Origin: Tepiditoga spiralis
GTDB taxonomy: Bacteria; Thermotogota; Thermotogae; Petrotogales; Petrotogaceae
Direction: 5' to 3'
NCBI RefSeq assembly: GCF_014701195.1
Contig: NZ_AP018712.1
Location: 2,126,501-2,190,500, forward strand
Length of the DNA stretch: 64,000 bases
Shown: one piece after another, positions 1 through 64,000 of the stretch
Numbering within the stretch: position 1 is the first letter of the stretch
Layout of the letters: each line of letters begins with the position of its first letter
Notes under the pieces: generated by a model
The model's database searches: none
What the model was told of the DNA's origin: nothing
What the model saw: the letters and a program-made list of their open reading frames with translations, nothing else
Position numbers and translations under genes: made by a program

Positions 1-738
1 TTTTTTGAAGATTATGCTCATAACACATCCGAAAAAATGGATATGGATGCAAGACTTAAAAGAATTGACCTCCTTTCAAAAAAAGGTTTAATAGTTGGAA
101 CAGAAAAAGGTAATGATTATTCTTCAAAAAATATTATTTTTTCTCATGGAATGGAATCTTTTGTAATGGATTGGTCAGATAAAGATTTAAGAAAAAATCA
201 AAAATCAAAATATTATCTTGGCAAATATTGGGCAGCAATTGGTACACCTTTTAGATATTCAAAAGAAGTTCCATTAAAACCTATTCATAAAAAAATATAC
301 TATAATCAAAAATACAATTTACCTTTATTTCAATTAGTTTATCATGATTCAGTGATTTCTTCATATCACTGGGAAATGGGAAGCTTAAAAGCACCAGAAG
401 AAGATATTAATAACATGCTTCGTGAAATGCTTTATTGTATTCCTCCACTTTATCATTTAGATAGAGTTTTGTGGAAAAAATACAAAAATACTATTATCAA
501 TCATATAAATGTGTGGTCAAAATTACATAAAAAATTAGCAAATGTTGAAATGACTAACTTTAAAATTTTGAGTAATGATAAATTAGTTCAAATGACTGAA
601 TTTAAAGATAAAACAAAAATTATTGCAAATTTTTCATTAAAAAATTATATATATAAAGATACAAAAATTCCTCCAAAATCAGTTTTATTATGTATTGAAA
701 ATAATAAAGTTTTATATTCACCAAAATTATATTTTTAA
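1..738 (+). CDS. C-terminal part of a glycoside-hydrolase-like protein (cut by window edge)
   Basis: The reading frame is open from base 1 and ends at 738, giving the last 245 residues of a longer protein. The first ATG (37) has no ribosome binding site, so I treat the gene as truncated by the window. The stretch PLFQLVYHDSV followed by a Trp-containing segment and an acidic/Leu-rich helix, then PPLYHLDR, resembles the end of the catalytic region in large GH101/GH129-like glycosidases. The last 80 residues look like a small beta-sandwich. Substrate cannot be inferred. The assignment rests on motif memory only; a different family of extracellular carbohydrate-active protein is possible. Confidence 0.45.
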   Translation, partial: FFEDYAHNTSEKMDMDARLKRIDLLSKKGLIVGTEKGNDYSSKNIIFSHGMESFVMDWSDKDLRKNQKSKYYLGKYWAAIGTPFRYSKEVPLKPIHKKIYYNQKYNLPLFQLVYHDSVISSYHWEMGSLKAPEEDINNMLREMLYCIPPLYHLDRVLWKKYKNTIINHINVWSKLHKKLANVEMTNFKILSNDKLVQMTEFKDKTKIIANFSLKNYIYKDTKIPPKSVLLCIENNKVLYSPKLYF

Positions 739-802
739 TGAAATTTAATTGAAATTTTCTTGATGTATCATTATAATGAAAATATTAAAAGGAGGGGATA
801 TT

Positions 803-1237
803 ATGAAAAAGTTTATCTTTTTTATTATAATTTTATTATTTTTATCATTAAATTTTTCATACACAATAAAAGCTGGTATTGAAATCAGTGGTCATATTTT
901 TCCTTATATTGGTATCTCATATAAATTAAATAATTTTGAAGTTGAAGGAGATTTTGCAACTATTGCCGCACCTTATGAAAATGGTATTATTGTTTTGTAT
1001 GAGCCAATTTTAAAATTAAAATATTATACTGATTTTGCAATTAATCTTGAAGGAAATTTTAGAATAATAAATGTTTCTATAGAAAACAGAAGATTATTTT
1101 TAACTGGCGGAGGTTTAGGTTGTAATCTTTTTGATGGAAAATTCAACCTATCGATTTTAACAGAGTTAATACTTCCATTTTCTGCCAGCAAAGAATTTAA
1201 ACCCGTTCCATTTTTAAGCCTTGATTATACTTTTTAG
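803..1237 (+). CDS. Small secreted or outer-membrane beta-rich protein
   Basis: This 144-residue protein starts with a clear Sec signal peptide (MKKFIFF followed by a Leu/Ile/Phe core, to about residue 22). I chose the ATG at 803 rather than the in-frame ATG at 776 because GGAGGGG lies 7-8 bases before 803, within codons of the longer frame. The mature part is made of alternating short strands rich in Gly, Asn and aromatic residues and ends in Phe (LDYTF), as outer-membrane barrels do. It ends 9 bases before the response regulator gene and may be co-transcribed with the two-component system. No specific family recognised. Confidence 0.6.
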   Translation: MKKFIFFIIILLFLSLNFSYTIKAGIEISGHIFPYIGISYKLNNFEVEGDFATIAAPYENGIIVLYEPILKLKYYTDFAINLEGNFRIINVSIENRRLFLTGGGLGCNLFDGKFNLSILTELILPFSASKEFKPVPFLSLDYTF

Positions 1238-1246
1238 GAGGAATAA

Positions 1247-1900
1247 ATGAAAGTATTAATAGTAGAAGATGAAGAAAAAATAAGATGGATAATAAAAGAT
1301 TATCTCATAGAAGAAAACTTTGAGATAAGTGAAGCTAATGATGGTGAACAAGCACTCGATTTATTTTATAAAAATAAATATAATTTAATAATATTAGATT
1401 GGATGCTGCCAAAAATAGAGGGAATTGATGTGTGTAAAGAAATACGAAAAAGTTCTAATGTACCAATAATAATGTTGACTGCTAAAAATTTAGACAATGA
1501 TCAAATTAAAGGCTTTAAAAATGGTGCAGATGAATACATAACCAAACCATTCAATCCTAATTTATTAGTTTTAAGAGTTAAAAATTTGATTAAAAGATGC
1601 TATGGAGAAGAATTAATAAAAATCAAAAATTTAATGATAGATTTTAATTCAAAAAAAATATTCAAAGATAAAGTTGAAATAAAATTAGCTCCAAAAGAAT
1701 TTTTGCTTTTATGGTATTTTTATAAAAATAAAAATATAACTCTTTCAAGAGAAAAAATTTTAAATGATGTTTGGGGTTTTGATTATTTTGGAGATGAAAG
1801 AACTGTTGATTATCATGTAAAAGAATTAAGAAAAAAATTGGGAAAAGAGTTAATTAAAACAAGAAGAAATTTCGGATATATATTTGAGGTATCTAAATGA
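1247..1900 (+). CDS. OmpR/PhoB-family response regulator
   Basis: A 217-residue two-domain response regulator. The receiver domain (about 1-115) has the acidic pair EDE near the N-terminus, the phospho-acceptor Asp51 in ILDWMLP, the switch Thr in MLTAKN and the Lys in ITKPF. The C-terminal winged-helix DNA-binding domain (about 125-217) shows the usual KEFLLL and RTVDYHVKELRKKLG segments. GGAGG lies just upstream of the ATG. The gene overlaps the downstream histidine kinase by 4 bases, so the two form a cognate pair that probably acts on nearby or envelope genes. The stimulus is unknown. Confidence 0.93.
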   Translation: MKVLIVEDEEKIRWIIKDYLIEENFEISEANDGEQALDLFYKNKYNLIILDWMLPKIEGIDVCKEIRKSSNVPIIMLTAKNLDNDQIKGFKNGADEYITKPFNPNLLVLRVKNLIKRCYGEELIKIKNLMIDFNSKKIFKDKVEIKLAPKEFLLLWYFYKNKNITLSREKILNDVWGFDYFGDERTVDYHVKELRKKLGKELIKTRRNFGYIFEVSK

Positions 1901-3279
1901 AATTAAAAACAAAAAATTTTCTTTTAATAAATTTTTTATTAATTTTTATATTTTTTTCAATATATTTTTTTATAAATATTTTTTTGGAAAAATACTATAT
2001 ATACGAAAAAACTAAAAAATCTATAAATATATTAAATGAATTAATTAAAGATGAAAAAAAAAGTGAAATTCTTTCAGATTCAGAAACAACAATAAACATT
2101 TTTGAATATGTTGACAATGAAGATCTATTCAATGATCGTCTAAGGCTTGGTTTTCATGATAAGAAATTGTTTTTAGTAAAAATCTGGGTAATACAAAAAA
2201 ATATAGATAAAATAAAAAATGGAGAAACTTACATACAGTATTATAAGCAGCCAAAATTAAAAACAACTACCATTATTACAATAAAACTGTATAAAAACAA
2301 AGTAATAAGTGTAGCAGTTTCTTTAGCTTCTATGAAAGATACAATAAGTTTATTTAATAAATTTTATTTATTTGCTTTAATAATAACTTTAATACTTTCA
2401 AGTATTGGAATAAATATTTATACAAATAACCTTGTAAACAAAATACAAAAAATAAAAAATGCTGCAAAAAAAATTTCTAATTTGAATTTTTCAGAAAAAA
2501 TAAAATTAAATACAAATGATGAATTACAAGAATTGAGTGAAAGTATAAATTCACTCTCAAAAAAACTTGAAGTTTCTATAAATAAATTAAAAAAACAAAT
2601 AAATTATCATGAAGTATTGAATGAAAAACAACAAAATTTTATATCAAATGCAGGTCATGAATTAAAAACACCAGTCACAATAATTGAAGGATATGCTCAT
2701 GCTATAAAAGATAACATAAAAAATGATAAAAAACGAACTTTTTATTCTGAAATAATAGTAGAAGAAAGCGAAAAATTAAAAGATATAATTAATACTTTTC
2801 TTGATTTTTCATCAATAAATAATGATGAAATAATTTTTTACCATTTTAATATTTATGAAGTAATATTAAATGTAATAAAAAAATACAGTTTAGATTTAGA
2901 AGAAAAAAATATACAAATAAATTTATTAATAGATAAAGGCACTGTAGTTTATGGAAATCCTAAAAAACTGGAACAAGTATTTGATAATTTACTTTCAAAT
3001 GCATTAAGTTTTACCAATAATGTTATTACAATAAGTACTAAAAAACAAAATAATAAGATAATGTTTTTTATTTTCAATGATGGTGAACAAATTCCAGTAG
3101 AAAAAATAAATGATATATGGACTCCTTTTTATAAAATTAAAACTTTAAAAAATAGAAAATATGGCGGAACAGGACTTGGTCTTTCAATAGTAGCCGAAAT
3201 ATTAAAAAAACACAATTCTAATTTTGGGGTCAATAATTTAAACAATGGAGTAGAATTTTATTTTAGTCTTTATACTTAA
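1897..3279 (+). CDS. Membrane-bound sensor histidine kinase
   Basis: A 460-residue EnvZ-type kinase: a first membrane segment (about 7-29), an extracytoplasmic sensor region of about 120 residues, a second membrane segment (about 153-173), a HAMP-like linker, then HisKA with the phospho-acceptor in NAGHELKTP. The ATPase domain shows the N box NLLSNAL, G1 motif FNDGEQIP and G2 motif GGTGLGLSI. It overlaps the response regulator by 4 bases (translational coupling). The sensor region is short and has no family I recognise. A transcription terminator follows at about 3330. Confidence 0.92.
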   Translation: MKLKTKNFLLINFLLIFIFFSIYFFINIFLEKYYIYEKTKKSINILNELIKDEKKSEILSDSETTINIFEYVDNEDLFNDRLRLGFHDKKLFLVKIWVIQKNIDKIKNGETYIQYYKQPKLKTTTIITIKLYKNKVISVAVSLASMKDTISLFNKFYLFALIITLILSSIGINIYTNNLVNKIQKIKNAAKKISNLNFSEKIKLNTNDELQELSESINSLSKKLEVSINKLKKQINYHEVLNEKQQNFISNAGHELKTPVTIIEGYAHAIKDNIKNDKKRTFYSEIIVEESEKLKDIINTFLDFSSINNDEIIFYHFNIYEVILNVIKKYSLDLEEKNIQINLLIDKGTVVYGNPKKLEQVFDNLLSNALSFTNNVITISTKKQNNKIMFFIFNDGEQIPVEKINDIWTPFYKIKTLKNRKYGGTGLGLSIVAEILKKHNSNFGVNNLNNGVEFYFSLYT

Positions 3280-3329
3280 TTTATGTAATAACTCATAAAA
3301 TGCGTGAATATAATAATGAAAAAATTAAA

Positions 3330-3360
3330 AAAACAACCGACATTAGTCGGTTATTTTTTG
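3330..3360. terminator. Bidirectional terminator between the histidine kinase and tRNA-Arg
   Basis: AACCGAC (3335-3341) pairs with GTCGGTT (3346-3352) around a 4-base loop. T-rich tracts follow on both strands (TTATTTTTT on plus, seven T on minus), so it can end the two-component operon and the tRNA transcript. Confidence 0.75.
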
Positions 3361-3435
3361 GCGTACCCGGCCGGAATCGAACCGGCAGTCTTTGGAGTCG
3401 CAGTCCAACGCTCTATCCAATTGAGCCACGGGTAC
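3359..3435 (-). tRNA. tRNA-Arg (anticodon GCG)
   Basis: A 77-nt cloverleaf on the minus strand. The acceptor stem is GTACCCG/CGGGTAC, D arm GCTC/GAGC, anticodon stem TTGGA/TCCAA with loop CTGCGAC, and T arm GCCGG/CCGGC with TTCGATT. The discriminator is G and CCA is encoded. The anticodon reads GCG, so it decodes CGC/CGU arginine codons without needing inosine. It lies behind tRNA-Ser and shares the promoter at 3557-3585. Confidence 0.93.
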
Positions 3436-3453
3436 GTTTTTATATAAAAAAAA

Positions 3454-3543
3454 TGGCGGAGAGAGAGGGATTCGAACCCTCGGTAGAGTTACCCCTACAC
3501 TTGCTTAGCAGGCAAGCGCCTTCGGCCGCTCGGCCATCTCTCC
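3454..3543 (-). tRNA. tRNA-Ser (anticodon GCT)
   Basis: A 90-nt class II tRNA on the minus strand with acceptor GGAGAGA/TCTCTCC, anticodon stem CTTGC/GCAAG, loop CTGCTAA (anticodon GCT, codons AGC/AGU), a long variable arm, discriminator G and encoded CCA. First gene of the Ser-Arg tRNA pair. Confidence 0.95.
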
Positions 3544-3556
3544 GCATCACGCAAAT

Positions 3557-3585
3557 ATTATAACATGGATACGTTTACTTGTCAA
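3557..3585 (-). promoter_or_regulatory. Consensus sigma-70-type promoter for tRNA-Ser/tRNA-Arg
   Basis: On the minus strand TTGACA (3585-3580) and TATAAT (3562-3557) are separated by 17 bases, ending 13 bases before the tRNA-Ser 5' end. The -35 box lies inside the 3' end of the upstream MFS gene (stop at 3575). Confidence 0.9.
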
Positions 3586-4762
3586 GTATTTTTTTATTCT
3601 TTTGAATTTTTCTTAGCTTTGTTAAAACCAATATTCCACCAACTGTAACTGTTCCCATCCATATGTATGTTGTTTTCATTCCAAATGAATCAAGACTCAT
3701 ACCAACAAATGGTGAAAAAATTGCAAAACTTAAATTTGCAACAAGGCTGACTAAAGATAATACTGTTGCTCTATATTCATTTTTTATTTGATGATTTATA
3801 TAAAATTTAAGAGTTGGCGGGTACAATCCTCTTAAAATTTGTTGTAAAGATAATACTATCACCATAAATGGAAAAATAAATATTGCAGGAAGTATAAAGG
3901 TTATTGATAATAAAATCAAAAGCCTTATTAAAACTTTTCTTGGCCTTTTATCATAATATCTCTTTACTAATATTTTTGAAGAAAATACTGCAATTATATT
4001 AAAAAAGAAAAATATTACCCCATACCACATAACGTCTATATTTACAGATTTAAAGTACGGTTGATAAAGCCAAAAACTACTCTTAAATGTAAATCCAATA
4101 ATAGCCGAAAACACTATTGCCCAAAGTATTCTTGGTGTTTTAAAAGCAATATTAAAACTTTTAAAAACATGAATTAAATATTTGTGTTTACTCTTATTTT
4201 TAGATGGTTCAGTAAAACTAAATGCTATTAATGATGCAATTAAAACATTTACAATGCTTATCCACCAAGGTGCATATGGATTTATTTTATACAAAAATCC
4301 ACTTAAAATAGAACCAAATGCTTGACCTATAAATATATAAAACGATGCATGACCTTCAAAGTATTGATAATCTTTTTTTCTTCCTAATTTATCTAAACTC
4401 TCATACAATATTGCTGAATCGGCTCCACTTGCAAAAGTTAGACCAATTCCAAATAAAATTTCAGCAATTGCAAATAAATAAAAAGAACTAAAAACTATAT
4501 AAAATAAGGTTCCAAGTGCTATAAAAAAGCCAGACATAACAAGCGATACTTTTCTTGAAATTTTATCTGCTATTGCTCCTGTAGGTACTTCAAATACAAA
4601 AACTGATATTGCAGCAATTGATTGAAGCAACATTATTTGAGAGTAATTAAGTCCTTTAAACAGCATATAAGGAGTTAATATAGGTCCTATTATCAACATG
4701 GATATAAAAAACCTAAATAAAACATAAACCTTTATATTCTTTTTAAACCGTTGTACTTCCAT
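3575..4762 (-). CDS. Major facilitator superfamily transporter
   Basis: A 395-residue, very hydrophobic protein with about 10-12 predicted membrane helices and short charged loops. The loop after helix 2 carries the MFS signature-like GAIADKISRK. The length is typical for drug/sugar-type MFS exporters. GGAGGTGG precedes the ATG. It stands alone on the minus strand with its own promoter at 4792-4820 and ends over the tRNA promoter. Substrate is not evident; the general similarity is to multidrug-efflux or sugar-efflux permeases. Confidence 0.85.
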   Translation of the reverse strand: MEVQRFKKNIKVYVLFRFFISMLIIGPILTPYMLFKGLNYSQIMLLQSIAAISVFVFEVPTGAIADKISRKVSLVMSGFFIALGTLFYIVFSSFYLFAIAEILFGIGLTFASGADSAILYESLDKLGRKKDYQYFEGHASFYIFIGQAFGSILSGFLYKINPYAPWWISIVNVLIASLIAFSFTEPSKNKSKHKYLIHVFKSFNIAFKTPRILWAIVFSAIIGFTFKSSFWLYQPYFKSVNIDVMWYGVIFFFFNIIAVFSSKILVKRYYDKRPRKVLIRLLILLSITFILPAIFIFPFMVIVLSLQQILRGLYPPTLKFYINHQIKNEYRATVLSLVSLVANLSFAIFSPFVGMSLDSFGMKTTYIWMGTVTVGGILVLTKLRKIQKNKKILDK

Positions 4763-4791
4763 ATAACCACCTCCAAATTAATATTGAGAAT

Positions 4792-4820
4792 ATTTTAACA
4801 CATATAATTATGAATGTCAA
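4792..4820 (-). promoter_or_regulatory. Promoter for the MFS transporter
   Basis: Minus strand TTGACA (4820-4815), 17-base spacer, TAAAAT (4797-4792), about 30 bases upstream of the MFS start codon. Confidence 0.8.
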
Positions 4821-4980
4821 ATATTATTATTTAAATATTTTTAATACTATTATTTTTATATTGAAATAAATTAAAATTTCAATTTATAAAAACTTTTCAT
4901 TAACTTTATAATTTTTCATTTATATTTGATATAATTAATATGTAATTACTTTTTCACAAATTTATTTTATGGAGGTTTTT

Positions 4981-6953
4981 ATGAGAAGTATTGAATATTT
5001 AAAATTACTTTCAAAAGAATATCCAAATATTGCAAGTGTTAGTTCTGAAATAATAAATTTACAAGCAATTTTAAACTTACCAAAAGCTACAGAGCATTTT
5101 TTAACAGATTTACATGGAGAAGACGAAGCTTTTGATCATGTAATAAGAACTGCTTCTGGTGTTTTAAAGAGAAAAATAGATGATATATTTGGAGATCATT
5201 TACATGAGGAAGATAAGAAACAACTTGGTGTTTTAATTTTTTACCCTGAACAAAAATTAAAAGAGTTACATGAAAAAAATATAACAACTCCAAATTGGTA
5301 TAAAATAACTTTAAATAGAGTCATAAATATTTGTAAAGTCATTTCTTCAAAGTATACTCGTTCAAAAGTTAGAAAAGCTTTACCAAAAGATTTTGCATAT
5401 ATTATTGAAGAGTTACTTCATTTAAAAAATACTCAATTAAATAAAGAAGGTTATTACAATAATATAATAAATACTATTATTGAAATTGGAAGAGCAGATG
5501 ATTTTATAATACAAATATCTTATTTAATTCAAAGACTTGCAGTGGATAAACTTCACATAGTTGGAGATATATTCGATAGAGGAAATGGTGCACATAAAAT
5601 TATCGAAAGATTAATAAAACATCATGATTGTGATATACAGTGGGGAAATCATGATATTTTATGGATAGGTGCAGCTTTAGGTCATCCTGCTCTAGTAGCA
5701 ACTGCTGTTAGGATAACTTTACGTTATGCAAACTTGAGTATATTAGAAGATTCTTATGGTATAAATTTAAGACCTCTTTTAACCTTTGCAATGAATACTT
5801 ATAAAGGTGACCCTTGTGAAGAATTTATGCCAAGAGTAGATAAAAATCTTTTTAATGAAAGTGAAAAATATATGATTGCACAAATGCACAAAGCAATTTC
5901 TATAATACAATTTAAAGTTGAAGAAAAAATAATGAATGAATATCCAGAATTACACATAAATAATATAGATTATTTAGAAAATATAAATTATGAAAAAGGT
6001 ACAATAAAATTAAACAATACAGTTTATTCTCTCACTTCAAATAATTTTCCAACAATTGATCCTAAAAATCCTTTAAATCTTACAAAAGAAGAAAGTGATG
6101 TTTTAAATAATTTGATTAAAAATTTTACTGAAAGTGAAAAATTAAAGAGTCATATTTATTTTTTAATAAATAAAGGTAGTATGTATTTAAAAACAAATGG
6201 AAATTTATTATTCCATGGTTGTATACCTATGAATGAAGAAGGTAACTTTGAAGAAGTTGAAATAAATGGAAGAAAGTATAAAGGAAGAGCTTTATTGGAC
6301 AAATTTGATGTTTATGTAAGAAAGAGTTATTTTCATAAAAATGAAAATAATAAGTATTTAAAGTGGTTGTGGTATTTATGGCGAGGTGAAAAATCACCTT
6401 TATTTGGAAAAAATAAAATGTCAACATTTGAACGTTACTTTATAAAAAATAAAGAAACTCACAAAGAAATTAAAAACTCTTATTATACTTTACGTGAAAA
6501 AGAAGAAATAGCTTTAAAAGTTTTAGATGAATTTGATTTAGATGAAAAAGGTTATATAATAAATGGTCATACACCAGTAAAAGTAAAAAAAGGTGAAAGT
6601 CCAATAAAAGCAAATGGACGACTTTTAGTAATAGATGGTGGATTTTGCAGAGCTTATCAAAATACAACTGGAATTGCTGGATATACATTGATTTTTAACT
6701 CTTATGGATTAGTTCTAAATTCACATAAAAAATTTGAAGGCACTAAAAAAGCTATTATTGAAGGTCAAGATATCATTTCTTCAACAAATGTTTTAAAGAA
6801 AGCTGAAAGATTAAAGGTAAAAAATACAGATATAGGAAAAGAATTAATAAAAGAAGTTGAAGATTTAAAAGAACTTCTTGAAGCTTATAAAAATGGTGTT
6901 TTAAAGGAAAAAGAGAAAAAATTTAATATTTCTAAACTTCTTAACTCTATATA

Positions 6954-6954
<1 letters not shown>
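4981..6954 (+). CDS. fbp: Fructose-1,6-bisphosphatase class III (Firmicutes type)
   Basis: This 657-residue enzyme dephosphorylates fructose 1,6-bisphosphate in gluconeogenesis. It has metallophosphoesterase motifs GDIFDRG and GNHD, a C-terminal NGHTPVK and GGFCRAYQ, and an N-terminal ILNLPKATEHFLTDLHGE block, all as in Bacillus Fbp, with matching length. The ATG at 4981 is preferred: the ATG at 4969 overlaps the GGAGG that serves it. The gene is alone, between divergent MFS and convergent eno. Class III enzymes are best known from Firmicutes, so past horizontal transfer is possible. Neighbouring eno, gap and pgk-tpi in this window complete the lower glycolytic/gluconeogenic path. Confidence 0.95.
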
Positions 6955-8295
<1,341 letters not shown>

Positions 8296-8301
8296 CTAGT
8301 G

Positions 8302-9009
8302 TTATGATCTATTTGGAACAACCTTTGTTCCAACTTTATTTTGCATTACTGCATTTAATAAATTATCTTTTTTAAAAAAATCCAATACAATTATTGGCAT
8401 ATTATATCTTTGACAAATAGCAAATGCTTCTGTGTCCATTACTTTTATATTTTTAGAAATTGCTTCTTCATATGTAATTGTATCATATTTCACAGCATCT
8501 GTAAACCTTTTTGGATCTTTATCATATATTCCATCTACTTTAGTGGCTTTTACAAGTATATCTGCTTTCATTTCAACAGATCTTAAAGCTGCTGCAGTAT
8601 CTGTTGTAAAGAAAGGATTTGAAGTTCCACCAGCAAATATTACAACATAACCAGAATTAAAGTATAAATCTATATCATCATAATGTATAGATCTAACTGA
8701 AGGCAAGTTTACAATTTGAGAAACGACAACGGTTTTTATACCTGATTTTTCAAAATAATCTTTAATAAAAAGAGCATTCATTACAGTTCCCATCATTCCT
8801 ATATGGTCTGCAATTGAATTTGTCATACCAGGTAATTCTTTTCCTCTAAAAATATTACCTGCACCAACAACCATTCCTATATTTAAACCATGTTGAGATA
8901 TTTTTTTAATTTCTTCGGCCATATATTTTAAAGCATCAAGATTGAAGCCTTTACTTCCTTCTCCAGATAGAACTTCTCCACTTAATTTTAGGAGTACATT
9001 TCTATACAT
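8302..9009 (-). CDS. pyrH: UMP kinase
   Basis: A 235-residue hexameric-type uridylate kinase (UMP + ATP to UDP). It begins YRNVLLKLSGE, has VGAGNIFRG and the GGTSNPFFTTDTAA loop, and ends normally for the amino-acid-kinase family. I place the start at 9009: the in-frame ATG at 9018 abuts the ribosome binding site AGGGAGGG, leaving no spacing, while 9009 has nine bases. It lies downstream of tsf as in many bacteria, but a hairpin terminator stands between them and frr does not follow; eno follows instead. Confidence 0.97.
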   Translation of the reverse strand: MYRNVLLKLSGEVLSGEGSKGFNLDALKYMAEEIKKISQHGLNIGMVVGAGNIFRGKELPGMTNSIADHIGMMGTVMNALFIKDYFEKSGIKTVVVSQIVNLPSVRSIHYDDIDLYFNSGYVVIFAGGTSNPFFTTDTAAALRSVEMKADILVKATKVDGIYDKDPKRFTDAVKYDTITYEEAISKNIKVMDTEAFAICQRYNMPIIVLDFFKKDNLLNAVMQNKVGTKVVPNRS

Positions 9010-9026
9010 AATACACATCCCTCCCT

Positions 9027-9055
9027 AAAAAAAAGGGGTGGAATAAAAACACCCC
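9027..9055 (-). terminator. Intrinsic terminator after tsf, just upstream of the pyrH ribosome binding site
   Basis: On the minus strand GGGGTG, a 9-base loop and CACCCC are followed by eight T. The T run leads directly into the pyrH Shine-Dalgarno AGGGAGGG, so pyrH is either read by leak-through or has a promoter I could not identify. An attenuator role is possible. Confidence 0.85.
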
Positions 9056-9060
9056 ACCCA

Positions 9061-9648
9061 TTATCCTATTTGATATCTTGTAAATTCTGCTACTTTTATA
9101 TTTTCACCTATTTTTGCAATTCCTTCAGTAATCATATCACTTATTTTTTTCTTTTCTTCGTAATGAACTTGTTCTAATAAACAATTTTCTTCATAAAATT
9201 TTTCTAATTTATTTTCTGTTATTTTAGAAATTATATGTTCTGGTTTTCCGGAATTTTTCAATTCTTCTGCATATATTTCTTTTTCTTTATTAATAATTTC
9301 TTCTGGTACATCTTCTCTTGATAACCATCTTGGATTCATAGCAGCAATTTGTAAAGCAATCTTTTTTGCTATTGCATGAAAATCTTCTGTTCTAGCAACA
9401 AAATCTGTTTCACAGCTTAAAGTTAGAAGAACACCAATTTTTTCATTATGATGTATATATGAATAAACAATACCTTCACCAGTAGTTCTATCTGCTTTTT
9501 TTGCAGCTTTAGCAGCACCTTTTTTTCTTAAGTAATCAATTGCAGCATCAAGATTTCCATCAGTTTCAACGAGAGCTTTTTTACAATCCATCATACCAGC
9601 ACCTGTTGCTTCTCTCAATTTTTTTATCATTTCTACAGTTACAGCCAT
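9061..9648 (-). CDS. tsf: Elongation factor Ts (short form)
   Basis: A 195-residue nucleotide-exchange factor for EF-Tu. The N-terminal UBA-like domain ([22 protein letters not shown]) and the core motif ETDFVART are clear; the protein lacks the long second core subdomain of E. coli EF-Ts, like the roughly 200-residue Thermotoga form. The start at 9648 has AAGGAGG nine bases upstream; the earlier in-frame ATG does not. rpsB, the usual upstream partner, is absent; coaD lies upstream after a 100-base gap with a TATAAT at 9680-9685 on this strand. A terminator follows. Confidence 0.96.
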
Positions 9649-9748
9649 TAAATAGTACCTCCTTACGGTTATTTTAATCATTATATTCTATCATATATTT
9701 TTTTTATTTCAGTATAATAACTGTTAAAAACTTATGAAAAGTTAACTT

Positions 9749-10228
9749 TTATTCAAATTTTTTAGCTAACGCCACTTCAACTTCTTTTGATACCCACATA
9801 CTTATATCCCCTTTAAATCTTGCAACTTCTTTTATCATAGAAGAAGAAACAAAGGAATACTCAGTATCTGTCATTAAGAAAAAAATTTCTAAGCTTTTAT
9901 AAAGAGACCTATTTGCATTAGCCATTTGAAGTTCATATTCAAAATCTGTAACAGCTCTTAAACCTCTTATTACTGATTTTATATTATTTTCTTTAGCATA
10001 ATTTACTAATAAACCAGAATAGCTTTGAACTTCAACATTGTCTATATGTGAAACACATTTTTTTGTTAATTCTATTCTTTCTTCCAAAGAAAATGTATAA
10101 TTTTTGTTTACATTCATTAAAACTAATATAATAACTTTATCAAAATGTTTTGCTGCTCTTTCTACTATGTTTATGTGTCCTTTAGTTATAGGATCAAAGC
10201 TTCCAGGATATACAGCAACTTCTTTCAT
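9749..10228 (-). CDS. coaD: Pantetheine-phosphate adenylyltransferase
   Basis: A 159-residue nucleotidyltransferase making dephospho-CoA from 4'-phosphopantetheine and ATP. It has the N-terminal YPGSFDPITKGHINI (with the HxGH-like TKGH), VIRGLRAVTDFEYE and the C-terminal SSSMIKEVA motif, and standard length. It starts 2 bases after mnmA and is the last gene of the ftsY-to-coaD run. Confidence 0.97.
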   Translation of the reverse strand: MKEVAVYPGSFDPITKGHINIVERAAKHFDKVIILVLMNVNKNYTFSLEERIELTKKCVSHIDNVEVQSYSGLLVNYAKENNIKSVIRGLRAVTDFEYELQMANANRSLYKSLEIFFLMTDTEYSFVSSSMIKEVARFKGDISMWVSKEVEVALAKKFE

Positions 10229-10230
10229 AT

Positions 10231-11322
10231 TTAATCCTCCAAATATTTTTGAATTATTCCTGAACCCAAAACAATGCCATCTTCATCATAAAAGGTAGCA
10301 AATTGACCAGGTGTTATAGCAAAAACAGGTTCTTCAAATATAACTTTAAGTTCATTTTTATTTATTTTTATTACTTTTACTTTTTTCTCTTCATTCCTTT
10401 TTCTTATTTTGCATAAAACGTTTTTATCTTCAATTTCAACAAACATATTTAATTTATTTACTATCATTTGCGTAAAATATAATTTTTCTTTAGGTGCAAC
10501 CGTTACTTCGTTTTTTTCAGAGTTTAATTTATAAACATATAGCTTACTTGAAGCATTCTTAAAATATTTTATTCCAGTTCTTTGACCAATAGTATAATTA
10601 GTATATCCACTGTGTGTTCCTATTACTTCGCCATTTAAGTTTAACACATTTCCTTCTTTTATTTTTAAACCAGCATCTTTTAAGTATCTAACATAATTAT
10701 TGTCTGGTATAAAACAAAGTTCTTGACTATCTGGTTTTTTGGCAACTGTTAAACCCAAATTTAAAGCTATTTTTCGTATTTCTTCTTTTTTTAATTTTCC
10801 AAGTGGAAAGTACATTTTATCTAAATATTCTTTTTTTACCATAGATAAAAAATATGATTGATCTTTATATTCATCAATCCCTTTTTTTATTACGTAAGTA
10901 TTGTGTTTTTCTGAAAATTCAGAAATTACATAATGACCACTTACTACAATATCAGCATTTAACTCTTTCATAATATCAAAAGCTTTCCCAAATTTAAAGT
11001 ATCTATTACACAACATACAGGGATTTGGAGTTTTACCTTTTGAATATTCTTCAATAAAATACTTTATGATTTTTTCTTTAAACTCTTCTTTTATTGAAAT
11101 AACTTTAAAATCATCAAGTCCTATATCATTTGATACTTTTAAAGCATCATTTGTATCAGAAGGACTACAACAAACTTTTTTCTTTTCTGGTATTAATGAA
11201 AAGATTATATCTTCTACAGTTTTAAAATGTATACCTATAATTTCATATCCTTCTTTTTTTAATAAGTATGCAGCAACGGAGCTATCAACACCGCCACTCA
11301 TCAACATTATTGCTTTTGGCAA
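10231..11322 (-). CDS. mnmA: tRNA-specific 2-thiouridylase
   Basis: A 363-residue enzyme that thiolates U34 of tRNA-Lys, -Glu and -Gln. It has the PP-loop MSGGVDSSVAAYLL, the first catalytic Cys in NPCMLCN, the second in QELCFIPD, and the C-terminal beta-barrel. I choose a TTG start at 11322 because GGAGG lies eight bases upstream and the protein then begins PKAIMLMSGG as in the family; the in-frame ATG at 11337 contains that Shine-Dalgarno. The gene overlaps the 3' end of the Rrf2 regulator by 38 bases, suggesting coupling of sulfur transfer to Fe-S or cysteine status. Confidence 0.95.
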   Translation of the reverse strand: MPKAIMLMSGGVDSSVAAYLLKKEGYEIIGIHFKTVEDIIFSLIPEKKKVCCSPSDTNDALKVSNDIGLDDFKVISIKEEFKEKIIKYFIEEYSKGKTPNPCMLCNRYFKFGKAFDIMKELNADIVVSGHYVISEFSEKHNTYVIKKGIDEYKDQSYFLSMVKKEYLDKMYFPLGKLKKEEIRKIALNLGLTVAKKPDSQELCFIPDNNYVRYLKDAGLKIKEGNVLNLNGEVIGTHSGYTNYTIGQRTGIKYFKNASSKLYVYKLNSEKNEVTVAPKEKLYFTQMIVNKLNMFVEIEDKNVLCKIRKRNEEKKVKVIKINKNELKVIFEEPVFAITPGQFATFYDEDGIVLGSGIIQKYLED

Positions 11323-11752
11323 TGTCAGTACCTCCATTTATCATTTTTTGTCCATGATCTATTATATCTTGAAGTGTTATTTTACTAAGTTCCATCATCA
11401 TTGTGTTGTATGCCCTTTTCCAAACAAATTCAACAGCACACTTAACTTCCATAGAGCATTCTCCTCCAACACACTTATAAGATTGCAATGGTTTATCTAA
11501 AATATTTACTATTTCACTTATTTTTAATTCAGATGGTTTTTTTAAAAGCACGTATCCACCATATCTTCCTCTTATTGAAAGAAGTATTCCCGCATCTCTG
11601 AGTTCACTAAATATTTTTTCTAAAAAATCTCTTGGTATTTCTTGATTTTTAGAAAGTTCAGCTATTGATACTTTTTTTTTCCCTTTTTTATTTAAAATTG
11701 AGAGTTCATACAAAGCTCTTAACGCATAGCTACTTTTAACTGTTAAACTCAT
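11285..11752 (-). CDS. Rrf2-family transcriptional regulator with Fe-S-type cysteines
   Basis: A 155-residue winged-helix regulator of the IscR/CymR/NsrR family. The helix-turn-helix (about 5-70) includes SYALRALYEL and RGRYGGYVL. Three cysteines, Cys94, Cys99 and Cys105, have spacing like the cluster-binding site of IscR, so it may sense Fe-S or sulfur status. It sits 1 base after the lipoprotein gene and overlaps mnmA, so mnmA and coaD could be under its control. No iscS/iscU are adjacent. The C-terminal 45 residues include an extra segment not needed by the fold. Confidence 0.9.
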   Translation of the reverse strand: MSLTVKSSYALRALYELSILNKKGKKKVSIAELSKNQEIPRDFLEKIFSELRDAGILLSIRGRYGGYVLLKKPSELKISEIVNILDKPLQSYKCVGGECSMEVKCAVEFVWKRAYNTMMMELSKITLQDIIDHGQKMINGGTDIAKSNNVDEWRC

Positions 11753-11753
11753 G

Positions 11754-13508
11754 TTACCCCTCCTGTCCCACTATATATAGTGTTACATCTTTTTTTATAT
11801 CAGCATTTCTAACATCATTTATATATATATCAATTCTATTTCCTTTTATAGAACTTCCTATATCTTCTACAACAAAAAATCCAGAATTAGGCAATTTACT
11901 AAATTGTGGTATATAAACAACCGTACCAATTGGTAACTTTTTAGGATCAGCAGCTATAGTTTCAAAATTTTTTGGTATTTTTCCAGATTTTGTAACTCTA
12001 AATGTTGGAGAATATATATGTTTATCATCCCATTCAGTATAATAAGTAGCTTTATATTGTCCAGCTAACTTAAAAAATAATTTCAATGGATCTCTTGGCT
12101 CGCCTTCTTTCCATAATTCAATCATAACTAACTTATCTTTTTTTACAGATCCTAATGAATCTGTACTTCCAACCCATTTACCAATTTTTGTATACAAAAC
12201 ATACAAATTCGAAATAACACTAACTATTGAATTTCCGTGATCTATTTTAACATAATAAGTTCCTTTGGCATCTTTACCAGTTTCAATAATTTTACCTGGA
12301 AGTATAGGGTATATTCTTTCAGAACTTTTAGGTAATATACCTATTCCAGCTGTAATCCCACCAACTGTTCTTTCACCAAATTTAACAACTATTCTATCAT
12401 AATCAATTATTCTAGTTGTTTTTAAAGGCCATTTTATATATTTTTCTATATTTCCAACAGGTATTTTTATTCTTTGACCAACGCGTATACTACCAGCATT
12501 TTTAAGATTATTAGCAGATTTTAATATTTCTATTCCAGAATATCCAAGACCATAAGCATATGAAATTTCACTTAAAGTATCTCCAGATTTAACTATATAA
12601 TTTAACTCAGATTTATTTTGAAATAATTTCTGAATTTCACTATTTCCCATAGAAAATAAAGCTGTATTTATTTTCTTTTCAATTTCTTGAATTTGAGTGG
12701 TATATTTTTCATCTAAACTGTGAGCCGGATTAGATGAAACCATTTCAAATTCATTACTTAAATTTTTTATATTATCTTGTAATACATCAACTTTTTTAGT
12801 TAAAGTTTCTATTTTTTGTATTTCTTCCTTTTTATTTTCATAATATAATTTTGAAAATTCTTGTTCTGTTTTGAGTTCAACTACATCTTTTACATATTTA
12901 CTAAAATCCATTTTTGATATTTCAGAATTTATTTCATTAGAAATAAATTCTTTTAAATTTCCATTTTCCATTAAATATTTATCTGAATTTTTATAACTAC
13001 TTTCTAAATAACTAATCTTTTCGCTTAATTTGTTTAAATTATCTATTATTGATTCATTTTCCGAATAAATATTTTTAATTTTGTTAGTAATAGTTTCTAA
13101 ATTAACCTTTGTTGAATCTCCAGATAAAGAAGTAGCTATCTTATCTAAAGAATCTTCTAATTTTTTTACTCTTTCTTCTATATTATTTTTCGAATTATTG
13201 TTGACACTTTTACCATCATAAATAAAACCTTCCATTATTCTAAGCCTTTTATCCACAATATCAAAATTTTCTTTTAAACTATTTATATTCGTCTTTGTAT
13301 TATCATTATAATCAGAATTCTCTTCAACTTTTTTAGATATATAATTTACTTTATCTTCTAATATTTTTATTTTATCATTTAAATTCTTTAAGTTAGTATT
13401 TATTTCACTTAATTGATTTTCAGGAAGACTTGGATCTTTTTTTAAAGTAGTACATCCTGTAAAAATCAAAATAGTTATCAGTAAAATTAAAATATACGCC
13501 TTCTTCAC
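11754..13508 (-). CDS. Coiled-coil lipoprotein with LysM, degenerate M23-like and 3D domains
   Basis: A 584-residue envelope protein starting at GTG (overlaps the preceding gene by 4 bases). A lipoprotein signal peptide ends in the lipobox FTGC. Residues about 25-290 are charged coiled coil. LysM follows (YIVKSGDTLSEISYAYG, about 306-352), then a Gly-rich segment with KIDHGNSIV that recalls an M23 peptidase core without an obvious zinc site, and a C-terminal 3D-type double-psi barrel with FFVVEDIGSSIKGNRIDIY. This architecture suggests a peptidoglycan-binding lytic enzyme or envelope spacer. The C-terminal domain keeps Asp residues of the 3D family, so muralytic activity is plausible but unproven. 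Confidence 0.8.
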   Translation of the reverse strand: MKKAYILILLITILIFTGCTTLKKDPSLPENQLSEINTNLKNLNDKIKILEDKVNYISKKVEENSDYNDNTKTNINSLKENFDIVDKRLRIMEGFIYDGKSVNNNSKNNIEERVKKLEDSLDKIATSLSGDSTKVNLETITNKIKNIYSENESIIDNLNKLSEKISYLESSYKNSDKYLMENGNLKEFISNEINSEISKMDFSKYVKDVVELKTEQEFSKLYYENKKEEIQKIETLTKKVDVLQDNIKNLSNEFEMVSSNPAHSLDEKYTTQIQEIEKKINTALFSMGNSEIQKLFQNKSELNYIVKSGDTLSEISYAYGLGYSGIEILKSANNLKNAGSIRVGQRIKIPVGNIEKYIKWPLKTTRIIDYDRIVVKFGERTVGGITAGIGILPKSSERIYPILPGKIIETGKDAKGTYYVKIDHGNSIVSVISNLYVLYTKIGKWVGSTDSLGSVKKDKLVMIELWKEGEPRDPLKLFFKLAGQYKATYYTEWDDKHIYSPTFRVTKSGKIPKNFETIAADPKKLPIGTVVYIPQFSKLPNSGFFVVEDIGSSIKGNRIDIYINDVRNADIKKDVTLYIVGQEG

Positions 13509-14170
13509 TTAAGTTCCCCTCTCAATTCTTTAGAAGCTCTTATATAAGGGCTTCTTGCATTTTTATACTTACTATTTAGTCTATCCAAATATCTAGCAGC
13601 ATCATTTAAATTCCCAAATCTATAACTTATATATCCAGAATAAAATAAAGCAAAAATAGTATCATCATCTGTATATGCTTCTTCAAAATACATAGTTGAA
13701 ATTTTCAAAACATTATTTAATATTTTTAATTCTCTTCTTTCATCATCAATATCTCTATAATGCCAAGCTAATTTCAAAAGCAACTTTGCTACTTCAAATG
13801 GTTTTTTTAATATAGAGTATATTTCTGATCCCATTACTAACTGTTGTTTATAAAATTCAGGAGATTTATTTTCACTATTATCTATTTTAAATATATCTTC
13901 TTCTGTTATATTAGAAAGATACTTATTTATTAATTCAAATTTTTTTGGAGAAATATTATTTTTTATTTTATCTTTATCTTTTTCATTATAGGTAAATTTA
14001 CAGTTCGTACATGTTATAATAGAAAACATCAACGGATTATAATCTACATAATTAGGTTTTAAATCTTGATCATAAGATTTAACCTTTATAGCAGAAGACA
14101 TAATCTTTGCATACGTAAATTCAGTTTTGCAAATAGGACAAGTCGTAATTTCTTTATAAAAATTTGCCAT
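13505..14170 (-). CDS. DUF2225-family zinc-ribbon/TPR-like protein
   Basis: A 221-residue cytoplasmic protein. The N-terminus carries CPIC and a second CTNC pair (about 12-15 and 54-57), which should bind one zinc. The rest is helical with TPR-like repeats (LLKLAWHYRDI, FALFYSGYISYRFGNLNDAARYL). This matches the DUF2225 family, found in Firmicutes and Thermotogota and of unknown function. It lies 3 bases from ftsY and overlaps the lipoprotein by 4 bases. Confidence 0.82.
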   Translation of the reverse strand: MANFYKEITTCPICKTEFTYAKIMSSAIKVKSYDQDLKPNYVDYNPLMFSIITCTNCKFTYNEKDKDKIKNNISPKKFELINKYLSNITEEDIFKIDNSENKSPEFYKQQLVMGSEIYSILKKPFEVAKLLLKLAWHYRDIDDERRELKILNNVLKISTMYFEEAYTDDDTIFALFYSGYISYRFGNLNDAARYLDRLNSKYKNARSPYIRASKELRGELK

Positions 14171-14173
14171 ACT

Positions 14174-15079
14174 TTATTCCTCCAATCCAAGCAAAGCATC
14201 ACAATATTCATGTGGAACAAATGGTTGTAAATCATCTTCTTTTTCTCCAACTCCAATCATTCTTATTGGAATATTTAAATCATGATCTATAGCAAAAGCT
14301 ATACCTCCCTTTGCAGTTCCATCTAATTTTGTAATTACAATTCCTGTTATATCTACAGTTTCTTTAAATGCTTTTGCCTGTACTATACCATTTTGACCTG
14401 TTGTTCCATCTAAAATCAATAATGTTTCATCAATACCTTCAGGCAATTCTTTTTGTACAACTCTTTTTATTTTTTTTAACTCTTCCATAAGATTTGATTT
14501 ATTATGTAATCTACCTGCAGTATCTATTAAAACAACATCTTTTCCTTTTGCTTTTGCATGTTTAACTGCATCAAAAGCAACAGCTGCCGCATCAGATCCA
14601 TGTTCATGAGCTATTACTTCTGCGCCTATTTTTTCTCCCCAATGTTTTAATTGTTCAATAGCAGCTGCCCTAAATGTATCACCAGCAGCAAGAACTACAG
14701 ATTTTCCATTTTTTATATATTGATTTGCAAGTTTTGCAATTGTAGTTGTTTTACCATTTCCATTAACACCAACAACTAATATGACATATGGCTTTTTTGT
14801 TGGATTTAAGTTTATAGGTTCATTAGTCAAATTTTCTTCCATTATATCTCTCAAAAGTATCAAAGGATCTGAATCATCACTTTTTTTATAAAATTCTTTT
14901 AGTTCTTTTAAAATCTTTTGAGTAACTTCAACACCCATATCAGACATTACTAATATTTCCTCTAACTCCTCTAATGTTTCATCATCAAGTGTTTTCCCTG
15001 CAAAGATTGTTTTTATACTACCAAAAAAAGTATTTCTTGCTTTTTCAAGACCTTTTTTAAATTTATCAAAAATTCCCAT
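14174..15079 (-). CDS. ftsY: Signal recognition particle receptor FtsY
   Basis: A 301-residue SRP GTPase that docks ribosome-SRP complexes at the membrane. It has a short N domain without the long acidic A domain of E. coli FtsY, then G1 GVNGNGKTTT, the DTAGR motif, TKLDGTAKGG and the C-terminal GVGEKEDDLQPF. The start at 15079 (MGIFDKFKKGL) has GGAGGTG ten bases upstream; an earlier in-frame ATG has none. First gene of the six-gene minus-strand run down to coaD, read from an extended -10 promoter at 15115-15123. Confidence 0.97.
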   Translation of the reverse strand: MGIFDKFKKGLEKARNTFFGSIKTIFAGKTLDDETLEELEEILVMSDMGVEVTQKILKELKEFYKKSDDSDPLILLRDIMEENLTNEPINLNPTKKPYVILVVGVNGNGKTTTIAKLANQYIKNGKSVVLAAGDTFRAAAIEQLKHWGEKIGAEVIAHEHGSDAAAVAFDAVKHAKAKGKDVVLIDTAGRLHNKSNLMEELKKIKRVVQKELPEGIDETLLILDGTTGQNGIVQAKAFKETVDITGIVITKLDGTAKGGIAFAIDHDLNIPIRMIGVGEKEDDLQPFVPHEYCDALLGLEE

Positions 15080-15114
15080 AAAACAAATACACCTCCGATA
15101 ATTTACATAAAACA

Positions 15115-15123
15115 ATTATAACA
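15115..15123 (-). promoter_or_regulatory. Extended -10 promoter for the ftsY run
   Basis: TGT followed by TATAAT on the minus strand, 36 bases before the ftsY start; the -35 region (TTTTTA) is poor. The remaining bases between this and the divergent promoter at 15306 are A/T tracts in which I see no gene. Confidence 0.55.
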
Positions 15124-15305
15124 TTTTTTGTTTAAAATAAAAAGTTTTTTTATTTCAATTATTTTTCTAATTTTTTCTTAGTTTAAAGTATACAAGAAAT
15201 AAAAATAAATTCAAAAAAATATTAGTTTTAAAATTAAAAAAATTAAACACAAAATTATATTTTATAATATTTTATTTATTTTTTTAAAAATATTAAAGGT
15301 TTTAA

Positions 15306-15334
15306 TTGACAAATCTAAAAAAAAAGAGTATAAT
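15306..15334 (+). promoter_or_regulatory. Consensus sigma-70-type promoter for the DUF2089 operon
   Basis: TTGACA (15306-15311), 17-base spacer, TATAAT (15329-15334). Both boxes are perfect. The start codon of the first gene is 66 bases downstream, leaving an AT-rich leader. Confidence 0.9.
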
Positions 15335-15399
15335 TTTTTTAGATTTGAATTAATTTTAAAAATTTTTATAAAATTTTATAGAATATGGAGGCAAAAAAT

Positions 15400-15777
15400 A
15401 TGATAGAAAAAAAAAGATTATCTACCTGCCCAGCTTGTGGAGGAAGACTAAAAATCACAAGATATAAATGTGAAAGATGTGGAACAGAAATTTCAGGAGA
15501 TTTTAAATTAGAAGATTTTGCATCATTAACAAATGAACAAATGTTATTTTTAAAAATTTTTATAAAAAACAGAGGCAATTTATCAGAACTTCAAAAAGAA
15601 ATGAATATTTCTTATCCAACAGCAAAGGCAAGATTAGAGGATTTAGTAAGTGCTTTAGGTTATAGAAGAGAAGAAGATAATAGAATTAAAACATTTGAAA
15701 TACTCGAAAAAATTGAACGTGGAGAAATAACTCCAGAAGAAGCAAAAGAAATTTTAAAAAAAAATAAAAAAAGATAA
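15400..15777 (+). CDS. DUF2089-family zinc-ribbon/HTH regulator
   Basis: A 125-residue likely transcription factor. Residues 8-35 contain CPACGG and CERCG (one zinc ribbon); 45-90 form a helix-turn-helix (LSELQKEMNISYPTAKARLEDLV). The last 25 residues (LEKIERGEITPEEAKEIL) are a SHOCT-like helical hairpin. The start at 15400 has GGAGG eight bases upstream; the ATG at 15385 overlaps that site. First gene of a four-gene operon with a DUF4097 protein and two LiaF-like membrane proteins, so it probably controls this envelope operon. Confidence 0.82.
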   Translation: MIEKKRLSTCPACGGRLKITRYKCERCGTEISGDFKLEDFASLTNEQMLFLKIFIKNRGNLSELQKEMNISYPTAKARLEDLVSALGYRREEDNRIKTFEILEKIERGEITPEEAKEILKKNKKR

Positions 15778-15804
15778 CTTTAATTTTTATTAGGGGGGAA
15801 AAAA

Positions 15805-16737
15805 ATGGGAATAATAAACATGATACCACTTAAAAATTTAGAAATTGAAGCTCCAAAAATAAACTTAGATTTAAATGTAAAAAAAGGAGATTCGTTACAA
15901 TTAGAATTTGATGATGATAATGAATTAAATATTGAAAATTATAGTAATTCAGATACAAATATAATAAAGTTTCAAAATAAAAAAGAAGATTTTTTTACTA
16001 ACTTTTTAGGTTCTTTTATTTCTGGAAAAAATATTGATTGTGTATTAACTATACCACCAGAAGTTAAATCAATAAGTATTAAATCAACAAATGGTGATGT
16101 TTATATGAGTGATTTAAATATTGATTACTTATATACTAAACTTACAACAGGTGATATAGAAATAAAAGATTGTTCAATAGATGTTTTAGAACAAAAAATA
16201 ATAACTGGTGATTTATCAATAAAAAATACAAAAATTTTAGATTTCATTTCAAAAGTAACCACTGGTGATGTTTCAATAAAAAATTCAGATTTAAATAGAA
16301 TAGAAGTTTCATTAATAACAGGTGATATACATTTAGATTCATTATCCGAAAACTTTAATAAAAGTACTTTAAAAGTAATAACCGGTGATGCGGAGTTATA
16401 CATTAAAGGTACTGACCCTGTATACTTAGAAAAAAAATTAACTCCTTATTCAGCTTCACTAAAAACAAATATCCCAACAATTAATGGATATGGAAATAAT
16501 AGAAATTTAGAAATAAAAGCAACAGCTTCTACAGTAAGATTAATTGGGAAAAAAAGCAATGATACTAAAATAAATTTAGGAAAAAATGATACAGAAATAA
16601 TGAGCGAAGAAGAAAAAAAGATAATTGATCTTTTAAAACAAGGAAAAATATCAAGAGAATTTGCATTAGAATTATTAATTGAACTTGGATACGATTCTAA
16701 TTCAGGTGAAACCTTTTTAAAAAAAAGAGATATTTAA
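15805..16737 (+). CDS. DUF4097 beta-helix (YvlB/LiaX-like) protein
   Basis: A 310-residue protein with at least six near-regular rungs carrying a T-G-D motif (TTGDIEIKD, ITGDLSIKN, TTGDVSIKN, ITGDIHLD, ITGDAELYI), typical of DUF4097 adhesin-like right-handed helices. The last 40 residues (SEEEKKIIDLLKQGKIS, then REFALELLIELGY) form the SHOCT-like hairpin also seen at the end of the upstream regulator; in YvlB/LiaX this module is usually N-terminal. There is no signal peptide, so it is cytosolic or uses another route. GGGGGG precedes the start. Likely envelope-stress sensor or effector; function inferred from context. Confidence 0.8.
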   Translation: MGIINMIPLKNLEIEAPKINLDLNVKKGDSLQLEFDDDNELNIENYSNSDTNIIKFQNKKEDFFTNFLGSFISGKNIDCVLTIPPEVKSISIKSTNGDVYMSDLNIDYLYTKLTTGDIEIKDCSIDVLEQKIITGDLSIKNTKILDFISKVTTGDVSIKNSDLNRIEVSLITGDIHLDSLSENFNKSTLKVITGDAELYIKGTDPVYLEKKLTPYSASLKTNIPTINGYGNNRNLEIKATASTVRLIGKKSNDTKINLGKNDTEIMSEEEKKIIDLLKQGKISREFALELLIELGYDSNSGETFLKKRDI

Positions 16738-16749
16738 AGGAGGTTCTTT

Positions 16750-17247
16750 ATGAAAAGTTTTTCTATAACTTTAATGATATTAGGAATTTTATTATTAATG
16801 ATAGTTTTTTCTGGATATTCAATGAATATATGGAGTATATTTGAATTTATATTGGGAATTTTATTAATTTCAACTTCTTTTTTTCACAAAAATTCAAACT
16901 TTCATTTAATATATAAAGATAAAATAGTAAGAGATAAAAATATGATAAAAAATACTTTAGAAGAAGCTGAAGAAGAAATAAGTTCTGAAAATGAAATGCC
17001 TGAATTTGCAAAAAAAATAGCTACAAAAACTATTGGTGTAGTAAAAGATCATTTATTACCAAATGAAAAAAAGAGAATTTTAAAGTATTTAATTTTTGGG
17101 TTTTTATCTGGAACAATATTAATATTAGATTCATTTAGTTTATTCGGACTAAATTTTAATTTTTGGCAAATAATATTAGTTATTTTTTCTTCATATTTAA
17201 TAGGGCTTGGAATTTCAAACATTATATTTGGCGGTGAAAAAAAATGA
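16750..17247 (+). CDS. Membrane protein with LiaF-like transmembrane segments
   Basis: A 165-residue protein: two helices near the N-terminus (about 5-45), a charged cytoplasmic loop (46-108) and two C-terminal helices containing NFWQIILVIFSSYLIG. That last segment is repeated almost exactly in the next protein. AAAGGAGG precedes the ATG. It overlaps the following gene by 4 bases. No catalytic motif. Best reading: a LiaF/DUF5668-type membrane component of the operon. Confidence 0.7.
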   Translation: MKSFSITLMILGILLLMIVFSGYSMNIWSIFEFILGILLISTSFFHKNSNFHLIYKDKIVRDKNMIKNTLEEAEEEISSENEMPEFAKKIATKTIGVVKDHLLPNEKKRILKYLIFGFLSGTILILDSFSLFGLNFNFWQIILVIFSSYLIGLGISNIIFGGEKK

Positions 17248-18182
17248 GAAATGGATTAATAAGCATTCTTATTGGAATATTAATATTGTTAAATATTGTA
17301 TTTAAAATAGAATTGGGATTAAACAGTACTCTTTTAATAATATTCTCTTTAATATTTTTAATAGATGGATTAAACTTTAAAAAAATGAAAGGTGAAAGAT
17401 TCGGAAGTCTTATTTTTGGTATTTTTTTAATTTTAGAAGCATTTAAAATAATTCCAATTTTATCTTTTTGGCAAATAATATTAGTTTTAATAGCTTCATA
17501 TATGATAGGACATGGCTTATATTCAGCTTTTTATAGTGGAACATTTTTATTTTCAACAAAAAATGATATGCCAAAAGAATTTAAAATCCCTTACAATAAA
17601 TTAGACAAAGAAATAAGTTTAAATATAGATGCAGATTGGACAAAAATAAATCTAAATAGCAATAATATTGAACATGCATTAATTGCAAAATATATATCAA
17701 ATAGTAAAATATACAATATGTCATTAAATAATGACGAGAATATAATAACATTTAAAAATAAAATAAACGTAACATCTCCTAAAATTCCAGAAAGAGCTAA
17801 AGTAAGACTACAGTTAAATAAAAATATACTTTATCATTTAAATAGCGATTTAAATGTTGCTGATGTATTTTATGATTTTCGTGAAACTAATATAAAAGAT
17901 ACATATATTTCTGCAACTGCCTCAAAAATAGTTATTATACCAATAGATAAATCAGATTCAACAATGGATATAAATCTTGAAATTTCTTCTTTAACAATAA
18001 AATTACCAAGAAACATCGGATTAATTTTAACTCATTCTGGAGATTTAAATTTTAAAACATTTGAAGGATTAATCAAAACAGAAAGTGGTTCTTATATTTC
18101 ATCTAATTATGATAATTCTGAATACATATGTCATTTAACAATATCTTCTGATGTCTCAAAGTTAAACGTAGTTATTATATAA
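17244..18182 (+). CDS. LiaF-like membrane protein with C-terminal beta domain
   Basis: A 312-residue protein with four membrane helices in the first 100 residues, including SFWQIILVLIASYMIG, followed by about 200 residues of beta-strand-rich sequence ending in NVVII. This resembles LiaF/VraT-type proteins, in which a small membrane domain carries a DUF4097/LiaF-C beta domain and modulates a stress response. It is last in the operon and ends at a strong terminator. Family assignment is by architecture. Confidence 0.7.
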   Translation: MRNGLISILIGILILLNIVFKIELGLNSTLLIIFSLIFLIDGLNFKKMKGERFGSLIFGIFLILEAFKIIPILSFWQIILVLIASYMIGHGLYSAFYSGTFLFSTKNDMPKEFKIPYNKLDKEISLNIDADWTKINLNSNNIEHALIAKYISNSKIYNMSLNNDENIITFKNKINVTSPKIPERAKVRLQLNKNILYHLNSDLNVADVFYDFRETNIKDTYISATASKIVIIPIDKSDSTMDINLEISSLTIKLPRNIGLILTHSGDLNFKTFEGLIKTESGSYISSNYDNSEYICHLTISSDVSKLNVVII

Positions 18183-18211
18183 AAAAATGCGAACAATGTT
18201 CGCATTTTTTT
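18181..18211. terminator. Bidirectional terminator
   Basis: ATGCGAACA (18187-18195) and TGTTCGCAT (18197-18205) form a near-perfect hairpin flanked by A7 and T runs. It ends both the DUF2089 operon and the convergent amidohydrolase-like gene. Confidence 0.9.
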
Positions 18212-19496
18212 ATAGTTCTATTTCATTTACAAATTTATTTATTTTCTTTTGAATTTTTCTTATTTCTTTAACATTAGCAATTTTTGGTTTCCTATCCCAC
18301 ATAGCTATTTTACCGCTTGTAATAGTTCCAAAAACTTCAAGTTCAGATCCTATTTTAAAAGAAATTTCTGTAAACGGTGTCTTTGTTTCAAATTGAAAAA
18401 CTCCAGTTCTTGAATTTAATATTGTTATATCAGCTTCTTTTCCTGGCGCAATCTTTCCAAGTTGTACTCCAAACTCTTCCGATGTAAATAAATAATTATT
18501 CATAAAAATTGTTCTTTCTACTTCATTGTATACTATATTAGATTTAGCTTTATTACTTGATTTTTCATTAACCAAAAGTGTTTTTGCTTCATCAAAAATA
18601 GAATAATCTGTAGTTCCAGTTCCAATAGAAACCTTCATACCTCTTCCAAGCATATCTAATAAATCAGGAGTTTTTTCAAGTTCAGATAATTCAGCTCTAA
18701 GACTCTTTATCAATCTCACACTTTTTGAAGAGAAAAAATCAATTATTTCTGAATTAACATTACCAGCAAATATTATATCTATATGTTTTGATAATATATT
18801 ATTTTCTTTAAAAACGCTTAATAGATCTTTTCCATGTTTTAATTTACAATATCTTTCTTCTTGTTTAAAATCAATAATTACTATTCTTACTCTTTTTCCA
18901 GAATTTATAAATTTCTTTAAAAATTCATAATCTTCTTCTTCTAATCCCCAAGCGCCCAAAAGAGTAATTGAAGAAATTTCTTTATTATTTATTAAATCAT
19001 CTCTATATGCTCTAGGAACTCCTCTTTCAGTTAAAAAAACAGGAGAAGGTTTTATTTTTATTCCTATTGAATTACAAAGTTCATTAACTTTAGAAATGTT
19101 TTTAGAATAAGGTATTGAAACAATTGTTGAAGTTATACCATTTATCATAGACTTATATCCACCTAATTTAATAATATACTCAAATAATTGTTCTTTTTCT
19201 ACAAGTTTTTCTGAATATCCAACAATTTTTGAAAATTTTTCATATGGTGGAAATTTGGAGTTTATAAGTTTATAAAGCATTGAAAGTTCGTTTATATAAA
19301 AACTTGTATAAGGATTAGAAAGCCCTGGAAGTATTATTTTTCCATCTAAATCCTTTGATTTTTCATCTGGATATTTTTTTAAAATTTCTTCAGTTTCTCC
19401 AACATCAACTATTTTTTCTTCTTTTATATATACAGCACCATTTTCAATAATTTCTCCAAGGGTTCCTGTTAAAATTTTACAATTTTTTAAAATCAT
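18210..19496 (-). CDS. Amidohydrolase-fold protein lacking metal ligands (SsnA-like pseudoenzyme)
   Basis: A 428-residue protein with the amidohydrolase layout: an N-terminal beta-sandwich half, KDLDGKIILPGL, a TIM-barrel-like core and the C-terminal LGKIAPGKEADITIL. Overall it resembles the SsnA/ATZ-TRZ deaminase group. The HxH after PGL is replaced by Tyr63 and Ser65 (NPYTSF), the GTD Asp by Gly294 (SIGTGTTD), and the two mid-barrel metal His are not at their places (IDIIFAGN). It therefore should not bind the usual zinc. The frame is intact with a good Shine-Dalgarno (GGAGGTG), so it is retained for another role. It follows the glycosyltransferase gene by 22 bases. Confidence 0.75.
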   Translation of the reverse strand: MILKNCKILTGTLGEIIENGAVYIKEEKIVDVGETEEILKKYPDEKSKDLDGKIILPGLSNPYTSFYINELSMLYKLINSKFPPYEKFSKIVGYSEKLVEKEQLFEYIIKLGGYKSMINGITSTIVSIPYSKNISKVNELCNSIGIKIKPSPVFLTERGVPRAYRDDLINNKEISSITLLGAWGLEEEDYEFLKKFINSGKRVRIVIIDFKQEERYCKLKHGKDLLSVFKENNILSKHIDIIFAGNVNSEIIDFFSSKSVRLIKSLRAELSELEKTPDLLDMLGRGMKVSIGTGTTDYSIFDEAKTLLVNEKSSNKAKSNIVYNEVERTIFMNNYLFTSEEFGVQLGKIAPGKEADITILNSRTGVFQFETKTPFTEISFKIGSELEVFGTITSGKIAMWDRKPKIANVKEIRKIQKKINKFVNEIEL

Positions 19497-19518
19497 ATTT
19501 TACACCTCCACTACATAT

Positions 19519-20223
19519 TTATTTTTTCATATATATTTTTAAATAAAATTTAACTAAATCAGGAAATTTTTTTAAACGTTTAGGCTCACAAATCATTCTG
19601 TATAACCACTCTAATCCAAATTTTTGAAAAAAAGCAGGAGCTCTTTTTACTTTCCCAGCAAAAACGTCTATACTTCCACCAACTCCCATAATAAAATCAA
19701 TATTTAACTTTTCATAATTTCTCATTATAAAAAGTTCTTGTTTTGGTATACCCATTCCTACAAATAAAAATTTTGCCTTCGAAGAGTTAATATCTGATAT
19801 TATCTTTTCCTCATCATTTATTGAAAAATATCCATGATGAACCCCAACAATATTAGTATTAAATAATTTTTTTAAATTCTTTGCAGCATTATTTACATTG
19901 TTTTCTTTAGATCCTAAAAGATAAATTCCATCTTTTGAATTTTTACAAATTTCTTTCATAGTTTCTATTCCAGAACATTTTTCTGTGAAAATATCATATT
20001 TTTTTAAAAGTTTTACTATTCCAAACCCATCTGGAATTGAAAAAGTTGATTCTTTAATTGCTTTATTGTAATCAGATTTTTTTAAATATTCCATATACAT
20101 TAAGGCATTTAATGTTGTTATCCATATTTTTTCTTTTGTTTTTTGATTTAAAATAAATTCAAGTATATCATTATTTTTACCAGTAATAATATCAATTTCA
20201 TTAAAATTCACTTTTTTGATCAT
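19519..20223 (-). CDS. WecG/TagA/CpsF-family glycosyltransferase
   Basis: A 234-residue GT26 enzyme, of the family that transfers ManNAc or ManNAcA to a lipid-linked GlcNAc carrier in teichoic acid, ECA or capsule-like polymer synthesis. Visible motifs: STFSIPDGFGIV, LLGSKE, VGMGIPKQELFI and the C-terminal GLEWLYRM...EPKR. The start at 20223 follows AGGAAGG; the upstream ATG at 20253 lacks a site. It probably forms a two-gene transcript with the amidohydrolase-like gene. The polymer made is unknown. Confidence 0.88.
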   Translation of the reverse strand: MIKKVNFNEIDIITGKNNDILEFILNQKTKEKIWITTLNALMYMEYLKKSDYNKAIKESTFSIPDGFGIVKLLKKYDIFTEKCSGIETMKEICKNSKDGIYLLGSKENNVNNAAKNLKKLFNTNIVGVHHGYFSINDEEKIISDINSSKAKFLFVGMGIPKQELFIMRNYEKLNIDFIMGVGGSIDVFAGKVKRAPAFFQKFGLEWLYRMICEPKRLKKFPDLVKFYLKIYMKK

Positions 20224-20492
20224 ATGATACCTTCCTAAAAAATTTTTATACAATTAATAGTTACTTATCTTAAAATTCACTCTCGATTAATATTTTACCA
20301 TATTATTAGTACAATTTATATTATAGTATAATAAATTTAATGTAAATTTAACTATAAGAAAAAAATGGTTAAAAATGTCTTTGTTACACTGAATTTTACA
20401 CAAGACAATGAAATTTGACTTAATTTTAACAAAATAAAAGTATTTAAACTGTATAATATAAAGGCAAAAAAATATTATGGAGGTATTATAAA

Positions 20493-21758
20493 ATGGAAAA
20501 ACAAATACTATCAGAGGATAAAAATATTAAAAGAATTCTTGTAAAAATTCCTAGTGATGAAGTTAAAAAAACTGAAGATTATATAGTTAGAGAAGTTAAT
20601 AAAGAATATTCATTTGAAGGTTTTAGAAAAGGTAAAGCTCCAAAACAAATAATAAAAATAAGATTAGGTGAAAATTTCAATAATTGGTTAAATGATACAC
20701 TTTTAGAAAAAGCAGTTCAGGATATTGAAAAAGAAGAAAAATTTCTTTTTTCTCCAACAGTAGAATCAACAGCTAATGAAAATGGTAATGTTGAATTTGA
20801 AATATTGGTTCATGCTTATCCAAAACTACTAAATACAAAATTTGAAGAAATTGTAGTAGAAGCTCCTAAATCAGATAAAGTTGTAGAAAAATTTATAGAA
20901 GATAAGATAAAAACATTACTTGAATCAAATGCCATTGTTGAACCAAAAGAAGGTAAAGCAGAATTAAACGACTTCATAAGAGTTAAATATACTGTTTTAA
21001 ACGAAGAAGGAAAAGAATTACAAAAAGATAAAGAAAATGAATATGTTCTTTATGAAGATGATAAAAGACCTATGGTTACTAAATTAGTTGGAAAAGAAAA
21101 AGGTGATGTTGTAGAATACGAAAAAGAATATGAAAATAAAAAATACAAATATATAGTAACTTTAGAAGAAGTTTATAATAGAACAATTCCTGAATTAACA
21201 GATGAATTTTTAAGAGAAATAGGATCAGAATTTAATTCAATTTCTGAATTAAAAGCAAAATATGAAGAAGAAGGAAAAGAAGTATTTAGCAAATGGAATG
21301 ACGACTTCGTAAGAAACTACATAATTGGAGAAATCCCAGCAAAAACAGAAGTTGACTTATCAGAAGAAACTAAAGAATTTTATGTTAAAAGCTATATGGA
21401 ATCAATGGAAAAAGAAGGTAAATTAGAAGAAGAATTAGCAAAATATGATAATGATAAAGAAAAATTAATTGAAGAAGTTAAAAAAACTGCTGAAAGATGG
21501 GTAAAGGAATTAGTTGTTGTTGATACATTAACTAAAGAACACAATCTCGAAGTAAAAGAAGAAGAAATAATGGAATCTATAAAAGCAATAGCTCAAATGT
21601 GGTATATGCCTGTTGAAAGAGCAAAAGAAACAATTTATTCAAATCAAAAGCTCTTAAATGATGTAGTTTGGGATGTATTAAAATCAAAAGTAGCTGATAT
21701 AATAAAAGAAAAAGTAACAATAAAAGAAGTTGAAGAAAAAGAAGAAGAAACTAAATAA
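20493..21758 (+). CDS. tig: Trigger factor
   Basis: A 421-residue ribosome-bound chaperone and peptidyl-prolyl isomerase. The ribosome-docking signature GFRKGKAP is at about residues 48-55. The middle FKBP-like domain (about 150-230) is shorter and more charged than in E. coli. The C-terminal helical arms (about 240-420) are Lys/Glu-rich and end in a run of Glu and Lys. TATGGAGG precedes the ATG; a TATAAT lies at 20452-20457, but I see no -35 box at normal spacing. Monocistronic. Confidence 0.95.
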   Translation: MEKQILSEDKNIKRILVKIPSDEVKKTEDYIVREVNKEYSFEGFRKGKAPKQIIKIRLGENFNNWLNDTLLEKAVQDIEKEEKFLFSPTVESTANENGNVEFEILVHAYPKLLNTKFEEIVVEAPKSDKVVEKFIEDKIKTLLESNAIVEPKEGKAELNDFIRVKYTVLNEEGKELQKDKENEYVLYEDDKRPMVTKLVGKEKGDVVEYEKEYENKKYKYIVTLEEVYNRTIPELTDEFLREIGSEFNSISELKAKYEEEGKEVFSKWNDDFVRNYIIGEIPAKTEVDLSEETKEFYVKSYMESMEKEGKLEEELAKYDNDKEKLIEEVKKTAERWVKELVVVDTLTKEHNLEVKEEEIMESIKAIAQMWYMPVERAKETIYSNQKLLNDVVWDVLKSKVADIIKEKVTIKEVEEKEEETK

Positions 21759-21786
21759 TAGTAACAAAATTTTAACTATTAATAAC

Positions 21787-21815
21787 TTGAAATGTAATCA
21801 CTAATACGGTAAAAT
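21787..21815 (+). promoter_or_regulatory. Promoter for tRNA-Asp/tRNA-Cys
   Basis: TTGAAA (21787-21792), 17-base spacer, TAAAAT (21810-21815), 11 bases upstream of the tRNA-Asp 5' end. Confidence 0.8.
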
Positions 21816-21826
21816 ATTTCCGTAGT

Positions 21827-21903
21827 GGGGACGTGGTGCAGTTGGTTAGCATGCGGGTCTGTCACACCTGTGGCCGCGAGTTCGAGTCTCGTCGTCCCCG
21901 CCA
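21827..21903 (+). tRNA. tRNA-Asp (anticodon GTC)
   Basis: A 77-nt cloverleaf: acceptor GGGGACG/CGTCCCC, anticodon loop CTGTCAC (GTC), T arm GCGAG/CTCGT with TTCGAGT, discriminator G and encoded CCA. Confidence 0.96.
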
Positions 21904-21908
21904 TAAAT

Positions 21909-21932
21909 AAAGAGTTTCTTTGGAAACTCTTT
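21909..21932 (+). terminator. Hairpin between tRNA-Asp and tRNA-Cys
   Basis: AAAGAGTTTC and GAAACTCTTT form a 10-bp stem with a 4-base loop, followed by ATTATTT. The weak U tract means it may act as a processing site or partial terminator between the two tRNAs. Confidence 0.5.
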
Positions 21933-21941
21933 ATTATTTGA

Positions 21942-22016
21942 GGCAACGTAGCCAAGTGGTAAGGCATCGGTCTGCAAAATCGATACGCATGGGTTCGAAT
22001 CCCATCGTTGCCTCCA
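21942..22016 (+). tRNA. tRNA-Cys (anticodon GCA)
   Basis: A 75-nt cloverleaf: acceptor GGCAACG/CGTTGCC, anticodon stem TCGGT/ATCGA with loop CTGCAAA (GCA), T arm ATGGG/CCCAT, discriminator T and encoded CCA. Confidence 0.96.
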
Positions 22017-22040
22017 TAGATATTTATGTGAGTTCTAATA

Positions 22041-22071
22041 ATGTCGATGCGATTCGTATCGACATTTTTTT
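22041..22071 (+). terminator. Terminator after tRNA-Cys
   Basis: ATGTCGAT (22041-22048) pairs with ATCGACAT (22058-22065) and is followed by T7. A second small hairpin, AACACT/AGTGTT with a T-rich tail, lies at about 22090-22115. Confidence 0.8.
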
Positions 22072-22098
22072 GTTATTCATTTTATATGGAACACTTTA

Positions 22099-22263
22099 TT
22101 AAGGAGTGTTTTTATTTTTTATATCTATATCTATTTTTTTTAATTCATCAATTTTTTTATATTTTTCCCACTCTTTTTTTACATAATCTGGAGCATCTTT
22201 TTTTAATTTCCAATTATCTAATTCTATTTCCATCCATTCCATATACTTAAATAAATTAATCAT
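22099..22263 (-). CDS. Possible small charged protein (54 residues)
   Basis: A 54-residue open frame from ATG 22263 to a TAA at 22099 on the minus strand. It begins MINLFKYMEWMEIELDNW and continues as an amphipathic Lys/Glu/Asp-rich helix, a composition more protein-like than random AT-rich sequence. There is no good Shine-Dalgarno; an 11-codon frame starting ATGAAAAAAACAG just upstream ends on top of this ATG (ATGATTAA), so translation could be coupled. No family recognised. It lies downstream of the 22417-22698 gene on the same strand. The 150 bases between them show no other feature. Confidence 0.35.
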   Translation of the reverse strand: MINLFKYMEWMEIELDNWKLKKDAPDYVKKEWEKYKKIDELKKIDIDIKNKNTP

Positions 22264-22416
22264 TTTTAATCTTATCATCTGTTTTTTTCATAATAACCAC
22301 AACCTTTTTCAATTTTATTTAAATATATTAATAAATAATTTTTCAGATATTTTTAATCTCACTAAATACTTCAACAGTTCTTTTTTATTAATTATTAATA
22401 TAAAAAATTTTTTTAT

Positions 22417-22698
22417 TTATATTCTTTCTAAATATTTTAATTCTTTTCTATCCATACTAGAAATTCTTGAAAGCCTATCTATTAACTTTTTCTTTTCTCT
22501 TCTTAAAATATTATCGGTGTTTTTCAATATTAATTTTATTTCTTTTTTATTTTTAGGATCTTTTAATTTTCTGAGTTTTATTATTGCCATTTTACGAAAA
22601 TATGCAGCATCTTCAGTATAATATGGATCTTCTTCATATCCTATAATAGCTGAATAATATCTTTTAGCATATATTAAAGCATCTATTTCTTTTTTCAC
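22417..22698 (-). CDS. Small hypothetical protein (93 residues)
   Basis: A 93-residue, mostly helical, basic protein beginning KKEIDALIYAKRYYSAI, with an acidic middle (YEEDPYYTEDAAYF) and a Lys-rich tail ending LKYLERI. I chose GTG at 22698, preceded by GTGGGGA, over an ATG at 22776 because the added 26 residues are a low-complexity Phe/Lys stretch with no ribosome binding site. No signal peptide or known motif. I see no gene in the bases between 22699 and the terminator at 22931. Confidence 0.55.
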   Translation of the reverse strand: MKKEIDALIYAKRYYSAIIGYEEDPYYTEDAAYFRKMAIIKLRKLKDPKNKKEIKLILKNTDNILRREKKKLIDRLSRISSMDRKELKYLERI

Positions 22699-22930
22699 AA
22701 AAATCCCCACTTTTTTAATAAATAATGATTTTATATTTTTAAAAACTAGTTTTGTAGAATTAGAAAAAAAATTCATGTCGAAACATCATATTTATTTTAG
22801 TTTTTACTATATCATATAGCTTATACATATAAATCACTTCTTTTTATTTTTATACTCAATTCAACATACACTTCACTATTAATTATATCATTTTTTTAAT
22901 TTAGTTTTATTTAATTTTTTTATTAATAAA

Positions 22931-22964
22931 AAAAATACACTCTAATTAAAGAGTGTATTTTTTT
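22931..22964. terminator. Bidirectional terminator downstream of pgk-tpi
   Basis: ATACACTCT and AGAGTGTAT form a 9-bp stem with a short A/T loop, flanked by A-rich and T7 tracts. It lies just past the pgk-tpi stop codon. Confidence 0.88.
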
Positions 22965-22970
22965 GTTTTA

Positions 22971-24938
22971 TTATTCAATAACTAAATCCATTATTTCTGC
23001 AAGTTCAACAAATGCTTCTGTTAAAGAAGCACCTCCAACTAATCCACCATCAATATCTTTTTTAGTGAATAAACCAAAGTAATTATTCGGTTTAACACTT
23101 CCACCATAAAGAATTGATATAGAATTTGCTGTTTCTTCGTCATACATTTTTGCTAATAAGCTTCTTATATAAGCGTGAACTTCTTGAGCTTGAGCTGGTG
23201 TTGCAACTTTTCCAGTACCTATTGCCCAAATTGGTTCATAAGCAATAATAACTTTTTTTGCATCTTCTGCATTAATTGAATTAAATCCTTCTTTTATTTG
23301 TCTTTCTATTACATTGAAAGTTAAATCTTTTTCTCTTTCTTCAAGGTGTTCTCCTATACAGAAAATAGGGTTTAATTCTTCTTTTAAAGCTTTTATTATT
23401 TTTTTATTTATTAATTCATCGGTTTCACCAAAAATATCTCTTCTTTCTGAATGTCCAAGTACAACATATTCAACATTTATATCTTTTAACATGTGTGAAG
23501 ATATTTCACCAGTAAATGCACCTTTATCTTCATAATGCATATTTTCTGCACCAATTTTTATATTTGTAGAAGATACAATATCCACTGCTTTTTGTAATGA
23601 AACAGCAGGTGTACATACAACAACATCATAAGAACTTTTATTTCCTATTTTTCCAGAAAGTTTTGCTAAAAATTCAGCTGTTTCAGTTGTTGTTTTGTTC
23701 ATTTTCCAGTTTCCTGCTAAGATATATCTTTTATCAGTTACTTTTTTTTTTGAAACAATAGCTTCTATTCCTGGTAATTTTTTACCTTCAAGATATTCTA
23801 ATGAAGCACCACCACCTGTAGAAACATGAGAAAACTTCTTTGCAAGTCCAAATTTTTCAGCAGCAGCTGCTGAATCTCCACCACCAATAACACTTGTTGT
23901 TCCTTTTTCTGTAAATTCAACTATCATCTCGGCTACTGACTTTGTACCATTTGAAAATTCATCTATTTCAAAAACACCCATTGGTCCATTCCATACTATT
24001 GTTTTTGAGTTTGCCATCTTTTCTTTAAATAATTTTACAGTTTCTGGTCCTATGTCAAGTCCCATCCAACCTTTTTCAATTCCATCTTCTATTTTTACTA
24101 CTTTTGTTTCTACCCCTGCTTTTAATTCTTGAGCAATTACAGTATCAACAGGAAGTATAAAATTAACTCCTTTTTCTTCTGCTTTTTTCAAAAGTGACTT
24201 TGCAAGATCTAATTTATCTTCTTCAAATAAAGATGAACCTATTTCTTTCCCCATAGCTTTTAAGAAAGTAAACATCATAGCTCCACCTATAAAAATATTA
24301 TCTGCTTTTTCAAGTAAGTTATTTATAACGCCTATTTTATCTGAAACTTTAACTCCACCAAGAATTACAGAGTAAGGTTTTTCTGGATTATCATTAACTC
24401 CGCCAATAAACTTTATTTCTTTTTCCATTAAAAATCCTGCAAAACTTGGAATATTAGAAGCTATTCCAACATTAGAAGCATGAGCTCTATGAGCTGTACC
24501 AAAAGCATCATTTACATGAATATCTGCAAGTGAAGCCCAATATTTAGCTAATTCTTCATTATTTTTTGTTTCACCTTTTTCAAATCTAGTATTTTCAATT
24601 ACTAAAACTTTACCTTCTTCTAAGCTTTCTACAGCTTTTTCTACTTCTTCACCTCTTGTTTTGTCTATAAAACTTACCTTTCCATCGAGCAATTCATTTA
24701 ATCTATTAGCAACAGGTTTTAAAGAAAATTCAGGTTTTACTTCTCCTTTTGGTCTTCCAAGATGAGATAATAATATAACCTTAGCCCCTTTCTCAAGAAC
24801 ATATTTTATAGTAGAAAGAGCTGCTTTTATTCTTGTTTCATCTGTTATTTTCCCATCTTTTAGTGGAACATTAAAATCAACTCTCATTATAACTTTTTTA
24901 CCTTTTAAATCTATATCTCTAACTGTCATTTTTGACAT
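22971..24938 (-). CDS. pgk-tpi: Phosphoglycerate kinase-triosephosphate isomerase fusion
   Basis: A 655-residue bifunctional glycolytic enzyme. Residues 1-about 398 are a complete PGK ([30 protein letters not shown]); from about 404 a complete TIM follows (AGNWKMN with the active Lys, VVLGHSERR with His, [12 protein letters not shown] with Glu). The fusion is characteristic of Thermotogota. Here it is one continuous frame. At the junction, codons 396-399 sit on a run of ten A; a one-base slip either way reaches a stop within three codons, which would release free PGK (399-401 residues). It lies 53 bases downstream of gap. GGGAGG precedes the ATG. Confidence 0.97.
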
Positions 24939-24963
24939 TATTATTCCTCCCTATTAATAAAAT

Positions 24964-24985
24964 AGCGGAACTCGAAAGCTCCGCT
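24964..24985 (-). terminator. Weak hairpin between gap and pgk-tpi
   Basis: AGCGGA and TCCGCT form a 6-bp stem with a 10-base loop, followed on the minus strand by ATTTTATT. Likely a partial terminator or mRNA stabiliser that sets relative gap and pgk-tpi levels. Confidence 0.45.
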
Positions 24986-24991
24986 CATTTA

Positions 24992-26011
24992 TTACTTAAT
25001 TAATGTTGCAAAATGTTTTACGAGTCTTACAAGCTGAGCTGTATAACTCATTTCATTATCATACCAAGAAACAACTTTTATCATTTGTTTTCCATCTGAT
25101 TCTACTATTTTTGTTAATTGTGCATCAAAGTAAGAACCGTATGTTATTCCAACTATATCTGTTAAAACAATAGGATCTTCAGTATAACCCAATGTATCTT
25201 TTAAGTTTGTTTCAGAAGCTTCTTTCATTGCTGCATTTATTTCTTCAACAGTTACATTCTTTTTCAATTCAACAACTAAATCAACTAAAGAACCTGTTGG
25301 AGTAGGAATCCTCATAGCCATTCCATCTAATTTACCTTTTAATTCTGGAAGAACTAAACCAACTGCTTTTGCAGCACCTGTTGTTGTTGGAACTAAGTTA
25401 ACTCCAGCAGCTCTTGCTCTTCTCATATCTCCTTTTCTATGTGGAGCATCAAGAGTATTTTGATCATTTGTATAAGAATGAACTGTTGTCATTATACCTT
25501 TAACAATTCCAAACTTATCATTTAAAACCTTTGCAACTGGTGCAAGACAGTTTGTTGTACAAGAAGCACCAGAAATTATATCTTCTTCACCAGAAAGTAT
25601 ATCGTGGTTTACATTGTAAACAACTGTTGGAACATCACCTTTTGCTGGTGCAGAAATAACAACTTTTTTAGCTCCAGCTTGAAGATGTAAAGCTGCTTTA
25701 TCTTTTTGTACAAAGAAACCTGTACATTCTAATACAACATCTACTCCCATTTCTCCCCAAGGAAGATCTGCAGGATTCTTTTCTGCTAAAATTTTAATTT
25801 CTTTTCCATTTACAATAATAGCATTTTCTCCTGCTTCAACTGTGCCAGGAAATTTACCTTGTGATGAATCATACTTCAATAAAAGTGCAAGTGTTTTTGC
25901 ATCAGTTAAATCATTTAATGCAACAATTTCAAATTCAGGATTATCAAACATAAGTCTGAATGCAAGTCTTCCAATTCTACCAAAACCGTTAATAGCTACT
26001 TTTACTGCCAT
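24992..26011 (-). CDS. gap: Glyceraldehyde-3-phosphate dehydrogenase
   Basis: A 339-residue NAD-dependent enzyme: N-terminal [16 protein letters not shown], catalytic Cys in [23 protein letters not shown]-like region [13 protein letters not shown] and [13 protein letters not shown] near the C-terminus. The start at 26011 has GGGGGTG about nine bases upstream; an ATG at 26023 overlaps it less well. First gene of the gap - pgk-tpi operon. A TATAAT lies at 26109-26114 on this strand, but with a poor -35 box. Confidence 0.98.
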
Positions 26012-26155
26012 GCTAAAAAGCACCCCCTCTAAGGTTTTCTAAACTTTTTTAGTATCTGCCCTCGAATATTACTTATTAATTTTAAGTGGTTATTTTTTTC
26101 TCAATGAAATTATACTCTTATTTTTATAAAGGATAACTAAAATAATGTTAATTTA

Positions 26156-26548
26156 TTAAAAACCAAGTCCCATACTTTGAAGTCCACCAAGATATTTTTC
26201 ACTTACTTTATTACTTTCTTCTTCCTTTAAATTTGAAGCTTTTTCAATAGCTTCATTAGTTGCTGCCATTATCATATCTTTAACTATTTCTATATCTTCA
26301 TCTTCAAGTTCATCAGATATAATTATATCTTTTATTCTTAAATTACCATTTGCAACAACTTTTACAACTCCTCCACCACTAGTGGCTTCTACAGTCATAT
26401 CTGCAAGTTGTGTTTCTAATTTTGCCATTTCTTCTTCCATTGCTGACTGAGTTTTTTGAGCTTCTTGTAAAAGATGAGCCATACTAGGCTTTTTTGATTT
26501 TCCACCTTTAAGCGATCTTCCACCAATACTTTTTATTTTTTTAGCCAT
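26156..26548 (-). CDS. YbaB/EbfC-family nucleoid-associated protein
   Basis: A 130-residue DNA-binding protein of the YbaB fold. The family core starts at about residue 22 (MAHLLQEAQKTQSAMEEEM) and includes VEATSGGGVVKVVANGN and the C-terminal GGLQSMGLGF. It carries a basic N-terminal extension of about 20 residues (KKIKSIGGRSLKGGKSKK) beyond the usual length near 105. GGAGG precedes the ATG. The normal partners dnaX and recR are not adjacent; it appears monocistronic. Confidence 0.92.
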   Translation of the reverse strand: MAKKIKSIGGRSLKGGKSKKPSMAHLLQEAQKTQSAMEEEMAKLETQLADMTVEATSGGGVVKVVANGNLRIKDIIISDELEDEDIEIVKDMIMAATNEAIEKASNLKEEESNKVSEKYLGGLQSMGLGF

Positions 26549-26604
26549 TTGAAAATCCTCCTTTATTCTATCTTACAAATAATTATACCATAAAATTGTG
26601 TATA

Positions 26605-26643
26605 TTAAAAAAAATAGACGTTTGCTAAGCAAACATCTATTTT
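26605..26643 (-). terminator. Terminator after the DUF5684-like gene
   Basis: ATAGATGTTTGCTT and AAGCAAACGTCTAT (one mismatch) form a long stem followed on the minus strand by eight T. Confidence 0.85.
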
Positions 26644-27158
26644 TATAATTCATCATCGATATCATCGTTTTCTCTATATGTTTTAAAGTGTTTTTGTGTT
26701 TTATTTGAAAAAGCCAAAATTGGATAAAAGATGAAAGGTAATATCTCAAGTCCAACAATAAAAGGTAATATTTTTTCATATTTTTTTACTAACTTATAAT
26801 TTATTAACACACTAGTTATATATCCAAAGTCTATTAAATAAAGTATAAGCCACCATCCAGACATATCTAACATTTTTAATAACACATAAATATTATAAAT
26901 TGGTATTAATGCTTTCCATCCTTGAATGTTATTATCACTAAATATTTTCCACAAAGATATTACATATGTAATAAAAACAATCACAAAAATAGTTACCATA
27001 AATACCCACATGGCAGAAATAAAAGAAGAGCCCATTTGATTCATATTAGCTCCAAAACCTGGATCAAAATCAAAGTTAGAAGTAGGGTATTCCCTATATT
27101 CTAAAGAAAAAATATGAGAAAAAAATGGAAAAAAACGGAAAAAAAAGTACTTAATCAT
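26643..27158 (-). CDS. DUF5684-like integral membrane protein
   Basis: A 171-residue protein with four or five membrane segments. The segment WKIFSDNNIQGWKALIPIYN followed by a Trp-rich helix is the typical core of DUF5684 membrane proteins, which are often found beside signal peptidases or secretion genes. Function unknown. AAGGAGG precedes the ATG and a good promoter lies at 27230-27259. Charged C-terminal tail (about 20 residues) in the cytoplasm. Confidence 0.75.
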   Translation of the reverse strand: MIKYFFFRFFPFFSHIFSLEYREYPTSNFDFDPGFGANMNQMGSSFISAMWVFMVTIFVIVFITYVISLWKIFSDNNIQGWKALIPIYNIYVLLKMLDMSGWWLILYLIDFGYITSVLINYKLVKKYEKILPFIVGLEILPFIFYPILAFSNKTQKHFKTYRENDDIDDEL

Positions 27159-27229
27159 ACAAAAACCTCCTTAATTTTTTGATTATTTTTTAAAATAAAT
27201 TATACATATAATATAAAATTAATAATATG

Positions 27230-27259
27230 ATTATATCATAACAAAAAATAGTTTGTCAA
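27230..27259 (-). promoter_or_regulatory. Promoter for the DUF5684-like gene
   Basis: Minus strand TTGACA (27259-27254), 18-base spacer, TATAAT (27235-27230). A plus-strand TATAAT at 27302-27307 may serve the divergent radical SAM gene, but has no clear -35 box. Confidence 0.75.
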
Positions 27260-27336
27260 GATTTTAAATTTTTCATATTAAAAAAATTAAAATAAATATG
27301 CTATAATTTTCATATCTTTTAATTAGAGGTGTTAAA

Positions 27337-28953
27337 ATGAAGGCAATAATTATTGATGGATATGTTGATGAACCTGCAGTATTAGGTGTTCCACCTTATA
27401 TTTCCCCATATGTTAGATACGCAGCAGGAGCTTTAAGGTATCATGGAATAGAAGTAGATTATTATACAATAGATAAAATAAGAGAAAAAAATTTATGGCA
27501 ATCATTTAATTCATATGAATATCTTATAATAATAGCTGGAACTACTGTACCTGGTCATTATCTTGGTGGAACTCCTATAAATTTAAATGAAATAAAGAAA
27601 ATTTTTGAATTAAATAAAGAACCACTCAGAGTAATAGGAGGACCTATAACAAAAGGATACACAATAACAGGTGGTAAAAAAGCTATATCTTTAAAAGATT
27701 TTATAGAAGAAAATGTTGAGTATATTGTTGAAGGAGACATAGAAAAATTTTTATTTGACTATCCCGTATCAGATGAGTTCGATTTAAATTCCAAGAGTAG
27801 TTATGAATTAATAGATAAAATAGCTCCCTATGGTGCTGGTATTATAAAAATGCATGAAAGATACCCAAATGTAATGTTAGAAATAGAAGTATCAAAAGGG
27901 TGCGATAGAAAAACTGGTTTTTGTTCTTTTTGCACAGAACCAATACTTCATGGAATGTATAGAGAAAGAAGTTTAAATGGCATAATAAACGAAATGAAAG
28001 CATTGAATGCAAATGGAGCCACAAACTTTAGATTTGGGAGAAGTGCTAACTTTTTGGCTTATGGAATAACATTTAACAATGGAAATCCAAACCCAGAAAT
28101 ATTTAATGAATTATATTCAGAAGTTTCAAATTTTTGTAATGTTTTACATACAGACAATGCAAATCCAGAATTTATAGTAAATAATGAAAAAGAAGCAAAA
28201 AAAATTCTTGAAATAATTTCAAATAAAAATACATCTGGTGATATACTGTCTTTTGGCATAGAAACATTTGATGATGAAGTTGCAAAACTAAACAACATAG
28301 CCTTAAACTCTGAAAAAGCTTTAAAAGCCATAAGAATAGTTAACGAAATAGGAAGCAAACGAGATAAAAATGGAATACCAAAATTATTACCTGGAATAAA
28401 CTTATTGTATGGATTAATAGGTGAAACTAAAAACACCTATAATAAAAACAAAGAATACTTAAACAAAATATTGAATGAAAATTTATTATTGAGAAGAATA
28501 AATGTTAGACAAGTAATGATGTTCCCAGGAACATTATTATCAAAAAAACTAAATAAAATAAAAATAAATAAAAAAGAATTTATAAAATTCAAAGAATTTA
28601 TGGATGTATATAACAATCAAATGATAAAAAAAGTTTTTCCAGAAGGAGCAATTTTAAAAGATTTATTCGTAGAAGAAGTAAAAGGAAATATTTCTTTTTC
28701 AAGACAAATAGCAACATATCCAATACTCGCCGGAATCAAAAAAAAGAAAGAACTTTTAGAAAAATTCGATGGAATAGTTGTTAATCATGGTTCAAGATCT
28801 TTGACTGTACTCGAATATCCATTTGATTTTAAAAATTTATCAGTTGAGGAATTATCTTCTATAAATGGAATAGGTAAAAAAACAGCTGAAAAAATTTATT
28901 TAACAAAATCACTTAAAGATATTAAAAATGAAATACTGAAAAACAAGCTGTAA
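27337..28953 (+). CDS. Radical SAM protein with C-terminal helix-hairpin-helix (COG1031-like)
   Basis: A 538-residue protein. The N-terminal 160 residues look like a B12-binding-type Rossmann region without a clear cobalamin His motif. The radical SAM cluster motif is Cys189-x6-Cys196-x2-Cys199 rather than CxxxCxxC. The C-terminus carries a helix-hairpin-helix (SSINGIGKKTAEKIYL), which suggests nucleic-acid binding. This layout matches the uncharacterised COG1031 enzymes known mainly from archaea and Thermotogota. RNA or DNA modification is an inference. GAGGTG precedes the ATG. Monocistronic. Confidence 0.85.
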   Translation: MKAIIIDGYVDEPAVLGVPPYISPYVRYAAGALRYHGIEVDYYTIDKIREKNLWQSFNSYEYLIIIAGTTVPGHYLGGTPINLNEIKKIFELNKEPLRVIGGPITKGYTITGGKKAISLKDFIEENVEYIVEGDIEKFLFDYPVSDEFDLNSKSSYELIDKIAPYGAGIIKMHERYPNVMLEIEVSKGCDRKTGFCSFCTEPILHGMYRERSLNGIINEMKALNANGATNFRFGRSANFLAYGITFNNGNPNPEIFNELYSEVSNFCNVLHTDNANPEFIVNNEKEAKKILEIISNKNTSGDILSFGIETFDDEVAKLNNIALNSEKALKAIRIVNEIGSKRDKNGIPKLLPGINLLYGLIGETKNTYNKNKEYLNKILNENLLLRRINVRQVMMFPGTLLSKKLNKIKINKKEFIKFKEFMDVYNNQMIKKVFPEGAILKDLFVEEVKGNISFSRQIATYPILAGIKKKKELLEKFDGIVVNHGSRSLTVLEYPFDFKNLSVEELSSINGIGKKTAEKIYLTKSLKDIKNEILKNKL

Positions 28954-28984
28954 AAATCAATAATTTTTACAGCTTGTTTTTAAT
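28942..28984. terminator. Bidirectional terminator
   Basis: AACAAGCTGTAAAAAT and ATTTTTACAGCTTGTT form a 16-bp stem around CAATA, including the stop codon of the radical SAM gene. T runs follow; it also ends the convergent AAA-ATPase gene. Confidence 0.9.
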
Positions 28985-30765
28985 CAATTGAGCATATTTT
29001 TAATTTTTTCAATAGATAAATTTGTTGTTCTAGAAATAATTTCTATATCAACTCCATTTTTTAATAGCTCTTTTGCAATTTTTTCTTCTGGAGTTAATTC
29101 AACATCTTTATCCAAATTACTAACAATTTCAACCTCTTTTTTATCAAAAGCTATTGAAACTTTTATTATATCATTTATTCCATAATTTTTTATATCTTCT
29201 TCATACCTTTTTTCATTTATTTGTTTTAGTCCATTTTGTGCACTGTTTAATAGTGTTTTTTCATTTTTATAAAACTTTTTAAACTCTATTATTATTCCTT
29301 TATCTGTTTTATCTTTTGGTATTAAAATAACATCTGCTCTTCCAAGTCCTGTTTCTCTATTACTCTTTATTATGTACTCTTCTTTTAATCCAACGCTCAT
29401 TCCAAGTATTAGTCCATGATAAAATCTTTCTGGTTCTTCTCCGTTAACGTCAAAGTAACTCAATGTATTCATAGTTAGTTTTTGAAAGTCTTCTTTAAAC
29501 TCTTCTATATGTCCATTTATTAGATTTATTAATATATTATTTAGTTTTATTCTTTCTTCTTCAAGCATAGATACTACAGTTTTATTATAAAATATTTTTA
29601 CTTCTTTATTTGGTATCTTTAAAGTATATCTTTCATAATCATGATTTATATTTTTTGTCCATTTTAAATATCCGCTGAATAAAAATAATGTCCATACAGA
29701 CTCTTCTAAGTTATTGTTTAAGTCTCCATAAACCATAGTTTCATTTATTGTACTTTCAATTTCTTCACCATTTATTAGTTTTTCAATTTTATCTTTTAAT
29801 TCAGCACTTCCTTGTTTTATTAATTGTTTAACTAAGTAGTTTCCACTAGTATTCATCCAATATGGTCTTATCTTTTTTTCATCTACTAAGTTTATTATAG
29901 AAAAAGGATTGTAAATTTCAACACCACCAAAATTATAACCATTGTACCAATCTATAACTTCACTTTCCTCGTATTCAAGTTCATAATACTTCAATGTTTC
30001 TTCAACTTCTTCTTTAGTTAAACCATACTTATCATTGAATAGTTCATTCAATACAGTAGAAACCTTTAAGTTATTCACACCAGTAAAGATACTTTCTTTA
30101 GAAACTCTTGTTATACCAGTAAGAACTGCCTTTTCAAGGTATACGTTATCTTTTAATGCCATGCCAAACAAGTTACCAATTAAAGATATTATTTCATCAT
30201 AGTAACCATGTAAGTAAGCTTGTTGAATGGGAGTATCGTATTCATCTATTAATATTATTACCTTTTTACCATAGTATCTTTCCATATATTCTGATAAACT
30301 TCTTATACAATTTTCATACTTAGCATCATCTGCTGTTTCTAACATTATTTCTTTAAATACAATTTTTTCCTTTTCACTCAATATTTCAAAAACATATTCA
30401 TGTTTTGTATATAATCTTGAAAGTTCCATTGTTAATAAAGCATGCATCTTTTTTAAGTTATTAGACTTTAAATCTTTAAAGGTGATGTATATAACTGGAT
30501 GTTTATTTAAATGTTTTTCTATTATATTTTTTTCTTTATATATTTTTAAGTTTTTAAAGAGGTATTCGTTATTTTGAGTAATATCAAAAAAGTACTTCAT
30601 CATAGATTGACTGAGAGTTTTCCCAAACCTTCTTGGTCTTGTTATTAATAGAACGTCTCCACTTTCAATAACTTCTTTGATTAACATGCTTTTATCTACA
30701 AAGTACATATTGTCATCTATTAATGATTTAAAGTCACTTCGTCCTATTGGAAGTCTTTTTTTCAT
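28984..30765 (-). CDS. AAA-ATPase with PD-(D/E)XK nuclease domain (AAA_9/DUF1703)
   Basis: A 593-residue protein. The N-terminal ATPase has Walker A TRPRRFGKT, Walker B VILIDEYDTP and a sensor segment LTGITRVSK. The C-terminal domain (about 440-560) has GLGRADVILIP and IIIEFKKF, the Asp and ExK of the PD-(D/E)XK nuclease fold. Such genes occur in many similar copies in anaerobes and Bacteroidetes; the biological role is unknown, with defence or mobile ancestry proposed. Start taken at 30765 because GAGG lies eight bases before it; ATG 30771 and GTG 30774 are too close. Unlinked to neighbours; no inverted repeats or transposase seen nearby. Confidence 0.88.
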   Translation of the reverse strand: MKKRLPIGRSDFKSLIDDNMYFVDKSMLIKEVIESGDVLLITRPRRFGKTLSQSMMKYFFDITQNNEYLFKNLKIYKEKNIIEKHLNKHPVIYITFKDLKSNNLKKMHALLTMELSRLYTKHEYVFEILSEKEKIVFKEIMLETADDAKYENCIRSLSEYMERYYGKKVIILIDEYDTPIQQAYLHGYYDEIISLIGNLFGMALKDNVYLEKAVLTGITRVSKESIFTGVNNLKVSTVLNELFNDKYGLTKEEVEETLKYYELEYEESEVIDWYNGYNFGGVEIYNPFSIINLVDEKKIRPYWMNTSGNYLVKQLIKQGSAELKDKIEKLINGEEIESTINETMVYGDLNNNLEESVWTLFLFSGYLKWTKNINHDYERYTLKIPNKEVKIFYNKTVVSMLEEERIKLNNILINLINGHIEEFKEDFQKLTMNTLSYFDVNGEEPERFYHGLILGMSVGLKEEYIIKSNRETGLGRADVILIPKDKTDKGIIIEFKKFYKNEKTLLNSAQNGLKQINEKRYEEDIKNYGINDIIKVSIAFDKKEVEIVSNLDKDVELTPEEKIAKELLKNGVDIEIISRTTNLSIEKIKNMLN

Positions 30766-30913
30766 TTTCATCACCTCATTTTATTATATCATAAATTTTA
30801 TATGAAGCTAAAAAATAAAAACCTTAATTTGCTTATGAAATATTTTTTTTAGTATTCAGTAATAAAAAATATGATATAATTAAAATATAAACAATAATGG
30901 GTTGGTGAAAACT

Positions 30914-32506
30914 TTGCTAATTTCTTTGTCAATTAAAAACTTTGGTTTGTTCAGAGAAGCTCATGTTAATTTCGATGAAAAATTTAATATATTAACAGGT
31001 GAATCAGGTGCAGGAAAATCTATGTTTATATCAGCTATAAAAGCTTTAACAACTGGAAATATACCTTCAAATATGAAAAATAATGATGGTAGTATATCAG
31101 CTTATTTTACTGTAGAAAGTATAAAAGACATACTTAATAAATATATTGATATTGAAGATAATGAATTGATTATATCTGCAAATTTTTCGTTAAAAAAAAC
31201 TTTGTTTAGGATAAATGGAACAATAGTTCCAAAAAGCACAATAAAAACTGTTGGAAAATATTTAATAGAAATACATTCTCAAGATTCAAACGTTATATTC
31301 AGAGATAGCTCATATCAAAATAAATTAATTTTTAATATTTTAAGAAAAAAATTTACAAATGATTTTAAAAAATATGATAATTTATTTAATGAATATTTAA
31401 AATTAAATAAAAAATTAAAAAAATTACCTTCAGATCCATCTGAAGTATACAGAAAAATAGATTTATTAAAGTATCAAATAGATGAAATAAAAGTAGTTAA
31501 TCCTAAAATTGGCGAAGATGATGAATTAACTGAACATTTTAATGCTCTAAATAATGTTGAATTAATTAAAAATAATGTATATGAAAATCTTTCTATTTTA
31601 AAAGATAGTGAAATAAATGTTTATAATTTAGTTGGAGATATAGTATACAATATAAATAAAGTATCAAAATATGGTTTTAATACTGAAGCAGATTTAGCTC
31701 TCTCTATACAAGAAGAAGTTAATGAGCTTTATAGTATGCTTGAATCAAAGCTTTTTGAATTAGATGTTGATAAGGACGAGTTACAATTGATATCTGAAAA
31801 ATTAAATAATATAATTGAATTAAAAAGGAAGTATGGTCCTACAATAGAAGATATTATTGAAAAATATGAAACAATGAAAAAAGACTTATTGGAATATCAA
31901 GAATTACAAAAAATAATGGATAAAATAAAACCACAAATAAAAGATTTAAAAGAGAAAATGAAAATAGAAAGTGAATTTATAATTAATAAAAGTATGAAAT
32001 ATTTAAAAAAATTAAAAATAAATATAGAAAATAATTTAAAAGATTTAAATATGCCACATGCTGAAATTGATTTTTATTTTGAAAAGAAAACAGAACCAGA
32101 TATAAATTCTTTTTATAGTTGTGAACTTTTATTAAAAACAACTCCACAAAGTGATTTTTTAAAATTAAATAAAATTGCTTCTGGAGGAGAAATGTCAAGA
32201 ATTTTATTGGCAATGGAAGAAGTTATTGGAAAAAATCATTATGTAGATACAATGCTTTTTGATGAAGTCGATTCTGGAGTTGGTCCAAGAATGGCAGATA
32301 CTGTTGGAAAAAAATTAAATGAATTATCTTCAAAAAAACAAATAATAACAATTACACATATGCCACAAGTTGCCAATTTTGGAACAAAACACTTTAAAAT
32401 TCAAAAGAATAAAGAAAATAACAGTGTATATTCCAAAATTATAGAATTAAAGAACGTTGATAGAGAAAAAGAAATTAAAGATATGTATGGAAATATTGTG
32501 TATTAA
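30914..32506 (+). CDS. recN: DNA repair protein RecN
   Basis: A 530-residue SMC-like ATPase for double-strand-break repair. N-terminal SIKNFGLF, Walker A TGESGAGKS, a coiled coil (about 150-370) with a central hinge region, signature ASGGEMSRILLAME and Walker B MLFDEVDSGVG, then ITHMPQVA. I choose TTG at 30914 because GGTG lies six bases upstream and MLISLSIKNFGLF aligns with the usual N-terminus. A little shorter than the typical 550-570. The HEAT-repeat gene follows after 14 bases. Confidence 0.94.
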   Translation: MLISLSIKNFGLFREAHVNFDEKFNILTGESGAGKSMFISAIKALTTGNIPSNMKNNDGSISAYFTVESIKDILNKYIDIEDNELIISANFSLKKTLFRINGTIVPKSTIKTVGKYLIEIHSQDSNVIFRDSSYQNKLIFNILRKKFTNDFKKYDNLFNEYLKLNKKLKKLPSDPSEVYRKIDLLKYQIDEIKVVNPKIGEDDELTEHFNALNNVELIKNNVYENLSILKDSEINVYNLVGDIVYNINKVSKYGFNTEADLALSIQEEVNELYSMLESKLFELDVDKDELQLISEKLNNIIELKRKYGPTIEDIIEKYETMKKDLLEYQELQKIMDKIKPQIKDLKEKMKIESEFIINKSMKYLKKLKINIENNLKDLNMPHAEIDFYFEKKTEPDINSFYSCELLLKTTPQSDFLKLNKIASGGEMSRILLAMEEVIGKNHYVDTMLFDEVDSGVGPRMADTVGKKLNELSSKKQIITITHMPQVANFGTKHFKIQKNKENNSVYSKIIELKNVDREKEIKDMYGNIVY

Positions 32507-32520
32507 AGGAGGTTATAATT

Positions 32521-33138
32521 ATGTATAAAGAAGATATAATACAAAAAATAGTTGAAGAAAAAGGTATAGAGGCTATACCAAATCTTGTAAAGTTATTAGA
32601 AGATAGTGATCCTGATACAAGAGAACTTGCACGAGATGTAATTGGAGTAATGGGTGAAAGTGCAAATGAATACTTGTTTGAAGATTTTAAAAAGAGATTT
32701 GATAAAAACTTAGAAGATGATATGGTTATGTTATATTTAGCAGAGATTTTATCTCAAAATGGTTATAAAGAAATAATACCTTATTTAGAACGTATGATAA
32801 ATAATTATACTGATGAAAGAGCATTTCCAATAATAGTAGAACATCTTTGGAGACTTACAAAAGAGGAAAGATATTTAGATATACTAACAACTTTTTTAGA
32901 TGATGATGATGCTGTACAAGAAATAGCAATTATGGGTATAAGCCATGTTCCAACTAAAAAAGGTATAGATGTTTTAGTTGATAAGTATAATAATTCAAAA
33001 GAAAATTCATCAAGAGCTTTAATATTAGATTCTATTTTACAAATTATAATAAACGATTTTAAATTAGTTCCTTATTTACAAGAAAAAGATAGAGAAATAG
33101 CAAATAAATTACGTTGGCATTGGGAAACTTTTAAATAA
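32521..33138 (+). CDS. HEAT-repeat protein
   Basis: A 205-residue all-helical acidic protein with about five HEAT-like repeats (AIPNLVKLLEDSDPDTRELA, IIPYLERMI, AVQEIAIMGI, VPYLQEKDREIANKL). No catalytic residues. Probably a protein-binding scaffold. Strong AAGGAGG. It is co-transcribed with recN, and ends just before the tmRNA promoter. Confidence 0.75.
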   Translation: MYKEDIIQKIVEEKGIEAIPNLVKLLEDSDPDTRELARDVIGVMGESANEYLFEDFKKRFDKNLEDDMVMLYLAEILSQNGYKEIIPYLERMINNYTDERAFPIIVEHLWRLTKEERYLDILTTFLDDDDAVQEIAIMGISHVPTKKGIDVLVDKYNNSKENSSRALILDSILQIIINDFKLVPYLQEKDREIANKLRWHWETFK

Positions 33139-33149
33139 TTAAAAAGTAA

Positions 33150-33178
33150 TTGAAATTTAAATAAAATAATGATATAAT
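33150..33178 (+). promoter_or_regulatory. tmRNA promoter
   Basis: TTGAAA (33150-33155), 17-base spacer, TATAAT (33173-33178), six bases before the tmRNA 5' end. Confidence 0.88.
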
Positions 33179-33184
33179 ACTTTT

Positions 33185-33538
33185 GGGGGCGTTCCGGATT
33201 CGACGGGGATAGCTTTCTTAGAGAAGCGAGCCGAGGTTGCTGTTACCTTCGTTAAACAACAGCACAAAATATAAACGCAGAAGAAAATTACGCATTAGCT
33301 GCCTAATAGGTTAGCTCGTTCTTAGTTTGTAATGAACTCCGCCAAACTAATGAACGTCATTTAGGAGTTCTTACAAAGTAATTTTTTCGTTAGGGTTACT
33401 TTGGAAAATTTATAACGATAGGTTGATTTAGCTTTGCCTAAGTAGCGGAATTAACCGAATTTCAAACTTGGGCTGCGCTCGGAGATGCTCTAAGTGCGTT
33501 ATTTCCGGACGCGGGTTCGACTCCCGCCGTCTCCACCA
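33185..33538 (+). ncRNA. ssrA: tmRNA (ssrA)
   Basis: A 354-nt RNA that rescues stalled ribosomes. The tRNA-like 5' end GGGGGCG pairs with CGTCTCC before the ACCA tail; TTCCGGATTCGACGGGG at the 5' side and GGTTCGACTCCCGCC at the 3' side are the conserved ends. The tag frame runs from GCA 33277 to TAA 33304 and encodes AEENYALAA, a 9-residue tag ending in the usual ALAA degron. The resume codon is inferred; an earlier in-frame start would add residues. Pseudoknot segments lie downstream of the tag. Confidence 0.97.
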
Positions 33539-33555
33539 ATAAAAAATAGAAAAAC

Positions 33556-33590
33556 AAAAAAGCTGTTGAAATTAACAGCTTTTTTGTTTT
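33556..33590. terminator. Bidirectional terminator after ssrA
   Basis: AAAAAAGCTGTT (33556-33567) and AACAGCTTTTTT (33574-33585) pair around GAAATT. It ends ssrA and overlaps the end of the convergent GGDEF gene. Confidence 0.9.
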
Positions 33591-34999
33591 TCTATTCCTT
33601 CAATAAATATTCTATTTTTTCCAGCTCTTTTTGCTTTATAAAGATTTTTATCAGCGGTTTCTATAATTGTAGTAATTAAATCACCTTTTTTTACAGAAGA
33701 AATACCTCCACTAATAGTTATATTTATTTTTTTATTAATTTCTTTTTCCCAATCAAAACTTTCAATATTTTTTAATATTCTTTGAGAAATATTCCCTGCT
33801 AGCTCAACATTAGTATAAGGTAATAGTATAAAAAACTCTTCTCCTCCATATCTACCAGCAAAATCACTTTCCCTTAAAGAATTTTTTATTATTTTACCAA
33901 TATTTTTTAAAACTAAATCACCAATTAAATGACCATGCGTATCATTAATTTTTTTAAAGTCATCTATGTCAAACATTGCAACTGATAATTCAATATATTC
34001 TCTTTTTAATAAATGTATGTATTCTGACAACTTTGATAATATCTTTTTTTTATTATAAAGTTTTGTCAAAGAATCAATTTCTGAAGCCATTTTATATTCT
34101 ATAAAAGTATTTATGGAATAAATTAATATTCCAAGATTTTCTGCTATGCTTCCATAAAAATCATATAGTTCATTTTTTTGTTTTGGATTTTCAAAAGAAA
34201 TTAATCCTATTTCATTACTTTCATGAACAATTGGAAATGAAACTAAATTAGCTGGTTCTCTAAGTATTTTTTCTTCAAACATATTTCCTTTGTATACCCA
34301 TTCAGATGGAGTAATTGGTTTTTGTAATAAATAAAATAATTTGTTTTTCAATATTTTTTGATTTATTTTTGAATTATTACTTGAAAAAGCATAAATTCTA
34401 CCAGAGCTTGATGTAAGAATCATTAAATAAAAATTTTCAAAATCTATTAATTCTTTTAAAATCATAAATATTCTTCTCATCATATATTCATCGTCATTAA
34501 TATAATTCGATAGTTTTAAAATTTCTTTATTTATTATTTCAAATTTCAAAGTTTCCTCTAATATATCAACAAGTTCTCCAAATGGTTCTTTTCTATATTT
34601 ATATAATTCTCTTGACCACTCTACATTAAAATTGTTTTCTAAAAAATTAAGAATTTCATTTAACATTTTTTTATTATCAGATGATTTTTTTATAAATAAA
34701 TCAACACCACTTCTTAAACTCCAAAAAGAATTAAGAGTATCTTCTGAAGCAGTTAATAAAATTACTCCAGCACTTTTAAATGTATTATAACTTCTTATAA
34801 ACCGACAAAGTTGTATGCCATTCATTTTTGGCATTACATAATCTGTTATAATTACTTCTGGTAAAAAATCAAAAGCCTTATTTATTCCTTCTATTCCATC
34901 ATTAGCAACTTCTACTATATGACCTTTATTTTCTAATGAGTCTTTTAAAAATTCTCTCCAAACTTTACTATCATCTACAATCAGTATTTTTTTTTGCAT
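33572..34999 (-). CDS. Response regulator-GAF-like-diguanylate cyclase
   Basis: A 475-residue signalling protein: receiver domain (about 1-120; IVDDS, the phospho-Asp in VIITDYVMPKMNG, Lys in IKKSS), a middle region (about 150-310) like a GAF domain, and a C-terminal GGDEF domain with the active loop GRYGGEEFF and an upstream RESD I-site (product inhibition). It should make cyclic di-GMP when phosphorylated. The start at 34999 (QKKILIVDDS) has GAGGTG seven bases before. No kinase gene is adjacent. The stop codon lies in the ssrA terminator. Confidence 0.93.
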   Translation of the reverse strand: MQKKILIVDDSKVWREFLKDSLENKGHIVEVANDGIEGINKAFDFLPEVIITDYVMPKMNGIQLCRFIRSYNTFKSAGVILLTASEDTLNSFWSLRSGVDLFIKKSSDNKKMLNEILNFLENNFNVEWSRELYKYRKEPFGELVDILEETLKFEIINKEILKLSNYINDDEYMMRRIFMILKELIDFENFYLMILTSSSGRIYAFSSNNSKINQKILKNKLFYLLQKPITPSEWVYKGNMFEEKILREPANLVSFPIVHESNEIGLISFENPKQKNELYDFYGSIAENLGILIYSINTFIEYKMASEIDSLTKLYNKKKILSKLSEYIHLLKREYIELSVAMFDIDDFKKINDTHGHLIGDLVLKNIGKIIKNSLRESDFAGRYGGEEFFILLPYTNVELAGNISQRILKNIESFDWEKEINKKINITISGGISSVKKGDLITTIIETADKNLYKAKRAGKNRIFIEGIEKQKSC

Positions 35000-35120
35000 A
35001 TTTAACACCTCATTTATATTATATAACAAATAAATTAATATGTCAAAATAATATTTGTATAATATTTATTCATGTTGTATAATAATAGTAAAGTTATTAA
35101 AAATGATGGAGGTAAAATGC

Positions 35121-36086
35121 ATGATATTTTTATTTAGACATATATTAAATGATTATTGGAAAACTAAGATAAATTATCTTGAAAATAAGTATAAATTAAA
35201 AATAATAACTGATGAAAATGTTGATATTTCAAAAGTTGATGCTTTAATTGGAGGGACTATTTCAAAAGAAGAACTTAAAAAAGCTAAAAATTTAAAAATT
35301 ATTTTTGTTCCATATTCAGGAGTAAATATATTACCTTCGAATGAAATAATTGAAAAAAAAATAATTGTTGCAAATGCAAAGGGAAATGGAAAAATAGTTG
35401 CAGAAAGAGCTATAGCATTAGCTTTATCGCTTCTTGGAAGAATTCCAGAATTTCATAATGATCTTTCAAGAGGAATTTGGCATGGATTTACTATTGGAGA
35501 AAAACCAAATACTTCTTGGACAAGCATTAGAGAAAAAAAATGTGGGATTTTAGGTACAGGGAGTATAGGTGGATACATTGCTAAGTATCTTAAACCATTT
35601 GAATGTAAAACAATTGGTTTCAAAAAAAATATTAATAATAAAGTAGAAAATTTTGATGAATTGAGTAATGATATTAATTATGTTGTTAATAAAAGTGATA
35701 TAATTTTTGTGGCCCTTCCATTAACAGAAAAAACAAGAAATTTAATAAGTGAAGATATTTTATATAAAATGAAAGGTAAGTATTTAATAAATGTTGGTAG
35801 AGGACCAATAGTAAACGAAAAAGCTCTTTATGAAAGCATTAAAAATAATATTTTGGCAGGAGCAGCTATAGATGTTTGGTATGATTATCCAAATAAAGAA
35901 AATAAATATAAAATTCCTTCAAAGTATCCTATACATACATTTAAAAATGTTATAGTTTCCCCACATGTAGCTGGATTTAATGAAGAATCAGTTAGATACA
36001 GTATTGACTGGACAATTGAAAATATTGAATCGTATATTAATACTGGTAAACCAAAAAATATAGTTGATATGAAAGAAAAATATTAA
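35121..36086 (+). CDS. D-2-hydroxyacid dehydrogenase family protein
   Basis: A 321-residue NAD-dependent oxidoreductase. The Rossmann motif GILGTGSIGGYIAKYL, the catalytic Arg region INVGRGPIVNE and the catalytic His in SPHVAGFNEES identify the family (lactate, glycerate, formate or phosphoglycerate dehydrogenase relatives). The substrate is not predictable from sequence alone; there is no ACT domain, so it is not a full-length SerA. The start at 35121 has GGAGG eight bases before; earlier in-frame ATGs have no site. Stands alone and divergent to the GGDEF gene. Confidence 0.88.
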   Translation: MIFLFRHILNDYWKTKINYLENKYKLKIITDENVDISKVDALIGGTISKEELKKAKNLKIIFVPYSGVNILPSNEIIEKKIIVANAKGNGKIVAERAIALALSLLGRIPEFHNDLSRGIWHGFTIGEKPNTSWTSIREKKCGILGTGSIGGYIAKYLKPFECKTIGFKKNINNKVENFDELSNDINYVVNKSDIIFVALPLTEKTRNLISEDILYKMKGKYLINVGRGPIVNEKALYESIKNNILAGAAIDVWYDYPNKENKYKIPSKYPIHTFKNVIVSPHVAGFNEESVRYSIDWTIENIESYINTGKPKNIVDMKEKY

Positions 36087-36100
36087 TAAAAAGGTAGCAT

Positions 36101-36142
36101 AAAAAAAATAAAATTGGTTTTAAAAACCAATTTTATTTTTTT
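36101..36142. terminator. Bidirectional terminator
   Basis: AAAATTGGTTT and AAACCAATTTT form an 11-bp stem flanked by A8 and T-rich tracts, between the convergent dehydrogenase and GAF genes. Confidence 0.85.
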
Positions 36143-37070
36143 AAAAGTATTTTTTTAAAAGTATTGCTATATTTTCTAAAAATTCTTTATCTCCATCATC
36201 AAAAGCATTAACCTTATGACTATCTATATCTATTTCGCCAACAATAGAATTATTTTTTCCAAAAATCGGAACTACTATTTCAGATTTTGTTTTAGGACTA
36301 CAAGATAAATAATTACTTTCTTTATTTACATCTTTTACAACAAAAGTTTTTTGAGTTTCGGCAGCTTGACCACAAATACCTTCTCCAAACTTTATTTTTT
36401 TATGTTCTGTAGGTTCACCTATGAACTCGCCTAATTTTAATTCATTATTTTCAACAAGATAAAAACCAGTCCAGTCAAAGTAGTCAAATCTTTTATCTAA
36501 TATTTTTACTATTTTTTTCATTGCAATATTTTTATTTTTATTATCATAAACTACTTTTTTTATCTCATCATATGTTATCCAAAAATTAGCTTTTTTTTCA
36601 TTTACTTCATTATTTTCTATAAAGTCTAATATAGCTTTGTCCATAATTTCTTTTATTGTCGTTTTTTCTTTATTTTTATAAAAATATAAATAATCAATTA
36701 ATATAATAGTTCCTGCATAAGTATCAACAAATTCATAAGGTTTATCGCCAGTTAAACCAATTATTCTTACTGTATAATCTCCTCTTTGTAAATTATATTT
36801 TTGTACATTTTTCCCAACCATTTTTATAATTTCTGTTTTTACTTTTTCAGCATTTTCAAATTTATACCAAAACATTTCATCTAAATATTTTCTTCCATAA
36901 GAAAATAATTTATTTAATATTTTTTCATCACTTAATTCGTTCTTTTTTTGATACAATTCAACATATGGAACTTTAATTTTATAAATATGCCAGAATTTAT
37001 TCCATTCTTCTTTTTTATATGATAAAATTTCAAAAAAATTATCTGTTATATCTCGAAAAACACTTCTCAT
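36141..37070 (-). CDS. GAF-domain protein, fRMsr-like, with an extra N-terminal domain
   Basis: A 309-residue protein. Residues about 185-309 closely follow free methionine-(R)-sulfoxide reductase: FDWTGFYLV, FGEGICGQAA, YLSCSPKTKSEIVVPIFG and IDIDS, with two of the expected active-site cysteines. Residues 1-180 are a helical, aromatic- and Lys-rich domain I do not recognise (YFYKNKEKTT, GDYTVRIIGLTG). The fusion is unusual; stand-alone fRMsr is about 150-160 residues. It may reduce free Met sulfoxide, or sense oxidation. GGAG precedes the ATG. Confidence 0.8.
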   Translation of the reverse strand: MRSVFRDITDNFFEILSYKKEEWNKFWHIYKIKVPYVELYQKKNELSDEKILNKLFSYGRKYLDEMFWYKFENAEKVKTEIIKMVGKNVQKYNLQRGDYTVRIIGLTGDKPYEFVDTYAGTIILIDYLYFYKNKEKTTIKEIMDKAILDFIENNEVNEKKANFWITYDEIKKVVYDNKNKNIAMKKIVKILDKRFDYFDWTGFYLVENNELKLGEFIGEPTEHKKIKFGEGICGQAAETQKTFVVKDVNKESNYLSCSPKTKSEIVVPIFGKNNSIVGEIDIDSHKVNAFDDGDKEFLENIAILLKKYF

Positions 37071-37084
37071 AAAATCACTCCTTT

Positions 37085-37110
37085 AAAAAAAGCAGACTTT
37101 TTTGTCTGCT
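37085..37110 (-). terminator. Terminator after tRNA-Leu(CAG)
   Basis: AGCAGAC and GTCTGCT with a 6-base loop, followed on the minus strand by a T6-7 run; also just upstream of the GAF gene. Confidence 0.85.
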
Positions 37111-37115
37111 AAGTA

Positions 37116-37202
37116 TGGTGCCGGAAACGGGATTTGAACCCGTACGAGATTTCTCTCATAAGAATCTGAATCTTACGTGTCTACCAATTCCACCATCCCG
37201 GC
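37116..37202 (-). tRNA. tRNA-Leu (anticodon CAG)
   Basis: An 87-nt class II tRNA: acceptor GCCGGGA/TTCCGGC, anticodon stem TAAGA/TCTTA with loop TTCAGAT (CAG), long variable arm, discriminator A and encoded CCA. A TATAAT lies at 37216-37221 on this strand, without a good -35. Confidence 0.95.
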
Positions 37203-37266
37203 ATCATTTTAAATCATTATACCCTTTTAAATTTAATTTTTTTTTACTCACTTATGAATTAAATAT

Positions 37267-38478
37267 TTAATTTCTTCTAATTACAAAAATATCTGGTTCT
37301 TTATCCTTATAATAAACTCCAAAAAAAACAAATTTTTTATCTGGTGAAAAACTTGGGTAGTAACAGTCGTCCGATATCATATAAGTTAGATTTTTTATAT
37401 TTTTATTATCATAAGAAAATATTCTAAAATTTCCAAATTGAAATTGTGAATATAACAAGAGATTTGAACCGTCTGACCATGAATCAGCTTGATTGTATTC
37501 ACCGTTTAATAATGTTTTTATTTTTTCATTATCAATATAATAAATATTTAAGTCAGCATTTTTTAGATCTTGACCATAAAAAGCTATTTTATTTTTATTC
37601 CATTTTATTGGTCTAAATTTCATAATAGTTTTATCATTTGTAATTTGTTTTACTTCATCATTCAATATATCATAAATCCATATTTCCATTATGTTTTTAT
37701 TTTCTTTTGTTCCCATACTAAATAAAATTAAAGAATCATCATAAAAATAAGGTGAATAAGCATTTAATCCTTCTGGAGAAATTCTTTTAAATTCACTTGT
37801 TTCAGTATTGTACAATACTATATCCCATTTTCCAAACATTGATGTTTGAAAAACTACATACTTTCCATTTGGTGATACATCAGGAAAATATTCTGAGGAT
37901 AATTCAAGTTGTATAGTAGTTTGATATCCTGTTTTAAAGTTTATTATATTTATTTCTCTATTACCACTATATCTATCACTTATAAAATATAATTTACCAT
38001 TAGAATAAATAGGATATTCATCTACACCTTTCCAATAAGTTAATTGTAAAACATCCCAAGTTTTATCATATAAAAATCTATTTTCTGCTATTTTTTCTAA
38101 AGTTTTTCCAGAAAAATATTCTACCCATTCTTCTGTATCTTTTATATCTGAAGACAGATCAAATGTTCCATTTTTAAAACTTCCATAGGCTCTAATTTTA
38201 TTAGTAGAAGCATCTGAAGTAATATTTAAATATACATCTGCCTCTATATTTATATTTTCCCAAACTTCTGTTGAATCATCTGTTATATAACCATAAGGTG
38301 TTTTTTCTATAATTTTTGTATTATACATATACTCTGATAATTCGGAAATTTTTTTTGCAACACGATTAGTAATCCATTGTTTATCATGGATTGTTATTAA
38401 CATCATATTTTTTACCATGCTTTGTGCATACATAAAAACAGAAAATAATAATATAAAGAAAACTATATATTTTTTCAT
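37267..38478 (-). CDS. TolB-like beta-propeller protein, secreted
   Basis: A 403-residue protein with a Sec signal peptide ending near residue 20. Residues about 150-400 carry five or six WD40-like/PD40 repeats (SPNGKYVVFQTS, LYFISDRYSGNREINII, FSPDKKFVFFGVYYK), as in TolB. The N-terminal 130 residues match the small alpha/beta domain of TolB in place and length. Pal, TolA and TolQR are not adjacent. It starts one base after yqeY and ends the long operon. Likely periplasmic, in envelope maintenance. Confidence 0.8.
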   Translation of the reverse strand: MKKYIVFFILLFSVFMYAQSMVKNMMLITIHDKQWITNRVAKKISELSEYMYNTKIIEKTPYGYITDDSTEVWENINIEADVYLNITSDASTNKIRAYGSFKNGTFDLSSDIKDTEEWVEYFSGKTLEKIAENRFLYDKTWDVLQLTYWKGVDEYPIYSNGKLYFISDRYSGNREINIINFKTGYQTTIQLELSSEYFPDVSPNGKYVVFQTSMFGKWDIVLYNTETSEFKRISPEGLNAYSPYFYDDSLILFSMGTKENKNIMEIWIYDILNDEVKQITNDKTIMKFRPIKWNKNKIAFYGQDLKNADLNIYYIDNEKIKTLLNGEYNQADSWSDGSNLLLYSQFQFGNFRIFSYDNKNIKNLTYMISDDCYYPSFSPDKKFVFFGVYYKDKEPDIFVIRRN

Positions 38479-38479
38479 T

Positions 38480-38917
38480 TTATCCTAAAATTTCTTTTAC
38501 TATTTTTGATATTATAGAACCATCTGCTTGATTTCCAATTTTTTGAATAGCAGTTTTCATTACTAATCCAAATTGTTTAGGTGTTGCATTCATTTCTTTT
38601 ATTATTGAACTTATTATATTTTTTATTTCTTCTTCACTCATTTCTTCTGGTAAATAATTTTTTAAAAACGCTATTTCTTTTTCTTCATTTACTACTAAGT
38701 CATTTCTTCCAGCATCTTTAAATTGTTTTATTGATTCGTTTCTCATTTTAACTTGCTTTTTTATTATTTTTATAATTTCATCATCATTTAGTTCTTTTTG
38801 TGTATCTATCTCCGCTTTTTTTATTTCTGATCTCAATAATTTTACTGTATTTAAAGCAATTTGATTTTTTTCTTTCATGAACTTTTTTAAATCTTCCATT
38901 AATTTTTCTTTCAACAT
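38480..38917 (-). CDS. yqeY: GatB/YqeY-domain protein
   Basis: A 145-residue helical protein: LKKFMKEKNQIALNTVKLLRSEIKKAEID, then the YqeY core KQFKDAGRNDLV and EKEIAFLKNYLPEEMSE, ending MKTAIQKIGNQADGSIIS. This domain is shared with the tail of the GatB amidotransferase subunit and contributes tRNA binding there; the free-standing role is unknown. AAGGAGG precedes the ATG. In the operon between ligA (22-base gap) and the TolB-like gene. Confidence 0.92.
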   Translation of the reverse strand: MLKEKLMEDLKKFMKEKNQIALNTVKLLRSEIKKAEIDTQKELNDDEIIKIIKKQVKMRNESIKQFKDAGRNDLVVNEEKEIAFLKNYLPEEMSEEEIKNIISSIIKEMNATPKQFGLVMKTAIQKIGNQADGSIISKIVKEILG

Positions 38918-38939
38918 AATTTTATTCCTCCTTGAGTTT

Positions 38940-40931
38940 TTAATTATAATTTTTAAAAAATTCTTCTTCTAACATAATTGATATTCCAAATTTTTTTGCT
39001 TTTTCTAATTTGCTTCCTGGATTTTCTCCAACCACTAATATTTTTGTTTTTTTAGTTACATTATTGGAAAAAATACCACCTTTACTTTCTACATATTTAG
39101 AGAATTCCCTTCTATTCATATTTTTTAATTCGCCAGTTTGTGAAACTATATACCCTGATAATTTTCCTTCTTTTACTTCTTTTTTATAAACAGTATTTAC
39201 ATTAGCATTTTTTAATTTCAAAAGTATTTTTTTTACATCTTCTTGATTAAAAAATTCTTTTATTGAACGCGCCATATCTTCTCCTATACCTTCAACTTCC
39301 ATTAATTCATGTAATGTTGAAGTTTGAATTTTGTCAATTGATTTAAATTTTATGGCAAGATTTTTAGCATTTTTAATTCCAACAAGAGGTATACCTAATG
39401 CAAATAATAAATTTTCTAAATCAGAGTCTTTTGATTTTTCTATTTCTGATAGAAGATTATTTATGGTTTTTATGCCTATTCCACTTCCAAGCGTTGCAAG
39501 TTTAAAAGAATTTAAATAATATAAATCACTTGGATCAGAAATCAGTTTGCTTTTTACCATTCTTTCTATTAATTTTGGTCCTAATCCTTCTATATTCATC
39601 CCATCTCTTGATACAAAATTTTCTAATATTCGTATTAATTTTGCAGGACAAAGTGGGTTTAAACATCTTATTGCAACTTCTGAAGGATTAATTTTCCCTG
39701 TTTTTCCACCACATTCAGGACATTTTTGGGGTTCTAAAATAATTTTTTCTTCACCCGTTCTTTTTTCTATTTTTACACCTACAACTTGTGGTATTATACC
39801 ACCAGCTTTTTCAACATAAACAAAGTCTTTTTCTCTAATATCTCTTTCTTTTATATATTCAAAATTATGAAGACTAGCCTTTTTTACAGTAGAACCTTCA
39901 AGTTGTATAGCTTCAAATTCTGCAACAGGAGTTATTATGCCACTGCTTCCAACTTGTAATTTAATATTTTTTATCTGAGTCAATTTTCTTTCAGCTTTAA
40001 ATTTGAAAGCAATTGCCCATCTTGGTGCGCGTGAAGTTTCTCCAAGTTCTCTTTGCATTGAAAATTCATTTACTTTTGCAACAGCTCCATCTATATCATA
40101 ATCTAAATTTTTTCTATTATTACTCCAATATATCCAATAATCGATTAATTCATTTTCATTTTTACATATTTTATTATGCTCATTTATTTTAAAACCTAGT
40201 TTTTTTAAAAAAATCATAGCTTCTTCTTGTGTTTTTAAATTATAATTATTTGGAAATAAAATATAATAAATAAAAGCATCTAATCTTCTTTTAGATACTT
40301 TTGAGGAGTCTAAAAGTTTTAAAGTTCCAGCTGCAGAATTCCTTGGATTTGCAAATATATTTAAGCCTTCAATTTCTCTTTCTTCATTTATTCTTTTAAA
40401 TTCATTTATTGGCATAAAAACTTCCCCTCTAACTTCTATATCTATTTTTTCATTTAAATTTAAAGGGATACTTCTAATAGTTTTTATGTTTTGGGTTACA
40501 TCTTCACCAAAAATTCCATCTCCTCTAGTTAAAGCCTGTATTAATTTACCTTTTTTATACTTTAAGGATATTGATACACCATCTATTTTTAATTCACAAT
40601 AATATTTTACATTTGGAAAATTTTTAATTATCTTTTGATTAAAGTCAATTATATCTTTTTCATTATAAGTGTTATCTAAAGATAACATTGGCAATGTATG
40701 TTCTACTTTTTTAAATTCATTTACAATAATTCCACCAACTCTTTGAGTAGGTGAATCTTGAGTTTTTAATTCAGGAAAATTTTCTTCAAGAGTTATTAAT
40801 TCTTTAAATATTTTATCATATTGAGTATCTGAAATTATTGGATCTGATTTTATATAATATCTATAATTGTGTTCTTCTATTTCTTTTTTTAATTTTTCAT
40901 ATTTTTCTCTTAATTTAGCAGGTACAGACAT
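38940..40931 (-). CDS. ligA: NAD-dependent DNA ligase
   Basis: A 663-residue ligase: Ia domain with YRYYIKSDPIISDTQYD, adenylation motif CELKIDG (Lys115 receives AMP), OB fold, the four-Cys zinc finger (CPECGG, then CLNPLCPAK), helix-hairpin-helix repeats and a C-terminal BRCT domain (GKLSGYIVSQTGEL onward). Full length and all motifs present. Joins nicks in replication and repair. It follows acpS by one base; with mutS and mutS2 upstream, the operon is rich in DNA repair genes. Confidence 0.98.
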   Translation of the reverse strand: MSVPAKLREKYEKLKKEIEEHNYRYYIKSDPIISDTQYDKIFKELITLEENFPELKTQDSPTQRVGGIIVNEFKKVEHTLPMLSLDNTYNEKDIIDFNQKIIKNFPNVKYYCELKIDGVSISLKYKKGKLIQALTRGDGIFGEDVTQNIKTIRSIPLNLNEKIDIEVRGEVFMPINEFKRINEEREIEGLNIFANPRNSAAGTLKLLDSSKVSKRRLDAFIYYILFPNNYNLKTQEEAMIFLKKLGFKINEHNKICKNENELIDYWIYWSNNRKNLDYDIDGAVAKVNEFSMQRELGETSRAPRWAIAFKFKAERKLTQIKNIKLQVGSSGIITPVAEFEAIQLEGSTVKKASLHNFEYIKERDIREKDFVYVEKAGGIIPQVVGVKIEKRTGEEKIILEPQKCPECGGKTGKINPSEVAIRCLNPLCPAKLIRILENFVSRDGMNIEGLGPKLIERMVKSKLISDPSDLYYLNSFKLATLGSGIGIKTINNLLSEIEKSKDSDLENLLFALGIPLVGIKNAKNLAIKFKSIDKIQTSTLHELMEVEGIGEDMARSIKEFFNQEDVKKILLKLKNANVNTVYKKEVKEGKLSGYIVSQTGELKNMNRREFSKYVESKGGIFSNNVTKKTKILVVGENPGSKLEKAKKFGISIMLEEEFFKNYN

Positions 40932-40932
40932 T

Positions 40933-41289
40933 TTAATCCTCCAATTTTTCTACAATAACCATTGCAATAGCATATTCTTTTTCATGAGATATTGATATGT
41001 TTATATTAACATTACCAAACTTATTTTTTAGATACTTATGAGTTTCTTTTGATAAGTAAGGAACTTCATTATCATCTTTTAATACAGAAATTTTATCCAT
41101 TGGAATGAATATTTTAAAGGCTTTTGTTAAAGATTCTTTTACAGCAAATCTACCTGCAGCAAATTCTAGTTTTCTATTTATAGCATAGTTTTTACATATT
41201 TCTCTTTCGCTTTCAGTTAATATTTTATTTAATAATTTAATATTTAATCTGCTTATTTTTACTATATCGGTACCTATTCCTAAAATCAT
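40933..41289 (-). CDS. acpS: Holo-acyl-carrier-protein synthase
   Basis: A 118-residue phosphopantetheinyl transferase. Motifs: ILGIGTDIVKISRL (Asp ligand), FAAGRFAVKESLTKAF (Glu and Lys) and NISISHEKEYAIAMVIV. It activates ACP in fatty acid synthesis using CoA. The ATG overlaps the stop of the FtsA-like gene (ATGA). Confidence 0.95.
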   Translation of the reverse strand: MILGIGTDIVKISRLNIKLLNKILTESEREICKNYAINRKLEFAAGRFAVKESLTKAFKIFIPMDKISVLKDDNEVPYLSKETHKYLKNKFGNVNINISISHEKEYAIAMVIVEKLED

Positions 41290-43352
41290 TTATAATTAAA
41301 CCTCACTGATGAATTTGGTGGAAGTGTTTGCATAAAACTTTCTACTTTTTTACCATTTATATATATTTCAAAGCTTGTTATTGTTCTTGTATCTATTGAA
41401 AGATGTGCCAATAAATCTATTATAGTTGGATTTTTTTCTATTTTTTCAATAATATAATTTTCTCCCTCAGATATTTTTTTGTTTTTATCTATAATTTTAT
41501 TTCCAACTTTAATTAAGCATTCTTCTTCAGGTAAAAAAATAGTTTTTCCATTAAAGTCTATTGCTCTTTTTTTTACATCAACATCTATAAAATCACCAAT
41601 TACTGGTAAATCAACTTTTTCAATTTCAAATGAATCCATATTTTTTATTTCATAATCATCTTTTAAAACTTCACCGTTTTTTAATATAACGGTATTACTA
41701 GGTATTTCATAAGGTATACCATCTATGGTAAAATAAATAGTTTTATTCGAACTATTTGTTACATTTTTTAAGTATATTTTTTCTAAAGTTATTTTATCTC
41801 CATCTTTTATTATAGTATCTATATTTGATTCTTTGTTATTAACTATTATTTTTGGATAAATTTTTTGTGGTTTTCCATTTAAAAAGTATTTTATTGGATT
41901 TATTACATCTTTTACCTTTAATATTAATGGTTCACCATCTTTTGGAGTTCCAATAGTTATTCTATCTCCAGAATTTATTTTTGTTTTTAAAGAAGCTGGT
42001 CTATCATTAACTGATATTGGTGCTTCTTTTCCCATATTTCCTTTTTTTATAGTTAATTCACCATTTACTTCATAGGTTATTGCTGGTGATGGCTTTCCTA
42101 TGAGTTGAGATAAAGAATATCCATCTTGTAATAATACTTGTAATACAGTTAAATTAGTACCTACCATCATCATATTTACGGTTTTTCCATTTATATAAAC
42201 AGATGTAAAAACATTCCCTTCATTTTTCAAAGCCACATTTGCAATTCCAACAGGTGTAATAAATTCACTTCCTACTAATTCTTTTTCACCTTCAAATTTT
42301 ATAGTATTTAATGATTTTAAATCTTTTAAAGCTATTCTATTTTTAGGTAAACCTAATTTTTCACCTAATTTTTCTTTAAAACCTGGTACTTTTCCTCCTC
42401 CACCAACAACCATTACTGCAACTGGTGGTTTTCCATTTAATTCTAAAATTCTATCAGCTATATTTGTTGTTATATTATTTATTACTGGTTCTATTATTTC
42501 TAAAACTTCTTTCTTAGTTATTTCTTGTTCAAAATCCAAAATATCTTTATATATAAATTTTTCTTTTTCGTGTAAATGCTTTTTTATTTCTTCAGCCGCT
42601 TTAAAATCTATTAATAATTTTTTTGTTATAGAATCTGTAATTTCATCACCTGCCATAGGAACCATTCCATATCCAACTATAGTTCCTTCATTTGAAACAG
42701 CTATATCACTAGTTCCTGCTCCAACATCAACCATAACAATATTTAAGTTTCTTAAATCTTCTGGAACAACAAGATTTATTGCTGCTATAGGTTCAAGAGT
42801 TATATGTGCTGGTTTTAAATCGTTTAATTCCAATACAGATATCATAGCTTCAACTACATTTTTGGGTAAAAATGCAGCAATAACTTTTACAGAAGCCTTT
42901 GTACCTCTTTGTCCTTCTAATCTTTTTATCCATTCGTCATCTAATTCATAGTAAAGTACTGAATAACCAACACAATACATTCCATTATTTTCATTTAATT
43001 TTTGAGTAGCATCTTTTACAGCTTCAATTTCAAAAGTTTTTACCAAAGAATTATCAATATATCTTGTACTACTTATATCAGCTATATGTTCTCCCGTTGT
43101 TGTTATTAAAAATCTTCCAGCAAGAGCTACAGCAACATCTTCAAGTTTTTCACCTAATTTTTCTTCAAGTTCCTTTTTTACTTTTGTTACTCCTTTTGCA
43201 ACTTTTTGAACATCATGTATTTGTCCGTCAACCATTGCTCTACTTTCATGTTCTCTTATTGAAGTATGTTTTATAATTAAATTTTCATTTTCATCATAAT
43301 CAGCAATAACACCAACTAATGTTCTTGTACCAACATCAAGGCTAAAAATCAT
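41286..43352 (-). CDS. FtsA-like actin-fold protein with extended C-terminus
   Basis: A 688-residue protein. Residues 1-about 375 follow FtsA/PilM-type actin folds: SLDVGTRTLVGVIADY, an SHS2-like 1C subdomain (HESRAMVDGQIHDV), VDVGAGTSDIAVS and VVGGGGKVPGF. Residues about 390-688 add at least three small beta-grasp-like repeats, each with an xINGK-type strand pair and a KIxxGDxITIEK-type end (for example INSGDRITIGTP, IKDGDKITLEK). There is no amphipathic membrane helix like that of true FtsA. A role in cell division or envelope assembly is likely. Two bases after mutS2; overlaps acpS by 4. Confidence 0.78.
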   Translation of the reverse strand: MIFSLDVGTRTLVGVIADYDENENLIIKHTSIREHESRAMVDGQIHDVQKVAKGVTKVKKELEEKLGEKLEDVAVALAGRFLITTTGEHIADISSTRYIDNSLVKTFEIEAVKDATQKLNENNGMYCVGYSVLYYELDDEWIKRLEGQRGTKASVKVIAAFLPKNVVEAMISVLELNDLKPAHITLEPIAAINLVVPEDLRNLNIVMVDVGAGTSDIAVSNEGTIVGYGMVPMAGDEITDSITKKLLIDFKAAEEIKKHLHEKEKFIYKDILDFEQEITKKEVLEIIEPVINNITTNIADRILELNGKPPVAVMVVGGGGKVPGFKEKLGEKLGLPKNRIALKDLKSLNTIKFEGEKELVGSEFITPVGIANVALKNEGNVFTSVYINGKTVNMMMVGTNLTVLQVLLQDGYSLSQLIGKPSPAITYEVNGELTIKKGNMGKEAPISVNDRPASLKTKINSGDRITIGTPKDGEPLILKVKDVINPIKYFLNGKPQKIYPKIIVNNKESNIDTIIKDGDKITLEKIYLKNVTNSSNKTIYFTIDGIPYEIPSNTVILKNGEVLKDDYEIKNMDSFEIEKVDLPVIGDFIDVDVKKRAIDFNGKTIFLPEEECLIKVGNKIIDKNKKISEGENYIIEKIEKNPTIIDLLAHLSIDTRTITSFEIYINGKKVESFMQTLPPNSSVRFNYK

Positions 43353-43354
43353 TA

Positions 43355-45661
43355 TTACACCTCCACAACGGTAACCCCTGTGCCACCTTCATTTGGTTTT
43401 CCAACCCTAAAACTTTTTATTTCTTTACAATTTCTTAAGTATTCCCATATTCCCAAAGATAATTTTCCAGTTCCTTTGCCATGAATTATATAACCTTTAT
43501 TAAAATTTGAAAATAACATATCAGAAATAAGATTTTCTATTTCTGGTATAGATTCAGCTACTGTAAACCCTCTTAAATCTATTTCTGGTATTTTTGTACT
43601 TGAGTTTGAAAAAGAGGTAACTTTATTTATTTTTTCTTTTTTCTTCGTTGGTATTAATTCGTTTATATTATAAGTTAAATTAATAGGTGAATTTTCAATT
43701 TTAATTTCTGCTTTATTCTTTTTTATAGATATAACCCTTCCAATAGTTCCACCTGGAGCTTTTACATCCATACCAACTTTTATGGTATAACTATTCTTAA
43801 CCTCATTTTTTTTATTTAATATTTCAATTTTATTAGAAATATCTTCTAATTTTTTTAAATTTTTCTTTAAAGAATCTGTGTTTTTTTGATTAGATGCATG
43901 TTTTATATCACTCATTATATTATAAACTTCATTTTTTAAAAATCTTATTTCATTTTTAAGTTTTAAAGTTTCATTATCAAGTTTTTCAACTTCTTTATTT
44001 TTCAATTTCTGATATTTTTTTTCATATTGTTTTTTCAATTGTTCTATTTCATATTTTTTCATTTTTATCTTATTCTTTTCTTCTTCAATTGTTTCAAAAG
44101 AATTAGCCATTTTTGAAAATAAATGCTCACTTTTTATATATTCTTCGCCTATATTATTTTGTGCATCTCTAAGTAATTCTTCATCAAATCCCATTCTTCT
44201 TGAAATTTCTATTGCATGTGAAGCACCAGGAACTCCTATTAATATTTTATATGTTGGTCTTAATGTTTGAACATCAAACGACATGGAGGCTGTTTCTAAT
44301 CTTTTTTCCTCTATTGAATAAGTTTTTATTTCAGAAAGATGTGAAGTTATAAATAAAATGGAATTTTTATTTAATAATCTTTTTATTATAGCTCTACCTA
44401 AAGCAGCTCCTTCAATTGGATCTGTTCCTGTTCCAAGTTCATCTATTAAGATTAATGAATATTCATTTGCTTCATCTAATATTATTTTTAAATTTTTTAA
44501 ATGCGAAGAAAATGTACTAAGATTTTGTGTTACGCTTTGTGAATCTCCTATATCTGTAAATATATTTTTTATATACGGTAATTTTGCCTCATAAGATAAT
44601 ATAGGAAAACCAGCATGAGATAATAAAAAAGCAAGACCTATTGATTTTAATGTGACTGTTTTTCCACCAGTATTTGGACCAGTTATAATCATTCCTTCTT
44701 CATTTAATTTTAAATTCAAAGGAATAACTTCACTTTTAGGGATTAAAGGATGTCTCAATCCATTAAAAAATATCTTTTTATCTTGTTCACTTGGAGTAAC
44801 ATATATTCCTTTATTATTTATTGCATAATTTGCTTTTCCTATCATACTATCTATGTATGAAATTACTTTTATATTATTTTTAATAGATTTTAATCTTTTT
44901 ACCGTTTCAAAATTTATATGTGAAATAATTTTTGAAATTTCAGTTTTTTCATCAGACTTTAATTTCAAAAGTTCTTCATTTAACTCTATTAATTTTTCGG
45001 GTTCTATAAAAAAAGTTGATCCAGAATCAGATTTTCCAACAAACATTCCTTTAACTCTACTTCTATATTCACTTTTTACTGCAAGACATTGTCTTTCATT
45101 CCTAATTATTGGTCTATCTATTGATAAATATTTTCCAAACTTATTTATCAAAGATGATAAAGTTCCAGAAGTTTTATTTTTTATTCTATTTATATTTTTT
45201 CTTATTGTAAATAAAGACAAAGTAGCGTTATCTTCTATTTCACCATCTATGCTTATAGTTTTATAGAGCATAGATACATATTCTCTATGATAAATAAAAT
45301 GAGAAAATTGTTCTTCAATATTTTTATCAAAGTTTTGTTTATTTTTACTAAAGATATCATATATTTGATTTAAAAAATTTGCAATATTTCTATACTCTTT
45401 TATTTCTACTAAAGAATTTAATTCTATTTTTTCTAATGTTTCTGTTATATCTGGTAAACCTCTTAAATCAATGTATTTTCCTGTATTAAAAAGATTAAAA
45501 AAACTTATTGAAATATCTATTTCAATTTTTATTTGATCTATATTGAGCATTTTAAAATTATTTTTTATAAAATCCCTTCCATATTTTGTATGACAATTTT
45601 CAGAAATTTTATTTAATGTTTCATATATTTGTAAGTCATTGTATAGTTTTTCTTTTAAAAT
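43355..45661 (-). CDS. mutS2: Endonuclease MutS2, probable AUU start
   Basis: A 768-residue MutS2: ATPase with GPNTGGKTVTLKS, LIDELGTGTDP and TSHLSEIKTY, a central coiled coil, and the C-terminal Smr nuclease domain (EIDLRGFTV, IIHGKGTGKL). The only ATG start (45550) lacks a ribosome binding site and would remove 37 residues that look like the normal N-terminus (KLYNDLQIYETLNKISE...YGRDFI). In that frame no ATG, GTG or TTG exists before 45550 back to the preceding stop. An ATT at 45661 follows GGTGGAG by five bases, so I propose an AUU start. It overlaps the upstream gene's stop by seven bases. Confidence 0.9.
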   Translation of the reverse strand: MLKEKLYNDLQIYETLNKISENCHTKYGRDFIKNNFKMLNIDQIKIEIDISISFFNLFNTGKYIDLRGLPDITETLEKIELNSLVEIKEYRNIANFLNQIYDIFSKNKQNFDKNIEEQFSHFIYHREYVSMLYKTISIDGEIEDNATLSLFTIRKNINRIKNKTSGTLSSLINKFGKYLSIDRPIIRNERQCLAVKSEYRSRVKGMFVGKSDSGSTFFIEPEKLIELNEELLKLKSDEKTEISKIISHINFETVKRLKSIKNNIKVISYIDSMIGKANYAINNKGIYVTPSEQDKKIFFNGLRHPLIPKSEVIPLNLKLNEEGMIITGPNTGGKTVTLKSIGLAFLLSHAGFPILSYEAKLPYIKNIFTDIGDSQSVTQNLSTFSSHLKNLKIILDEANEYSLILIDELGTGTDPIEGAALGRAIIKRLLNKNSILFITSHLSEIKTYSIEEKRLETASMSFDVQTLRPTYKILIGVPGASHAIEISRRMGFDEELLRDAQNNIGEEYIKSEHLFSKMANSFETIEEEKNKIKMKKYEIEQLKKQYEKKYQKLKNKEVEKLDNETLKLKNEIRFLKNEVYNIMSDIKHASNQKNTDSLKKNLKKLEDISNKIEILNKKNEVKNSYTIKVGMDVKAPGGTIGRVISIKKNKAEIKIENSPINLTYNINELIPTKKKEKINKVTSFSNSSTKIPEIDLRGFTVAESIPEIENLISDMLFSNFNKGYIIHGKGTGKLSLGIWEYLRNCKEIKSFRVGKPNEGGTGVTVVEV

Positions 45662-46188
45662 TGTAACTCCACCCCCAAAAATACAGGTATATAATTAATT
45701 ATAGTATAATCATCATTTGATTTATAATATCTTGTTTCATAACTAGAACTCAAATGGAATATTCCTATATTTAATCCACCTCCAACTAATACTTCCGTTG
45801 AAAAAGATACTAAATTGTCTTCGCTATGAACACCACCATATGCAATTATAGAGTAATTTATATTTTCTATTATTTTACCTTTATACACTACGTTTAACCC
45901 CAATGAATAAGATATTGTTCCAATTTTCGGATTATATAAATTTAACATTGTATCTTTAAAATTATTATAAAAAAAACCAAAGTATGGTCCAAAATATATT
46001 TCATTTGAATCTTCTGTTGGAACTAAATAACTTATTCTTCCTCCAATATAATCTGCTTTCAAATTTGTATCAAAATTCGTTATAGCAGATGTAGCACTTT
46101 GAGTTACTTCATAAGAATAATTAAAAAATATTTTAGAAAAATTAAATATAGTAAAAGATATGATTATAAATAAAAATATTTTTTTCAA
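45655..46188 (-). CDS. Predicted small outer-membrane beta-barrel protein
   Basis: A 177-residue protein with a hydrophobic N-terminus (MKKIFLFIIISFTIF) acting as signal peptide, then alternating strands rich in Tyr, Phe, Ser and Gly and a C-terminal Phe (VELQF), the usual signal for barrel insertion. It resembles in style the 803-1237 protein but I see no shared sequence. It overlaps dxs by 4 bases and mutS2 by 7, so it is translated as part of the operon. Function unknown. Confidence 0.65.
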   Translation of the reverse strand: MKKIFLFIIISFTIFNFSKIFFNYSYEVTQSATSAITNFDTNLKADYIGGRISYLVPTEDSNEIYFGPYFGFFYNNFKDTMLNLYNPKIGTISYSLGLNVVYKGKIIENINYSIIAYGGVHSEDNLVSFSTEVLVGGGLNIGIFHLSSSYETRYYKSNDDYTIINYIPVFLGVELQF

Positions 46189-48008
46189 GATAAATTCACC
46201 CTTTCAAGTATCTTTTCAAAATTAGTTTTTATAGACACTAAATCAAGTTCACAAATTTTTAAAAGTTCTTCACGCGTTCCATGAGTTACAAAATCCTTTA
46301 TACCATATGCATATACCTTTTTATTTTTTATTTCTTCATTAAAACCGCCTTGTAAAATACCTTCTTCATAAGTAATTACTATAGATGCATTCTTATTTAT
46401 TTCATTCATTATATTATTATCTATTGGTTTTATACTTCTTACTCCTATTATATTAACTTCATAATCTTTTAAAGCCTTATAAACAGTTTTAGATAGCGTT
46501 CCAACGGCAAGTGCATAAATATTTGAATTTGATTTTTTTAAATACTTCCAATTATAATTTACTTCTTTTAGACTCTTAAAAAGATCTTCCTCTTTTCCAA
46601 GATAATATTCTTTTGGAAATCTTATAAACCTTGGTTTATTTATTTCTTTAACTATTGACGTATAAATCATGTTTGCTAGATCAAAACCATCCAATGGAGT
46701 TAAAACTTCTATATTTGGAATTGGTCTTAAATAAGCTATATCAAAAATCCCATGGTGAGTTGGTCCATCTTCACCAACTAATCCAGCTCTATCTAATAAA
46801 AATAAAACAGGTAAAGATTGTAAAGAAACATCGTGTATTAAAGAATCATAAGCTCTTTGTAAAAATGTAGAATAAATATCAACAATAGGAAGTATACCTG
46901 TTAAAGATAGTGCTGCTGCTGTAGTTACTATACTTGGTTCAGTAATTCCCATATCAATCATTTTTTCTGGAGCTTCTTTTTTTAATTCATCAAGTCCTGT
47001 CCCTGATGTCATAGCTGCTGTAAAGGCTAAATATCGATAATCTTTTAATATCGATAAAGTTTTACCAACTATTTTGCTATAAGACAACCCTTCTTTTTTT
47101 ATAGACATACCATGAAATTTAGATGGATTCTTTTCTGCTTTTTCAATTCCTTTTCCTTTTGTTGTAAGAACTTGTAAAACAGCTGGACCATTATTATAAT
47201 TTTTTAAACACTTCATAAATAACTCTAATTCTTTTATGTTATGACCATCTACTGGGCCATAATACTTTATTCCCATATCTTCAAAAAAACCAGCTGGTTC
47301 TGAATAAATACTGTATTTCATTCCATTTCTTAATTTTTTTAATATTAGTTCTAAATCTTGCCCTATTTCAGAATCATTTAAACTCTCTTTTATATATTTT
47401 TTTATTGTATTATATGATTTTTTAACACGTATTTTAGAAAACAAAGTTGAAAGTGTTCCAACATTATTTGATATAGCCATATCATTACTATTTAAAATTA
47501 TTTTTATGTTTGTTTTTTGATACTTTAATTGATTTAAAGATTCTAAAGCCATTCCACTTGTAAAAGCACCATCTCCAATTACAGTAACAATACTTCTTGA
47601 TTTTTCTAAGACTTTATCTCCAAGTGCATAACCAATACCTGCTGCAATAGAGGTTGCTGCATGTCCTGCAATAAATCTATCAGTTCTTGATTCATTTATA
47701 TTTGTAAAACCACTAATACCATTTAATTTTCTTAATGTTTTAAATGCTCCCCACCTTCCAGTGAGGAGCTTATGTACATATGCTTGATGACTTGTATCCC
47801 ATATAATAACATCTTCTTCTGGATTAAAGGTTCTGTACATTGCAAGAGTTAATTCTACAACTCCTAAATTTGAAGCAAGATGACCATTTCCTTTTGACAC
47901 AATATTATAAATATACTTTCTTATATTTTTTGCAAATCCATCAAGTTGTTTATAATTCATTTTTCTTGTTGCATTATAAAGCATTTTTTCTTTTTTATAA
48001 TCTTTCAT
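46185..48008 (-). CDS. dxs: 1-deoxy-D-xylulose-5-phosphate synthase
   Basis: A 607-residue TPP-dependent enzyme, first step of the MEP isoprenoid pathway. Motifs: HLASNLGVVELTLAM, the TPP motif GDGAFTSGMA...LNSNDMAIS, DRAGLVGEDGPTHHG and the C-terminal transketolase domain ending FEKILERVN. Slightly shorter than E. coli Dxs (620). The start at 48008 has GAGGA six bases upstream; a TTG at 48020 is less likely. It overlaps nusB by 14 bases. Confidence 0.97.
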   Translation of the reverse strand: MKDYKKEKMLYNATRKMNYKQLDGFAKNIRKYIYNIVSKGNGHLASNLGVVELTLAMYRTFNPEEDVIIWDTSHQAYVHKLLTGRWGAFKTLRKLNGISGFTNINESRTDRFIAGHAATSIAAGIGYALGDKVLEKSRSIVTVIGDGAFTSGMALESLNQLKYQKTNIKIILNSNDMAISNNVGTLSTLFSKIRVKKSYNTIKKYIKESLNDSEIGQDLELILKKLRNGMKYSIYSEPAGFFEDMGIKYYGPVDGHNIKELELFMKCLKNYNNGPAVLQVLTTKGKGIEKAEKNPSKFHGMSIKKEGLSYSKIVGKTLSILKDYRYLAFTAAMTSGTGLDELKKEAPEKMIDMGITEPSIVTTAAALSLTGILPIVDIYSTFLQRAYDSLIHDVSLQSLPVLFLLDRAGLVGEDGPTHHGIFDIAYLRPIPNIEVLTPLDGFDLANMIYTSIVKEINKPRFIRFPKEYYLGKEEDLFKSLKEVNYNWKYLKKSNSNIYALAVGTLSKTVYKALKDYEVNIIGVRSIKPIDNNIMNEINKNASIVITYEEGILQGGFNEEIKNKKVYAYGIKDFVTHGTREELLKICELDLVSIKTNFEKILERVNLS

Positions 48009-48408
48009 ATTTCCTCGCAATCCTATCTAATATTCCATTAACAAATTTCCCAGACGTTTCTTCTGAATATTTTTTTGATAATTCAATAGCTTCGTCTATT
48101 ATAACCTTAATGGGAGTTTCTTTTTTTTCTAATATTTCATAAATTGCTAATCTTAATACACTTTTTTCAACATTTCCTATTCTATCAAAAGACCAATTTT
48201 TTAAATTATCTTCAATTATTTTATCTATTGAAGATAAATTTTCTTTTATATACTTTACATAAATTAAAGGTTCTTCCATATTTATTTTTTTTTCTTTACA
48301 TATATCATTAAGATTTTCAATTAATTCATCTAATTTTATTTCAAAAAAATTTAATTGAAATATACTTTCTATAACAGCTTCTCTAATTTTTCTTTTTGGT
48401 ACAGGCAC
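47995..48408 (-). CDS. nusB: Transcription antitermination factor NusB
   Basis: A 137-residue helical protein: RKIREAVIESIFQLNFFEI, WSFDRIGNVEKSVLRLAIYEI and KKYSEETSGKFVNGILDRIA are standard NusB. It supports antitermination in rRNA transcription. I choose GTG at 48408 because GAGGAG lies seven bases before; the ATGs at 48450 and 48435 fall inside the preceding coding sequence. The partners asp23 upstream (4-base gap) and dxs downstream are typical of Firmicute-like order. Confidence 0.95.
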   Translation of the reverse strand: MPVPKRKIREAVIESIFQLNFFEIKLDELIENLNDICKEKKINMEEPLIYVKYIKENLSSIDKIIEDNLKNWSFDRIGNVEKSVLRLAIYEILEKKETPIKVIIDEAIELSKKYSEETSGKFVNGILDRIARKYERL

Positions 48409-48412
48409 TTTA

Positions 48413-48805
48413 TCACTCCTCAGTTTTTTCTTCATATTCTTTTGTTTCAATTATTGATTGTTCTAATTCTTCGGTAATAGGGTATTCAAGAGATTCTACA
48501 ATTACTTCTATATTAGTTACATAAACATCAGCCATTTTTTCTAATTCGTTTTTTATTAATTCTTGTAATTTTTTAGAAAATTCAACTATATTTTCTCCAT
48601 ATTTAGCAGCTGTTTTAACTGTAACTGTTATACTTTGATCCTCATTTTTTCCTATTTTTATATTTTTTGGTAAATCTTTTTCTATTTTTAAATTATATAT
48701 TTTTTCTTCCTTTAAAAATTTTTCAAGAGATTTGTAAGCTATATTTTTTAAAACAGTTTCAGAAATATTTATTTGTCCAAAATTATTTTCTTCTTTTATA
48801 GACAT
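48413..48805 (-). CDS. Asp23/Gls24-family envelope stress protein
   Basis: A 130-residue Asp23-family protein (NFGQINISETVLKNIAYKSL, then ITVTVKTAAKYGENI...LQELIKNELEKM, and VYVTNIEVIVESL). In Firmicutes members are membrane-associated and linked to cell-envelope stress or acetyl-CoA/fatty-acid genes. An acidic tail of about 20 residues ends it. AAGGAGG precedes the ATG and an extended -10 promoter is at 48841-48849; first gene of the long downstream operon. Confidence 0.88.
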   Translation of the reverse strand: MSIKEENNFGQINISETVLKNIAYKSLEKFLKEEKIYNLKIEKDLPKNIKIGKNEDQSITVTVKTAAKYGENIVEFSKKLQELIKNELEKMADVYVTNIEVIVESLEYPITEELEQSIIETKEYEEKTEE

Positions 48806-48840
48806 AGTAATTCCTCCTTTTGAAATTTAATTACTATAAA

Positions 48841-48849
48841 ATTATACCA
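48841..48849 (-). promoter_or_regulatory. Extended -10 promoter for the asp23 - nusB - dxs operon
   Basis: TGG followed by TATAAT on the minus strand, about 36 bases before the asp23 start; no clear -35 box. It overlaps the region just before the mutS stop codon. Confidence 0.6.
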
Positions 48850-48853
48850 TAAT

Positions 48854-51304
48854 TCAAAATATTTTTATTTGCCCTTTAGGAACTTTATATCTCTTTTTCT
48901 TTACATTTTTCATTTTTTTTAAGTTATTTTCTAAATCTATCTTATTTGATATTAAATCCAAAACTTCTTTAGAACGTGTAATTATATCAATTGGAAACCC
49001 TGCCAACTTTGCAACTTCTATTCCATAGCTGTTATCACTTACACCATCCTCAATTTTGTGTAAGAAAATGACACCATTTTCAGTTTCTAAAACTTTAACC
49101 CTTTTAGTAGTAACACCTTCATAAATATCAGCCATCATAGTTAATTCAGTATAATGAGTAGCAAATATAGAAATTGATCCTATTACTTGAAAAATATATT
49201 CAGAAATTGCCCAGGCAACAGAAATACCATCTAAAGTACTCGTACCTCTTCCAACTTCATCTAATAAAACCAAACTATTTTTAGTAGCATTATTTAATAT
49301 AGTTGACATTTCCAACATTTCCATTAAGAAAGTTGATTTTCCTGTAATGATATCATCTCTTGCGCCTATTCTTGTAAAAATTCTATCATAAATAGGTAAA
49401 AGTGCCTTTTTAGCAGGTACAAAACACCCAATTTGAGCCATTACACTTATTATTCCAACTTGTCTTAAATATGTCGATTTTCCACTCATATTTGGTCCTG
49501 TTAAAATTATAAAAAAGTTTTCATTATCTATATCAAAATCATTTGATGTATATTCTTTTGAAAATTTTTCAACTACAGGATGTCTTCCTTGCATTATTTT
49601 AGATTTTTTGTTTTCTGTAAAAGTTGGTCTTACATAATTATTTAACACAGAAATTTCCGCAAAAGATCTTAAAACATCTAATTCAGAAATTTTATCAGAT
49701 AATTTTTTAATCTTTTGAGTATAAGAATTTAGCCATTCTAATAATTCTAAATACAATTTTTTTTCTATTTTCCTAATCTTATCTTCTGCTATTATCATCT
49801 TTTTTTCTAAATCTTTTAATTCTTCAAAAATAAATCTTTCATTATTAGTTAATGTTTGTCTTCTTATATAGTATTCTGGAACTAAATTTGCTTGCGTTTT
49901 TGAAACTTCTACATAAAATCCATATATTTTGTTTCTTCCAACTTTTAATTTAGTAATACCAGTTTTTTCTTTTTCTTTATTTTCTATTTCTTTTAATATT
50001 TTATCTATATCAAAAGATAAATTTCTATACTCATCTAATTCTTTAGAAACACCTTCTTTTATTACAAAACCTTTTCCTACATCATTATTTGCATTTTCAA
50101 ATAATGTGTTATTTATTTTTTCTTTTATATTTTGAAGTAAATTAATATCTTCAAAAAAATTTGATAGCTCACTACTTTCTAATAATTCATAAATATAAGG
50201 TATAGCATTTAAAGATGTTTTTAAAGCTAAAATATCACTCGGAGTAGCTTTTAATAAAGAGATTCTTGTAGAAATTCTATCAATATCTCTTATGTATGAT
50301 AAATATTCCTTTAGTTCATTCATTAAAAGTCTATCTTTGTACATTATTTCAACATTATTCAATCTGTTTTCTATGACGTTTTTATCTATTAAAGGCCTTA
50401 ATAAATATTCACGTAATAATCTATTTCCCATAGGAGTCTTTGTTTTCTTTAAAATATCATATAATGTTTTTCCTTTTGTTTCATTAGAAGGTATTAATCC
50501 TAAATTTGTAACTGTATTACTGTCAATATACATATATTCTAAGGTTTTTAATCTTTTTGGAATTTTAAAATGTTTTACTTTTGAAAATTGTGTTACTTCT
50601 AAATACTTTAAAACAGCAGAAAAAGTTATTAATTCATCTTTTGAAAAACCTAATATATTAAAATCAATTGAACCATAACTTTCTTCCAATTGATTTTTAT
50701 AATTTTTTGAAAAATACCATTCATCTAAAGATTCTATATAAATTTTATTATTAATTTCTTTTATTTTTTTTGATAAATCTTTTAGTTCTTCAGACAAAAG
50801 AATTTGTACAAAATTTGATGAAATAATAAAATCTATTAATTCAGATTCATTAAATTCAAAAGAATCTAAATAGACCTCTCCAGTTGAAAAATCAAAAATG
50901 CTGACAATATATTTTCTGTCATCATTTTTTTTAATCAATAATGAAAAACTATTAATTTCATCTAGCATATTTTCTTCTATAATTGTACCTGGAGTAATAA
51001 TTCTAGTTACTTCACGTTTTATTATACCCTTTGCATCTTCTGGATTTTCAAGTTGCTCACAAATTGCAACTTTCAAACCATTTTCTAACAATTTTTTTAA
51101 ATAATTATCAAGAGCATGATATGGAATACCAGCCATTGGATGTCCATTTCTATTAGTTAAAACTATTTGTAGTATATCACTTACTCTTTTAGCATCTTCA
51201 AAAAAAGTTTCATAAAAATCGCCTAATCTAAATAGTAAAACAGCATCTTTATATTGTTCTTTTATTTCAAGATATTGTCTTATCATAGGAGTAAGAGAAG
51301 CCAT
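48854..51304 (-). CDS. mutS: DNA mismatch repair protein MutS
   Basis: An 816-residue mismatch-recognition ATPase. The mismatch-reading DFYETF is near residue 29. The ATPase has GPNMSGKSTYLRQV, LLDEVGRGTSTLDG and FATHYTEL. The C-terminal tail is short (no long tetramerisation domain). Full MutS1 type, distinct from the MutS2 encoded 3 kb downstream. CGGAGG precedes the ATG. It follows clpP after a terminator and precedes asp23 by 48 bases. Confidence 0.98.
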   Translation of the reverse strand: MASLTPMIRQYLEIKEQYKDAVLLFRLGDFYETFFEDAKRVSDILQIVLTNRNGHPMAGIPYHALDNYLKKLLENGLKVAICEQLENPEDAKGIIKREVTRIITPGTIIEENMLDEINSFSLLIKKNDDRKYIVSIFDFSTGEVYLDSFEFNESELIDFIISSNFVQILLSEELKDLSKKIKEINNKIYIESLDEWYFSKNYKNQLEESYGSIDFNILGFSKDELITFSAVLKYLEVTQFSKVKHFKIPKRLKTLEYMYIDSNTVTNLGLIPSNETKGKTLYDILKKTKTPMGNRLLREYLLRPLIDKNVIENRLNNVEIMYKDRLLMNELKEYLSYIRDIDRISTRISLLKATPSDILALKTSLNAIPYIYELLESSELSNFFEDINLLQNIKEKINNTLFENANNDVGKGFVIKEGVSKELDEYRNLSFDIDKILKEIENKEKEKTGITKLKVGRNKIYGFYVEVSKTQANLVPEYYIRRQTLTNNERFIFEELKDLEKKMIIAEDKIRKIEKKLYLELLEWLNSYTQKIKKLSDKISELDVLRSFAEISVLNNYVRPTFTENKKSKIMQGRHPVVEKFSKEYTSNDFDIDNENFFIILTGPNMSGKSTYLRQVGIISVMAQIGCFVPAKKALLPIYDRIFTRIGARDDIITGKSTFLMEMLEMSTILNNATKNSLVLLDEVGRGTSTLDGISVAWAISEYIFQVIGSISIFATHYTELTMMADIYEGVTTKRVKVLETENGVIFLHKIEDGVSDNSYGIEVAKLAGFPIDIITRSKEVLDLISNKIDLENNLKKMKNVKKKRYKVPKGQIKIF

Positions 51305-51325
51305 GAATAAAAAACCTCCGTTTCA

Positions 51326-51354
51326 AAAAACAAGGCGCTAAGCGCCTTGTTTAT
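51326..51354 (-). terminator. Terminator between clpP and mutS
   Basis: ACAAGGCGCT and AGCGCCTTGT form a 10-bp G+C-rich stem on the minus strand, followed by T6. It lies inside the clpP stop region, 25 bases before the mutS ribosome binding site, so mutS needs leak-through or its own promoter. Confidence 0.88.
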
Positions 51355-51950
51355 TTTTCAATTTCTTTTCTTGAACCTATAACTTTATCTATTAATCCAT
51401 ATTTTACAGCTTCTTCTGCTGACATAAAATTATCTCTATCGCAATCTTTTTCAATTTTTTTGTATGTTTGACCAGTGTGGAAACTCAATATATCATAAAG
51501 TATTTTCTTTAAGCGTTGCATTTCATTTAATCTTATTTGAACATCGGTTGCAACACCCTCAGCACCGCCAGCTATTTGATGTATCATTACTCTGGAATTT
51601 GGAAGAGCAAATCTTTTACCTTTTGTACCTCCAGATAATAATACTGCACCCATTGATGCAGCTTGGCCTATACAAATAGTAGATACATCTGGTTTTATAT
51701 ATTGCATAGTATCATAAATTGCAAGACCATCTGTTACAGATCCCCCTGGAGAATTTATATAAATATAAATATCTTTTTCAGGATCTTGAGATTCAAGAAA
51801 TAATAATTGTGCAACAACTACATTTGCAATAGTTTCTTCTATTGGTGAACCTATAAAGATAATTCTATCTTTTAATAATCTAGAATATATATCATAGGAT
51901 CTTTCATAACGTCCATTTGATTCAACAACTACCGGCATTGGAATACTCAA
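51351..51950 (-). CDS. clpP: ATP-dependent Clp protease proteolytic subunit
   Basis: A 199-residue serine protease: catalytic Ser99 in [11 protein letters not shown], His124 in MIHQIAGGA, and Asp in [14 protein letters not shown]. The length fits the tetradecameric form. The start is TTG 51950, with GGAGG eight bases before, overlapping the stop of the remA-like gene (TTGA). clpX is not adjacent and tig is 30 kb away, unlike the common tig-clpP-clpX order. Confidence 0.97.
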
Positions 51951-52237
51951 AGTTCATTCCTCCTCCCCTTTTTTACTTTATCTATTATTTTATTAGCATT
52001 AACGGAAGTTAAAACCATATGGCCACTATCCATAAAAATAACGGTTTCAACACTTTTTCCATAAGTTATATCAATTAATTTTATTCCACCTTTTATAGGT
52101 TTTTTTTCAAGTTGAGCTAAAACATCATTTTCTTGAAATATTTTTTTTATTTTTCTAAATTGCAAGAATTCTTCTGGAATAACAGAATGTATTCTTTCTG
52201 CAACTAAATAAGAATCTTTTGTTATTGGAATAAACAT
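51947..52237 (-). CDS. RemA-like (DUF370) DNA-binding protein
   Basis: A 96-residue protein. [11 protein letters not shown]...[29 protein letters not shown] and [10 protein letters not shown] align by eye with Bacillus RemA (ANRIISIV...IKRIIQDA...LIDATYGRRTRAVI...SDHVILSSV). RemA is a ring-forming, histone-like transcription regulator of biofilm and osmolyte genes. Here an insertion (about 12 residues) splits the middle. The start at 52237 has GGAGGTG five bases before. It overlaps clpP; a RemA partner of clpP is unusual, since remA normally precedes gmk. Confidence 0.75.
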
Positions 52238-52289
52238 TTTTTCACCTCCGCCCATATTATACAACAAACTAAAAAAAAAACAAAATTTC

Positions 52290-52319
52290 TTTACATAGTT
52301 AACAATAATTTGTTATACT
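52290..52319 (+). promoter_or_regulatory. Promoter for the CDF transporter - obgE - nadD operon
   Basis: TTTACA (52290-52295), 18-base spacer, TATACT (52314-52319), 43 bases before the start codon. A minus-strand TATAAT at 52256-52261 may serve the remA-like gene. Confidence 0.65.
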
Positions 52320-52361
52320 TAAACTAATTTAATAAACAATATTGATAAGGAGAAAAATATT

Positions 52362-53324
52362 ATGAATGATGATAACAGAAATAAACTTGTAAATAGAGCT
52401 GCATATGCTGGAATAATAGGAAATACATTTTTGGCTATATTAAAATTATTTATAGGTATATTTACTGGAAGTTTAGCAATATTAGCTGATGGAATAGATA
52501 CTACCACTGATATAGCAACTTCATTTTTAACATTAATCGCAGCAAAAATTTCTAATAAACCTCCAGATAAATCTCATCCTTATGGACATGAAAAAATAGA
52601 AACAATAATAACAAAATTACTTTCTCTTGTAATAATATTTGCAGGATACAATTTATTAATAAAATCTATAAAAAATATAATAACTCCGGAATTTAAAATT
52701 AACAATTTAATTTTAGTATTGATAACAGCATCAATTTCTGTTATTATAAAATATTTTCTTTTTAAATACAAATTAAAAATTGGCAAAAAAATAAATAGTC
52801 CATCTTCAATTGCAGATGCAATGAATATGAAAAATGATGTCTTAATATCCCTTTCAGTATTGATAGGAATAACCATTTACTATTTTACTGGAATAAAAAT
52901 ATTAGATCCTATAATAGCTTTATTAGTTTCATTAATGATTTTTAAAGTTGGATTTGAAACTTTTTTTGAAGCTTCAAACGATTTAATGGATGGTTCTAAA
53001 AACCTTGGTAAAATATACCTTGATATAGTAAACGTAGTAGATAAATATGAAGATATCAAAAATCCACATAAAATAAGAGTTAGAAAATCTGGATTTGTTT
53101 TTTTTGTAGACATGCATCTTGAAATAAATGGAGAAAAAACAATAAATGAAGCACATTCAATAATAATGAAAATAGAAAAAGAAATCAAACAATTAAATGT
53201 TTATATAAAAGATATAACTATCCATGTAGAACCAATAGGAAATAATGAAAAAGAATGTTTTGGATACGATGAAAATCTAATAAAAAGAACATTTGGAAAT
53301 GAGGAGGAAAACAATGGAATTTGA
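52362..53324 (+). CDS. Cation diffusion facilitator (CDF) transporter
   Basis: A 320-residue divalent-cation exporter with six membrane helices. Helix II has ADGIDTTTD with the Asp pair that binds Zn/Fe/Mn; helix V holds [12 protein letters not shown] His pair is in [14 protein letters not shown]. The C-terminal cytoplasmic domain (about 210-300) has [16 protein letters not shown] and ITIHVEP. AAGGAG precedes the ATG. It overlaps obgE by 11 bases. Metal specificity is not certain. Confidence 0.92.
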
Positions 53325-54639
53325 TTTTTTAGATGAAGCAAGAATATATGTTAAAGCAGGTAGAGGCGGAAATGGTTCCGTAAATTTTAGAAGAGAAAAA
53401 TACGTTCCAAAAGGCGGTCCAGATGGTGGCGATGGAGGAAATGGAGGAAACGTAATAATAAAATCTGTTTTAACAAAAAATACTTTAATAGACTTTAAAT
53501 TCAAAAAGAAATTTGTTGCAGAAGATGGTGTAGCTGGAACAAGAAAAAAACAATTTGGAAGAAATGGTAAAGATACAATAATTGAAGTTCCTGTTGGAAC
53601 AATGATTTATGATGAAGATACGGAAGAATTAATAGCAGATTTAACTTATCCAGAACAATACGTAGTAATTGCTCGTGGAGGAAAAGGTGGAAAAGGTAAT
53701 GCAAAGTTTGCAAATTCAAAAATGCAAGCTCCTAAAATTGCAGAAAAAGGCATCGAAGGAGAAGAAAGAAATATAAAATTTATACTAAAATTAATAGCAG
53801 ATATAGGAATAGTTGGATTTCCAAATGTAGGAAAATCAACATTAATTTCAAAAATTTCTAATGCAAAACCAAAAATAGCAAATTATCATTTTACAACATT
53901 AAAACCAAATCTTGGCGTAGTAAAAGTTGGAGAAGGCAATTCATTTGTTGTTGCAGATATACCAGGATTAATTGAAGGAGCCCATGAAGGAACAGGACTT
54001 GGAGATAAATTTTTAAGACATATAGAAAGATGTCATGTTATAGTTCATATTGTAGATATTTCTGGAATAGAAGGTAGAGATCCTATTGATGACTACTATA
54101 AAATAAGAAAAGAATTAGAAAATTTTTCAGAAATTTTAGCCTCAAAAAAAGAAATTATTGTTGCAAATAAACTTGATTTAATAACAGAAGAAGAAACTCA
54201 AAAAAAATTAAAAGAATTTACAGAAAAAACAGGTAAAGAAATATTTGAAATTTCAGCATATACTGGATATAACACAGATAAACTAATAAGTAAAATGTGG
54301 AACTTAATAAGCAAAGATCGAATTGAATACATAAAAAGAATTCAAAAATTCTTAAAAACTCAACCAGAAAGAGTAAAATTAAAGGTAGAACCAGTAAATA
54401 TACCAATCGATTTTAAAATTAAAATAGAAGTAGTAAAATGGAGTAAAGATACTTACGAAGTTACAGGCTCAAGTGTAGAAAAACTTTTAAATAAATATAA
54501 TATTATGCAAGAAGATTCTAAAAGAAAAATAATCCATCTTCTTGAAGAAAATGGAATGGATAGAGCACTCCTAAGTGCTGGAATAAAAGAAGGAGATACC
54601 GTTTACATAGGTGATCTTGCATTTGAATACATACCTTAA
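53314..54639 (+). CDS. obgE: GTPase Obg
   Basis: A 441-residue ribosome-assembly GTPase: Gly-rich Obg fold ([24 protein letters not shown], about 1-158), G domain with [24 protein letters not shown] and ANKLD, and the C-terminal OCT domain ([12 protein letters not shown] onward). The start at 53314 follows GAGGAGG; an ATG at 53293 lies upstream of that site. Coupled to the CDF gene by overlap and followed by nadD, a common pairing. Confidence 0.97.
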
Positions 54640-54651
54640 GGAGAATTAAAA

Positions 54652-55209
54652 ATGATTGTTTTATTTGGAGGAACATTCAATCCACCACACATTGCTCATA
54701 AAATAATAGCAGAAGTAGCTTATGATGAACTAAAACCAAGTAGATTTTTAATAATTCCTGCATCTGTACCACCACATAAAACTAATAATTTTATAGTTGA
54801 TTTTAATATAAGATATAACTGGTTAAAAAAAGTTTTTTCGTCAAAATTTGAAATTAGTAATATAGAAAACAAATTACCAAAACCATCATATTCATTTCAA
54901 ACTATTGAATATTTTTCAAAAAAAGATAAAGTTATTTTACTCATTGGAGAAGATTCACTACTAAACTTTAAAAAATGGTATAAATGGGAAGAAATATTAA
55001 AAAAATGTACTTTAGCTGTTTATCCACGATTTTTTAAAAATAAAATTAATACAGATATCCCATATATAAAAATAAATTCACCATTAATTGATATATCTTC
55101 TACTACTATAAGAAATCGAATAACCCAAAAGAAAACAATAAATGGAATGGTTGAAGATAAAATAAAAGATGAAATAATCAAAGTTTATACTTATTTTACA
55201 CAAATTTAA
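54652..55209 (+). CDS. nadD: Nicotinate-nucleotide adenylyltransferase
   Basis: A 185-residue NAD-synthesis enzyme: [11 protein letters not shown] (HxGH-type site), [29 protein letters not shown] and SSTTIRNRI. It joins NaMN and ATP to NaAD. AAGGAG before ATG. Ends the operon with obgE; the HD-domain yqeK gene that often follows is absent. Confidence 0.95.
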
Positions 55210-55220
55210 AAGTAAAACTA

Positions 55221-55249
55221 TTGACAAATAGGTATTTGTTGTGTATAAT
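55221..55249 (+). promoter_or_regulatory. Consensus promoter for tRNA-Leu(GAG)
   Basis: TTGACA (55221-55226), 17-base spacer, TATAAT (55244-55249), with TG just before the -10. Confidence 0.92.
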
Positions 55250-55279
55250 TGTTTCGTAAATGAACTTCGAGTTCTTAAT

Positions 55280-55368
55280 GCCGGGGTGGTGGAATTGGTA
55301 GACACGTATGGTTGAGGGCCATATGGGCAATTGCGCTCGTGCGGGTTCAAGTCCCGCCCCCGGCACCA
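55280..55368 (+). tRNA. tRNA-Leu (anticodon GAG)
   Basis: An 89-nt class II tRNA: acceptor GCCGGGG/CCCCGGC, anticodon stem TATGG/CCATA with loop TTGAGGG (GAG), long variable arm, T arm GCGGG/CCCGC, discriminator A and encoded CCA. Confidence 0.95.
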
Positions 55369-55370
55369 AA

Positions 55371-55400
55371 AAAAGAGAAGACTTAGTCTTCTCTTTTTTA
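55371..55400. terminator. Terminator after tRNA-Leu(GAG)
   Basis: AAAAGAGAAGACT and AGTCTTCTCTTTT form a 13-bp stem followed by T-rich bases; it can also end the convergent aldehyde dehydrogenase gene. Confidence 0.88.
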
Positions 55401-55430
55401 TTTGATATTTTTAATATTGAATATATATTC

Positions 55431-56816
55431 TTATTTTAAAATCTTTTTTACAAGTTTGAATTTTTTTTCTGTATATGGTGGAAATTGAACGTTTAAATTT
55501 ATCTTTGTGGATTTATTTAAAATACTTTTAAAATGGGAAAATTGTCTAAAACTTGCTTCTCCATGATAAGAACCTAATCCAGAATTTCCAACGCCTCCAA
55601 AAGGCATATAATGTGAAGTAAAATGACTTACAGTCTCATTTATTCCAAAACCTCCAGAACTTGTATTTTCAATAATATACTTTTGATTATTTTTACTTTC
55701 AGAAAATATATAAACAGCTAAAGGTTTTGGCCTTTCATTAATTATTTTTGAAACATCTTCAATATTTTCATACTCTAAAATTGGCAATAATGGGCCAAAT
55801 ATTTCATCTTTCATAGAAGCATCATTCCAATTTACATTATTTAAAAGAGTTGGAGATATATATTTTTCTTTTAAATTATATTCTCCACCAAAAATCACTT
55901 TACTTTTATCCTCTTCAATTATTTTAATTAATCTGTTCATTTGTTTTTCATTAATTATTCTTGCATAATCTTTTGATTTTTCAATTTCATGACCATAAAA
56001 ATTACTTATGGCTTGTTTAAATTCTTTTATAAATTGTTCTTTTACTGATTTATGAATTATAAGGTAATCTGGCGCTACACAAGTTTGACCTGCATTAAAA
56101 CATTTCCCCCAAGCAATCCTTTTAGCTGAAACTTTAATGTTTGCTGTTTTATCTACAATACAAGGACTCTTTCCTCCAAGCTCTAATGTTACTGGAGTTA
56201 AATTTTTACTTGCTGCTTCCATTATAATCTTTCCAACTTTTACACTTCCAGTAAAAAATATAAAATCAAACTTCATATTGATTAAATTAGAAACAATTTC
56301 TTTTTCTCCTTCTACAACCCTTATATAATTAAAATCATAATTTTCAGAAATTATTTTATTTATTACTTTTGAAACATTTGGTGTATCTTCTGATGGTTTT
56401 ATAACTACTGTATTCCCAGCGGTTATAGCTCCTATCATTGGTTCTATTAAAAGATTAAAAGGATAATTAAATGGTCCTATAATCAATACAACACCATATG
56501 GTTCTGGGTTAATATAACTCTTTGCACTAAACAAATGTAGTGGCGTTTTAACTTTTTTTACTTTACTCCATTTTTTTATATTTTTTATTGAATAGTTGAT
56601 ACTTTTTAACACGGTTCCTATTTCTGCTGCATAAGTTTCATATTTATGTCTACCTAAATCTTTTTCTAAGGCTACTATAATTTCATCAGTGTATTTAATA
56701 ATTGATTTTTTTAGTTTTTTTAACTGTTCTATTCTAAAGTTTACATCTTTTGTTTTTCCTATAAAAAAATATTCTTTCATTTCAAGTAGCATATTTTGAA
56801 GTTCTTTATTATTCAC
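55431..56816 (-). CDS. Aldehyde dehydrogenase (ALDH3-like)
   Basis: A 461-residue NAD(P)-dependent enzyme: IIGPFNYPFNLL, FTGSVKVGK, ELGGKSPCIV with the general-base Glu, FNAGQTCVAPDY with the nucleophilic Cys, and FGGVGNSGLG. The short length and NTSSGGFGINETV match class 3 fatty-aldehyde dehydrogenases. Starts at GTG 56816, five bases after AGGAGG. No partner genes; substrate is probably an aliphatic aldehyde. Confidence 0.93.
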   Translation of the reverse strand: MNNKELQNMLLEMKEYFFIGKTKDVNFRIEQLKKLKKSIIKYTDEIIVALEKDLGRHKYETYAAEIGTVLKSINYSIKNIKKWSKVKKVKTPLHLFSAKSYINPEPYGVVLIIGPFNYPFNLLIEPMIGAITAGNTVVIKPSEDTPNVSKVINKIISENYDFNYIRVVEGEKEIVSNLINMKFDFIFFTGSVKVGKIIMEAASKNLTPVTLELGGKSPCIVDKTANIKVSAKRIAWGKCFNAGQTCVAPDYLIIHKSVKEQFIKEFKQAISNFYGHEIEKSKDYARIINEKQMNRLIKIIEEDKSKVIFGGEYNLKEKYISPTLLNNVNWNDASMKDEIFGPLLPILEYENIEDVSKIINERPKPLAVYIFSESKNNQKYIIENTSSGGFGINETVSHFTSHYMPFGGVGNSGLGSYHGEASFRQFSHFKSILNKSTKINLNVQFPPYTEKKFKLVKKILK

Positions 56817-56871
56817 ATTATCCTCCTACATTTCATATTAACATTTATTTTTTATAAAATAAAGAATTTAA

Positions 56872-56905
56872 AAAACACTAAAGAAATTCTTTAGTGTTTT
56901 TTTTA
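56872..56905 (-). terminator. Terminator after the GNAT gene
   Basis: AACACTAAAGAA and TTCTTTAGTGTT form a 12-bp stem flanked by T runs on both strands. Confidence 0.88.
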
Positions 56906-57745
56906 ATGTATCTTTTTTTCCATTTCCCATTGAATTAAAAATGGTTCAAAATTTAGTTCTTTTGCAACTTTATTTAAAAGATCATCTGATGGTACAGAAA
57001 CCATAATTACTTTATTTTTTTCTGAAGCAATTCTTTTTAAAGCATCTTTAAAAATATCATAATACTTAGTTTCATCAGCTATTGGAGAAATATCAACAAT
57101 AAAAGCATTATCTTCATTTGTTCCCCAAACTATATAACCAATAGCAAAACCTTTTGAAACTATTTTTTCAACAATATATCTTCCTTCACTCAAACCTAAT
57201 GTTTTAGGTTCTCTTTGCCAATTAGGCTTTCTATGAAGATTATTCAATGCAGAAACTGCCATATCATGAACCCATTTTCCATCTTCTGGTAAATACTTAT
57301 ATTCTGGATCTTCTGACTTTTTTATATTATACTTTAATGATTCTAATTTTCTTTTTAATTTAAAATTATGTTTTTGATAAAACTTTACAGCTCTTTTTTC
57401 ATTTTCTTCTACTTCTAAAACAACATCTCTTATTCCTTTCCATTTTAAAGTTTCCATGGTTCTTGTTAATATTTCAGAAGATATACCAGTTCCACGATAT
57501 TTTTTTAATAACCCTATAGAATCAATTCTTCCTCTTTCTCCCCTTACAGAAACTATACTAAATCCTATTGGTTCATTTTTATCATATGCTACAAATGAAT
57601 TTTCAAGGGATATGGAGTTTTCAACAATATCTTTTTCAAATGATTGAATTGTCCAATGAACTGGAACTATATAATCTTTAAAAACCTCATTAACAAGATT
57701 TACAACTGTCATCAAAGATGCTTCCACCAAATTTTTGTATTCCAT
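56903..57745 (-). CDS. GNAT-family N-acetyltransferase, two-domain
   Basis: A 280-residue protein. The N-terminal half (about 10-145) is a GNAT domain with PIGFSIVSV, the acetyl-CoA loop LLKKYRGTGISSEILTR and the EENEKRAVKFYQKHNF segment. The second half (about 165-280) looks like a degenerate GNAT domain (IVEKIVSKGFAIGYIVW, IADETKYYDIFKDALKRI). The substrate is unknown. The start at 57745 follows GAGGAGGG; the ATG at 57763 overlaps that site. Confidence 0.85.
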   Translation of the reverse strand: MEYKNLVEASLMTVVNLVNEVFKDYIVPVHWTIQSFEKDIVENSISLENSFVAYDKNEPIGFSIVSVRGERGRIDSIGLLKKYRGTGISSEILTRTMETLKWKGIRDVVLEVEENEKRAVKFYQKHNFKLKRKLESLKYNIKKSEDPEYKYLPEDGKWVHDMAVSALNNLHRKPNWQREPKTLGLSEGRYIVEKIVSKGFAIGYIVWGTNEDNAFIVDISPIADETKYYDIFKDALKRIASEKNKVIMVSVPSDDLLNKVAKELNFEPFLIQWEMEKKIH

Positions 57746-57871
57746 ATTTTTCCCTCCTCTCAATATTATTATACTACATTTTTATTAAAAATTTTAAATT
57801 AATGTAAGCATTTTATCTTATATTTTATGATATTATATAAATATATCTTAAAATTAGAGGGAAGTGGTTTT

Positions 57872-58753
57872 GTGTTTACAAAATTTAAAGAATTAATTGA
57901 TTTATCAAATTCAAGTGGTCAACCTTTACATGAAGTTGTAAAAGAATGGGAAATGTTAGAAAATGGCACTGATCCAATACAAATTGAAAAAAATTCAGAA
58001 TTATTAGTTGAAGAAATGATAAAATCTTATAAACATAAAATAGAAAATCTTAATGAAAAAAGTATAACAGGATGGACAGGATTTAATACTAAAATCTATT
58101 TTGAAAGAATGAAAAATAAAAAAAGTTTATTTAACAATCTTTTATCAAAAGCTATTCTTGTGGCTTTAGCTACTTCAGAAAATAATGCTTCTATGGGAAG
58201 AATTGTTGCTTGTCCTACTGCAGGATCAAGTGGGGTAATACCTGGTGTTTTAGTTTCATTACATGAAGAAAAAAATATAGATATAAAAACTCTTGGGAAA
58301 AGTTTATTAATTGCTGGTGCTGTTGGTGAATTTATAAGAAGAAGAGGAAGTTTAGCTGGTGCTGTTGGTGGTTGTCAGGCTGAAATAGGAAGTGCAACTG
58401 CTATGGGAGCAGCAGCAATTGTTTATGCAATTGATGGAAATCCAGATAAAGTTTCTAATGCGGCAGCTCTTTCTATGAAATTTTTAATGGGACTTGTTTG
58501 TGATCCAGTTGGTGGATTTGTTGAGATACCTTGTGTTAAAAGAAATCCTGCAGGATCTATACTTGCTTTTACTGCAGCTGAATTAGCTTTATCGGGAGTA
58601 AAAAGCGCCATTCCATTCGATGAAGTTGCCGATGCTATGGGAAAAGTTGGTCGATCTTTGTCTGAAGATTTAAGAGAAACAGGTAAAGGTGGCATTGCTG
58701 CCACCAAAACAGGTAAAAAATTACTTAATGACTTTATTAATAATAAAATCTAA
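57872..58753 (+). CDS. sdaAA: L-serine dehydratase, alpha subunit
   Basis: A 293-residue Fe-S enzyme subunit converting L-serine to pyruvate and ammonia. Cluster cysteines are in RIVACPTAGSSG, GGCQAEIG, CDPVGGFVEIPCVKRN. The length matches the alpha chain of the two-subunit Firmicute enzyme. I choose GTG at 57872, with GAGGGA upstream; the ATG at 57827 adds 15 atypical residues. The beta-subunit gene sdaAB is not in the window. The 3' end overlaps the convergent mrdA by 33 bases. Confidence 0.92.
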   Translation: MFTKFKELIDLSNSSGQPLHEVVKEWEMLENGTDPIQIEKNSELLVEEMIKSYKHKIENLNEKSITGWTGFNTKIYFERMKNKKSLFNNLLSKAILVALATSENNASMGRIVACPTAGSSGVIPGVLVSLHEEKNIDIKTLGKSLLIAGAVGEFIRRRGSLAGAVGGCQAEIGSATAMGAAAIVYAIDGNPDKVSNAAALSMKFLMGLVCDPVGGFVEIPCVKRNPAGSILAFTAAELALSGVKSAIPFDEVADAMGKVGRSLSEDLRETGKGGIAATKTGKKLLNDFINNKI

Positions 58754-60436
58754 AGATTTTCTTGCCAACGGAACTGCAATGTGAGGTCCATAACCTGCAT
58801 TTTCTAAAAAAACTATTATTGAATATTTAGGTTTATCTGCTGGGAAAAAACCTGCAAACCAAGCATGAGGTTTTTTCCCTCCAGAAACTTCAGCAGTTCC
58901 AGTTTTACCTGCAACTACATAAGGAAATCCTTTAAACCCTTCGTAAGCAGTTCCCTCATTTGCAGAATCTCCTTCATAATTTCCCATATAAGTAGTAACT
59001 TCTTTCATTCCCTCTAAAACATTATCTAAATATTCTTCATTTATATTGTAAGCATCTCTTATTTTTGGAATATATTGTTCTTGTATTTTATTGAATAAAT
59101 CTTTTTGAATATTAAACAAATGAAATTGATAGTATTTTCCGCGAGTTGCTAATATATTATAAAAACGCAACATTTCTAAAGGTGTAGCTTTTACATTTCC
59201 TTGCCCTATAAAAACATTCAAAGTATTTCCAGGATACCATGGTTCTTTAAAAACTTTTTCTTTCCATTCTTTTGAAGGAAAAAAGCCACTTTTTTCTCCA
59301 GGTAAATCTATATCTGTTTTTTCAATTAATTTATATTCTTTAACTTTTTTATTTATAGCATCTATCCCTATTGTTTCACCAAGCCAATAAAAATAACTAT
59401 TAGCTGATACTCTAATTGCTTTTATCATATTTGTTATTCCATGACCAAGTGGCCACCAATCTTTAAATGTTCCTATTACGTATCCTTTTGAATTTTTTAG
59501 TTGATACTTTCCTGTTGAGTTTATTGTAGCTTCTGGTGAAATACCTAATTCTAAAGCCGACAAAGCTAAAAATGGTTTTATTACAGATCCCGGAGGATAA
59601 TTTTGATATATTGCTCTATTGTACATTGGTTTTTTATTATCGTTTAATATTCTCTGAAACTTTAAGTTTGTAAGACCTTTTGAAAAATCATTTGGGTCTG
59701 GTGAAGGATAACTAACCATTGCTATTATTTCACCATTATTTGGGTTTGAAACAACTACAGCTCCTGGCTTATTATTCTCACTTAAATAAGTGTATATTTT
59801 TTCTTGAATATCTAAATCAAGAGTTAAATAAACATCATTTCCTGAAATAGGAATTGTTTTTTCTATTATATTTTTAATACGACCACTTGGAGTTATGTTT
59901 ACTATTTTATAACCGTCTTCACCTTTTAATTTATCATTTAATGTTAATTCAAGACCACTTCGAGGATTTCCTTCGTTATCTACATATCCAGTAATATGAT
60001 ATAAAGATTTATGAGCATATTTTCTTATGTATTTTTCTTCTATTAATAAAGTTCTTATTGAAGATAATTTTTTTGCTGTTGTAGAGTTTATGTTTAAATT
60101 TATACTTTTTTGAAAGTTTAATTTATCTATGATAGAATCTGTATCTATATTAAATTTATTTAATATTAGTCTTATTTTTTTTTCTGTATCAGCATTTATT
60201 TCATCACTCAAGTTAGTTATTTTATATATTCTTTCATTCCAAGCTAATAATTTTCCATTTCTATCATATATATTTCCTCTTTTTGCATTTTGTTTTATTA
60301 TTCTTGTACTTAAATCTTGAACTTCTATTCTAAAATCTTTCCACTTTATTATTTGTAAATAAAAACTTCTTACAAGCAATAAACTAAAACTAAAAAATAT
60401 AATTATAAATATTAAAGTTATTCTATGATTTTTCAT
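58721..60436 (-). CDS. mrdA: Penicillin-binding protein 2
   Basis: A 571-residue class B transpeptidase for elongation-phase peptidoglycan synthesis. One N-terminal membrane anchor (about 7-27), the pedestal (RGNIYDRNGKLLAWN), then transpeptidase motifs SxxK (PPGSVIKPF), SxN (SANSYFYW) and KTG (AGKTGTAEV). It overlaps mreD by 14 bases at its start and sdaAA at its end. rodA is not next to it. Confidence 0.95.
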   Translation of the reverse strand: MKNHRITLIFIIIFFSFSLLLVRSFYLQIIKWKDFRIEVQDLSTRIIKQNAKRGNIYDRNGKLLAWNERIYKITNLSDEINADTEKKIRLILNKFNIDTDSIIDKLNFQKSINLNINSTTAKKLSSIRTLLIEEKYIRKYAHKSLYHITGYVDNEGNPRSGLELTLNDKLKGEDGYKIVNITPSGRIKNIIEKTIPISGNDVYLTLDLDIQEKIYTYLSENNKPGAVVVSNPNNGEIIAMVSYPSPDPNDFSKGLTNLKFQRILNDNKKPMYNRAIYQNYPPGSVIKPFLALSALELGISPEATINSTGKYQLKNSKGYVIGTFKDWWPLGHGITNMIKAIRVSANSYFYWLGETIGIDAINKKVKEYKLIEKTDIDLPGEKSGFFPSKEWKEKVFKEPWYPGNTLNVFIGQGNVKATPLEMLRFYNILATRGKYYQFHLFNIQKDLFNKIQEQYIPKIRDAYNINEEYLDNVLEGMKEVTTYMGNYEGDSANEGTAYEGFKGFPYVVAGKTGTAEVSGGKKPHAWFAGFFPADKPKYSIIVFLENAGYGPHIAVPLARKSLDFIINKVIK

Positions 60437-60830
60437 TTATAATCAACCTCATGTTTATAAAATATAAAATTATTATTATTGATAAAGTTATTATTAAAGG
60501 TATTGGAGTCCATTTTATTGAACATAAAAACAATGTTGATGGTATTGTGTAAGCAATTGTTGAAATAAAATTTTTTTGTATATTTATAAAAATTGTATCT
60601 ATTATTATGTATATTACTAAAAAAATGATCGCATATAAACCTACATCATATTTTAACGAAAAATATATCAACGTATATAAAAAAGCATACATATTTTTTG
60701 TTTTTTCATTAAAATCAAGATTTTTTAAATAAACTGAAACTATTGGATAAGAAAAAAACAGATATTGACCTAACCATCTATCCCATGATGAAGAGGCTAT
60801 TGTAAATAAAAAAAACAATAAATATTTCAT
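60423..60830 (-). CDS. mreD: MreD-like rod-shape membrane protein
   Basis: A 135-residue protein with about four membrane helices. Sequence similarity to MreD is weak, as is usual for that family; assignment rests on position between mreC and mrdA, length and topology. GGAGG precedes the ATG, and its end overlaps mrdA. Confidence 0.75.
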   Translation of the reverse strand: MKYLLFFLFTIASSSWDRWLGQYLFFSYPIVSVYLKNLDFNEKTKNMYAFLYTLIYFSLKYDVGLYAIIFLVIYIIIDTIFINIQKNFISTIAYTIPSTLFLCSIKWTPIPLIITLSIIIILYFINMRLIINEKS

Positions 60831-60832
60831 AA

Positions 60833-61486
60833 TTATTCCTCCAAAAAGTAAGCAAGTATTCCTTTAAATTTAAGAGGTTTAAAGAGATACATTTCACCAT
60901 ATTTAGAAATTATTTTTCCTGTTAATATTACTTTTTTTTTGTTTATTGTATCAATATAATAAGGTAATGTAATAGTTAATATTTTTTCATTTATTTTTTG
61001 TGGTAATTCTACAAAAAGATTTCCATTATCCTCTTTTATTAAAACATCATATCCACCTATTTCTCCAAATATTTCATTTGTTCCCCAACCTAATTTTTTT
61101 ACAATTATTCTATTAGAGTATGTTTTTTCTGAAAAACCTATTAAATTTCCTTCATCATCAATTACAAAACTATTTTTAGAAACTTTTTCATTAGAATGAA
61201 CTATTAAGTATTTATATTCTTCTTTTAATATTATTCCATAAGGAATAGAAAATTTTAAATTTTCTCCTTTTTTTAATTGTATTTTATTTGAAGAAATTAT
61301 ACTTAAAATATTTTTTAAACTTTCTGCTCTTGAATCTCTTATTAAAATTTCTTCTTGTAATTTTGAAAAAACGTAATTAAAAGGATAAGAAACCCATTGA
61401 ACTATATTTCCAATGGGTTTATATATATTTATCATTATAGTCAAAACTATAAAAATATTTAAATAAAATATTTTATTTTTAAACAT
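60833..61486 (-). CDS. mreC: Rod shape-determining protein MreC
   Basis: A 217-residue protein: one N-terminal membrane helix (about 5-25), a short coiled coil (VFSKLQEEILIRDSRAESL), and two beta-barrel domains in the periplasm. Shorter than the 270-360 of most MreC. Two or three bases from each neighbour in the mre operon. It links MreB filaments to PBP2. Confidence 0.85.
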   Translation of the reverse strand: MFKNKIFYLNIFIVLTIMINIYKPIGNIVQWVSYPFNYVFSKLQEEILIRDSRAESLKNILSIISSNKIQLKKGENLKFSIPYGIILKEEYKYLIVHSNEKVSKNSFVIDDEGNLIGFSEKTYSNRIIVKKLGWGTNEIFGEIGGYDVLIKEDNGNLFVELPQKINEKILTITLPYYIDTINKKKVILTGKIISKYGEMYLFKPLKFKGILAYFLEE

Positions 61487-61489
61487 TTA

Positions 61490-62500
61490 TTATCTCCTGG
61501 TTTTTGAAATGTTTTCTAATATTTTAATATTATCCAAAGCCATACCGGCACCTCTTGCAACACAGGTTAAAGGTTCATCAGCTATAACTACTCTAATTAA
61601 AGTTTCTTTTTCAATAAGTTCTTTTATTCCTTTAATCATAGCACCACCACCAGCTAAAAATATTCCTTTATTTACAATATCTGATAAAAGTTCTGGTGGC
61701 GTTGATTCAACAGCATTTTTTATATTTTCAACTATTTTTGAAACTGGGTTTTTTATAGCAGTTCTTATTTCTTTTCCTGTAATATTAACTCTTTTTGGCA
61801 ATCCGCTTAGTATATCAAGTCCTATTACTTCAATACTTAGATTATCATATTCATCACATTCAAAGGTATTTCCTACTTCCATTTTAATTTGTTCCGCAGT
61901 TCTTTCTCCAACAAGTATATTATGTTCATTTTTTATATATTCAACAATATGTTCATCCAACTCATCTCCGGCAACTCTTATAGACTTTGAAAGTACAATA
62001 CTACCAAGAGATATAACTGCTATTTCTGTTGTACCTCCCCCAATATCTACAATCATATTTCCTGAAGGTTCTTCAACATTTAATCCTGCTCCTATTGCTG
62101 TTGCCATAGCTTCTTCTATTAAATATACTTTTCCTGCTCCACCATCAAGTGCTGCTTCTCTAAGAGCTTGTCTTTCAACTTCAGTTGCTTCAGTTGGAAT
62201 ACCAACAACAACTAATGGTTTTAATATACTAAAGCCACCGACTGCATTTTTTATAAAGTATTTTAACATTGCAAGAGCTATATCATAATCAGCAATAACA
62301 CCATCTTTTAAAGGTCTTATCGCTATTATATTTGATGGTGTTTTACCTATCATTTTTTTTGCTTCTATTCCAACACTTAAAGCTTCCCCTTTGTCTCTTT
62401 CTATAGCTATTACTGATGGTTCATTTATTATTATTCCTTTTCCTTTTGAATAAACAAGTGTATTTGCAGTTCCCAAATCAATCCCAAGATATGTCCTCAT
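61490..62500 (-). CDS. mreB: Rod shape-determining protein MreB
   Basis: A 336-residue bacterial actin: phosphate 1 GIDLGTANTLVY, VDIGGGTTEIAVISLG, connect and adenosine motifs GIFLAGGGAMIKG, and DNIKILE at the end. Strong AAGGAGG. First gene of the mreB-mreC-mreD-mrdA operon, with an extended -10 promoter at 62533-62541. Confidence 0.98.
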   Translation of the reverse strand: MRTYLGIDLGTANTLVYSKGKGIIINEPSVIAIERDKGEALSVGIEAKKMIGKTPSNIIAIRPLKDGVIADYDIALAMLKYFIKNAVGGFSILKPLVVVGIPTEATEVERQALREAALDGGAGKVYLIEEAMATAIGAGLNVEEPSGNMIVDIGGGTTEIAVISLGSIVLSKSIRVAGDELDEHIVEYIKNEHNILVGERTAEQIKMEVGNTFECDEYDNLSIEVIGLDILSGLPKRVNITGKEIRTAIKNPVSKIVENIKNAVESTPPELLSDIVNKGIFLAGGGAMIKGIKELIEKETLIRVVIADEPLTCVARGAGMALDNIKILENISKTRR

Positions 62501-62532
62501 AAATTTCCTCCTTAAGAATAAATATCAATTAT

Positions 62533-62541
62533 AGTATATCA
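62533..62541 (-). promoter_or_regulatory. Extended -10 promoter for the mre operon
   Basis: TGA then TATACT on the minus strand, 33 bases before mreB; the -35 region (TTTCAA) is weak. Confidence 0.5.
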
Positions 62542-62590
62542 CACCTAATGCCATTTGAAAATATAGAAACAAAAATTTAATTTTTTTTTA

Positions 62591-62619
62591 TTGACATGTA
62601 TAATATAAAAGTATATAAT
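62591..62619 (+). promoter_or_regulatory. Consensus promoter of the XRE-speD-speE operon
   Basis: TTGACA (62591-62596), 17-base spacer, TATAAT (62614-62619). The -10 lies inside the left arm of the perfect inverted repeat at 62611-62647. Confidence 0.88.
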
Positions 62620-62647
62620 ATTAAACGTATTGTTTAATATTATATAC
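62611..62647 (+). promoter_or_regulatory. Operator: perfect 16-bp inverted repeat over the promoter
   Basis: GTATATAATATTAAAC (62611-62626), GTATT, then GTTTAATATTATATAC (62632-62647): arms are exact reverse complements. It covers the -10 box and the start point and ends 26 bases before the XRE/cupin gene, so it is the likely site for autorepression. Confidence 0.8.
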
Positions 62648-62673
62648 TAAAGCTTTTTATAGGGGGCTTTTTC

Positions 62674-63210
62674 GTGAAAATTGGTAAGAAATTAAAAAGT
62701 TTAAGAATTATGAAAAACATGACACAAGAAGAATTAGCTGTTAGATCAGATTTAACAAGAGGTTTTATATCTCAATTAGAAAGAGATTTAACTTCTCCTA
62801 CATTAGAAAATTTAGATATGATTCTTCATGCACTCGGAACTGATTTAAAAGAATTTTTTTCAAAATTTGATTCAGTTGAGAAAATTGTATATAAAAAAGA
62901 AGATAGAATACCAATTTATGATACTCCAAAAGGGGTAAAAGAAGAGTTATTAATGACAGCAACTGACCCTAAAAAAATAGAACCTTCATTTTTATATTTG
63001 AAACCTATGAGTAAAACAAAGGAAGAAAATTATCATGAAGGAATTGAATTTGGTTATGTAATTGAAGGGAATATTATGCTTTACTTAGATGGAATTTCTT
63101 ACAAAGTAAAAGAAGAAGAATCTTTCTTTTTTACATCTAATAAAAAACATTTTATAAAAAACACATCTAAAAAAAACTGTGCAAAAGTTTTGTGGATAGA
63201 AATTTTTTAA
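62674..63210 (+). CDS. XRE-family regulator with cupin domain, probable polyamine-operon repressor
   Basis: A 178-residue protein starting at GTG: an HTH_3 domain (about 5-60; KNMTQEELAVRSDLTRGFIS, then LERDLTSPTLENLDMIL) and a C-terminal cupin barrel (about 105-178; LKPMSKTKEENYHEGIEFGYVIEG). Cupin-HTH proteins such as PuuR bind small amines or amino acids. It is the first gene before speD (13-base gap) and has the operator described at 62611, so it probably senses polyamines or S-adenosylmethionine and represses its own operon. GGGGGC precedes the start. Confidence 0.9.
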   Translation: MKIGKKLKSLRIMKNMTQEELAVRSDLTRGFISQLERDLTSPTLENLDMILHALGTDLKEFFSKFDSVEKIVYKKEDRIPIYDTPKGVKEELLMTATDPKKIEPSFLYLKPMSKTKEENYHEGIEFGYVIEGNIMLYLDGISYKVKEEESFFFTSNKKHFIKNTSKKNCAKVLWIEIF

Positions 63211-63223
63211 GAGGGGGTAAAAA

Positions 63224-63622
63224 ATGGCAATATCTCTTGGAAAACATTTAATTGCAGAATTTTTTGAATGCAATAAAGACATTTTAGACAATGTCGAAAA
63301 AATAGAATATCATATGAAAAAAGCAACAATAGAAACAGGAGCTACTATAGTAACTTCAACGTTTCATCGTTTTTTACCTCATGGAGTTAGCGGTGCTGTT
63401 ATTGTTTCAGAATCACATTTAGCAATTCATACTTGGCCTGAATATGGATATGCTTCTATTGATTTATATACCTGTGGTGATCATGTTGATCCATGGAAAG
63501 CATTCGAATATTTAAAAGAAGCTTTTTCATCATCAAGAACACAAGTTTCAGAACATTTTAGAGGACTTTATAGTGAAATTGGAATAGCGGAAAATTCTCC
63601 GCATAAAGTGGAGGTGAAATAA
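63224..63622 (+). CDS. speD: S-adenosylmethionine decarboxylase proenzyme
   Basis: A 132-residue pyruvoyl enzyme giving the aminopropyl donor for spermidine. Self-cleavage occurs between Glu63 and Ser64 in IVSESHLAIHTWPE; Cys84 in LYTCGDH and His69 are the usual catalytic residues. The length fits the short bacterial form as in Thermotoga. GAGGGGG precedes the start. Its stop shares a base with the speE ATG (TAATG). Confidence 0.97.
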   Translation: MAISLGKHLIAEFFECNKDILDNVEKIEYHMKKATIETGATIVTSTFHRFLPHGVSGAVIVSESHLAIHTWPEYGYASIDLYTCGDHVDPWKAFEYLKEAFSSSRTQVSEHFRGLYSEIGIAENSPHKVEVK

Positions 63623-64000
63623 TGAATCATTTAAGATTTGAAGAATACAATATAGGAAATAATTCTGGAATTTTTTTTACAATAGATAAATTTTTATATT
63701 CAACGCAAAGCAAATATCAAAGGATAGATGTATTTGAAACACCTGAATTTGGAAGAGTTTTTACACTTGATGGACTTACTATGACAAGGGAATCAGATGA
63801 ATTTATATATCATGAAATGATAACTCATGTTCCTATGTTTATACATCCTAATCCTAAGAATGTATTGATAATAGGTGGAGGAGATGGAGGAACTTCAAGA
63901 GAGGTTTTAAAACATCCATCAGTAGAGAATGTTATTATGTGTGAAATAGACTCAGATGTTGTAAACGTTGCTAAAGAATTTTTACCTACAACTTCTTGTG
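63622..64000 (+). CDS. speE: Spermidine synthase (cut by window edge)
   Basis: The first 126 residues of a polyamine aminopropyltransferase: N-terminal beta domain (YSTQSKYQRIDVFETPEFGRV, then LDGLTMTRESDEFIYHEM) and the start of the Rossmann domain with VLIIGGGDGGTSREVLKH and CEIDSDVV. GGAGGTG precedes the ATG. It transfers aminopropyl from decarboxylated SAM to putrescine. The rest lies outside the window. Confidence 0.95.
   Translation, partial: MNHLRFEEYNIGNNSGIFFTIDKFLYSTQSKYQRIDVFETPEFGRVFTLDGLTMTRESDEFIYHEMITHVPMFIHPNPKNVLIIGGGDGGTSREVLKHPSVENVIMCEIDSDVVNVAKEFLPTTSC

Follow-up and report, generated by a model that had tools for sequence, protein, structure and literature searches.

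The mutS2 locus of Tepiditoga spiralis

The window analysed here is a stretch of 64,000 nucleotides from the genome of Tepiditoga spiralis (contig NZ_AP018712.1, positions 2,126,501 to 2,190,500). It carries a mutS2 gene on the minus strand, directly behind and partly within a small gene of the same orientation. The features of the junction are the following:

45655..46188, minus strand: upstream gene, coding for a small outer-membrane-barrel-like protein that ends in GVELQF and a stop; 7-nt overlap with mutS2
45655..45657, minus strand: TAA stop of the upstream gene, read from the sequence
45667..45676, minus strand: Shine-Dalgarno GGGGGTGGAG, 5 nt 5' of the mutS2 ATT, matching the 16S 3' end
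45659..45661, minus strand: proposed ATT (AUU) start codon of mutS2; kept as ATT in 14 of 14 genomes from seven genera and matched by ATG at the equivalent codon of the eighth genus
45551..45658, minus strand: three-helix N-terminal segment of MutS2, made up of the 36 residues between the AUU codon and the first canonical start
45548..45550, minus strand: ATG, first canonical codon of the mutS2 frame; rejected as main start, being neither conserved nor preceded by a Shine-Dalgarno
43355..45661, minus strand: mutS2 coding sequence read from the putative AUU, 768 residues plus stop (TIGR01069; B. subtilis MutS2, 8qpp)

The mutS2 frame is preceded by an in-frame stop, TAA at 45697-45695 on the minus strand, and stays open down to the stop at 43355. 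After the TAA the frame reads TTA TAT ACC TGT ATT TTT GGG GGT GGA GTT ACA ATT TTA AAA GAA AAA, and no ATG, GTG or TTG occurs in it before the ATG at 45550. The ATT at 45661-45659 lies exactly 37 codons ahead of this ATG. Reading the frame thus bore out the original prediction of a 37-codon extension that lacks any canonical start back to the preceding stop. The prediction had also placed the ATT five bases after GGTGGAG, overlapping the TAA of the upstream gene. The spacing was correct (GGTGGAG at 45673-45667), but ATT and TAA share no base and are separated by one T. The last codons of the upstream gene are CAA TTT TAA, and the overlap of this gene with mutS2 comprises the seven nucleotides ATTTTAA (45661-45655).

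The 16S 3' end is GGATCACCTCCTTT, and its duplex with the mutS2 Shine-Dalgarno was predicted at -13.1 kcal/mol. The predicted duplexes at the tested mutS2 starts, all strong and properly spaced, ranged from -9.0 to -16.3 kcal/mol. The ATG at 45550 lies in the context ttttataaaaaataattttaaaATG and has no Shine-Dalgarno. A second in-frame ATT (45682) precedes the Shine-Dalgarno and is not part of the region of homology. The second codon, UUA, pairs worse than AUU with the initiator anticodon and was for this reason ruled out as a start. Folding of the RNA across the gene junction revealed no special structure (z +1.1), and no Rfam element was found at the start site.

The upstream protein had no match in Pfam or NCBIfam, so that the designation barrel-like refers only to its signal-like N-terminus and its C-terminal Phe, a residue conserved in the family. 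The TTG start of its gene overlaps the stop of dxs as TTGA (46185-46188); dxs, the upstream gene and mutS2 thus form a chain of overlapping genes.

The N-terminal extension as part of MutS2

The translated frame gave a full-length equivalog match to the NCBIfam model for mutS2, TIGR01069 (668 bits against a cut-off of 400), in which residues 4-767 correspond to model positions 2-789; the domains PF00488 (MutS V ATPase) and PF01713 (Smr) were matched as well. A phmmer alignment with B. subtilis MutS2 (8qpp; aligned over 2-783) set residue 3 against residue 2 of that protein. By both the model and the structure, homology begins two to three residues after the ATT at 45661-45659. Counted from the conserved L-(E/D)-(F/I) motif, Met1 of B. 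subtilis MutS2 coincides exactly with the ATT in most relatives; the window has one extra codon. The N-terminal segment was homologous in an alignment of 20 relatives. The extension accordingly represents the normal MutS2 N-terminus, as had been proposed, given that TIGR01069, the B. subtilis structure and the 20 relatives all align from the ATT; the relatives do not align from the ATG at 45550.

An AlphaFold2 model based on the family alignment reached pLDDT values of 75, 94, 95 and 93 for residues 1-40 in blocks of ten. It places helices at residues 2-9, 12-20 and 26-34, all three of which would be removed by a start at 45550. Selection on the segment was assessed in two genomes of genus g3, in which codons 1-28 all lie 5' of the first canonical codon. 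These codons showed a dN of 0.16 and a dS of 1.29, compared with 0.19 and 1.69 downstream. The dN/dS ratio is about the same on both sides of the first canonical codon, and the mutS2 codons that precede it are under ordinary purifying selection.

Start codons in the family

The mutS2 start was examined in all 21 genomes of the family, which represent eight genera. ATT-TTA or ATT-TTG was present at this position in 14 genomes from seven genera, in every one of which the upstream stop ends at +7, and 11 of these 14 have no canonical alternative nearby. The first canonical codon is scattered among the relatives (+1, +8, +30, +31, +36, +37 or +55) and, apart from the +1 TTG of g5 and g8, is not preceded by a Shine-Dalgarno. 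In the three genomes of g5 and g8 the upstream stop is TGA, hence a TTG directly follows the ATT; this TTG may be the mutS2 start or share that role. A TAA in the mutS2 frame immediately 5' of the ATT leaves nothing upstream usable in g2, g7 and g8, which pins the start in these genera. The seven genomes of genus g6 carry an ATG three to six bases past the upstream stop, in the same alignment column as the ATT.

The tree placed g6 as sister to all other genera of the family. The ATT genomes form a supported clade with branches of up to about one change per site, in which the ATT is kept at a protein identity of approximately 45-52% between members. The ATG in the corresponding column of the sister genus points to a single gain or loss of the ATT, at the base of the family. 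The question raised originally, whether relatives have AUU or an ordinary start, was thereby answered in favour of AUU in seven genera, with ATG in g6 only, and the same ATT in independent genomes rules out a base change or sequencing error. In one relative (L025, G020) the mutS2 match contains many stop codons, being either a broken gene copy or a misassembly.

Taken together, the homology, the ATT in 14 of 14 genomes, the ATG in the sister genus, the purifying selection and the confident fold support the predicted AUU, and from these comparisons translation of mutS2 almost certainly starts at 45661-45659. Conservation of the ATT was also considered as proof of selection on the start codon itself, an argument that is weakened by the overlapping gene. 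The two T of the ATT belong to the conserved Phe codon of the upstream gene, and the A falls on the third position of the preceding codon, where A is usual (59-100% of the K and Q codons of this gene have it there). As the last codons of the upstream gene nearly force the three letters, their conservation is weak evidence for selection on AUU.

mutS2 starts in other families

The region around the mutS2 start was also inspected in 60 additional genomes of the class and in the genome G101. Most of the class genomes start mutS2 with ATG, GTG or TTG. A second family, f3, has ATA-GAR at the start in 10 of 10 genomes (three genera), with the Shine-Dalgarno GGAGGTG 6-8 nt upstream of the ATA. No canonical codon lies between the Shine-Dalgarno and the ATA in any of the 10 genomes, and the first canonical codon follows at least five codons past the ATA, within conserved sequence. 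The upstream gene ends 21-39 nt before the ATA, so that the genes do not overlap; an overlap with the upstream stop in the form of ATAG was considered and dropped on account of this distance. In G101, a further member of f3, an ATT takes the position of the ATA behind GGAGGTG, and mutS2 probably starts with AUU, a case rendered slightly ambiguous by a GTG inside the Shine-Dalgarno. In G092 and G098, which belong to family f11, an ATA was found behind GGAGGTGA. Non-canonical mutS2 starts were hence present in three families, one of which belongs to a different order from the other two. The starts in f3 and f11 lend independent support to the AUU start in the family of the window. A scan of genome contigs matched MutS paralogues only.

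Frequency of non-canonical starts

The baseline comprised the window, 400 kb of the same genome and 200 kb from each of four relatives. The window contains 62 long frames that do not overlap, and no real gene among them other than mutS2 has its first canonical start further than about 20 codons into the frame. Such starts were otherwise rare: the 400-kb sample contained one other convincing case among about 340 frames (one among about 370 when given for the sampled frames of this genome), and the four relatives yielded a few single candidates apart from mutS2 and infC. These counts are lower bounds, since genes with a close next canonical codon are missed by the screen. The other case in the T. 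spiralis genome is a flavodoxin/ferredoxin-type gene (L148 10534-11319, minus strand; near G000:C1 1,830,500-1,831,300) with no canonical start for 88 codons, in which the arrangement AAAGGAGGG-ATTAAT-ATT suggests another AUU start. Apparent ATT starts were also observed in an IclR-type regulator of one relative (L217 15572-16324), behind AGGAAGGTGA, and in a Cmr1-like CRISPR gene of a relative (L189 15113-16399), behind GGGGGTG.

The gene infC, which encodes IF3 (L054, L044-L064), starts with AUA in most genera of the family and with AUU in g6, in each case behind a Shine-Dalgarno of the AAGGA type; some doubt applies to g1 and g4, where an in-frame ATG lies inside the Shine-Dalgarno. Related families start infC with AUA or AUC. 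The AUA and AUU found here agree with the known infC starts, AUU in E. coli and AUA in S. aureus (PMC13009471).

Discussion

An AUU start combined with a weak, coupled and IF3-responsive output of MutS2 is, as a whole, the explanation that we favour with good confidence. The initiator fMet-tRNA would decode the AUU with a mismatch at the third base, and the strong Shine-Dalgarno within the end of the upstream gene would hold the ribosome at this poor start codon. The 7-nt overlap makes coupling of mutS2 to the upstream gene plausible: ribosomes that terminate at the TAA, one base further on, may re-initiate at the AUU. IF3 rejects AUU and AUA starts (PMC13009471; PMC10158994), therefore the output of MutS2 should be low. 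Natural AUU and AUA starts of S. aureus reach about 10% of the AUG output, in one case up to 30%, and are modulated by IF3 (PMC13009471). Judged by E. coli and S. aureus, MutS2 would be made at a small fraction of the AUG level, and more of it would be synthesised once there are more free 30S subunits than IF3, as is the case for infC. We thus infer a low, IF3-sensitive expression of mutS2. In B. subtilis, MutS2 is a rescue factor that splits collided ribosomes (PMC10897456). Speculatively, such a protein could benefit from being kept at a low level that tracks the state of the ribosome pool. It is rather doubtful that selection gave mutS2 and infC of the phylum their shared IF3-rejected starts and thereby made MutS2 synthesis depend on the ratio of free 30S subunits to IF3.

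Three known systems invite comparison. In E. coli infC the AUU is required for control by IF3 (Butler 1987, as cited in PMC9845219). Like infC, mutS2 has its putative AUU behind a Shine-Dalgarno and a product acting on ribosomal subunits; unlike infC, it overlaps the upstream gene and has no possibility of autocontrol, so that IF3 could act only in trans. The AUU of E. coli pcnB was shown experimentally to keep expression low (Binns and Masters 2002, as cited in PMC13009471). It resembles the mutS2 case as an AUU on a gene other than infC, and differs in gene, phylum and the experimental proof, the mutS2 start being read from sequence. Ribosome profiling and reporters established the AUA of ccpN (S. 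aureus, B. subtilis) and the AUU of S. aureus cvfC1 (PMC13009471). These genes share with mutS2 a conserved AUU or AUA and a strong, extended Shine-Dalgarno, as well as an infC with AUA in the same organism. Their mapped starts belong to a transcriptional repressor and a small protein, whereas mutS2 encodes a ribosome-rescue ATPase.

The main rival is an AUU start that serves no regulatory purpose and persists as a frozen by-product of the gene overlap, with the Shine-Dalgarno compensating for the poor codon. A change from ATT to ATG would turn the C-terminal Phe (TTT) of the upstream protein into Cys, which would freeze the ATT, and such a neutral accident is possible in the family of the window. 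The identical geometry in 14 of 14 genomes, the conserved Phe and the ATG of g6, where the mutS2 start has moved past the upstream stop, all agree with it. It fails for the AUA family f3, where the genes do not overlap: it leaves the AUA and AUU starts there without an explanation, and none of the 10 genomes (three genera) shows the single transition from AUA to AUG that would suffice. Neither does it account for the AUA in G092 and G098. Overall, we regard this neutral reading as the less probable one, albeit one to be taken seriously.

The other readings dispense with the AUU start. Any gene finder restricted to ATG, GTG and TTG would call the ATG at 45550, as the first canonical codon, and leave the 37 codons as an untranslated leader. 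This is highly improbable in view of the conserved homologous residues and helices upstream, the dN well below dS ahead of the first canonical codon in g3, and an ATG that is itself not conserved and has no Shine-Dalgarno. Even more remote is a -1 frameshift fusing the upstream protein to MutS2. The 7-nt overlap and the position of MutS2 in the -1 frame would permit it, but no X-XXY-YYZ heptamer is present, and g2, g7 and g8 would leave only the TTT ahead of the stop as a slip site, where tRNA-Phe would have to re-pair on AUU. The fusion would moreover place MutS2 behind a signal-like sequence, and f3 has no overlap at all. A sequencing error or a broken mutS2, conceivable for a window taken from a single assembly, can practically be dismissed given the identical ATT in 14 independent genomes and a frame intact over 768 codons.

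To our knowledge, an AUU start is known for very few genes other than infC and pcnB, and the conserved cases described are mostly regulators. Our literature search found no report of an AUU or AUA start for mutS2. The observation also reaches further than the original prediction had claimed, as AUA and AUU starts of mutS2 occur in f3 and AUA starts in genomes of f11. Gene finders that accept only ATG, GTG and TTG cut three conserved helices off MutS2. With AUU or AUA starts in two or more separate families of a single phylum, this ribosome-rescue ATPase would provide a natural test case for the control of a gene by IF3 in trans.
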